Shown: one piece after another, positions 1-22,188 of the stretch
Numbering within the stretch: the first letter of the stretch is position 1
How the letters are laid out: every line of letters begins with the position of its first letter
Source of the DNA: a virus
Virus record (IMG/VR): IMGVR_UViG_3300046501_000355
Span: 1 to 22,188 of that record
Reading direction: 5' to 3' (one strand)
DNA: 22,188 bases
Made by a program: the position numbers and the translations under genes
The notes under the pieces: generated by a model
What the model saw: the letters and a program-made list of their open reading frames with translations, nothing else
What the model was told of the DNA's origin: nothing
Databases searched by the model: none

Positions 1-99
1 AATCTCGACAATGAAATCTTGAAAGATGTCCCCAAGTTCCTGGTCATAAGCAGATCCGCCACTAGGGGTGATATATCCCCCTGAAGCAGAGTCACCCAT
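1..99 (-). CDS. Partial phage neck/tail gene, N-terminus only
   Basis: The reading frame opens with ATG at 99-97 and stays open to the window edge, giving 33 residues that begin MGDSASGGYITPSGG and end near DFIVEI. A GGGGT ribosome-binding sequence lies five bases upstream. It starts just after the stop of the preceding neck gene, so it belongs to the same late operon. Its place after the head-tail connector genes suggests a neck or tail-completion protein, but the fragment is too short to assign a family. The rest lies outside the window. Confidence 0.6.
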   Translation of the reverse strand, partial: MGDSASGGYITPSGGSAYDQELGDIFQDFIVEI

Positions 100-102
100 G
101 AT

Positions 103-471
103 TTACCCCAGTGGTTTAAGCTCGCAAATTGCTTTTATAAAACCTTGGCCATAATGCAAATTATCCAACACTTGAGAAACAATGTAGGATTTACCCTTCC
201 ATATAATCTCATCCGCTTTGGTTTTTGCATCACCTGAAGTCAAAGCAAACTGTGTGTGAATATTGAGTGCACCTTTGATCAAGGTACCATCGGCACGGCG
301 ATCCATCTTGAGGCCGTTATTTGTAGTAACGACACCAGAAAAAGGAGTGCTGGTAGTCGTTCCTTGTGGCCGTCCATTATTTCCTACGATGACTTCTGTA
401 CGCTTGCAAATAATGCCCGTGTCCATAAAGTCTGGATCTAGGAGAACATCAGAAACATCAAGTTGAGCCAC
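103..471 (-). CDS. Putative head-tail connector / neck protein, GTG start
   Basis: This 122-residue protein begins at a GTG codon (471-469), preceded by a strong AAGGAG site seven bases away; no nearby ATG has comparable support. The start lies 14 bases inside the end of the upstream gene, typical of coupled phage structural genes. The sequence is beta-rich with no membrane segment (for example FSGVVTTNNGLKMDRR and KGKSYIVSQVLDN), which fits a small head-closure or stopper protein. I do not recognise a named family; the assignment rests on position between the gp10-like protein and the next tail gene, in a region that normally encodes head-tail joining proteins. Confidence 0.6.
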   Translation of the reverse strand: MAQLDVSDVLLDPDFMDTGIICKRTEVIVGNNGRPQGTTTSTPFSGVVTTNNGLKMDRRADGTLIKGALNIHTQFALTSGDAKTKADEIIWKGKSYIVSQVLDNLHYGQGFIKAICELKPLG

Positions 472-1018
472 GTTTAATCTCCTTGTCCTTTTTCATGATG
501 ATGTAAGTTACCGATTTTCTGAGCTCGCCCGTATCGATCAACGGCCGAACAAGACCAGACTCTGCTGGACCAGTTTCAAGCTGTTTAAGATACTGTTTAG
601 CCCCCTTACGTCCACGCCGTGCTCGAGCACGGATTGTGGCCAAAGATAGAGGAGCAAATTCACCATTGACGAAATACATGCGAACAGAGTTCATTGCAGT
701 TGTCCCTGCGGACGCAAGCAACTTCATCATTTTTGGGCTATTACCCTCTAAAGCCGCATCAACCGCTTTAACTAGCTTATCGCCCACCTCGTCTTGCACT
801 TCTTCAACACCAGGAACTAGAAATGGCCGTTCAGGAATATTCATGGCTGGTGAACCGTTTTCCTGAAGGTAGCCAATTTGCGCATTGGTTAGGCCGTCAC
901 CATCGGTTCGAGCCTCACCATGAGGAATACCAACTAATACATCCATTTGCGACAATTCAGCGAAAGCTTGAAAGATATCTGCAAGACCTTTACCAGAAGA
1001 TTTAACACCACTACTCAT
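458..1018 (-). CDS. Putative neck / tail-completion protein (gp10-like or virion-morphogenesis-like)
   Basis: The chosen start (ATG 1018-1016) overlaps the stop of the DUF4054 gene as ATGA, giving 186 residues; an in-frame extension to 1090 exists but has less support. The central segment NIPERPFL, preceded by GYLQENGSP, resembles the 'IP.RPFL' core of HK97 gp10-like and Mu virion-morphogenesis proteins, which act at the head-tail junction. The C-terminal half has basic helices (RARARRGRKGAKQYLKQLE) and the motif LIDTGELRKSVTY; an 'L-DTG-L--S' segment is common near the C-terminus of this group. Family assignment is by motif recognition and position only. Confidence 0.65.
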   Translation of the reverse strand: MSSGVKSSGKGLADIFQAFAELSQMDVLVGIPHGEARTDGDGLTNAQIGYLQENGSPAMNIPERPFLVPGVEEVQDEVGDKLVKAVDAALEGNSPKMMKLLASAGTTAMNSVRMYFVNGEFAPLSLATIRARARRGRKGAKQYLKQLETGPAESGLVRPLIDTGELRKSVTYIIMKKDKEIKRGST

Positions 1019-1401
1019 AGCTGAATGCCTCCAGCGCCTGCCATCATCATTAACTGATAAAACTGAACGCCCCATGTGGTTTGGTTCCAATGGCCCGCAT
1101 CTGCAATAAGTACACCTGAAACATCCATAGACTTTGAAACACCATCAACTGATTTAGATGTCTCATTACCTACGATCTTTCCGGCATCACCGCCAATGCT
1201 TGCAGCATTCATCCCACGCCGATAAAGCGTAAGATAATGAGCAATAAACAATGTCAAACCGTAATCAAGCGTATCCTCCCAACGTTCTGGGCGAAGTAAC
1301 TTTTTTCCAAGGTTTAAATAGAAATTAAACTGAAATGATGGATATTGCGTTGTATCAGCAAAAGCCGGCATTTCTTCACGAAAAGAGGATTCACTGATCA
1401 T
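1015..1401 (-). CDS. DUF4054-like head-tail connector protein
   Basis: This 128-residue protein has the layout of DUF4054 phage connectors: an N-terminal FREEMPAFADTTQYPSFQFNFYL, then a helix WEDTLDYGLTLFIAHYLTLYRRG and a glycine-rich tail. In related phages this protein adds to the portal vertex after packaging. It follows the coiled-coil protein gene by three bases and overlaps the next gene by four (ATGA), so all are translated from one transcript. The start is ATG 1401-1399 with AGGA ten bases upstream. Confidence 0.75.
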   Translation of the reverse strand: MISESSFREEMPAFADTTQYPSFQFNFYLNLGKKLLRPERWEDTLDYGLTLFIAHYLTLYRRGMNAASIGGDAGKIVGNETSKSVDGVSKSMDVSGVLIADAGHWNQTTWGVQFYQLMMMAGAGGIQL

Positions 1402-1404
1402 GGT

Positions 1405-1890
1405 TTAGGTTTCCTTTGGCACGTCTTTTTCTTTTGCTGGGGCTGCTTTGGCTGCATCGGCTTTTAACTTGGCGATTTCTTTATCGCGGTCATTAATCAC
1501 CTTCTGAGCTTGCTCAAGAGCAGAGGTTGACGCTTCTACTTGGGTTTGAAGCTCTTTAGCAGACTGGATTTTAAGATCACTGAGCTCTTTATCCTTCGCC
1601 TTCATTTCTTCGCCATGTTTGAAGATTTGCTTCTCCGCTACATCAAGCTGAATTTGCATTGTTGCAAGCTCACTATCTTTTTGCTTAATGATCTCTTCAA
1701 GTTCACTAGCATAGGCCGAATGTGCTGGGATCTCTTGAGAATGAGCCGCCACAAACCAGTGCTCAGCAATCTCTTTCTCTACTTCCTGAAGTCCAGCTTG
1801 TAACACAACTGTTTTAGCTTCCCCTTGGTCATCACGACCAAGGTTCACTGTTAGCTGTTTGCTTAAAAGAATTTGTACTAACTCAGACAT
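1405..1890 (-). CDS. Coiled-coil phage structural protein (STY1053-like)
   Basis: The 161-residue product has a short globular N-terminus (about 1-50), including the phrase EIAEHWFVAAHS that I associate with STY1053-family phage proteins. A long charged helix follows (about residues 60-145) with heptad-like hydrophobics, then an Ala/Lys/Pro-rich tail. It lies between the major capsid and connector genes. AAGGA sits six bases before the ATG. Its precise role in head assembly is not known; the coiled coil is seen directly, while the family name is from recollection. Confidence 0.7.
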   Translation of the reverse strand: MSELVQILLSKQLTVNLGRDDQGEAKTVVLQAGLQEVEKEIAEHWFVAAHSQEIPAHSAYASELEEIIKQKDSELATMQIQLDVAEKQIFKHGEEMKAKDKELSDLKIQSAKELQTQVEASTSALEQAQKVINDRDKEIAKLKADAAKAAPAKEKDVPKET

Positions 1891-1899
1891 AACAATTCC

Positions 1900-2925
1900 T
1901 TATAGACCATCAGCGTAATAAGCAGTTTCAGGGTAAACCCATTCAACAACACCTAAACGGCCAAAGTAGGTTGTGATTTGACGAATACCGCGATATTCAA
2001 TTGGTGTGCGTTGTAAAGGAACAAGTGGGAAGCGCACACGATCCTCAGCTTGTGTATAGGTCAGCATACGGTCAGTACCACCAACACCACGTTTTACACA
2101 CCACTTAGAAGGCTGAATATCAAGTGGTCGGCCATTCACAGAGTTACTTAAGCTGTTGAGCTTCAAGAACTCAAGAATAGAGATATTCCCGGCTTCGCTG
2201 ACAACTCGCGATGTTAAGAAGCTAAATTGCACAGGTGGTAATAAAAGCTTATCTGGACAGACAGCAAAACCAGACGCTACCCATGCATTATTTAAGATGA
2301 GATTTACATCATCTAAGATTTCCTGAGGTGCGGCTAATTTCCAGTTTTTATTAACGTTTGTTGCACCCACTTTTGATGAGTTTAAAAGACCTTCCACACC
2401 AAGAGTGTCATCACCGATATATACCTGCTCATCAATATCCATTTGATATTTCAGGTTCATACCTTTGTATTTTTGGCTATCTACAGGACGACCAATAGCG
2501 CGTGCAGATTCCAGTTCAGGAATGGTATAGCCAATTTCCATACCCCAAAGGCTTAATGGCTGTGCTGTCTTACCAATATCCAAAGCAATACCGGCAATCG
2601 CATCTGAATTTTTACCAATCCATGATTTGCCTGTAGGAGAAGGACCACCAGCTGCAGCAAATGTTGAGTTAGTGAATGACGATACTTCATCAGCAATTGA
2701 TACATCTGAGCGCAAATCAATATCACGGCCCCATGTAATGTTTGCTAATGGGTCGTGCAATGTTTGGTCTAGGCGTTCCAATTCACCTAAAAGAAATGCA
2801 CCAGTACTATCGATCGTACGTGCATCGAAAGTATGCATAGTGCCTGTATCGCGTGTACGTGCACGGATCGGTTGCCCCATTGCTACGGCTTGATCCATGG
2901 TCGAAGCTAAGAGTAATTTACTCAT
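1900..2925 (-). CDS. Major capsid protein, DUF2184 family
   Basis: At 341 residues this has the size of a DUF2184 capsid protein. Recognisable segments are the N-terminal MHTFDARTIDSTGAFLLGELERLD, the central SLWGMEIGYTIPELESA, the YIGDDTLGVEGLLN segment and the C-terminal PLVPLQRTPIEYRG followed by VEWVYPETAYY. Proteins of this family adopt the HK97 capsid fold and form the procapsid shell. Its place directly after the cement protein and downstream of the DUF2213 protease-scaffold supports this. GGAG lies about eleven bases before the ATG. Confidence 0.88.
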   Translation of the reverse strand: MSKLLLASTMDQAVAMGQPIRARTRDTGTMHTFDARTIDSTGAFLLGELERLDQTLHDPLANITWGRDIDLRSDVSIADEVSSFTNSTFAAAGGPSPTGKSWIGKNSDAIAGIALDIGKTAQPLSLWGMEIGYTIPELESARAIGRPVDSQKYKGMNLKYQMDIDEQVYIGDDTLGVEGLLNSSKVGATNVNKNWKLAAPQEILDDVNLILNNAWVASGFAVCPDKLLLPPVQFSFLTSRVVSEAGNISILEFLKLNSLSNSVNGRPLDIQPSKWCVKRGVGGTDRMLTYTQAEDRVRFPLVPLQRTPIEYRGIRQITTYFGRLGVVEWVYPETAYYADGL

Positions 2926-2940
2926 GTTTTTATATTCTCC

Positions 2941-2960
2941 AGGCGTAAAAAAAGACGCCT
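2941..2960 (-). other. Hairpin between cement and major capsid genes
   Basis: AGGCGT (2941-2946) and ACGCCT (2955-2960) form a six-base stem around an eight-base loop of mostly A (T on the transcribed strand). It lies in the 64-base gap between the cement gene stop and the capsid start. The T-run is in the loop and no U-tract follows the stem, so it is not a standard terminator. It could be an mRNA stability or processing element. Confidence 0.35.
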
Positions 2961-2989
2961 ATAGCGCCGTGATTTACGTCAAAAATAAA

Positions 2990-3466
2990 TTAGATGTTGT
3001 AAGAGATTTCTACATTGCCTTGTGCATCTGCATCATGCATAAACATGGCATTTTTGATTTCGATTGTATTTGCACCATCAGCAATTGCTTCAATCCCACC
3101 GATCGGCTTTAGATCCGAGCCTGTGGCAACACGCACATAAACTTTACCAGCCGTTTTTGCTGACCCCACATTACATTTAACAGTCATGTAACCACGGCGC
3201 ATAACATCATGGATAATGCCTGACTGAGGAACTGCAGCGCCGATACCATTTAACGCAGATTGAGTTGGATATGAGCGAACAATCAAACCATATACATCTG
3301 TATCTGCAGCTTCTAAAGGAACAAAACCTAAAGCTGTCAATTTTCCAAAAATACCAAACGCCCCAAAATTACCTTTGGCAATATGTGCCTCAACTGTAGA
3401 GTGCGCTTTTCGTGAAATATCACCCGGAATGCCTGAAGGCATACGATATAAAAATGAATTACCCAT
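2990..3466 (-). CDS. Capsid cement / decoration protein (Gp24-like)
   Basis: The 158-residue protein is glycine-rich and beta-rich, opening MGNSFLYRMPSGIPGDISR, a start typical of the structural cement (decoration) proteins encoded just before DUF2184 capsid proteins. Such proteins bind the outside of the expanded capsid. The start ATG lies one base after the stop of the protease gene, indicating translational coupling. The C-terminal half (KVYVRVATGSDLKPIGGIEA) looks like a small beta barrel. No membrane segment is present. Confidence 0.75.
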   Translation of the reverse strand: MGNSFLYRMPSGIPGDISRKAHSTVEAHIAKGNFGAFGIFGKLTALGFVPLEAADTDVYGLIVRSYPTQSALNGIGAAVPQSGIIHDVMRRGYMTVKCNVGSAKTAGKVYVRVATGSDLKPIGGIEAIADGANTIEIKNAMFMHDADAQGNVEISYNI

Positions 3467-3467
3467 T

Positions 3468-4784
3468 TTATTGCTTTCCTTTGTTTGACCAGTATTCGCG
3501 GTTAATTTTGTTCATTTCTGCCGGTGTAATTGGTGCACGGCCAAAATCACGGGTAGAAATACCAGAACGTACACCTGCAGAATTGTTTTGATGCTTGATG
3601 AGTTCAGATGCTCCAATAAATGCGGCATCAATGGTGTGAACGGGCATTGTGTCAAAATTAGGATTAGCCCCGACAAATGGCGCTAACGCTTTTTGACCGT
3701 CTGCTGTAGCGTGAGCTTGCTTTAATACATTTCGCTTTGTGTTTAAAACGGCTGGACCATTGTTTGCACTGTCGAAAGTAGGCATCTTAAAGCCTGGTAA
3801 TAAAACTTCAGCTCGCGATAAAACCTCTTGAAGGGAGTCACCGGTATGATTCTGAATACCTTGTTCTGATAATTTCTGAGCTTGTTCAGCCTCCAAAACA
3901 TCATCTTCGGTTTCTTTACGTTTACCGTCGCCTTCTTCGTCGTCATCATCTTCGGTTTCTGTTTCAGAATCCTTGGTTTTTTTCTTTTCCAATTTTGACA
4001 ATCGCTTATCAATTGTTTGGATTGTTTTGAGAGCTTTCAAGAGTTCTCGATTTAGAGCTGCATCATTGGTTTTACCGCCGCCTTCGTCGTCATCATCTTC
4101 ATCTTCTGTCTCGGATTCCTCCTCATCAGTGCTTTTGGCCTTGTCTAAAGCCTCATCAATTGTACGTTTAGCTTTGCGTAAGCTATCCAACCAGCCTTTA
4201 TTAGGTTTAGGCATAAAACTATCTCCGATTTTACAACGCGACCCACAACGCCCCTTTTTAACAAGGGCAATGTGATTTCCAAAAATATTTGTTTGAATCC
4301 CTTTACCTACGCTAATTTCCGTGTAATCAGCGTCATACCCTAGAGAGATTTCAACCTTTCCCTTCATCACAGCATCAATCATGTCTTTATCTGTAATGAG
4401 CAGATCCGCCACCATACAATCGGAATCTTCATCTGTACCCCGGCGAACATCGTGTGCTGTGCCGTTTGAAAGTTGCTTCCAATTTTCTGGTGTTACCCAA
4501 TCTTTAGGATGATCATCCGTGACCGGTTTACCTTCAAAACTTGCGATCGTACGTGGGTCAAATAGAACATCTTCACCACGTTCAATAATGATTAGACCTG
4601 AGTTGTCAGCAGTAACTGGCACCTCACCATCGCCGTATAGCAATTTACCTATCCGAGCTAATGGCACATCTCGACAAAGCAAATAACCTTCTGGGGTAGT
4701 TTCCCGTGTCCGCCCAATTTGGCCAGTAGTGTAGAAATTGGATCTATCTACAGTGGCCTTTGATTTAGGTTTCTTTTTAAACAT
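3468..4784 (-). CDS. Prohead protease-scaffold fusion (DUF2213)
   Basis: This 438-residue protein combines two functions. Residues about 1-190 match DUF2213: SFEGKPVTDDHP (His92), VEISLGYDAD (Ser147) and NHIALVKKGR (His171) are candidate catalytic residues of a herpesvirus-type Ser-His-His protease. Residues about 200-300 hold two acidic blocks (EEESETEDEDDDDEGGGK and SETETEDDDDEEGDGK) on either side of a basic coiled-coil-like helix, as expected of a scaffold removed during maturation. The C-terminal part (about 310-438) would contact the capsid protein. AAGG lies just upstream of the ATG and a terminator precedes the gene. The protease call is by family motif; cleavage has not been shown. 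Confidence 0.8.
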   Translation of the reverse strand: MFKKKPKSKATVDRSNFYTTGQIGRTRETTPEGYLLCRDVPLARIGKLLYGDGEVPVTADNSGLIIIERGEDVLFDPRTIASFEGKPVTDDHPKDWVTPENWKQLSNGTAHDVRRGTDEDSDCMVADLLITDKDMIDAVMKGKVEISLGYDADYTEISVGKGIQTNIFGNHIALVKKGRCGSRCKIGDSFMPKPNKGWLDSLRKAKRTIDEALDKAKSTDEEESETEDEDDDDEGGGKTNDAALNRELLKALKTIQTIDKRLSKLEKKKTKDSETETEDDDDEEGDGKRKETEDDVLEAEQAQKLSEQGIQNHTGDSLQEVLSRAEVLLPGFKMPTFDSANNGPAVLNTKRNVLKQAHATADGQKALAPFVGANPNFDTMPVHTIDAAFIGASELIKHQNNSAGVRSGISTRDFGRAPITPAEMNKINREYWSNKGKQ

Positions 4785-4806
4785 GGTTCACCTTTTTTCA
4801 GGCATT

Positions 4807-4828
4807 AAAAAACCACCCGAAGGTGGCT
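4807..4828 (-). terminator. Intrinsic terminator with UUCG loop after MuF-like gene
   Basis: Read on the minus strand, CCACC-TTCG-GGTGG forms a five-base stem closed by a UUCG tetraloop and is followed by TTTTTT. It touches the stop of the MuF-like gene and precedes the protease-scaffold gene. It lies within the late operon, so it must be read through for capsid genes to be expressed, or it is partial. Confidence 0.75.
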
Positions 4829-5559
4829 TAAAGTTCTGGAATAACTGGTTCTGGATAACACCGGCAATTGGGTAAACACCCTGCATGACCAGTAAGTCGA
4901 TCTAACGTTGGAGGCTTATTCCAATTTACAAACTTCCCACTCATTCCCTCATGACTTGGCCTTACATCGCCGTCTTCACTGGTTCGCCAGATATACCCCT
5001 CAGAACCTAGATTCTCTGCTCTAGCTTGTGTGAATACGCATGAAGCACGACTAACCTCAGTACGTGCAATTGTATTTGCTCTGGATCGAGTCACACGCCC
5101 CGTAGCCATGATCAATCCGGCTATCTCACTTGAACGGTTGCCCTCAATTAGTGATCGAGTAGATAGGTCATGAATACGCTGTGCTGCATCAAGTGGTAAA
5201 GACTTAATAAGTCGCACTTGATCATTTAAGAGTTGTTGATATACAGCACCGGTATCAGTATTGCGGATCTGCTCTCTAACTCCACGCGAAAGATCATTTG
5301 CATAGATAAGCCAAGTTTTCTCATCACGTAGTGCAACATCGGTAATAATTCGACCTGCTGCATTTTGTGCCCAATGGTGGAGAGTATTTGCATAATCATT
5401 TAATGAGGCCGCCATTAAAGGATATGTGCTCGGATCATTTACATCAAAGCCCTTAACAATGGTATCCACATAACCAGCAATCTTTCTAAGCTGCTGGCTG
5501 TAACGTATCTCTGTCTTTCTCGCTAGATTCGGCGTTATCCGACTTATTTGGTTCTTCAT
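4828..5559 (-). CDS. MuF / SPP1 gp7-like minor head protein
   Basis: The product has the C-terminal signature of the MuF family: ARTEVSRA (about 165-172), WRTSEDGDVRPSHEG (about 191-205) and GCLPNCRCYPEP (about 227-238), the last with closely spaced cysteines. MuF proteins are minor head proteins that go into the capsid and act early in head assembly or ejection. The frame is open to 5616, but ATG 5559 has AAGG eight bases upstream and gives a normal N-terminus (MKNQISRITPNLARK), so I use it (243 residues). The first 74 bases overlap the end of the portal gene in another frame. Confidence 0.82.
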   Translation of the reverse strand: MKNQISRITPNLARKTEIRYSQQLRKIAGYVDTIVKGFDVNDPSTYPLMAASLNDYANTLHHWAQNAAGRIITDVALRDEKTWLIYANDLSRGVREQIRNTDTGAVYQQLLNDQVRLIKSLPLDAAQRIHDLSTRSLIEGNRSSEIAGLIMATGRVTRSRANTIARTEVSRASCVFTQARAENLGSEGYIWRTSEDGDVRPSHEGMSGKFVNWNKPPTLDRLTGHAGCLPNCRCYPEPVIPEL

Positions 5560-6898
5560 CGTCATAACCTTCATTTGGCGGTGGTGGATCATCTTCAGCC
5601 TGGTTAATTTCCTCATCAGTTATATGTGAGAAAATACCAGTAGATTCACTAGACTGGCGCAATTCTTTTAACGCCGTTTGACGTGAGATGATTCCAGATT
5701 CTTCAACCTTCGTAACTGCCTCAGCCACTTTTGCAGCAATACTTGCCTTTTTCTCGTCATCAATTTGCCACAATGAAGCAAAATCAAACTTAAATGAACT
5801 TGGTAAAGGCTTACCTAATTTTGACCGAGAAACAACTTCAAGCAACTTATGCAACGGCGTACGCATACGCCCTTCCTGTTGTTGGTTGATATTGTCGTAA
5901 TAGTTGGAAAGGTCAGATTCACCAGTAGCATTAAAACCTGCAGGCGATTGGCCAAATAATCGAATTAATGGAATACCTAAAGCTCCAGCAATTTGCTGGC
6001 CGAATTGCATCAGAATACTATCAAGCCCAGTAAAACTATATTGGTGTGCCTCATAAGTATCTTCAGCATCCATCAAGGTCATGCCTTCATTAGACTGCCA
6101 TAGTCGGATTTGGTTAATTTGCTTAACAAGAGCCTCATATAATGGTCCTCCTGCAGCAATGAGGCTACGCAACCCTTTAACTTTATAAGTCCTCAAATGA
6201 GCCTTATAGATAAGCTGACCAGCACCTAAAGTTGCACTATCGAAAATAGTTAAACGATCCTCAAGACGCTCAATGACTGATTGGCCCCATAAGTTTTCCG
6301 CAATAGCTTGCCAATATGGAAGTTTTACCCCATCCATTCGCATTACACGGGAATAATGAATTCGTTGATTACAAAGCCCCACTGAATCCGTAATGACATC
6401 GTAATACTTAGGCATCCCATAATCAGGGCCATATTCAGTAACAAGATCTTGAAGGTCTGGTAGAACCATCCAACGATCAAGAACCAATAAGCCTTTAAAC
6501 TGGTCTTTACCAATCGTATTGATATTTAGCGGTGTAGAAACATTCTGACCATCAATTAACATTACGGCGATAGCACCGCCGTATAGTCTGGACCAACGAA
6601 TTGTTTCATTGATCTTATCCCATACTTGTAAGCGGTCTAGTTCCTGGTTGATTGATTCAACATGTTCTGGATCTTCCATGCCACGGATATTGATCCCCTC
6701 ACGGGTCATATCATCGGCAACCACATCTACAGCTTGGCCAACCACCCAGCTAGAACGATACATAGCCTCAAGCTTTAAGCGGTCGCGGCTAGTATAGTTA
6801 AAACCATAAGTTGATTGATCATGCTGGTTCCCTGAACCCAACCCAACGCGAGCGGCAAAGTTCTGGAATGAATCTTTTGTAAATTTAATTAAGCCCAT
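5486..6898 (-). CDS. Portal protein, DUF1073 family
   Basis: The 470-residue protein carries DUF1073 portal features: GFNYTSRDRLKLEAMYRSSWVVGQAVD near the N-terminus, WSRLYGGAIAVMLIDGQ, and GIPLIRLFGQSPAGFNATGESDLSNYYDNI in the C-terminal half. Portal proteins form the dodecameric ring through which DNA is packaged and to which terminase docks. The gene directly follows terminase large, the usual order. The acidic, Pro-rich tail (DDPPPPNEGYDDEE) overlaps the start of the MuF-like gene. Pfam and NCBI labels for this family can mention the anti-CBASS protein Acb1; position and length make a portal function far more likely here. Confidence 0.88.
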   Translation of the reverse strand: MGLIKFTKDSFQNFAARVGLGSGNQHDQSTYGFNYTSRDRLKLEAMYRSSWVVGQAVDVVADDMTREGINIRGMEDPEHVESINQELDRLQVWDKINETIRWSRLYGGAIAVMLIDGQNVSTPLNINTIGKDQFKGLLVLDRWMVLPDLQDLVTEYGPDYGMPKYYDVITDSVGLCNQRIHYSRVMRMDGVKLPYWQAIAENLWGQSVIERLEDRLTIFDSATLGAGQLIYKAHLRTYKVKGLRSLIAAGGPLYEALVKQINQIRLWQSNEGMTLMDAEDTYEAHQYSFTGLDSILMQFGQQIAGALGIPLIRLFGQSPAGFNATGESDLSNYYDNINQQQEGRMRTPLHKLLEVVSRSKLGKPLPSSFKFDFASLWQIDDEKKASIAAKVAEAVTKVEESGIISRQTALKELRQSSESTGIFSHITDEEINQAEDDPPPPNEGYDDEEPNKSDNAESSEKDRDTLQPAA

Positions 6899-6908
6899 AA
6901 CTTTCTCT

Positions 6909-8567
6909 TTATAGCTTGCCCCAAATACTGAGCTCGCCTATCTGTGGGTTAAAACAAATCATGACGCTATCTGCCCGGTTAGGTGACGCCGTGCCATCAG
7001 GCTGTTTATTGACAAGGATTTTCCCAACACCATTTTTTGTATATGTTGGTTGTGATAACTCAGTAGTGAGCAATGCCAATTCCTTAGCATCTATATCTTT
7101 AGTAGATAGTGAAATGATCATGTCTGGATCATAATCACGGCCCTCAAGCGCTCTAAAAGTTTCCTGGAAGCGCAAACGCAATGACCACCAAGACTGGGCT
7201 TTAAGATTGGCGAAAAAGTCTTTATTAAGACGCTTCTCGACCATTTCCCCCTCAGGGTCATAAACTGAACCAGAACCTCGGAAGGATTCGACATTTACTT
7301 CGGGTAATCCCAGTTCACGGCGCTTTTCATTAATTACCCTGGCATCACCACGGCACCCAGCACCAAGACCATCGGCATCGTAAAAAAGCGTATCTATAGA
7401 TTGATCAAAGCAAAGATCCATAGCTTTTTGCGTGGTTCCAAAGATGTCATCACCTTTACCTGACCATGTGGCCAAGTACTTCATGACAACACCATGGCGA
7501 GATGCAAAAGAGTTTTTATCCTTGCCCTCATCGGCAACGTCTAAGCCGCCGATACGATCACCAGTAGGCTCAATTAGAAGCTTTTTGTGCGCATCTAATG
7601 ACGCTTGAATCCAAGCACTAGGAATCAATACACCTTCCACAGATGCTGCATAGTTAATATCAACTTCTTGGGCTAAAACGACATCGTCCAATGTTGCAAG
7701 CTGCTTTTCATACCATGGGTAAATAACTTTGCCGTTATAAGTAACAGTCCAGTTCTTATCCGGGTTAGCTCGCCAAGGCATAGTAAAGACGGCATAACGG
7801 CCGCTGAATCTATCCTGGTGAAATCGGTCACCGATACCGTTTGGTGTAGATCCTTTAATGTGGACGTTCGTGTTTTGCGAGATAGCCGCATCTACAGCTT
7901 CTTGCCGCTCTACGAATGCCCATTCATCCAAAAAGTACATAGTGGTACGACCACCACGGCCGATATTGTCACCAGCTTCACCCGTGATTGTTGCGCCGTT
8001 ATCAGGGTTAATGATGCGCATGTAGTTATCATGCACTTTCTCGACAAAGCCCTTTGGCTTTAACCATTGGGGCATTTTGCTGAACATGTCGCGGAATTTG
8101 TGGAATAGGGTTTTAGGATCACCCTTCTTATCAACTAGTTCCTCTTTACGGCTACCAACTCCCCCCGCAAAACCTTCTACAAATAACCATCTATGCAAAA
8201 AGAAACCCAGCACAACGTAGCTCATGCCTTCGTCACGCGACTTTTCAATCAAGCCGTGTGTTTGTGTGCTCTCCCGCTCAATCAACCAATCTACAAGCTC
8301 GACTTGCTTAGGTCGCAACACAAAGGGAATATTTGCGGGCAATCCAAATGACATACCGCGCGGGTCGTATGTCCAGATCCAATTGTTAAACCAATGTGCC
8401 GGATCTGTGCGGCACTTATATAACTCTGCCTGAATGCTAAGTTCGTTTTGCTCAATGGCTGCCTTGTAGTAATAACGCCGTGTCATCTCAGTCATTACTT
8501 CAGGCAAGCGTACGTTAATAGTCCACTCTTTAATTAAAGGGGCTATTTCATCTAGTGCGTATGTCAT
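6909..8567 (-). CDS. Terminase large subunit
   Basis: At 552 residues this is a full-length packaging motor. The ATPase part shows a Walker-A-like loop EKSRDEGMSY (about 108-117, a deviating form without GKT), a Walker B segment MYFLDEW (about 210-216) and a coupling motif GSTPNG (about 239-244). The nuclease part has GGLDVADEGKD (Asp343), YDADGLGAG (Asp397/399) and NRADSVM (Asp533), fitting an RNase H-fold metal site. It overlaps the small-subunit gene by four bases. The protein would cut concatemeric DNA and pump it into the procapsid through the portal. Confidence 0.9.
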   Translation of the reverse strand: MTYALDEIAPLIKEWTINVRLPEVMTEMTRRYYYKAAIEQNELSIQAELYKCRTDPAHWFNNWIWTYDPRGMSFGLPANIPFVLRPKQVELVDWLIERESTQTHGLIEKSRDEGMSYVVLGFFLHRWLFVEGFAGGVGSRKEELVDKKGDPKTLFHKFRDMFSKMPQWLKPKGFVEKVHDNYMRIINPDNGATITGEAGDNIGRGGRTTMYFLDEWAFVERQEAVDAAISQNTNVHIKGSTPNGIGDRFHQDRFSGRYAVFTMPWRANPDKNWTVTYNGKVIYPWYEKQLATLDDVVLAQEVDINYAASVEGVLIPSAWIQASLDAHKKLLIEPTGDRIGGLDVADEGKDKNSFASRHGVVMKYLATWSGKGDDIFGTTQKAMDLCFDQSIDTLFYDADGLGAGCRGDARVINEKRRELGLPEVNVESFRGSGSVYDPEGEMVEKRLNKDFFANLKAQSWWSLRLRFQETFRALEGRDYDPDMIISLSTKDIDAKELALLTTELSQPTYTKNGVGKILVNKQPDGTASPNRADSVMICFNPQIGELSIWGKL

Positions 8568-9070
8568 AGCTTTCCATTAATCACTAAGCGCGAAAGCTCA
8601 GCCGGTGTGAGTTTTGCAAGCTCCTCAGGTTTATATGCTGGCGTAGGTGGCAATTGGGTATTTTCAGTTTTAATCGCCCCGCCACCAGCTCCGGTAATTT
8701 CTAATCGTTTCTCGTAAAAACCTTTCACAATCTTTTGCATTTGGTCCACGATCTTGATGGTCATGGTCACGTTATTTTTTTTGGCGAAAAGTAAGTCACT
8801 CAAGATTTTTAACTGAACAATGTCATTAGCCCCGCTAATGTTGTGAATCGGCTGTTTGAGATATTCCTCTCGCGTAGCCTCAAAAACTTCCTTGAACTCT
8901 TTCCTTAAGTCACGCCCGGCAACCTTGGTCGGGTCGTATGCTTCCACTTGCTGCGGCGACACAATAATGTTGAAAGTTTCCTTGATGGCCTTAACAACTT
9001 CTGTGGGTGTCATGAATTGCGCAAGTGACCGAACTATAAAGAGTTGCTCGGCTTTTTTTAGCTTCGCCAT
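8564..9070 (-). CDS. Terminase small subunit, DUF2280 family
   Basis: The 168-residue protein matches DUF2280: EQLFIVRSLAQFMTPTEVVKAIKETF, then VSPQQVEAYDPTKVAGRDLRKEFKEVFEATR. The N-terminal helices resemble a DNA-binding helix-turn-helix, the middle is helical for oligomerisation, and the C-terminal Pro-rich part followed by TPAELSRLVINGKL may contact the large subunit. It is placed immediately before, and overlapping, the large-subunit gene. The small subunit recognises the packaging site, which is often in or near its own gene; no such site is identified here. Confidence 0.85.
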   Translation of the reverse strand: MAKLKKAEQLFIVRSLAQFMTPTEVVKAIKETFNIIVSPQQVEAYDPTKVAGRDLRKEFKEVFEATREEYLKQPIHNISGANDIVQLKILSDLLFAKKNNVTMTIKIVDQMQKIVKGFYEKRLEITGAGGGAIKTENTQLPPTPAYKPEELAKLTPAELSRLVINGKL

Positions 9071-9108
9071 AATTCAAAATCCATCAAGGCTCATCAAGGA
9101 AACAAGTC

Positions 9109-9132
9109 AAAAAAAATGAGCCAAAAGGCTCA
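9109..9132 (-). terminator. Intrinsic terminator after metallopeptidase gene
   Basis: On the minus strand TGAGCC-TTTT-GGCTCA is a perfect six-base stem followed by a run of eight T. The TGA stop codon of the metallopeptidase gene is the first part of the stem. It separates that gene from the terminase small-subunit gene, so packaging genes downstream would need read-through or their own promoter. Confidence 0.82.
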
Positions 9133-9771
9133 ACTAATTAGGCAAGTTCCACAGCACTTGGAAATATTTACATCAGATGCAAACGGCGCTTGCTTCGCCA
9201 CTTCAATAAGTCGCTTCACGTTCTCGTCTGCTCCCCATCTTTTTACTACGCCCACAAACTCTTCAACGTCATGGCCAGCCAAATAATGTTTTGGTAAACC
9301 CGTCATATCGCTATAAAGCGGCTCGCCGTCTTCGTCACGCTCAACGCCGATGTGATAAAGCTCATGTTCGATTAAAGCGCAAAAGTCTCGGTCCGTAGCT
9401 TGCTCGCAAAAACTTGCGTCAATAGTTATTAGATAAACCGGCACATAACCAAACCAATCACGCATTTGTTGTTCCTGGCGAGCCTTGCGCCAGCCACCAA
9501 CGTTAAACATGACTTTTTCACATTGGCCAGAAACCATTTGTTTTTTTACAGTGCAAGCTTGTGATGCCCACGCAAATGCAATAAAGCCCTCATTCTCATG
9601 TATGAGCTCAGCAATATGGTCATGGTCTGGATTGTAGAGCTCACCATCAATGGTTAAATAATTTTTAATAACCCAATCCATTAGATCTGGTGCCGGTGTT
9701 AAGCGTGTAGCCTCATCATCATCCGCTTGATCAATAAAATCAGTCGGTGGAAATGGTCTTACTTGTTCCAT
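9130..9771 (-). CDS. Putative phage metallopeptidase (HExxH)
   Basis: The 213-residue protein has the zinc-protease motif HELYH (about 136-140) in ALIEHELYHIG and a downstream HDVEEF (about 167-172) that could supply a third ligand. This is the pattern of the putative phage metallopeptidases found next to terminase genes. I use ATG 9771, which has GAGAG about seven bases upstream, rather than the TTG two codons before. Three cysteines (CCGTC) lie close to the C-terminus. Substrate and role are unknown. The start overlaps the upstream nuclease-like gene by 32 bases. Confidence 0.7.
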   Translation of the reverse strand: MEQVRPFPPTDFIDQADDDEATRLTPAPDLMDWVIKNYLTIDGELYNPDHDHIAELIHENEGFIAFAWASQACTVKKQMVSGQCEKVMFNVGGWRKARQEQQMRDWFGYVPVYLITIDASFCEQATDRDFCALIEHELYHIGVERDEDGEPLYSDMTGLPKHYLAGHDVEEFVGVVKRWGADENVKRLIEVAKQAPFASDVNISKCCGTCLIS

Positions 9772-10174
9772 CTTCAAGTCTCTCTAATTCGCCTTTAATC
9801 CAATCAATGACATATCCGGATAAAATAGAATCTGGGTGAAATCGTTCAATCTTGAAACCCATGTCTTCTGCTTTATCGTATCGATCAAGGCTCCAAGCTT
9901 TATTAGCCAACTTGCCACCGCGTCCACCAGACCAAGGCCCGCCCTCAATCTCAATCAATATGCGTAATTTCACAATATGGAAATCAAAGCGCCAATGCTT
10001 GGTATGAATGGGTTGAAACTTGCTTTCAAAGCCAATAGCCAAATCTGTTAATTCTTCTTTTAGGGTTGCTTCAGCTTCTAAATAATTTTGCTTGGCTTTC
10101 GGCAACGGCGTACTTTTTGATTTCGATTTCTGTGGGCGCTTTCCTGTGAGCTTGAAATATTTACTGGCTTCCAT
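9740..10174 (-). CDS. Putative PD-(D/E)XK (VSR/DUF559-like) nuclease
   Basis: The 144-residue protein has a Lys/Pro-rich N-terminus, then WRFDFHIVKLRILIEIEGGPW and, after a Gly/Lys-rich loop, YDKAEDMGFKIERFHPDSI. An Asp in a strand (RFDF) followed by an E-x-E strand (IEIEGG) fits the catalytic core of VSR/DUF559-type nucleases. Such proteins near phage terminase genes may process DNA during packaging or recombination, but this is inference. AGGG lies about eight bases before the ATG. It overlaps its neighbours at both ends. Confidence 0.55.
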   Translation of the reverse strand: MEASKYFKLTGKRPQKSKSKSTPLPKAKQNYLEAEATLKEELTDLAIGFESKFQPIHTKHWRFDFHIVKLRILIEIEGGPWSGGRGGKLANKAWSLDRYDKAEDMGFKIERFHPDSILSGYVIDWIKGELERLEDGTSKTISTD

Positions 10175-10350
10175 ATAAACACCCTTACATCACGGCGACC
10201 TTTCAACCAATTTAATTTTTTAATGGCTAAAAAAAATCGCTCATCTAAGTGAGCGATCTGTTCTTCTGTGAGGCCTTTTGTTGTGCAACTGCCTATATGC
10301 TTTAACTCTTGCTCGGTATCCCGAATTTCAACATCAATATTTTGAAGCAT
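10078..10350 (-). CDS. Small hypothetical protein overlapping the nuclease gene
   Basis: ATG 10350 has a good GGAG six bases upstream and gives 90 residues; a longer frame from 10386 lies inside a terminator and is rejected. The N-terminal part MLQNIDVEIRDTEQELKHIG followed by EEQIAHLDERFFLAIKKLNWLKGR is a helical, coiled-coil-like pair. The C-terminal third is Arg/Lys/Ser-rich and overlaps the next gene by 97 bases in another frame, so that part may be little constrained. No family recognised. Confidence 0.55.
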   Translation of the reverse strand: MLQNIDVEIRDTEQELKHIGSCTTKGLTEEQIAHLDERFFLAIKKLNWLKGRRDVRVFIWKPVNISSSQESAHRNRNQKVRRCRKPSKII

Positions 10351-10375
10351 GGCATCTCCAAATACAAAAAGAAAA

Positions 10376-10406
10376 AGCCCCGCCAATAATCGATATTTAG
10401 CGGGGC
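10376..10406 (-). terminator. Intrinsic terminator after the 72-aa gene
   Basis: GCCCCGC (10400-10406 on the minus strand) pairs with GCGGGGC (10377-10383) in a seven-base GC stem around a 16-base AT-rich loop, followed on the minus strand by TTTTTC and TTTTT. It lies between the first and second late genes. Confidence 0.78.
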
Positions 10407-10442
10407 CATTTTGCGCCGTAATACGTCCGGCAAACGATAAAA

Positions 10443-10661
10443 CTAACTTTTAGATGTGCGAAGAATCTCTAATACTTTGTTTGTTAGATCGTGAAGATCA
10501 ACGCCGTGAGGATGCCAAAACTTATAAAACACATTGTCGCGATTATAAATTTGAAGGTAATAAGTTGATGTGTAGCTTGGGTCAATTTCTGAAGCTTTAA
10601 ATATCTTCACATCTTTCTCTATTTCTTGCCCATCCAATTCACCGCCAACACAAAGCGTCAT
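10443..10661 (-). CDS. Hypothetical small protein, first late gene
   Basis: I take ATG 10661 as start (72 residues, MTLCVGGELDGQEIEKD...). The frame extends to 10703, but that ATG has no ribosome-binding sequence and lies in the terminator of the late leader. The sequence is mixed alpha/beta with YYLQIYNRDNVFYKFWHP in the middle and a C-terminal helix. I recognise no family. It is the first gene after the late promoter-terminator unit and is followed by another terminator. The ATG itself has only a weak Shine-Dalgarno sequence and a 20-base inverted repeat just upstream. Confidence 0.55.
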   Translation of the reverse strand: MTLCVGGELDGQEIEKDVKIFKASEIDPSYTSTYYLQIYNRDNVFYKFWHPHGVDLHDLTNKVLEILRTSKS

Positions 10662-10669
10662 GATTTTTA

Positions 10670-10689
10670 CCAGTTTCAAATTAAACTGG
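10670..10689 (-). promoter_or_regulatory. Inverted repeat upstream of first late gene
   Basis: CCAGTTT (10670-10676) and AAACTGG (10683-10689) are perfect seven-base arms around a six-base loop. The element ends nine bases before ATG 10661, so as RNA it would form a hairpin over the place of the ribosome-binding site; as DNA it could be an operator. Confidence 0.4.
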
Positions 10690-10703
10690 AATATATCACA
10701 CAT

Positions 10704-10733
10704 TAAAAAAGCCCACCGATTTGGCGAGCTTTT
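10704..10733 (-). terminator. Late-leader terminator (tR'-like)
   Basis: On the minus strand GCTCGCC-AAATC-GGTGGGC forms a seven-base stem (two G-U pairs) followed by TTTTTT. It lies about 40-70 bases downstream of the predicted late start point and before any late gene, the position of lambda tR', which the Q-modified polymerase ignores. Confidence 0.75.
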
Positions 10734-10767
10734 GAATTCATTCTGGCGATTACTTTACATTTCGCCC

Positions 10768-10809
10768 ATTTTAGAAATCTTTATACTCAAGTGTATACCC
10801 AACTGTCAA
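10768..10809 (-). promoter_or_regulatory. Late promoter (pR'-like) with pause-like element
   Basis: On the minus strand a perfect -35 TTGACA (10809-10804) is followed after 18 bases by TATAAA (10785-10780). Six bases later lies TAAAAT (10773-10768), a second -10-like hexamer at about +1 to +6. In lambdoid late promoters such an element holds sigma and pauses polymerase so that Q can load. The TGA stop of the Q-like gene is inside the -35 hexamer. A Q-binding site would lie in the spacer but cannot be recognised by eye. Confidence 0.72.
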
Positions 10810-11558
10810 GCACAAGTTTCTTGATTATCAGGAAGTTCGTATTGAAACGATCTACGAATCCTACCTCTAATCTCATTTTCCCATTGTGCAACAATAGATT
10901 CTCCAAAAAGTTCATACTTCTGGTAGCTCTTGATATATGCGGTTTTAGTTGCTGTAATTTTCGCAATATTCATTTTCTCATTTAACGTGTAAGGGCGCTT
11001 ACCTGTGCCATCACACTTATTGCAAAATACTGCCCCGTTAGGGTTGCCTTTTGAATTGTAAGTTTCAAGCTTACCAAGCCCCTGACAAGACCCACACATA
11101 GCCTTAACAAATAAATGGCTACGTAAAACTATCTCAGCTATCCCTTTTGCAAGATTAGTTAAATCACCTTGAGCATTAGTAGGCTTAAATTTTTTCTTTA
11201 TCATTTCTTTGTGGATTTTGACTGCCAATTTGTTTCGAGCTCTAAAAAAATCACCTGACTTAATCTCACCACGAACAAACTCTACCTTTCCGGGAATATC
11301 CTCAATACGGCGCTCTGTCTCAAAGTTAAAATCAAACTTACTAACAAATGTCTCAGTTTGCTTTTGAGCTGGGGTAATGATTGCTATGCGCTCAAAATCT
11401 ACCTTTTCAACAAGCAAAGTAGCCCATAATCTAGCATCTGGTGATAGAAGCCCTAGTTCACCTAAAACAATATCTTTAGAAATCTTTTTACCTTCTGCCT
11501 TACCTTGAGCGATAGCAAGGCGAAGTAACTCAATAAAATCAAACTTTTCAACTAACAT
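10806..11558 (-). CDS. Q-like late antiterminator with zinc finger
   Basis: The 250-residue protein has a DnaJ-like zinc-binding region, CGSCQGLG (Cys155/158) and FCNKCDGTGK (Cys179/182), followed by a helical segment (YTLNEKMNIAKITATKTAYIKSYQKYELF) and a basic C-terminus. Lambda Q shows the same arrangement of CxxCxGxG pairs followed by a C-terminal helix. Q proteins bind DNA at the late promoter, join paused RNA polymerase and make it ignore terminators. The location supports this strongly: a strong promoter overlaps its stop codon and a terminator lies just beyond. AGGAAGG lies five bases before the ATG. Confidence 0.75.
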   Translation of the reverse strand: MLVEKFDFIELLRLAIAQGKAEGKKISKDIVLGELGLLSPDARLWATLLVEKVDFERIAIITPAQKQTETFVSKFDFNFETERRIEDIPGKVEFVRGEIKSGDFFRARNKLAVKIHKEMIKKKFKPTNAQGDLTNLAKGIAEIVLRSHLFVKAMCGSCQGLGKLETYNSKGNPNGAVFCNKCDGTGKRPYTLNEKMNIAKITATKTAYIKSYQKYELFGESIVAQWENEIRGRIRRSFQYELPDNQETCA

Positions 11559-11618
11559 AATCGCCTTCCTATTTACCCTTTACCATTATTAAAAAACAAC
11601 TTGTTGAAACCTTTCCCT

Positions 11619-12077
11619 TCAAAATTTTGCATATCGCCCGAATACAAGCATTGCTGCATCTCGCGCATGTTCATTTGTACGTTTCGCCCACCCTGTTAAT
11701 TTCAAAAAATATTTAGCATCAGTTTTGGTTTTGTTCGCTGCTGGGTGAATCATCAAATAATTCAAACCTTGTTCAATACACCATTGCTCCCAGATCTGAG
11801 CATCACGCTTAACAGATCCAACTCCCTCCCGTGTACCAGCTCCGCTTTTCGCTTGTCGTGCATCCGCATTACCGAACCAGGTTCGCTTTCTGGCATCCTC
11901 AATAAATAATTTAATATTTTGTTTTCCATGGGCTTCAGCAAGATTTAACACTTTGCTCATTGCCTGAGTAATTGTGTGTGAGCCAACATCTTGGAGCTCG
12001 CCTCCTTTACCTTGATCAATGGCTACAGCAAAACCAGTATGCACTCCAGTATCAACCCCGATTAAAACCTTGCTCAT
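11619..12077 (-). CDS. RuvC-like Holliday-junction resolvase
   Basis: The product (152 residues from ATG 12077; a TTG one codon earlier is possible) begins with the RNase H-fold strand KVLIGVDTGVHTGFAV (Asp9), has a second acidic strand KLFIEDARKR (Glu60) and a C-terminal helix EHARDAAMLVFGRYA (Asp140). This is the acidic residue pattern of RuvC-type nucleases, which cut four-way junctions. In phages, such enzymes resolve recombination or replication intermediates before packaging. Its start overlaps the stop of the previous gene by one base (TGATG). It may work with the ERF protein encoded in the other operon. Confidence 0.8.
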   Translation of the reverse strand: MSKVLIGVDTGVHTGFAVAIDQGKGGELQDVGSHTITQAMSKVLNLAEAHGKQNIKLFIEDARKRTWFGNADARQAKSGAGTREGVGSVKRDAQIWEQWCIEQGLNYLMIHPAANKTKTDAKYFLKLTGWAKRTNEHARDAAMLVFGRYAKF

Positions 12078-12562
12078 CAAGCACCACCCTTATTTAAACG
12101 ATCCAGTTCACTAGCAAAATGGCTATACATCTGAGACTTTTCAAAATCTCTAATACGACTTAATTCGTGTGCTTCAACTCTGTATTTTTGAGCTAATTCG
12201 CCAAGTGAGTTTTTAAGCTCATCTATTTGTGTTTGTTTAAAACTCCAAGCCTTAAATTCAATTTCTCTTTCAGCCAAATTGTCTTCAGTCGAATAAATCG
12301 AGTTATAGATCTCTTGATTTGTCCCATCTCTAAAATCGCAAGCTTTGCAAAATTCTGAGTAATGCCAAGAAATAAACTCCTCTCTAGACTTAACCATTCT
12401 GATTTCATCGATACGATCACCAGTTGCTATTTCAATAGCCTTTTCTAATTGAAGTAACTCGTTGTAATCAGTGTTAGATAAACCACTGCGGTTGTATCTG
12501 CCTCGTAATTTAGCACTGCGAGCAGTTGCTTCAGCCAAATCGAAATTTTCAAGAATATTCAT
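12077..12562 (-). CDS. Hypothetical helical protein between O-like and RuvC-like genes
   Basis: The 161-residue protein is almost entirely helical and charged. One stretch contains cysteines (WHYSEFCKACDFRDG, about 68-82) and the second half reads as a long coiled coil (KAWSFKQTQIDELKNSLGELAQKY and following). It is joined to its neighbours by stop/start overlaps (ATGA with the O-like gene, TGATG with ruvC). Its position after an O-like gene is where lambda has P, a helicase loader, but no ATPase or DnaC-like motif is visible, so I give no function. Confidence 0.65.
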   Translation of the reverse strand: MNILENFDLAEATARSAKLRGRYNRSGLSNTDYNELLQLEKAIEIATGDRIDEIRMVKSREEFISWHYSEFCKACDFRDGTNQEIYNSIYSTEDNLAEREIEFKAWSFKQTQIDELKNSLGELAQKYRVEAHELSRIRDFEKSQMYSHFASELDRLNKGGA

Positions 12563-13713
12563 GCTGCTGCCCCTTTTGCTGGAGTTTTAAAACCCATTTC
12601 GATTAAATACGGAATAAACGGTTTTTGTTGCTCAGGATCTACCAGCTTTTGAGCCATGCGTTTACCTGCATCCATCCATGATTCCCCGCTATGACAAAAT
12701 GAATCTTTAAAATCAGGATGGTTTACAAGGAGACGTGCAAACATGAAAAGCTGTTTTTCAGATGCGAAGGTAATCACCTCAGGAATATGATTTTCAGATT
12801 GTGCTGATTGTCCATTTGAGTTTTTGTTTTCAAAAGAACGTGGTGCCGGTGTTTTCATCTTTGCGTATTTAGCGCGAGCTTTAAGCATCCACTCTGCAAA
12901 AAATTTAACCATGTAATCATCTGAGTGATTTCGATCTTCATTAAATCCGTTAAATGCTTTTAACTCTCTCTCAAACCAAGATGCACTAAAAATCTCGTTG
13001 GTATCAATTGACGGATTGATTGAACAAATTTCTAATTTCAAATTTTCCAAAACAAACCACGTATTTTTTTTATTTTGATAGTTTCTTTTGATAGTTGTAT
13101 TTTGTGGGTTAAAAATTTTAACCACTTGAGGTAAAAATTCTTTACCACTTGCGGTAAAAATATTTAACCACTTGCCATTTGTGGTGGTAAAAAAATTTAA
13201 CCATCTTGGTGAGTTATCAACACAACTATGCACAGAATGAAGGTGGTAAAAATTTTTAACCAGTACCGTATTTTTACCGTTCGTTTTTAAGTAAAACCCG
13301 TTTACTTTGTGAGCTAATTTGACGCCATATCCAAAGTGGTTAAAATTTTTAACCACCTCTTTATTGAACAATATAAATGTCTTAACTAAGATTTTTCGAT
13401 TCGGAAATTTAATTAGATTACCTAAATAATAAGCATCTACTGGTGAATAAACATTTCCATATTTTGATTGATGGTGTTTTTTAATCAAACCCACGTTTTC
13501 TAATTCAGTTAAACATTTAATTACGGTAGGACGGCTTTTTAAAGATAAAGCTTCAAGTTGACGCAAAGAGAGCGCATCACTCTCTTTTGTCCATCCTCGC
13601 GTCTTACGAATAATTAATAAATAGATTTTCACTGATGCATCACTGATTTTATTCATGGCTTCATCAACGAATGCGTTAGCCACCATAAATGAATTGGGCG
13701 TAAATTTACTCAT
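12559..13713 (-). CDS. O-like replication initiation protein
   Basis: The 384-residue protein has an N-terminal winged-helix domain (about 1-95): FMVANAFVDEAMNKISDASVKIYLLIIRKTRGW, then a DNA-reading helix LSLKSRPTVIKCLTELENVGLI. This matches the N-terminus of phage O-type initiators. Residues about 120-203 are encoded by a cluster of DNA repeats and consist of recurring short peptides such as VVKNF, LVKNF, WLNFF and WLNIF, so their sequence is probably set by the DNA. The C-terminal part (about 215-384) is helical and would recruit the host helicase. GAGGT lies nine bases before the ATG. The gene order cro, regulators, O, ruvC, Q follows the lambdoid early operon. Confidence 0.78.
   Translation of the reverse strand: MSKFTPNSFMVANAFVDEAMNKISDASVKIYLLIIRKTRGWTKESDALSLRQLEALSLKSRPTVIKCLTELENVGLIKKHHQSKYGNVYSPVDAYYLGNLIKFPNRKILVKTFILFNKEVVKNFNHFGYGVKLAHKVNGFYLKTNGKNTVLVKNFYHLHSVHSCVDNSPRWLNFFTTTNGKWLNIFTASGKEFLPQVVKIFNPQNTTIKRNYQNKKNTWFVLENLKLEICSINPSIDTNEIFSASWFERELKAFNGFNEDRNHSDDYMVKFFAEWMLKARAKYAKMKTPAPRSFENKNSNGQSAQSENHIPEVITFASEKQLFMFARLLVNHPDFKDSFCHSGESWMDAGKRMAQKLVDPEQQKPFIPYLIEMGFKTPAKGAAA
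13107..13354. repeat. Replication-origin iterons inside the O-like gene
   Basis: Six 17-bp near-palindromes of the form GGTWAAAAWTTTWACC lie at 13107-13123, 13130-13146, 13153-13169, 13186-13202, 13245-13261 and 13338-13354. Examples are GGTTAAAAATTTTAACC and GGTAAAAATATTTAACC. A degenerate half-site ATTTTTACC is at 13270-13278. The first three start exactly 23 bp apart, about two helical turns, and share a trailing CACTTG. They occupy the middle of the initiator gene, as lambda iterons do. An AT-rich, T-run-rich stretch (about 13045-13105) lies beside them and could be the unwinding region. Confidence 0.8.
13214..13234 (+). other. Two DnaA-box-like sequences in the origin
   Basis: TTATCAACA (13214-13222) and CTATGCACA (13226-13234) each differ by one base from the DnaA-box consensus TTATNCACA. 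They sit together in the largest iteron-free interval between the fourth and fifth repeats. This suggests host DnaA could assist initiation, but single-mismatch boxes are common in AT-rich DNA. Confidence 0.4.
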
Positions 13714-13752
13714 GATGTAAGTACCTCATGGTTTTAATGCTTCTTGAGTTAC

Positions 13753-14085
13753 TCACTTGAGTTCACCTTCCTCAATAATTTGAATGAAAGTACTGCCTAA
13801 GTAGCGGATCCGTTTTGCTCTATAAAGACTCGAGATAATGACGCCAGCATGGAAAAGATTGATGCCATGCGCGCCGTGCTCATCAACCAGACCTTGCATA
13901 AACTCATCACGTGTAACTGCAGCGTTTTTTTCATCACGATTTCCTTCACGCAAATTTGCCTTACGCTTCTCAAGCATTCTCGAAAGTGTGTTTAGTGCCG
14001 GTACATGCCACGACTGATAACTTTGCTGGCGCTTTTGTTCTAAAAGTTTGTCTTTAGTCGACTGATTTGATAAATTAGTTTGCAT
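13753..14085 (-). CDS. Hypothetical early protein
   Basis: ATG 14085 has GAGG eight bases upstream and gives 110 residues; the frame is open further but would run through the terminator. The N-terminal third is polar with many Gln, Lys and Ser (MQTNLSNQSTKDKLLEQKRQQ). The C-terminal part (FMQGLVDEHGAHGINLFHAGVIISSLYRAKRIRYLGSTFIQI) looks like a small folded, possibly winged-helix, domain. It is the gene before the replication initiator, where lambdoid phages often have a CII-like or primosomal regulator, but no diagnostic motif is seen. Confidence 0.6.
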   Translation of the reverse strand: MQTNLSNQSTKDKLLEQKRQQSYQSWHVPALNTLSRMLEKRKANLREGNRDEKNAAVTRDEFMQGLVDEHGAHGINLFHAGVIISSLYRAKRIRYLGSTFIQIIEEGELK

Positions 14086-14116
14086 ATTCGATTCCTCTAT
14101 CAAGTAATTGAATTGA

Positions 14117-14146
14117 AAAGCCTGATCTCGACCATCAGGCTTTTTT
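14117..14146 (-). terminator. Early-operon terminator after the RHH gene (tR1-like)
   Basis: AGCCTGAT and ATCAGGCT arms (about 14119-14126 and 14134-14141) form an eight-base stem with a short loop. T runs lie on both sides, with TTTTTT on the + strand and TTTTC on the minus strand. For leftward transcription it falls at the end of the second gene after the early promoter, upstream of the replication genes, and overlaps the stop codon of the RHH gene. It could work in both directions. Confidence 0.7.
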
Positions 14147-14410
14147 ATTACCTTGAATAACTTGAAGTGGGTAATTGACCGTTGAATCCCCTTCATTCCC
14201 TTCTTCGACCACAATTGCCCGCATACGCTCATTTCTTCTAATACGCTCAAGCCCTAAACTTACGGTGTGCCACTCACCAACAATGGCTTTTTCAAAGAGG
14301 ATTACAGCTTGTCTACTTATCTCCATTCCGTAATAGGCGGAAATATCACGAAGTTTGTCCATGATTTCCGGATCGTGTTTTGTTCTAAGATCTTCTTTTT
14401 CAAGACTCAT
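14135..14410 (-). CDS. Putative ribbon-helix-helix early regulator
   Basis: This 91-residue protein begins MSLEKEDLRTKHDPEIMDKLRDISAYYGMEISRQAVILFEKAIVGE when read through its first half. A short strand (DLRTKHD) followed by two helices separated by a GMEIS turn fits an Arc/MetJ ribbon-helix-helix DNA-binding fold. The C-terminal part is acidic and polar. It is the second gene of the leftward early operon after the cro-like gene, the place of lambda cII. AAGGA lies seven bases before the ATG. The stop codon is within a terminator stem. Confidence 0.55.
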   Translation of the reverse strand: MSLEKEDLRTKHDPEIMDKLRDISAYYGMEISRQAVILFEKAIVGEWHTVSLGLERIRRNERMRAIVVEEGNEGDSTVNYPLQVIQGNKKA

Positions 14411-14420
14411 AAAAATTTCC

Positions 14421-14606
14421 TTATTCAGCAGCAGCTTTATGTTTTAGCGGCTCTTTGCCTTCAGCCAAATCGCGAATTTGGTATTCACGCGCTAATGGGA
14501 TTTTTTTGTCAGGCCATTGATAAACAGCAGAAGGCTCGATTCCTAACATCCCAGCCAACTCAACACCATTCACCCCAAGCAACTTAAATGCTTCTTCTTT
14601 AGTCAT
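14421..14606 (-). CDS. Cro-like repressor
   Basis: The 61-residue protein has a helix-turn-helix, VNGVELAGMLGIEPSAVYQWPDKKIP, in which 'GIEPSAVYQW' reads as the turn and recognition helix of a Cro/YdaS-type protein. It is the first gene of the minus-strand early operon, divergent from the CI-like repressor, with the operators between them. I use ATG 14606, which has GGA seven bases upstream; an ATG at 14612 and a TTG at 14618 are in frame but badly spaced. It would bind the same TAAG-N4-CTTA operators and favour lytic growth. Confidence 0.8.
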   Translation of the reverse strand: MTKEEAFKLLGVNGVELAGMLGIEPSAVYQWPDKKIPLAREYQIRDLAEGKEPLKHKAAAE

Positions 14607-14622
14607 AACCATATCCAAAAAG

Positions 14623-14681
14623 TAAGATTTCTTAGTATTTAATCAAAGAAAACTTATAAAAGCAATATGTAAGATAACTTA
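14623..14681. promoter_or_regulatory. Central operator with divergent promoters (OR-like)
   Basis: Three operator copies of TAAG-N4-CTTA are present: TAAGATTTCTTA (14623-14634), AAAGAAAACTTA (14645-14656, first base deviating) and TAAGATAACTTA (14670-14681). The leftward promoter reads TTGCTT (14665-14660), 17 bases, TTAAAT (14642-14637), so the middle operator fills its spacer and the first covers its start. A weak rightward promoter for cI could be TTAGTA (14632-14637), 17 bases, TATAAA (14655-14660). The third operator touches the cI start codon, fitting autoregulation. Confidence 0.75.
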
Positions 14682-14682
14682 T

Positions 14683-15360
14683 ATGAATAGAGATACTATT
14701 GGTCAGCGCATACGTGCGCTTAGACGCGCTAAAAAATTAACTCAAGTGCAATTGGCGAAGATTGCAGGTGTTAGTTCGCCCGCTGTAACAGAATGGGAGA
14801 AAGACAGCTATTTACCCAAAGCGGGATCATTAGAAGCAATGGCGAATGCTTTTGGTGTTACAACTGAATATATATTGACTGGTAAAGGTGAAGTTCTAGC
14901 TCAAGAGTCTACAAATGTAGCTCCTGTTCAGGCCCGCATGGCTCCAGTTCTTTCATGGGTTCAAGCTGGTAATTTTACCAATGTTGAGTCAGTCGATATG
15001 TCTCAGGTAACAGAGTGGCTCCCTCTTCCTGATGAATGTACCAACTGTTTTTATTTAAAAGTTCAAGGCGTTAGTAATCAACCAGACTTTCTAGAGGGCG
15101 ATTATATTCTTGTTGACCCAGATGTTTACTATAGTGATATGCAATCTGGCGATATGATTGTGGTTCGGAAATTTGAAGATGCCACTTTTAAAAAACTTGT
15201 TATCGAGACAGATGGCTCTCGCTTTCTACAAGCTCTAAATCCTAAATTTGAACCAAATATCATTCCCTTGGATGAGCATTGTCATTTTGTAGGACAAGTA
15301 GTTGACTGCATGCGATATACATACAGAGCAAAAAGAAGATCCAAACCCAAACATTCTTAA
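14683..15360 (+). CDS. CI-like repressor (XRE helix-turn-helix plus S24 peptidase)
   Basis: The 225-residue protein has an N-terminal XRE domain (about 5-65; LTQVQLAKIAGVSSPAVTEWEKD) and a C-terminal LexA/CI-type S24 domain. The candidate self-cleavage bond is Ala95-Gly96 in SWVQAGNF. The nucleophile is Ser131 in VQGVSNQPDF, a variant of the usual GDSMxP with Val and Asn in place of Asp and Met, and the general base is Lys170 in DATFKKL. It should hold the prophage silent by binding both operator clusters and be inactivated by RecA-stimulated cleavage after DNA damage. The leader is very short and no good ribosome-binding site is seen. Confidence 0.88.
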   Translation: MNRDTIGQRIRALRRAKKLTQVQLAKIAGVSSPAVTEWEKDSYLPKAGSLEAMANAFGVTTEYILTGKGEVLAQESTNVAPVQARMAPVLSWVQAGNFTNVESVDMSQVTEWLPLPDECTNCFYLKVQGVSNQPDFLEGDYILVDPDVYYSDMQSGDMIVVRKFEDATFKKLVIETDGSRFLQALNPKFEPNIIPLDEHCHFVGQVVDCMRYTYRAKRRSKPKHS

Positions 15361-15373
15361 AAAAGAGAACATA

Positions 15374-15676
15374 ATGATCGCAACACTTAATAAATCCAAA
15401 ACTGCGCTAACGATTAATCGTCAAGAATTTAAATTGGCTTTGGGCAAAATTGGCGCAGGAATTGATAAACAAATAAACTCCCTTAAAAAAGCCAAGCAGA
15501 GCTATGACGCTGTGGAAATGGCACGTGAGGTCATTAGTGAAGCAAATATCTTTGAAGCTATTATTGAAGGCTTTAATGAGGCAGAAGGCACCAATCTAAA
15601 ACTGACTGATATAACCAATATTGAAGCGGCTCAAGAATGGATAGATGAATTTTTAGAAAAGTATTCAAGTATATAA
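15374..15676 (+). CDS. Hypothetical 100-aa protein cotranscribed with cI
   Basis: ATG 15374 has AAAGAGAA just upstream and lies 13 bases after the cI stop, so it is probably expressed from the same lysogenic transcript. The protein has a basic N-terminal half (LNKSKTALTINRQEFKLALGKIGAGIDKQINSLKKAKQ) and an acidic, helical C-terminal half ending EAAQEWIDEFLEKYSSI. No membrane segment or known motif. Being expressed in lysogens it could act in immunity or exclusion, but nothing in the sequence shows this. Confidence 0.6.
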   Translation: MIATLNKSKTALTINRQEFKLALGKIGAGIDKQINSLKKAKQSYDAVEMAREVISEANIFEAIIEGFNEAEGTNLKLTDITNIEAAQEWIDEFLEKYSSI

Positions 15677-15773
15677 ACAGCACAAATCAACTTTGTAGGC
15701 TAGATAATAAAGCTGTGACCCGACACGATTCTATAGAAATAAGTGGAAGAGTTAAAATTTAAGCCACTAAAGT

Positions 15774-15792
15774 GCAACTAAAATTTAGTTGC
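15774..15792. promoter_or_regulatory. Palindrome upstream of hicA (probable HicB operator)
   Basis: GCAACTAAA-A-TTTAGTTGC is a perfect nine-base inverted repeat ending 28 bases before the hicA start. A possible -10 TAAAAT (15779-15784) lies inside it. HicB antitoxins with ribbon-helix-helix domains repress their own operon by binding such palindromes. The 144-base gap 15677-15820 holds no gene. The repeat is AT-rich with T's after it, so a weak terminator for the upstream gene is an alternative reading. Confidence 0.5.
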
Positions 15793-15820
15793 AATATTTT
15801 TTAAATACAAGGAAAATAAT

Positions 15821-16084
15821 GTGACCAAAGCAGAGAAATTATTAGAACGATTTTTCACTAATCCTCCACCTAAAAACTTTAAGTGGAATGATTTCGTTAC
15901 AATGATGGAACGCTTAGGTTTCACTCTAGTATTTAATGGAAGAGGTAGCTCCCATTGCATATTCTACAAAGATAATCCAAAGATCGTACTTAACTTCTTA
16001 AAACCTCATCCAAATGATGAGCTAAAAGTTATTTATGTCAAGAAGGCAAGAGAGTTCCTTAAAGAGCATGGGATTGGAGTATAA
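15821..16084 (+). CDS. hicA: HicA toxin (mRNA interferase)
   Basis: The 87-residue protein has the HicA dsRNA-binding-like fold signatures: KNFKWNDFVTMMERLGF, the catalytic GSSH (42-45, His45) and KPHPNDELKVIYVKKAREFL in the C-terminal half. HicA cleaves mRNA, including tmRNA, and stops growth unless bound by HicB. Compared with compact HicA proteins it is slightly long. It starts with GTG, preceded by AAGGA seven bases away; the weak start codon may keep toxin levels low. The order toxin then antitoxin is the normal one for hicAB. Confidence 0.85.
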   Translation: MTKAEKLLERFFTNPPPKNFKWNDFVTMMERLGFTLVFNGRGSSHCIFYKDNPKIVLNFLKPHPNDELKVIYVKKAREFLKEHGIGV

Positions 16085-16085
16085 A

Positions 16086-16538
16086 ATGAAAGAAACTTTT
16101 AAATACAAGGGCTTTGAAGGCTCCATGGAATTTAGTTCAGAAGATGAATGCTTGGTAGGTGAGGTCTTATTTATACGCTCCAAGATTATCTATATTGGTG
16201 AAACTTATAGTGAGTTAAAACAATCTTTTGAAGAGGCTGTTGATGCTTATATTCTCCATTGTGAAGCAAACAATATTAAGCCAGAGAAGCCCTGTAGTGG
16301 AACCTTTAATGTAAGAGTTGGCACTCATCTTCATCAATCGGCTATTAAGCTTGCATATCAAAATAACATCTCGCTTAATGAAGTAGTGATACGAGCTTTA
16401 GAGCACTTCCTAGCAACTGACCATACAGAAAGTAGCAATTTTACAGTTAATTTAAAAAATAGCCCAGTCAATATTATGAATATCTCTCAAAAAAATATAC
16501 TTTTACCTAAAAAACGTAGTTCAGAATATTTTAATTAA
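16086..16538 (+). CDS. hicB: HicB antitoxin
   Basis: The start ATG 16086 lies one base after the hicA stop with TTGGAG seven bases upstream, giving 150 residues. The N-terminal domain (about 1-65; KYKGFEGSMEFSSEDECLVGEVLFI, then YIGETYSELKQSFEEAVDAYI) is the partly degenerate RNase H-like fold that binds HicA. Residues about 72-110 (GTFNVRVGTHLHQSAIKLAYQNNISLNEVVIRALEHFL) form a ribbon-helix-helix DNA-binding domain. A polar C-terminal extension of about 40 residues is AT-rich and unlike either domain. It neutralises HicA and should repress the operon at the palindrome upstream. Confidence 0.85.
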   Translation: MKETFKYKGFEGSMEFSSEDECLVGEVLFIRSKIIYIGETYSELKQSFEEAVDAYILHCEANNIKPEKPCSGTFNVRVGTHLHQSAIKLAYQNNISLNEVVIRALEHFLATDHTESSNFTVNLKNSPVNIMNISQKNILLPKKRSSEYFN

Positions 16539-16562
16539 TTTTTAAAGCCATAAGGATAATCA

Positions 16563-17015
16563 ATGAGTAATTCTAGAGATAAAAAAACAAATCTAGCATT
16601 AAGTATTTTATGTGACTCAATAGATGGCTCTGAAGACAATATTGAGTTTCCAATCACACTAGTTGTTGCTGGACAACTCATTACAGGACTAATTATTAGT
16701 GAAAAAAGCTTTTATAATTTAGAGTCAAATCTGGCACTTAAGCCAATTTATGAATTGATTTCTAAAGAAAGATCTGAATATTTTAATATTAATGGTTCTT
16801 TTAAAAATGAAAATATAACCGATGAAGAGATTGATAAAATTCCAGATACTCTTTGGCAAAGATTTTTGTATTTAAAAGATGCAAGATATATGACTGGGAA
16901 TACTTTTGTTCCCAGTGAAAATAATCAAGGGTCTGCAATACAAGTTAGAGTATCAGATATTGTTGCTTTTAACTTTGGGACATTTACTACCACCAAGAAC
17001 GACGATGATTCTTAG
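16563..17015 (+). CDS. GvpU-like protein in the hicAB cassette
   Basis: The 150-residue protein resembles the gas-vesicle accessory protein GvpU family: a beta segment FPITLVVAGQLITGLIISEKSFYNL (about 29-53), a polar helical middle, then FLYLKDARYMTGN (about 101-113) and a final VRVSDIVAFNFGTF (about 128-141). No other gas-vesicle gene is present, so a role in flotation is very unlikely. It starts 24 bases after hicB with AAGGA close by, before a terminator, so it is probably cotranscribed with hicAB. Base composition is as AT-rich as hicB and higher in AT than the structural genes, consistent with an acquired accessory cassette. Function unknown. Confidence 0.55.
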   Translation: MSNSRDKKTNLALSILCDSIDGSEDNIEFPITLVVAGQLITGLIISEKSFYNLESNLALKPIYELISKERSEYFNINGSFKNENITDEEIDKIPDTLWQRFLYLKDARYMTGNTFVPSENNQGSAIQVRVSDIVAFNFGTFTTTKNDDDS

Positions 17016-17123
17016 TATTCAGTTCCGCAACTCCTTTTCTTATGGCTATCTTTAGCTTAAGACATGTGTCTATGGTGACTAGCGTAATTTGAATATTATC
17101 TTTTGATATAGCAGACTCCATCC

Positions 17124-17150
17124 AACCCACCACCACGGTGGGTTTTCTTT
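17124..17150 (+). terminator. Terminator after the GvpU-like gene
   Basis: AACCCACC (17124-17131) pairs with GGTGGGTT (17137-17144) around the five-base loop ACCAC, followed by TTCTTTT. It closes the rightward cI-hicAB-GvpU transcript ahead of the next promoter. Bases 17016-17123 before it hold no recognisable gene or signal. Confidence 0.8.
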
Positions 17151-17171
17151 TGTCTAGTAATTCATAAAAAT

Positions 17172-17242
17172 TAAGTTATCTTAAAATTAATTTAAGAATT
17201 CTTATATTTTCACTTGACTCAAAAACTAAGTTTTCTTATATT
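17172..17242 (+). promoter_or_regulatory. Second operator cluster and early promoter (OL/PL-like)
   Basis: Three operator copies lie at 17172-17183 (TAAGTTATCTTA, the exact reverse complement of the cI-proximal operator), 17193-17204 (TAAGAATTCTTA, a perfect palindrome) and 17227-17238 (TAAGTTTTCTTA). The promoter reads TTGACT (17214-17219), 17 bases, TATATT (17237-17242), so the third operator covers its spacer and -10. A repressor bound here would silence the + strand recombination operon in the lysogen. Loops between this cluster and the central one, 2.5 kb away, are possible as in lambda. Confidence 0.8.
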
Positions 17243-17259
17243 TATCTCGTAGACAACAA

Positions 17260-17304
17260 AAATCCCCGAAACTTTGGACGGAGACGGGGATTTGCAAACT
17301 TTGC
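17260..17304 (+). promoter_or_regulatory. Structured leader of the early + strand operon
   Basis: AAATCCCCG (17260-17268) and CGGGGATTT (17285-17293) form a nine-base stem with a 16-base loop, directly followed by a second small hairpin GCAAA-C-TTTGC (17294-17304). The octamer AAACTTTG occurs twice, once in the loop (17269-17276) and once in the second hairpin (17296-17303). The structure begins about ten bases after the predicted start point and ends ten bases before the first ATG. It has no U-tract, so it is not a simple terminator. It may be an antitermination or translation-control element. Confidence 0.55.
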
Positions 17305-17314
17305 GAGGTCAATT

Positions 17315-17755
17315 ATGAACTTAAATACAATTCCTTTCAACCACATCAAAGTGACAGGCTTCACAGCTCTGTTTTTGATTGCTGGTTTATCTTCTTGTGA
17401 ATATAAAACTGCACAATCAGGCTTATCTTCTAATTCCTACACTTTTACGCCACAAACACAGCCGAGTGATTACGGCGTTCAAACTGCAAAAATCACAGGT
17501 AAAACCTCTGGTGTTGCTGTTATCAAACTTGATGACTTTCGTGTAAACGTTAGTTTTGACTTTGAAACACATCCTGACAGCTTCGGAGTACCTGGTTCAG
17601 AATTTACAGCCGTTGATGTAACCCAGCTCACAATTAACGAGATTACCGATATAAACGGGAAATCTTACAGTGATTTCACTGATTACAACGATCACCGCAA
17701 TATCAATGCCCTACTTAAAGGCTTCATCGAACGTAATAAGTTGGTGGAGGCTTGA
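17315..17755 (+). CDS. Putative phage lipoprotein, first early gene
   Basis: The 146-residue protein has an N-terminal hydrophobic stretch VTGFTALFLIAGLSSC with a lipobox LSSC (Cys28) typical of lipoprotein signal peptides, preceded by a rather long polar n-region. The mature part is beta-rich and acidic (VAVIKLDDFRVNVSFDFETHPDSFG and following) and ends in a helix FIERNKLVEA. If processed it would be attached to a membrane on the periplasmic side. It is the first gene after the OL/PL-like promoter, so made early after infection or induction. I do not recognise its family; the lipobox is seen, export is inferred. Confidence 0.6.
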   Translation: MNLNTIPFNHIKVTGFTALFLIAGLSSCEYKTAQSGLSSNSYTFTPQTQPSDYGVQTAKITGKTSGVAVIKLDDFRVNVSFDFETHPDSFGVPGSEFTAVDVTQLTINEITDINGKSYSDFTDYNDHRNINALLKGFIERNKLVEA

Positions 17756-17757
17756 TC

Positions 17758-18123
17758 ATGAAAAAGACCTTTACTACACCATTTCGCCAATTCCTTTTTA
17801 AAGACCAAGAAGGCTTTTATCACGTACGCCTTGGACCAAAAATTTACATGGCCAAGTTGTCTTTAGATTTTACGCCAGACTTTGATAAAGAGTTTGCTGG
17901 TGGAAAAAGAGCTCAACCATTCAATTGGTACAACGTATTTGTAAAAGATTCTCCAGAGAGTGAACCACGACCGATTACCACGGAAGAATTATCACAAAAA
18001 TGGTTCAAGCCTGAATTTAAAGGTGGCGTTAATTATCAACGCTCTATTGAGCAAAGTAATCGTACTCAACCCCAACGATACAGCGCAGAGCAACGTATCG
18101 CTTACAAAAACTCTCGTTATTAA
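17758..18123 (+). CDS. Hypothetical early protein
   Basis: ATG 17758, with GGAGG seven bases upstream, gives 121 residues. The first 60 residues (MKKTFTTPFRQFLFKDQEGFYHVRLGPKIYMAKLSLDF) are a beta-rich basic domain. The C-terminal 60 are polar, with GGVNYQRSIEQSNRTQPQRY. It starts two bases after the lipoprotein gene stop and is followed closely by the ERF gene. Small partners of annealing proteins are commonly encoded here, but no motif shows this. Confidence 0.65.
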   Translation: MKKTFTTPFRQFLFKDQEGFYHVRLGPKIYMAKLSLDFTPDFDKEFAGGKRAQPFNWYNVFVKDSPESEPRPITTEELSQKWFKPEFKGGVNYQRSIEQSNRTQPQRYSAEQRIAYKNSRY

Positions 18124-18135
18124 TTGGGTGACATC

Positions 18136-18840
18136 ATGACTAATCAAAACAATGCATTACATAAAATTCAGCAAGAATTGAAAGCTCCAAAAAACAAAAC
18201 CAATGATTTTGGAAAATATAAATACCGTAACTGCGAAGATATCCTTGAGGCAGTTAAACCACATCTAAATGAATTAGGTGCAACACTGGTCCTTACTGAC
18301 GAAGTTCAACAAGTTGGCTCAGTTGTCGTTATTACAGCAAAGGCGGTCTTTACGGATGCTAACGGCAAAGAGATTACTGTAACGGCTCATGCTGGCGTGG
18401 ACGTTAATAAGAAAGGTATGGATGTTGCTCAAACATTTGGTGCATCAAGCTCTTACGCTCGTAAATACGCTTTAAATGGTTTGTTCCTTATTGATGATAC
18501 TAAGGACTATGACACTAATGAATATCATCAACAAATGGACCAAGCATCTAAAAATCAAAACAACCGTAATACGGGCAATCAAGGTCAGCAAGCTAATCAG
18601 AGCTCGCATGCAAACACTGCCAATAACACTCAGTCATTAGCTCAACGTTATACAAATGCCCTTAATAGCATCAAGAATGCCAAATATCCATCTACCCTGG
18701 ATAAAGCCATTGCAACTTTTGCAAATTCTCAATATGCAGCTGGGATCGTGAACGCATGTCGTGCACGTGCAGATCAAATGGGATGGGCAGTTAATTCACT
18801 TCCTCAGCAAAAAAACCAAACTCAACAACTCCACCATTAA
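18136..18840 (+). CDS. ERF-family single-strand annealing protein
   Basis: The 234-residue protein has a clear ERF domain: LHKIQQELKAPKNKTNDFGKYKYRNCEDILEAVKPHL, then VDVNKKGMDVAQTFGASSSYARKYALNGLFLIDD. ERF proteins anneal complementary single strands, replacing RecA or Red-beta in phage recombination, and help circularise or repair phage DNA. A Gln/Asn-rich linker (about 135-165) leads to a C-terminal helical unit (TNALNSIKNAKYPSTLDKAIATF) that resembles the repeats of the next gene's product. ATG 18136 is used instead of the TTG at 18124. The operon position matches that of lambda red genes. Confidence 0.85.
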   Translation: MTNQNNALHKIQQELKAPKNKTNDFGKYKYRNCEDILEAVKPHLNELGATLVLTDEVQQVGSVVVITAKAVFTDANGKEITVTAHAGVDVNKKGMDVAQTFGASSSYARKYALNGLFLIDDTKDYDTNEYHQQMDQASKNQNNRNTGNQGQQANQSSHANTANNTQSLAQRYTNALNSIKNAKYPSTLDKAIATFANSQYAAGIVNACRARADQMGWAVNSLPQQKNQTQQLHH

Positions 18841-18859
18841 TTAAAGGCAGGAACTAAAC

Positions 18860-20323
18860 ATGACTAATTTAATTTCAAATCAAGAAGCCTTTAATGCTTT
18901 GATGTCCGGCAAAATTATTCTTTGCCGTCACATCGATGGTGAGTTTGATACGCTGGATCAATTCCCAGCTACAGTATTTTCATTGTCTGGCTATGAGTAT
19001 TGTATTCAACTGCCAAAAATTGAATTGGCTGGAATTACTTTTACTCAACCTCTTACGCTTGATGATGTTAAACCAGATCAAGACATTTACCTTGTTGAGC
19101 CAACTGGCAGTATTTATTGGTACAAATTCAATGAAAACTCAGCTCTTAAATCAGCAATTACAAATGGTTTTGCTCAAGCTGATATCGAAAATGCTCGACT
19201 CCAGTTAAAAGCATTTTGTGCTGCCGTTGGCCGTAATGTAGATACAAGCGAAGCACTTGTCGTACCGATCGGTGGCGCAGACAAACAAAAGGGCTCTAAG
19301 AAAAAAACCACTAAAGCTGCATCTCAAAAACAAGTAGAGGAAATTAAAGCTGAGGATCCATCTCATACAGAAGTTTACATACCCTCTTCTAATGATGAAA
19401 TAGCTAAAGCTCAAGCCTCAAACAATTTTCAACACCAAGTTTTACTAGATGCTTTGAAAATTGCAAATACAGAACAAGAAGTAGAAAACGTTTGTTCAGG
19501 TCTTGAAAAAGAAGGCTTTACACAAGAGCAATTGGATGAAATTGAGATTGCTAAACAAGCTCGATTGACTGAGCTGGATTTTATCGAAATGGATGCAGCT
19601 GATACAGCAAGTGAGCAAGTATTTTCTGTTTTATACGACTCATTCATTGGTGAGATTGAATCGTGCACTTCAGATGAAGAACTACAAGCGGTTAAGCGGA
19701 AAATTGGTGCAAATGGGCATTTAGAAGATCAAGAACGTGACTATTTAATAAAAGTTATTCAAGAGACAACTTTCAGCGATAAACCGACATCGGCACCCAA
19801 AGCAGTCCTAATAAGTCTAATTGATCAGGCCAACACACTAGATGAGTTAGCCAAAGTTAATGACACTGTTTTAGCAAGCTCAAAAAATCTTACTTCTGAA
19901 GATTTAAGTGAATTGAAAATTCAGAGCGAGCAACGCAAAGAACAACTTTCACAGCTTGATTTAATTGATTCTGATCCAGATTACCCTTCGTTCGCACACT
20001 CTGAAGAACTAGTAGACGAATTAGCATTTGATATAGATATGGCTGGGAACGCTGAAGAAGTTAATGCGATCTTCGACCGCACGCGTCTGTGGACAGAAGC
20101 ACAACGAAAACCATTACTAGATGCTTCATATAAACGCCTTAATGAGTTAAAAGGCAGACCACTGATTGAGCGCATCCATGCAGCACAAAACATAGATATT
20201 TTACGCGCGTTATTTGCCGAGATCCGTCTGCTTGAAAATGGAACCTTAAAGTATGACGCAATGACGGCATATAAAAACCGTGAAGCTCAATTACCTGGTG
20301 CACCTTTGGAGATTGGCCAATGA
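18860..20323 (+). CDS. Helical-repeat protein adjacent to ERF
   Basis: The 487-residue protein has an N-terminal globular domain (about 1-138), a basic linker (KQKGSKKKTTKAASQK, about 142-157) and then about five divergent copies of a 45-residue helical unit at roughly 195-239, 261-302, 317-364, 384-430 and 435-478. The unit reads L-x2-I-x2-A-x-T-x2-EL-x2-V, a break, then a longer charged helix ending in R-x-EL; for instance LISLIDQANTLDELAKV and LLDALKIANTEQEVENV. The ERF protein ends in a similar unit, suggesting physical or evolutionary linkage. AGGA lies eight bases before the ATG. No enzyme motif is visible; I infer a DNA recombination accessory role. Confidence 0.65.
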   Translation: MTNLISNQEAFNALMSGKIILCRHIDGEFDTLDQFPATVFSLSGYEYCIQLPKIELAGITFTQPLTLDDVKPDQDIYLVEPTGSIYWYKFNENSALKSAITNGFAQADIENARLQLKAFCAAVGRNVDTSEALVVPIGGADKQKGSKKKTTKAASQKQVEEIKAEDPSHTEVYIPSSNDEIAKAQASNNFQHQVLLDALKIANTEQEVENVCSGLEKEGFTQEQLDEIEIAKQARLTELDFIEMDAADTASEQVFSVLYDSFIGEIESCTSDEELQAVKRKIGANGHLEDQERDYLIKVIQETTFSDKPTSAPKAVLISLIDQANTLDELAKVNDTVLASSKNLTSEDLSELKIQSEQRKEQLSQLDLIDSDPDYPSFAHSEELVDELAFDIDMAGNAEEVNAIFDRTRLWTEAQRKPLLDASYKRLNELKGRPLIERIHAAQNIDILRALFAEIRLLENGTLKYDAMTAYKNREAQLPGAPLEIGQ

Positions 20324-20463
20324 AATATCGTTACTCAACAATGACGCGCATCTTGCTTGTGATTGGCACTCATATGAACCACCAGTTCGACAATGTTAAT
20401 CCTTCTGAAATTGATGCTTGCTTAGTGAATGTAAAGTTTAAAGAAGCCACATGGAGAAAGTGA
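20320..20463 (+). CDS. Small 47-aa ORF in the early operon
   Basis: ATG 20320 overlaps the stop of the helical-repeat gene as ATGA and has GGAG eight bases upstream, so it is very likely translated. It encodes MKYRYSTMTRILLVIGTHMN followed by a polar second half ending FKEATWRK. Its stop lies two bases before the next start. No family recognised; it may be a small regulator or a translational bridge between the two larger genes. Confidence 0.6.
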   Translation: MKYRYSTMTRILLVIGTHMNHQFDNVNPSEIDACLVNVKFKEATWRK

Positions 20464-20465
20464 AA

Positions 20466-21107
20466 ATGAGTACTGCAGCTGAACTTAAAAAAGCCAATGA
20501 AATGACGAATTTCACTAAATATAAAGCAAAAGTTTATAGAGCTCTGGCAAACGATACTTATGGCTTAACAGTTTCGCAATTGGCGACTGTTTGCAAACTT
20601 AGTGCGAAAACGATTAAGCAAATATTGGCAGAACTTGATGTTGAGAAAAACGGCGATGTTTATTTATTAAAGATTAAACAGCCTATTCCCTCAATTCCCC
20701 AGTTTCTAATTTATGATAATTGGCTGTCAAAGAATATGGCCACGCTTCGCCAGGCTACAGCTCATCTCAGTAAAAATGATGTTAATGACATCATTGAGGT
20801 TGCAGGGAGAATAATTTGGGAAGCATCAAAAACCCAGACGGTGCCAACTTGGATTCTTACCTCCACCAAGCTGCCAGATGAGGGTGAAGAAATTTTGTTC
20901 TTGGATTCACATAACGTCATTCATGAAGGATCTTTAAACACTGACTATGTAGATGGACCTTATGGCGAAAATAATGAAGATCATGGCAGCTATCAAACTT
21001 TATGGACTTCAAACTCAAATGGTGAAGAGTATTTAGTAGAAGAAATTAAGTTTTGGATGGCTAGACCAAGTAATCCAAGTGCAAACGAACCGGGAGCCGA
21101 ACTGTGA
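20466..21107 (+). CDS. DUF551-like protein with N-terminal helix-turn-helix
   Basis: ATG 20466 has GGAG nine bases upstream (an ATG at 20451 is also in frame). Residues about 15-65 (VYRALANDTYGLTVSQLATVCKLSAKTIKQILAELDV) look like a winged-helix domain. Residues about 145-205 match DUF551: WILTSTKLPDEGEEILFLD with a closing EEIKFWMARPSNP. DUF551 is widespread in phages and has no known function. The joining of the two domains is unusual. The stop overlaps the next GTG start by four bases. Confidence 0.65.
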   Translation: MSTAAELKKANEMTNFTKYKAKVYRALANDTYGLTVSQLATVCKLSAKTIKQILAELDVEKNGDVYLLKIKQPIPSIPQFLIYDNWLSKNMATLRQATAHLSKNDVNDIIEVAGRIIWEASKTQTVPTWILTSTKLPDEGEEILFLDSHNVIHEGSLNTDYVDGPYGENNEDHGSYQTLWTSNSNGEEYLVEEIKFWMARPSNPSANEPGAEL

Positions 21108-21676
21108 ACAAAATGACCCATGAGCAATTTTTGTTGATGAAATTAGCCGAGGAAGCAACCGAAATCGCCCAGATTGCTTTAAAAACTGCTCAGTTTGGTA
21201 TGACAGAGAAGCATCCTGATTTACCACTGAACAACGTTGAAAGAATCCATTTAGAACTTAATGATCTTCATGCTGTGGTTGATGAGTTGAATACATGGTG
21301 TCAATTTGGTTTTAAACCAAACCATGCCGCCAAAATAAATAAAATTGAAAAGTTGAATAAATATCTAGGTTATTCAATTCAACTTGGAAAAGTCGAAAAC
21401 GTTCCAGCAATTTTTGGTAAAGAGGGAAAAGTTAAAACTTGTGAGCTTTGTGATGATGGAAATGGCGAATGTATTTTTCCTTATTATGGTCTCGCCCCTC
21501 ATGTTCATACAAAACCGATTGGTGGTACTGAATTTTTAAATGAACCATTTCCTGAAAACTTTAGTCCCGATGGTGATGGTCTAGGTGTGTATACACACTG
21601 TTTGAATTGTGGTGGTGATGGCACTTATGAAGGTACCCAATTAGAAGCAAAAGCGGAAAGTAAGGAGGCAGAATAG
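21104..21676 (+). CDS. MazG-like domain fused to a zinc-binding domain
   Basis: The GTG start (21104) overlaps the previous stop as GTGA and has GGGAG seven bases upstream. Residues about 10-95 fit an all-alpha NTP pyrophosphohydrolase: KLAEEATEIAQIALK supplies the ExxE pair (Glu17, Glu20) and LELNDLHAVVDEL the second ExxD (Glu51, Asp54). Residues about 113-175 carry CELC and CLNCGGDG (Cys113/116/166/169), a DnaJ-like zinc site with a long insertion. MazG-like enzymes remove aberrant nucleotides or lower the starvation alarm; the specificity of this one is not readable. The C-terminal tail is acidic. Confidence 0.65.
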   Translation: MNKMTHEQFLLMKLAEEATEIAQIALKTAQFGMTEKHPDLPLNNVERIHLELNDLHAVVDELNTWCQFGFKPNHAAKINKIEKLNKYLGYSIQLGKVENVPAIFGKEGKVKTCELCDDGNGECIFPYYGLAPHVHTKPIGGTEFLNEPFPENFSPDGDGLGVYTHCLNCGGDGTYEGTQLEAKAESKEAE

Positions 21677-21946
21677 ATGGGACAAGTTGTTAAAATTGAA
21701 GCTAGTATCCTTGAGAAGATTGTTTTAGTAGTGGAACGTTTGGCTCAGGCTAAAGAAGAGCGACGTGTTGGTCGTGAAGAATTTGCCCATATGCTCAATA
21801 TTGAACCTGAAACTCTAGATGCTCGGATACGTGAAGGCAGATACCAAAGGCCACACAAGGATGGGCGAAAAAGTTTTTGGTTGTTGTCGTATGTGCAATC
21901 TGTCGTTACAGACACAAAAGAATCTGATAAAGTAGCCACCTATTGA
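21677..21946 (+). CDS. Excisionase-like DNA-binding protein
   Basis: The 89-residue protein starts just after the previous stop with AAGGAGG nine bases upstream. A winged-helix motif GREEFAHMLNIEPETLDARIREGRYQRPHKDGRKSFWLL (about 34-72) resembles Xis/AlpA/MerR-type recognition of DNA. It is the last gene before the terminator and the host junction, where a factor controlling excision is expected. No integrase lies beside it in the window. Alternatively it may be a general helix-turn-helix regulator. Confidence 0.65.
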   Translation: MGQVVKIEASILEKIVLVVERLAQAKEERRVGREEFAHMLNIEPETLDARIREGRYQRPHKDGRKSFWLLSYVQSVVTDTKESDKVATY

Positions 21947-21960
21947 GGTGGCTTTATTTT
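21935..21960 (+). terminator. Terminator at the end of the early + strand operon
   Basis: GCCACC (21935-21940) and GGTGGC (21947-21952) form a six-base stem around TATTGA and are followed by TTTATTTT. The TGA stop of the excisionase-like gene is in the loop. It insulates trpG from prophage transcription. Confidence 0.82.
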
Positions 21961-21973
21961 ATACAATGACATA

Positions 21974-22012
21974 GGTACTTTCTCAATCTTGAGTACCAAA
22001 TTGAGTATCAAA
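21974..22012. repeat. Tandem repeat near the prophage end (possible att arm sites)
   Basis: TTGAGTACCAAA (21989-22000) is immediately followed by TTGAGTATCAAA (22001-22012), an 11-of-12 direct repeat. An imperfect inverted copy, GGTACT then CTCAA, lies at 21974-21986. Tandem short sites of this kind are typical of integrase or Xis arm-binding sites next to an attachment site. The exact attR core cannot be fixed without the other prophage end or an empty chromosome. Confidence 0.5.
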
Positions 22013-22060
22013 ACCACCTCAAAATAAAATCCCCTTATTTATTAGTGAGTTGAATCTAAA

Positions 22061-22188
22061 ATGCTTCTAATGATCGACAATTACGACTCTTTTACCTACA
22101 ACATCGTCCAGTACTTTGGCGAGTTGGATCAGGAAGTAAAAGTTGTTCGCAATGATCAAGTCACATTAGAGGATATTGAACGATGGCA
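22061..22188 (+). CDS. trpG: Anthranilate synthase glutamine amidotransferase, partial
   Basis: The first 42 codons read [21 protein letters not shown] and continue to EDIERW at the window edge. This is the highly conserved N-terminus of TrpG/PabA, the class I amidotransferase that supplies ammonia for anthranilate (and, in Acinetobacter, also p-aminobenzoate) synthesis in the cytoplasm. The catalytic Cys-His-Glu lies outside the window. It is a host housekeeping gene and marks the chromosome next to the prophage. A strong ribosome-binding site is not obvious. Insertion of the phage lies upstream of the gene, so its promoter may be altered. Confidence 0.88.

Follow-up and report, generated by a model that had tools for sequence, protein, structure and literature searches.

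A compact, probable late promoter unit and a predicted lambda-Q-fold protein in Vieuvirus-like Acinetobacter phages

Q proteins fall into three listed Pfam families, PF03589, PF06530 and PF06323 (PMC7171158). Lambda Q requires a -35-like element beside its pause element; phage 21 Q uses a binding element between -35 and -10 together with a -10-like pause element, and a -35-like element is reportedly unnecessary (PMC6606751). At the AlpA-controlled PA0807 promoter, the terminator begins 26 bp from the start site (PMC7969949). An antiterminator has been annotated in other temperate A. baumannii siphophages (PMC7354433), and our literature search found no study of the late unit that accompanies phrog_6172, the family considered here.

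We analysed virus record IMGVR_UViG_3300046501_000355, a stretch of 22,188 bp (the window) whose relatives are temperate phages of Acinetobacter, several of them classed as Vieuvirus. At a probability of roughly 0.9, we consider that a short unit in this window is the late-gene switch of a Vieuvirus-like phage, of the lambda pR'-tR' type, with a 250-amino-acid (250-aa) protein as its antiterminator. The parts of the unit, their conservation, the predicted lambda-Q fold and a covariation between helix and spacer are established by sequence or comparison.

Layout of the unit and its gene neighbourhood

The features on which the argument depends are as follows.

14618-14421, minus strand: Cro-like gene, start of the gene run on this strand
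13713-12559, minus strand: O-like gene
12080-11619, minus strand: resolvase-like gene, between the O-like gene and the 250-aa gene
10806..11558, minus strand: Q-like antiterminator gene, 250 aa (phrog_6172), with a predicted lambda-Q fold, zinc hairpin and helix-turn-helix
11013..11096, minus strand: codons 155-182, four-cysteine zinc hairpin (CxxC...CxxC), from the alignment of homologs
10920..10952, minus strand: codons 203-213, last part of the helix-turn-helix turn and first part of the predicted recognition helix, covarying with spacer class
10809-10804, minus strand: -35 element TTGACA, holding the stop codon of the Q-like gene
10803-10786, minus strand: 18-nt spacer GTTGGGTATACACTTGAG, predicted Q-binding element of class A, core GGTATAC at 10799-10793
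10785-10780, minus strand: -10 element TATAAA
10773-10768, minus strand: -10-like pause element TAAAAT, predicted +1..+6, followed by GGG
10766-10745, minus strand: leader RNA hairpin GGCGA...TCGCC, +8..+29, by RNA folding
10733-10705, minus strand: intrinsic terminator tR', a stem at 10733-10707 plus U tract, by RNA folding
10443..10661, minus strand: first gene past tR' (phrog_1523 family), in a slot of highly variable content among relatives
103..9777, minus strand: co-oriented late genes, predicted targets of the switch

The minus strand reads Cro-like, O-like, resolvase-like and 250-aa genes, then head genes. The late genes encode a metallopeptidase, DUF2280, a 552-aa product, portal, Mu F-like, DUF2213, cement and major capsid proteins; the 552-aa gene sits in the large-terminase position, an assignment made by position and sequence, with no Pfam match. 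On the plus strand, 15821-16538 holds a HicA-like toxin and HicB-like antitoxin pair (PF07927, E 3.3e-11; PF05534, E 3.3e-13).

An earlier note on this DNA had described a Q-like gene whose stop codon lies in a perfect TTGACA, with TATAAA 18 bases on, a second -10-like TAAAAT at about +1 to +6 and a terminator some 40-70 bases downstream, and our analysis reproduced each element. The TGA (10808-10806) lies within the -35 hexamer, the spacer is 18 nt long, and TAAAAT occupies +1..+6 with the predicted start site at 10773, taking the -10 as -12..-7. Only 6 nt (GATTTC) separate the -10 from TAAAAT. RNA folding gave two hairpins, a strong one with its U tract at 10733-10707 (+41..+67) and a weaker one at 10766-10745; z for the 83-nt fold was -2.75.

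A simple consensus scanner listed neither the promoter at 10809-10780 nor the terminator at 10733-10707; it missed the TTGACA/TATAAA promoter because it demands T as the last -10 base. A dedicated scan required a consensus -35 and a near-consensus -10, with a -10-like element following after 5-7 nt and a terminator no more than 80 nt away. On the two strands of the window it found exactly one promoter, pause and terminator unit, where 0.003 would be expected by chance (first-order Markov model of the window, 300 simulated sequences). As judged from sequence comparison, conservation of the unit in many phages excludes a chance origin.

A sequence-diverged protein with a predicted lambda-Q fold

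The 250-aa protein matches phrog_6172 ('unknown function') over residues 1-250 (profile E 3.2e-148), and its 14 GenBank phage relatives are all labelled hypothetical or uncharacterised. We found no Pfam match to PF03589, PF06530 or PF06323 at E <= 1, although lambda Q itself matches PF03589 at 6e-58, and NCBIfam and Pfam searches returned no antiterminator match. Sequence similarity to lambda Q is marginal and restricted to the zinc hairpin, a region that also has weak matches to 'anti-termination protein Q-like' PHROGs and whose four cysteines are invariant among 35 homologs. A profile search of PDB sequences yielded only zinc-hairpin look-alikes (DnaJ, UvrA), with lambda Q at E 0.99; homology therefore rests on fold and context.

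An AlphaFold model built from 35 homologs has moderate confidence (pLDDT 73.5, pTM 0.64), poor at residues 1-20 and 240-250, and contains a helix-turn-helix formed by helices 192-199 and 205-239 after the zinc hairpin. In a Foldseek search of the PDB, lambda Q filled the top eight rows, with a best E of 3.6e-4 at prob 1.00, and the next row had E 0.5. VIA gave Z 11.3 against lambda Q in the engaged complex 7UBN (rmsd 4.3, 182 residues, 14% identity) and Z 9.4 against DNA-site-bound lambda Q (7UBL), compared with 5.3 for the best unrelated row. A BFVD fold search produced no match at E <= 0.001, its best row (E 0.02) being annotated 'Antitermination protein Q'; 21Q was absent among the structural matches listed for the model, which excludes nothing. 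From sequence and model together, we infer an antiterminator of lambda-Q fold that has a Q-binding element of its own, and file the protein as a sequence-diverged branch of the lambda-Q fold, within Q-type late antitermination. The idea of a distinct antitermination family, raised in the earlier note, is thus borne out at the level of sequence and gives way at the level of fold.

A second 'unknown' family, phrog_25592, comprises distant homologs about 21-26% identical to the window protein. Its model (pLDDT 81.0) matched lambda Q best (Z 13.2), the next distinct structures being AlpA at Z 8.2 and 8.0. Behind the gene lie TTGCAT/TTGCTT, 17 nt, TATATT/TACATT, YATACT followed by GG, and a terminator. 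L225, which has a profile link to phrog_14965 and phrog_127, likewise carries its stop codon inside TTGACA. In L220, a similar series of promoter, -10-like element, hairpin and terminator (TTGAAA-N17-TATATT-TCTTTC-TAAGATGG) was seen by eye about 850 bases past a phrog_14965 gene; adjacency of gene and unit is therefore not obligatory. The hypothetical phage family TIGR02642 (phage_xxxx) of NCBIfam is matched, below its cut-off, by both lambda Q (E 1.4e-5) and L222 (E 3.7e-5), and may be one more Q family that has gone unrecognised.

Conservation, covariation and the RNA behind the promoter

The pattern TATAANNATTTCTARAATGGGCG occurs in at least 120 stretches of viral contigs, and a looser unit pattern is present in five Acinetobacter genomes. 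In nearly all cases with upstream DNA, the unit adjoins the 3' end of a homolog of the 250-aa gene, L155 being an exception in which another open reading frame (ORF) apparently intervenes. In all, more than 100 phage contigs, besides Acinetobacter genomes, carry the unit directly behind a Q-like gene. No unit lies beside the gene in a few homologs (L217, L229/L230, L221, L246). L229 and L230 have the Q-like gene and the leader, with a -35 and -10 that look degenerate, possibly a decayed or differently regulated copy; the reading frame of L217 is interrupted by one in-frame TAG. In L244/L245 the Q-like frame is broken early, yet the late unit is intact.

Among homologs, the pause hexamer appears as TAAAAT, TAGAAT, TATAAT, TATAGT, CATACT, TATACT or CATAGT; its second base is always A, its sixth always T, and GG nearly always follows. 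A mechanical scan found a terminator in 70 of 77 distinct units, compared with 0.5% of shuffled sequences, and several of the seven failing units show a hairpin and U tract by eye. The terminators found comprise 59 different stem-loops; a terminator kept through such turnover of sequence speaks for selection on termination as such.

We compared helix and spacer across 73 distinct protein/spacer combinations. Class A spacers (18 nt, core GGTATAC) account for 44 of these, class B (17 nt, ACAGAAC) for 26 and class C (17 nt, GACTTAAC) for two, leaving one singleton spacer. Residue 210 is K in every class A protein, E in every class B and Y in both of class C, and residue 206 is T (M once), S and A in the three classes; together they split the classes without overlap. 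Residues 207, 209 and 211 are also strongly associated with class, and over all 73 combinations the stretch 206-211, where the predicted recognition helix begins, changes along with it. Mean class association was 0.58 at residues 201-210 and at most 0.31 elsewhere, save for 0.41 over the C-terminal ten residues, which are encoded right beside the promoter.

A tree of residues 1-152 requires eight or more changes of spacer class. Strongly supported branches carry four independent class-A switches; residues 207 and 210 change identically in each, although four such switches are too few for sign-test significance. Between a class C protein (L088) and a class B protein (L171), identity is 97% for residues 1-152, 85% for 153-199 and 89% for 214-240, yet falls to 36% for 203-213. 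Because helix and spacer are physically near each other, linkage contributes to the association, and spacer class is followed too by some residues, 225 for example, that lie between helix and DNA; linkage alone would not be expected to leave the helix-to-promoter segment so little changed. These sequence patterns support recognition of the spacer by the predicted recognition helix. In phrog_25592, three helix types likewise go with three spacer types, the distant member L226 included: IDRKAYLRTY pairs with GTCCCAAAAT, IARNNYIKIY with GGTACAAAAATA and [IV]ARQVYLR[ST]Y with GGGTGCARATTT.

The spacer is the expected place of a Q-binding element, and covariation of the helix with it therefore supports Q-type antitermination, more strongly than any other evidence here. 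That reading, already put forward in the earlier note, gains further support from the lambda-Q fold match and from the joint conservation of promoter, pause element and terminator after the gene.

Two features are additional to the earlier note: a hairpin conserved in the leader, and a slot past the terminator whose cargo is hypervariable. In all 28 distinct complete leaders of the window protein's family, GGGCG/GGCG near +7..+12 can pair with a CGCC-like arm near +25..+30, and the mean z over 39 distinct leaders of both families was -2.6. The 5' arm is invariant in the window protein's family, so no strict compensatory change occurs, and sigma contacts may instead be the reason for keeping the leader GGG. 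The leaders of lambda, SfV and YeP3 fold similarly. Folding gave no significant hairpin in mEp237, Klebsiella phage 5, ES2, Eho59, L225 or L226, which does not support a leader hairpin common to all Q units. Alternative pairing between leader and terminator, considered as attenuation, was dropped since by eye it is unconserved across terminator types. The hairpin might block backtracking, protect the RNA 5' end or have no role.

In relatives, the slot behind tR' is occupied by more than 30 ORF groups with no relation to one another, among them small uncharacterised proteins, membrane proteins, a Dam-like methylase (L072) and a hydrolase-like ORF (L084). A PADLOC search with eight cargo proteins from the slot gave no match. 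We predict that the slot is an accessory-gene site under late control. Stx phages carry toxin genes under late control, and the unit would comparably mark where the related A. baumannii prophages place accessory genes.

Proposed mechanism, alternatives and comparison with known systems

Transcription start, pausing, loading and read-through are proposed by analogy, with the lambda and phage 21 Q systems as the model (PMC6606751, PMC7171158). Sigma70-RNA polymerase would initiate at about 10773 with no need for Q and would pause as sigma region 2 holds TAAAAT (+1..+6), a pause that the lambda precedent places near +16/+17. Lacking the 250-aa protein, polymerase would resume and terminate at about +41..+67, releasing an RNA of roughly 68 nt. 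Once expressed from the distal end of the early operon, the protein would bind the -35/-10 spacer through its helix-turn-helix, join the paused polymerase and move along with it, and polymerase carrying the protein would read through tR' and the terminators beyond it to reach the head genes.

The 250-aa protein could instead be a spacer-binding activator or repressor of initiation, with the terminator merely insulating early from late genes. Covariation implies spacer recognition and says nothing about the step that follows. However, a promoter already so near consensus has no need of an activator, antiterminators provide the closest folds (lambda Q, and in phrog_25592 also AlpA), and the -10-like element and terminator are retained downstream despite free replacement of the terminator sequence; we consider this explanation improbable. 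Less probable still is that the unit is a small-RNA gene whose product is the structured RNA of about 68 nt, with no part in late transcription. Conservation of the leader hairpin (mean z -2.6 over 39 distinct leaders) would fit such a gene, as would the RNA of about 68 nt that termination without Q should yield in any case. An Rfam search, however, matched no family. Moreover, leader loop and terminator sequences are unconserved, spacer, helix and pause element are coupled, and every late gene is downstream and co-oriented. That TAAAAT is the -10 of an overlapping promoter rather than a pause element is very unlikely, and we rejected this second promoter: the consensus scan lists exactly TATACA-N18-TAAAAT, yet classes B and C lack TATACA while keeping TAAAAT and the upstream TATAA.

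Within the late switch, with the 250-aa protein as antiterminator, one joint reading is offered tentatively, at somewhat worse than even odds: about six residues at the helix start set which spacer is read, at least three such pairs have been switched several times, and the leader hairpin is a further cis element. The hairpin would then stand right behind the pause, for example as a ratchet against backtracking of Q-bound polymerase to it. If such a specificity code holds, related prophages in one cell would be insulated from each other's late switch. The natural protein/spacer pairs are ready material on how Q proteins read DNA. The analysis also proposes a function for the 'unknown' families phrog_6172, phrog_25592 and probably phrog_14965, and names a late switch for a common group of Acinetobacter baumannii prophages.

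Among described systems, phage 21 Q (PF06530) shares the binding element between -35 and -10, predicted here, and the -10-like pause element; the window protein has no PF06530 match, and the TGAGCA direct repeat of phage 21 is absent. Pseudomonas aeruginosa AlpA (PMC7969949, PMC9371919; 7XYA, 7XYB) is likewise an antiterminator whose site falls between -35 and -10, with a terminator near the start, but is a cellular cell-death regulator and does not serve phage late genes. It is a structural neighbour of the phrog_25592 model (Z 8.2) and absent among the matches listed for the phrog_6172 model.

The packing into about 100 bp, emphasized in the earlier note, is real but not unusual. By eye, six other phages of the lambda-Q family, mEp237, SfV, Klebsiella phage 5, YeP3, ES2 and Erwinia Eho59, are equally compact, with pause element and terminator within about 60-70 nt soon after Q, and AlpA's PA0807 is likewise compact; we therefore rejected compactness as a novelty. 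The Q proteins of these six phages, unlike the window protein, are recognisably lambda-Q-like (31-44% identity).

Lambda Q/pR'/tR' (PF03589; 4MO1, 7UBJ-7UBN) differs in several respects. The window protein has no PF03589 match and an extra N-terminal part (residues 1-100), its unit is without the -35-like TTGAC between -10 and pause element, and its terminator lies at +41..+67, compared with near +190 in lambda. The two systems are nevertheless alike in zinc hairpin and helix-turn-helix fold (predicted here), in the gene order replication, Q, pR', tR' and late genes, in the spacer as binding site (predicted here) with a terminator downstream, and in a -10-like element near +1..+6 followed by GGG, which reads AACGATGGG in lambda and TAAAATGGG in the window.

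Follow-up and report, generated by a model that had tools for sequence, protein, structure and literature searches.

Does the cluster of short palindromes in the middle of this O-like gene mark the place where the phage begins to replicate its DNA, and, if it does, what kind of origin would it be? Our study examined the window, by which we mean the whole stretch of 22,188 nucleotides taken from the viral record IMGVR_UViG_3300046501_000355. From the comparisons set out below, we hold it very probable that positions 13054-13354 are the replication origin of a temperate Acinetobacter phage, and that this origin is of the intragenic kind of lambda and P22, with iterons that would be read by the N-terminal domain of O. 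A sequence-only reading of the same DNA had proposed an iteron-type origin inside the O-like gene; the embedded repeats and their A+T-rich neighbour were indeed there, but the label of an undescribed type was too strong, and the locus appears to form a new branch within a known type. The gene and its repeats are located as follows.

12559-13713, minus strand: 384-aa O-like gene for the replication initiator, which contains the proposed origin (Pfam, PHROG and NCBIfam matches)
13338-13354, no strand: iteron 1, farthest from the A+T-rich element (pattern match)
13245-13261, no strand: iteron 2 (pattern match)
13186-13202, no strand: iteron 3 (pattern match)
13153-13169, no strand: iteron 4 (pattern match)
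13130-13146, no strand: iteron 5 (pattern match)
13107-13123, no strand: iteron 6, adjoining the A+T-rich element (pattern match)

All six 17-bp near-palindromes claimed in the earlier reading were found in the places it gave, and three of them (13107, 13130 and 13153) follow one another at exact 23-bp steps and have the CACTTG tail in common, as it had said; its consensus had 16 letters as written, whereas the repeats are 17 bp long and take the form GGTWAAnnnnnTTWACC. They sit between the N- and C-terminal domains in the coding sequence of their own initiator. A scan of the whole window with this pattern, allowing up to 3 mismatches and counting both registers and strands, gave 28 matches, whereas 100 shuffles averaged 2.97 and never exceeded 9. 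Of the 28, 23 fall on the six iteron sites, and the remaining ones, at 7718, 12895 and 15750, carry 2-3 mismatches. The exact form occurs at the six sites and nowhere else in the window, whereas 5000 codon shuffles that preserve the protein contained at most four (a number reached 5 times). A degenerate seventh site at 13291-13305 is present in the window and in two relatives (L001 and L003) and absent from two others (L002 and L004). The repeats occupy all three reading frames of the gene, and the peptides that they encode are of three kinds (VVKNFNH, LVKNFYH and VVKIFNP; WLNFFT and WLNIFT; GKEFLP). Since three frames are read and three kinds of peptide result, the repeats are no side effect of one repeated peptide, and the suggestion that they force such a peptide on the protein does not hold.

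Relatives of the gene were collected from three viral scans, one genome scan (8 loci, all of them in Acinetobacter), a search of genomes of the same genus (117 of 175 genomes with some match, the best 30 loci being used), a few named phages and the window itself. Pooling the 161 sources with a match yielded 95 distinct genes. We infer that the host of the phage is Acinetobacter because the relatives come from this genus. At least three palindromes of the form GTnAAn5TTnAC were present in the linker of 66 of the 95 genes, that of the window included, and each gene was assigned to an iteron class by the majority of its sites: class A, with G:C outer pairs, comprises 25 genes and is the class of the window; class B, with CTAGT on the left, comprises 35; and class C, whose sites have CG at the centre, comprises 6. 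The repeats use three reading frames in 44 of these genes and two in 22. The final two iteron steps measure 22-23 bp in 65 of the 66, the exception being L051, which is cut short, and the other steps span 17 to 102 bp; by its final two steps, the array thus has the inverted repeats at roughly 20-24 bp that characterize a lambda/P22-type origin. The remaining 29 genes consist of 24 of a different N-terminal type, or fragments of that type, together with the broken or cut long-O genes L044, L047 and L163, the Pasteurella gene L064 and the distant L060; class B sites lie outside the frame taken in L047 and L163 (five each) and in L044 (one). The reading frame looks broken in L038, L047 and L163, with five repeats still in each, and these genes could be decayed prophages or sequencing errors.

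The loss of the repeats in close relatives, named in the earlier reading as evidence that would count against an origin, was not observed; sister groups keep a similar, although different, repeat at corresponding places. Four or more GTnCCAA/TTGGnAC half-sites stand at the corresponding place in 20 of the 21 genes starting with MSLDA, and these MSLDA-type initiators (L084, L085, L119, L125 and others) carry their own intragenic repeats ahead of a related C-terminal region. The O-like gene of Pasteurella phage Pmp13 (L064:2992-3804) has GTCAAAAATTTAGAC-like repeats and a lambda-like A+T-rich element. Judged by sequence, each N-terminal type is thus accompanied by intragenic repeats of its own in the long-O, MSLDA and Pmp13 cases. 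A named phage collection of 50,697 records contained no relative spanning 80% of the window protein and 25 partial matches, and among 390 genomes of the order the N-domain gave, besides the centre genome, 2 weak matches outside the genus.

Conservation of the repeats at the DNA level was measured as synonymous difference, scored among codons for the same amino acid in 54 of 64 genes, arranged as 24 class A genes, 18 class B/C genes and 12 short-O genes (ten class B genes are in no set). In class A, codons lying entirely within iterons gave 0.052 and those between iterons 0.191, and the N-domain and C-domain gave 0.457 and 0.393, respectively; the corresponding values were 0.021, 0.289, 0.378 and 0.352 in the B/C set and 0.055, 0.322, 0.456 and 0.377 in the short-O set. 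Synonymous change is about 7- to 18-fold lower in codons wholly inside the repeats. Codons partly inside iterons gave 0.080 in class A, 0.312 in B/C and 0.259 in short-O, the last two values indicating little constraint there in those sets, and the next 20 codons past the last iteron gave 0.025, 0.049 and 0.028, respectively. Rank tests for the iterons returned p values of 1e-14 to 2e-11, which are descriptive, since neighbouring codons and related genes are not independent. These values bear out the expectation, which the earlier reading had proposed as a check, that iterons are kept as DNA as synonymous sites elsewhere drift. They also bear on a rival explanation, in which a repeated peptide, or A+T-rich codon use in a flexible linker, would have produced the repeats incidentally: the linker is of low confidence in the structural model and similar peptides (VKNF, WLNxF) do recur, but the three frames with their three kinds of peptide, the ceiling of four in the codon shuffles, and the contrast in all three sets between codons inside the repeats and those between them leave this explanation with next to no probability.

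Adjoining the last iteron is a second element, which consists of the following features.

13054-13106, no strand: A+T-rich element, proposed unwinding element (composition, low synonymous change, position)
13069-13094, no strand: two tandem 13-mers, TTTATTTTGATAG and TTTCTTTTGATAG, in the A+T-rich element (similar pairs in relatives)

The sequence after the last iteron of the gene is CACAAAATACAACTATCAAAAGAAACTATCAAAATAAAAAAAA, and the element at about 13054-13106 is 77% A+T, with 64% purine in the coding strand. The A+T-rich stretch that had been reported beside the iterons is therefore present, the relevant element being the one at their low-coordinate end. As in lambda/P22-type origins, it is A+T-rich and strand-asymmetric and lies directly 3' of the last iteron. 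By A+T content it ranks 461 among the 22,135 52-bp windows of the stretch, so that others are richer; the most A+T-rich, at 17155-17217, reaches 90% over 52 bp and lies between listed ORFs. The lambda region is described in PMC5043065 as 'almost all purines in one strand', and the 64% of the window is less asymmetric.

A two-block model of the element was trained only on Acinetobacter genes (13 distinct block pairs) and applied to nine other O genes, in which the iteron ends were set by eye, except for that of lambda. In eight of the nine, Kp ST16 being the exception, its best site lies no more than 10 bp from where the last iteron ends, and in lambda O it starts at the end of iteron 4. Shuffles that scored as well as the best site numbered, out of 200, 1 for lambda, 0 for mEp043, 0 for Turner and 1 for Pmp13, compared with 23 for P22, 52 for HK225, 110 for Ab31, 120 for Kp ST16 and 178 for Yen 29.18; out of 100, there were 5-100 for six MSLDA-type genes and 15 for L060. 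As a universal lambdoid element the motif consequently holds only in part, standing clear of shuffles in lambda, mEp043, Turner and Pmp13. The reading frame of the site in the window and Pmp13 differs from that in lambda, P22, mEp043 and Turner.

How this arrangement compares with known systems decides whether the origin is of a new kind. The origin of lambda likewise lies inside the initiator gene O, after the N-terminal domain, with iterons followed by an A+T-rich element, and its four inverted-repeat iterons, at 39034, 39054, 39078 and 39101, are separated by steps of 20, 24 and 23 bp. It differs in its iteron sequence, ATCCCTCAAAACGAGGGA, in its four copies, and in the separate P gene next door; no match to the C-terminal region of the window protein was seen. 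PMC7466680 and PMC5043065 describe the lambda iterons as inverted repeats and describe the A+T-rich region; according to the former, O contains six iterons in the Stx phages P27 and 933W, and the two added ones lengthen the protein by 13 residues. These phages therefore match the window in iteron number, but their iteron sequence and O protein are of the lambda type. The annotated origin of P22 is inside gene 18, whose repeats have GGTAAA and TTTACC arms much like those of the window, spaced differently; together with those of phage Turner, they are the nearest in sequence among the nine O genes examined. The best site of the A+T-rich model stands beside the P22 repeats, with the reservation given by its shuffles. 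P22 differs also in having its own DnaB-type helicase (gene 12). Given the inverted repeats of lambda and the arms of P22, the earlier view that a long palindromic form sets the present repeats apart from lambda is not upheld.

Closer relatives are found in the Acinetobacter phages vB_AbaSI_1 and Ab1656-2, whose 'replication protein O' has the same N-domain type as the window protein (39.0% and 38.5% identity, the match covering 56% of the query), five class B iterons with three of four steps at 22-23 bp, and the same kind of A+T-rich element; the iterons are without annotation in both records. Their proteins are shorter (293-295 aa) and differ in the C-terminal region, and the 266-aa neighbour gene is annotated as replication protein P in Ab1656-2 and as hypothetical in vB_AbaSI_1.

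The part of the protein proposed to read the iterons, and two of its codons to which we return below, are located as follows.

13435-13692, minus strand: N-terminal winged-helix domain, residues ~8-93, proposed iteron reader (AlphaFold2, VIA)
13561-13563, minus strand: codon of Arg51, candidate specificity residue, which tracks class A (alignment)
13498-13500, minus strand: codon of Glu72, which also tracks class A (alignment)

Family matches point to an O-type N-terminal DNA-binding domain in this initiator. Phage_rep_O of Pfam matches residues 11-86 (E 2.4e-6; 28.4 bits, just below the cut-off of 28.7) and, with an E limit of 0.1, every one of the 30 aligned members, the best at 5e-10; NCBIfam TIGR01610 (phage_O_Nterm) matches weakly, with 18.1 bits against a cut-off of 45.5. 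Two PHROG families of 'replication initiation O-like' proteins, phrog_18020 and phrog_678, also match, over residues 1-106 and 1-223, and the best PHROG match, phrog_21732, is a family of unknown function. A full-length AlphaFold2 model, built with 29 relatives that come from viral contigs, was poor overall (mean pLDDT 58.3, with the linker of low confidence and not resolved), and the N-domain reached pLDDT 71-88 in 10-residue blocks over residues 21-90, the first two blocks having 40 and 55. The modelled domain has helices at 26-38, 50-57 and 61-74 and a beta wing, and solved winged helices of the MarR/SlyA/Zalpha type match it with VIA Z of 9.8-10.8 among the matches listed. Foldseek gave a best E of 0.03, with a TubR chain at the top of its list. 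Sequence comparison with solved chains gave nothing for lambda O up to an E of 1 and a single match, at E 0.67, for the window protein.

Whether repeats and N-domain belong together was examined with quick trees. That of the N-domain used 64 rows, 42 of them different, with residues 51 and 72 left out and the genes L038 and L051, which have no N-terminus, excluded; only 4 of its 39 inner branches are strongly supported, and on it the three iteron classes require 2 changes, the minimum. On the C-terminal tree, which used 52 of the 64 rows because the 12 short-O genes have a different C-terminus, the classes require 12 changes, and for class A no fewer than 5 are imposed by supported branches. 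In seven hand-chosen pairs with unlike classes and like C-termini, six had their best breakpoint in the interval from 6 bp before to 29 bp past the last iteron's end, and the seventh pair (L037/L073) gave a weak one 149 bp before it; two more pairs among the nine compared, L040/L007 and L062/L043, have unlike C-termini and stand outside this test. Because the classes fit the N-domain tree and the breakpoints fall at the end of the last iteron, N-domain and iterons move together. As the two adjoin, this shared movement is co-inheritance, which supports a functional match without proving it; it may reflect linkage, the conserved A+T-rich element being a favoured place for crossovers.

The same evidence bears on the proposal that the palindromes are operators of a repressor or another regulator, unrelated to replication. 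Site size and spacing are operator-like, since 17-bp sites at 23-bp steps resemble the operators of lambda, and the fold of the N-terminal domain is MarR-like. On the other side, apart from the six sites the window has no exact copy, be it beside its cI/cro-like genes or anywhere else, and none of the exact class patterns occurs in the flanks outside the O gene, over 191,132 bases for class A and 195,481 for class B, or in 48,000 bases of class C flanks searched with the B pattern; moreover, the repeat class follows the O N-terminal domain, and, as in lambda, a conserved A+T-rich element borders the end of the repeats. We therefore regard the operator proposal as very unlikely, and an origin read by the N-domain remains the preferred explanation.

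Two residues of the N-domain are candidate determinants of the iteron class. Position 51 is Arg in all 24 class A rows and Thr, Ser or Lys in all 40 class B and C rows; position 72 is Glu in the same 24 and Ile or Val in the other 40. No other column among the first 97 of the alignment distinguishes all 24 class A rows from all 34 class B rows. The close N-domains of L007 (class A) and L040 (class B) differ at 7 of 95 residues (R51T, N55D, I65V, E72V, P91L, V92I and D96N), so that a recognition rule could be tested with few substitutions. It is necessary to consider, nevertheless, that a rule by which Arg51 reads the outer G is not established: the N-domain tree has one origin of class A, which makes the perfect correlation of Arg51 a single event, and on the C-domain tree five of five supported independent pairs agree (p 0.0625), so that 0.05 is out of reach. 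Against the rule also stand L080, with Thr51 and yet a left G on three of its five sites, one of them a full GGT...ACC; L049 and L050, with Ser51 and one full GGT...ACC site each; and P22 and Turner, with GGTAAA arms and Glu at the aligned place. Given one event and G-flanked sites in class B without Arg51, we name candidates and no rule.

The features of the other half of the protein are these.

12562-13059, minus strand: C-terminal region, residues 219-384, all-helical model (phrog_18003, phrog_6643; pLDDT 76.8)
12589-12837, minus strand: C-terminal tail, residues 293-375, common to the Acinetobacter plasmid initiator RepM (NF038290)

The C-terminal model had no Foldseek match at E up to 0.001 and no VIA match with Z of at least 5, which does not show that the modelled fold is new. 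NCBIfam NF038290 (repM_Acin) matches the tail with E 4.6e-8 over model positions 222-304 of 304, at 32.7 bits against a cut-off of 250; this is a shared region, and the protein is not a RepM, as only its C-terminal 83 residues match and the rest of RepM does not. In a plasmid collection the tail was present in 120 records, all from Acinetobacter, and the best 25 of the 120 comprise 20 annotated as RepM, 2 as replication initiation protein and 3 with nothing. It matched in 92 of 299 genomes of the family of the centre genome, phage and plasmid copies being pooled, and the wider C-terminal region was also found on MSLDA-type phage initiators.

This tail could suggest that the repeats are a partition site (centromere) of a plasmid-like prophage, with the protein as an adaptor, a proposal with which the TubR chain heading the Foldseek list would also agree. 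The Foldseek score is weak, however, and many unrelated winged helices score alike; the protein falls in O-like replication families, and the initiator with which it shares its tail is a replication protein. The chance that the locus is a partition site is accordingly minute.

A helicase partner was sought in 21 hand-picked related contigs of 40-55 kb with long-O genes, which may be fragments. Neither the lambda P type (PF06992) nor DnaB (PF03796) scored above cut-off in any of the 21; the controls were detected, namely P in lambda and Pmp13 and DnaB in P22. PF06992 also failed to recognize the annotated P of Ab1656-2, and the search is therefore a weak one where P proteins are distant. One PF06992 match below cut-off (14.4 bits) lies in a 1007-aa frame on the contig of L007, and one IstB/DnaC-like match on that of L009. 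With no lambda P or DnaB above cut-off in these contigs, the tail may recruit or contact the host helicase or its loader.

Under the origin reading, the O-like protein would bind each 17-bp palindrome through its N-terminal winged helix, probably as a dimer, and several bound copies would form a compact complex, for which the three sites at 23-bp steps beside the A+T-rich element are the likely core. We infer that this complex would strain and open the adjoining element, and that the C-terminal half of O would recruit the replicative helicase of the host, probably by means of the tail that it has in common with RepM. A wider proposal, which we put forward tentatively and consider somewhat less probable than its negation, is that phage O, the MSLDA initiators and RepM, as initiators of Acinetobacter and near kin, share a C-module to which the host helicase docks directly, in place of a lambda P loader, that cassettes of N-domain and iterons are swapped at the A+T-rich element, and that a few N-domain residues, with Arg51 and Glu72 as the first candidates, set the class. 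Should the tail indeed dock the helicase, a single host contact would link the replication of phages and of plasmids in Acinetobacter. Lambda O is a founding case of origin recognition, and the Acinetobacter set offers a natural series in which the same domain faces three iteron classes at corresponding places.

As far as we searched, the iteron classes with their candidate determinants, the cassette exchange and the tail shared with RepM are new, as is the putative lambda/P22-type intragenic origin for the Acinetobacter branch. Among the open-licence PubMed Central titles listed, none concerned iterons in the O genes of Acinetobacter phages or the RepM tail as a helicase dock; older or subscription work may exist.

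Two neighbouring genes complete the description of the locus. Positions 10806-11558 encode a 250-aa protein (phrog_6172) that contains a cysteine stretch of the CxxCxG type and matches Q-like antiterminators weakly, and a Holliday junction resolvase-like gene (phrog_1770) lies at 11619-12080, two genes downstream of O.

Follow-up and report, generated by a model that had tools for sequence, protein, structure and literature searches.

In the window analysed here, a stretch of virus DNA of 22,188 nucleotides, two clusters of the palindrome TAAG-N4-CTTA very probably represent the right operator OR (14623-14681) and the left operator OL (17172-17238) of a temperate Acinetobacter phage whose immunity region is of the P22 type. 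The lysogeny switch is real but classical. The original prediction had described three copies between cro and cI, one of them with a single mismatch, three more in front of the rightward operon, and an exact reverse-complement pair across the clusters; all of these were found as described (Table 1), the pair being TAAGATAACTTA at 14670 and TAAGTTATCTTA at 17172. Its reading of the clusters as an OR/OL pair for a CI-like protein also appears well supported at the sequence level, by homology and geometry shared with P22, by conservation and by matched changes in OL and OR. The evidence comprises the sites themselves, their chance level, the P22 geometry, the conservation among relatives and the correlation of the motif with the CI DNA-binding domain.

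Table 1. Coordinates and assignments of the features in the immunity region
Feature	Position	Strand	Basis
cro, PF14549 P22_Cro, phrog_409	14421..14618	-	Pfam and phrog match
OR1, TAAGATTTCTTA, cro-proximal	14623..14634	.	motif; equivalent of P22 OR1
PR candidate: -35 TTGCTT (14665-14660), 17 bp, -10 TTAAAT (14642-14637)	14637..14665	-	P22 layout
OR2, AAAGAAAACTTA, one mismatch	14645..14656	.	motif position; identical sequence in 17/17 loci
PRM candidate: -10 TAAGAT within OR3, weak -35	14647..14675	+	P22 PRM annotation
OR3, TAAGATAACTTA	14670..14681	.	ends 1 bp before cI ATG; equivalent of P22 OR3
cI repressor, HTH and Peptidase_S24, phrog_4	14683..15360	+	domain, phrog and structure matches
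Intrinsic-terminator-like hairpin, between cargo genes and OL	17124..17144	+	terminator scan
OL3, TAAGTTATCTTA, promoter-distal	17172..17183	.	motif
OL2, TAAGAATTCTTA	17193..17204	.	motif
pL: TTGACT-17-TATATT, hexamers 10/12	17214..17242	+	promoter scan; geometry as P22
OL1, TAAGTTTTCTTA, in pL spacer, overlapping -10	17227..17238	.	motif and promoter scan
pL leader RNA, up to first-gene ATG	17243..17317	+	leader model
First pL gene, phrog_1984, function unknown	17315..17755	+	phrog match

The window contains six exact copies of the motif, five of which lie within the two clusters. Dinucleotide shuffles gave a mean of 0.43 exact copies per window with a maximum of 4, and none of 1000 reached the observed six. 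Likewise, two clusters with at least two copies each within 70 bp arose in 0/1000 shuffles, and when every intergenic stretch was shuffled separately the observed motif number was attained in 0/5000. The sixth exact site (10990-11001) lies inside an ORF (10806-11558), has a G/C centre and was taken as chance. As the original prediction expected, the motif is enriched at the two clusters and is not equally frequent elsewhere: nine contigs of related phages (42-57 kb) together carry 47 exact copies, of which 44 fall inside them, and host-size Acinetobacter genomes (3.8-4.8 Mb) are sparse in it, with 33-57 exact copies each (clustering there was judged among the matches listed). That the motif arose by chance or merely reflects the composition of AT-rich intergenic DNA is therefore scarcely credible. 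One-mismatch copies do occur at about the chance level (17 against a shuffle mean of 12.2, with 9/100 shuffles reaching 17 and no clear excess), so that mismatch-tolerant counting is uninformative here and OR2 is supported by its position and conservation rather than by counts; the artefact had nevertheless already been refuted by the conservation of the sites in 13/13 close relatives.

The layout was compared with the immC region of P22 (c2, cro, OR1-3 and OL1-3; BK000583). The CI protein resembles P22 C2 (PDB 1adr, E 2.8e-9; 2r1j, E 4.3e-9), Cro matches PF14549 with 35.1 bits (cut-off 30.2), and the operators share the AAG-N4-CTT core. As in P22, three operators lie between cro and cI and end beside the ATG, while three others lie at pL. 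The OR sites start at -60/-38/-13 relative to the cI ATG, compared with -63/-40/-15 in P22; the OL spacings are 21/34 and 19/35, respectively, and the pL-proximal operator begins 13 bp past the start of TTGAC in both phages. The early operons diverge, with an O-like replication protein and a Holliday junction resolvase encoded on the minus strand (PR side) and Erf and an excisionase on the plus strand (pL side), so that replication lies on one side and recombination and excision on the other, as in a P22-type region. Lambda likewise has an S24 repressor and an operator triplet on each side of its immunity genes, with a comparable spacing of about 2.3 kb, whereas the operator sequence and the DNA-binding domain here are of the P22 type.

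Recognition is not identical to that of P22, because the base outside the AAG core, which is T in 12/12 P22 half-sites, is T in only 21/92 half-sites of the window and its relatives. Judged from these sequences, the phage is of P22 type but probably belongs to a different immunity group from P22 itself, whose specificity feature, the outer T, is not fixed here although the core is common to both. CI positions 32/33 are Ser/Pro, compared with Asn/Val in P22, and, in view of the P22 complex, the change from Val33 to Pro33 may be the cause of the altered outer base; our literature search on Val33/Pro33 and the outer base returned nothing usable. Meanwhile, the site centres consist entirely of A/T in 43/46 distinct sites, which matches the preference for A/T-centre sites reported for P22 C2 (PMC3711457).

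Both triplets are kept in 13/13 loci whose CI is 82-93% identical (Acinetobacter calcoaceticus ANC 3811 prophages, L081, and IMG/VR loci L001-L012), with identical OR offsets, three OL sites and the same leader type. They differ in the length of the cargo between cI and OL, which places OL1 1.2 to 3.8 kb from cI while the triplets persist; the 2.5-kb spacing is thus not conserved. The site table covers 17 mutually related loci, three of which (L127, L129 and L130) were chosen for carrying the motif and have one or two mismatches in OL3. Because the motif served to find the OL sites of the relatives, the invariance of the OL core is partly circular.

This conservation also bears on whether the clusters serve different regulators, with OR used by CI and Cro and OL mainly by another protein, such as the HicB-like antitoxin or the product of 16563-17015. 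Such an arrangement would draw on the HicAB pair and the unknown gene between the clusters, and antitoxins often regulate themselves. However, one motif is common to both clusters with the OR and OL spacing of P22, OL lies downstream of the cargo and away from the hic promoter, and the triplets are retained over the whole range of OL-OR distances, so we consider separate regulators very unlikely.

The clusters had also been said to overlap recognisable promoter hexamers. This held for the downstream cluster, where a promoter scan detected pL, but the OR promoters PR and PRM both fell below the threshold of a generic promoter scan, and the region holds no excess of promoter-like sites (8 observed compared with 10.8 expected). 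The hexamers of these two candidates are weak, and their assignment follows from their position relative to P22, where OR2 likewise sits within the PR spacer. The true start of cro is likely an internal ATG near 14606-14612, a choice suggested by the relatives. The sequence around the terminator-like hairpin upstream of OL is conserved in other Acinetobacter phages.

For an operator pair shared by CI and Cro, we infer the following occupancy, site hierarchy and CI cleavage. In the lysogen, CI dimers would bind the palindromes through AAG-N4-CTT and shut off PR with the leftward operon (cro, the O-like replication protein and later the late genes) and pL with the rightward operon (phrog_1984, Erf and the excisionase); CI would also set PRM, whose -10 falls in OR3. 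RecA-type self-cleavage of the S24-domain protein would lift repression, and Cro would occupy the same sites for lytic growth. CI residues A95-G96, S131 and K171 sit where such self-cleavage expects them; cleavage at A95-G96 and catalytic roles of S131/K171 are predicted by analogy with lambda CI.

Cooperative binding or looping by CI had been suggested from the 2.5-kb spacing. Cooperativity between adjacent sites is likely, and looping between OL and OR is plausible and, in our judgement, somewhat favoured. The third OL site lies outside the promoter in 14/14 close loci, and in the window 30 bp separate it from the pL -35 downstream, so that it is dispensable for simple occlusion. Looping between OL and OR is reported for the repressors of lambda, HK022 and phiKO2 alike, over natural distances of 0.6-2.3 kb (PMC8053113). 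Regarding the looping part only, OL and OR could instead be independent local switches with cooperativity between neighbouring sites and no loop; the unconserved distance agrees with this, and the 933W repressor is reported to occupy adjacent sites without apparent cooperativity (PMC3317979). Given the retained OL3 and the looping repressors, we regard such independent switches as a real but lesser possibility. The OL-OR span of 2.6 kb, filled with HicAB and other cargo, compares with 0.8 kb in P22.

Presence of the motif correlates with the CI DNA-binding domain: among loci that share mainly the CI protease domain and have a different DNA-binding domain, 83/84 had no exact copy in the 110 bp preceding cI. 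Other immunity types share a different palindrome between OL and OR. Such a common palindrome was found at 25/53 distinct pL loci including the window (24/52 without it), while 28/53 yielded none; permutations gave a mean of 3.5 and a maximum of 10, and 0/2000 reached 25. These loci derive from 60, of which L143, L147 and L150 were omitted as their match does not start near the gene start; loci with fewer than 900 bases upstream or a repeated pL sequence were excluded before the palindrome test.

A covarying two-stem leader RNA was also observed just after pL, and is present in 44/79 Acinetobacter genomes. Its terminator-like hairpin sits inside an outer stem that extends to the Shine-Dalgarno region. 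Of 60 distinct leaders, 51 were retained according to the form of their 3' end, and a later step used 33/51. An Rfam search of the window at gathering thresholds gave no match, the leader included. The pL side differs from P22 in this nested hairpin and in its first gene, which has neither a Pfam match nor an N-type antiterminator match. We also considered a put-like leader, in which both early promoters would carry an antiterminator RNA. The leader model, run on 30 sources, matched mostly at pL, its strong minus-strand matches there mirror that one hairpin, and it gave no match beside PR in the window; a put system acting on both sides is therefore unsupported. More tentatively, and with rather doubtful odds, pL control in temperate Acinetobacter phages may be a modular cassette, in which the promoter position is constant, the operator triplets are exchangeable and change in step with CI and the remote OR, and CI bridges OL and OR over variable cargo; the conserved leader would gate the pL operon irrespective of immunity type and first gene, through translation, RNase III processing or antitermination.

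In the literature that could be searched (including PMC7354433; subscription journals lay mostly outside the search), we found no map of operators in Acinetobacter phages. The present analysis places the probable operators of one such immunity group, and it shows the operator arrangement of P22 retained in another host family although the repressors are only about 37% identical. The matched OL/OR types give a sequence-based prediction of mutual exclusion among Acinetobacter prophages.

The motif TAAG-N4-CTTA occurs exactly in the window at 14623 (OR1) and 14670 (OR3), between cro and cI, at 17172 (OL3), 17193 (OL2) and 17227 (OL1, proximal to pL), and once outside these clusters, at 10990; the copy at 14645 (OR2) carries one mismatch. 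Dinucleotide shuffles gave a mean of 0.43 exact copies per window, reached six in 0 of 1000 and never produced two clusters, which bears out the original observation of motif triplets at two places with one copy mismatched. When one mismatch was allowed, the count was unremarkable (17 observed against 12.2 expected), and the case for the 14645 site therefore comes from its position and its identical sequence in 17/17 loci. Counts in related phages again placed the motif in the two clusters: across nine contigs, each 42-57 kb long, they held 44 of the 47 exact copies. The genome of Acinetobacter calcoaceticus ANC 3811 contained 57 copies in 3.8 Mb, 5 of them within its prophage L081 among the matches listed, and six further genomes contained 33-52 each.

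At 22,188 bases, the window covers an entire IMG/VR record, and all 46 phage records with DNA similar to 14400-17400 were Acinetobacter phages. Outward from OR, the minus strand encodes Cro (P22_Cro family, PF14549), a replication protein of O type, a Holliday junction resolvase and, farther on, terminase and portal. The plus strand carries cI (phrog_4; HTH and Peptidase_S24 domains), a gene without assigned function, HicA, HicB, a second such gene, a terminator-like hairpin, OL with pL, phrog_1984 (the first pL gene), Erf and excisionase. Given this gene order, the operon first described as rightward is the left (pL) operon in the lambda/P22 convention, and its leftward counterpart corresponds to the PR operon.

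Features of the window beside the operators
Feature	Coordinates	Location	Remark
ORF	10806-11558	PR operon	weak match to Q-like antitermination family (phrog_6060, E 1.3e-4); holds the single stray exact motif
HicA-HicB toxin-antitoxin pair	15821-16538	between cI and OL	cI-OL stretch varies in length among relatives
Stretch containing the terminator-like hairpin	17118-17170	upstream of OL	87-91% identity in many Acinetobacter phages
Leader RNA	17243-17317	directly after pL, before first pL gene	

A search with CI retrieved 97 loci. In 13 of them the encoded CI is 82-93% identical across almost its entire length, DNA-binding domain included. Each of these 13 carries exact OR sites at -60 and -13, the identical one-mismatch site at -38, and three OL sites with spacings of 21-22 and 32-34 bp (one OL site in locus L010 has one mismatch). 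OL1 starts 1.2 to 3.8 kb downstream of the cI start across these loci, so that both triplets are retained around changing cargo. In the remaining 84 loci the similarity to CI is mainly in the S24 domain, and the DNA-binding domains are different ones. One of the 84, which have 46 distinct upstream sequences, holds an exact copy of the motif in the 110 bp before cI: L013. This locus has one TAAG-N4-CTTA at OR (5911-6005) and, some 5 kb away, another at pL (11057-11139), with GTAA...TTAC-like neighbours, and its operators are possibly of a near-cognate type.

The layout was compared with phage P22 (BK000583), in which OR1-3 are annotated between cro and c2 and OL1-3 at pL. Counted from the repressor ATG (c2 in P22, cI in the window), the 12-bp OR units begin at -63, -40 and -15 in P22 and at -60, -38 and -13 in the window; OL spacings are 19 and 35 against 21 and 34, and in both phages the OL1 unit begins 13 bp past the initial T of the TTGAC -35. 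OR2 deviates from the motif in P22 as well. In candidate promoters placed by the P22 layout, the PR spacer contains OR2 and the PRM -10 (TAAGAT) lies within OR3; PR and PRM are both weak relative to the consensus, and a promoter scan of the window did not recover them. The N-terminal domains of CI and P22 C2 align without gaps and share Gln21 and Trp38, whereas recognition-helix positions 32, 33, 36 and 37 are Ser, Pro, Thr and Glu in CI and Asn, Val, Ser and Gln in C2. Outside the AAG core, the adjoining base is T in 12/12 P22 half-sites but in 21/92 half-sites of the window's CI family, whose 46 distinct sites include 43 with a centre made up entirely of A/T. P22 C2 sites are reported to have A/T centres, with binding lost when G/C is placed there (PMC3711457).

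Other immunity types served as an internal control. From the phrog_1984 gene 60 pL-bearing loci were found, and 53 distinct ones were searched without a motif for any gapped palindrome with 4-bp arms present at least twice before this gene and at least twice clustered farther upstream. A palindrome common to both regions appeared in 25 of the 53 (permutation mean 3.5; 25 reached in 0/2000), while regions swapped between loci of different type matched in 99 of 2696 pairs. The types include TAAG-N4-CTTA, TTAAC-N4-GTTAA, TACC-N5-GGTA, TAGG-N4-CCTA and GAAC-N5-GTTC, and some of those made only of A/T may be chance. Small leftward ORFs adjoin the distant cluster in 25/25 loci, and rightward ORFs longer than 150 residues do so in 24/25. 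In short-leader loci the last OL site varies in sequence at a nearly constant distance from the phrog_1984 gene. Such a pattern is expected of OL/OR pairs whose repressor has been swapped. With the P22-like layout, the conservation and these matched changes, the original reading of the two clusters as an OR/OL pair is right.

The leader RNA folds into a terminator-like hairpin inside an outer stem that pairs the transcript 5' end with the Shine-Dalgarno region; in the first pL gene, this stem would mask the Shine-Dalgarno. Over 33 leaders, 82% of outer-stem cells are paired, five pairs have changed on both sides, and the covariation score is higher than in any of 500 shuffles or any slid control; the inner stem has three pairs with both-side changes, each in 6 to 8 sequences. 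Searching the window against Rfam gave no match. A model built from the leaders finds the element in phages with other operators, likewise at pL, and before two unrelated first-gene families (18/23 and 4/23 loci examined; one more without assignment). Matches occur in 44/79 Acinetobacter genomes, with rough E-values, so that weak ones may be chance. The inner hairpins of L002:7864-7943 and L007:7864-7941, two loci with the same operators and OL-cI distance, differ as if exchanged as a unit.

We infer CI binding, its affinity order and its cleavage as follows. CI on OR1/OR2 and OL1/OL2 would silence PR and pL, OR3 would set PRM, and Cro would compete with CI; SOS-triggered self-cleavage of CI, by analogy with lambda CI through A95-G96, S131 and K171, would release both operons. 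The constant mismatch in OR2 suggests a site needing cooperative help from OR1. Since OL3, at 30 bp upstream from the pL -35, is present in 14/14 close loci, window included, it probably does more than occlude pL, and bridging to OR3 is the obvious candidate. OL3 is degenerate in three more distant loci, which weakens the argument from its retention. OL-OR looping in vivo is reported for the lambda, HK022 and phiKO2 repressors (PMC8053113), and looping by the CI of the window is plausible. The OR/OL system of this Acinetobacter phage is of the classical, already known kind.
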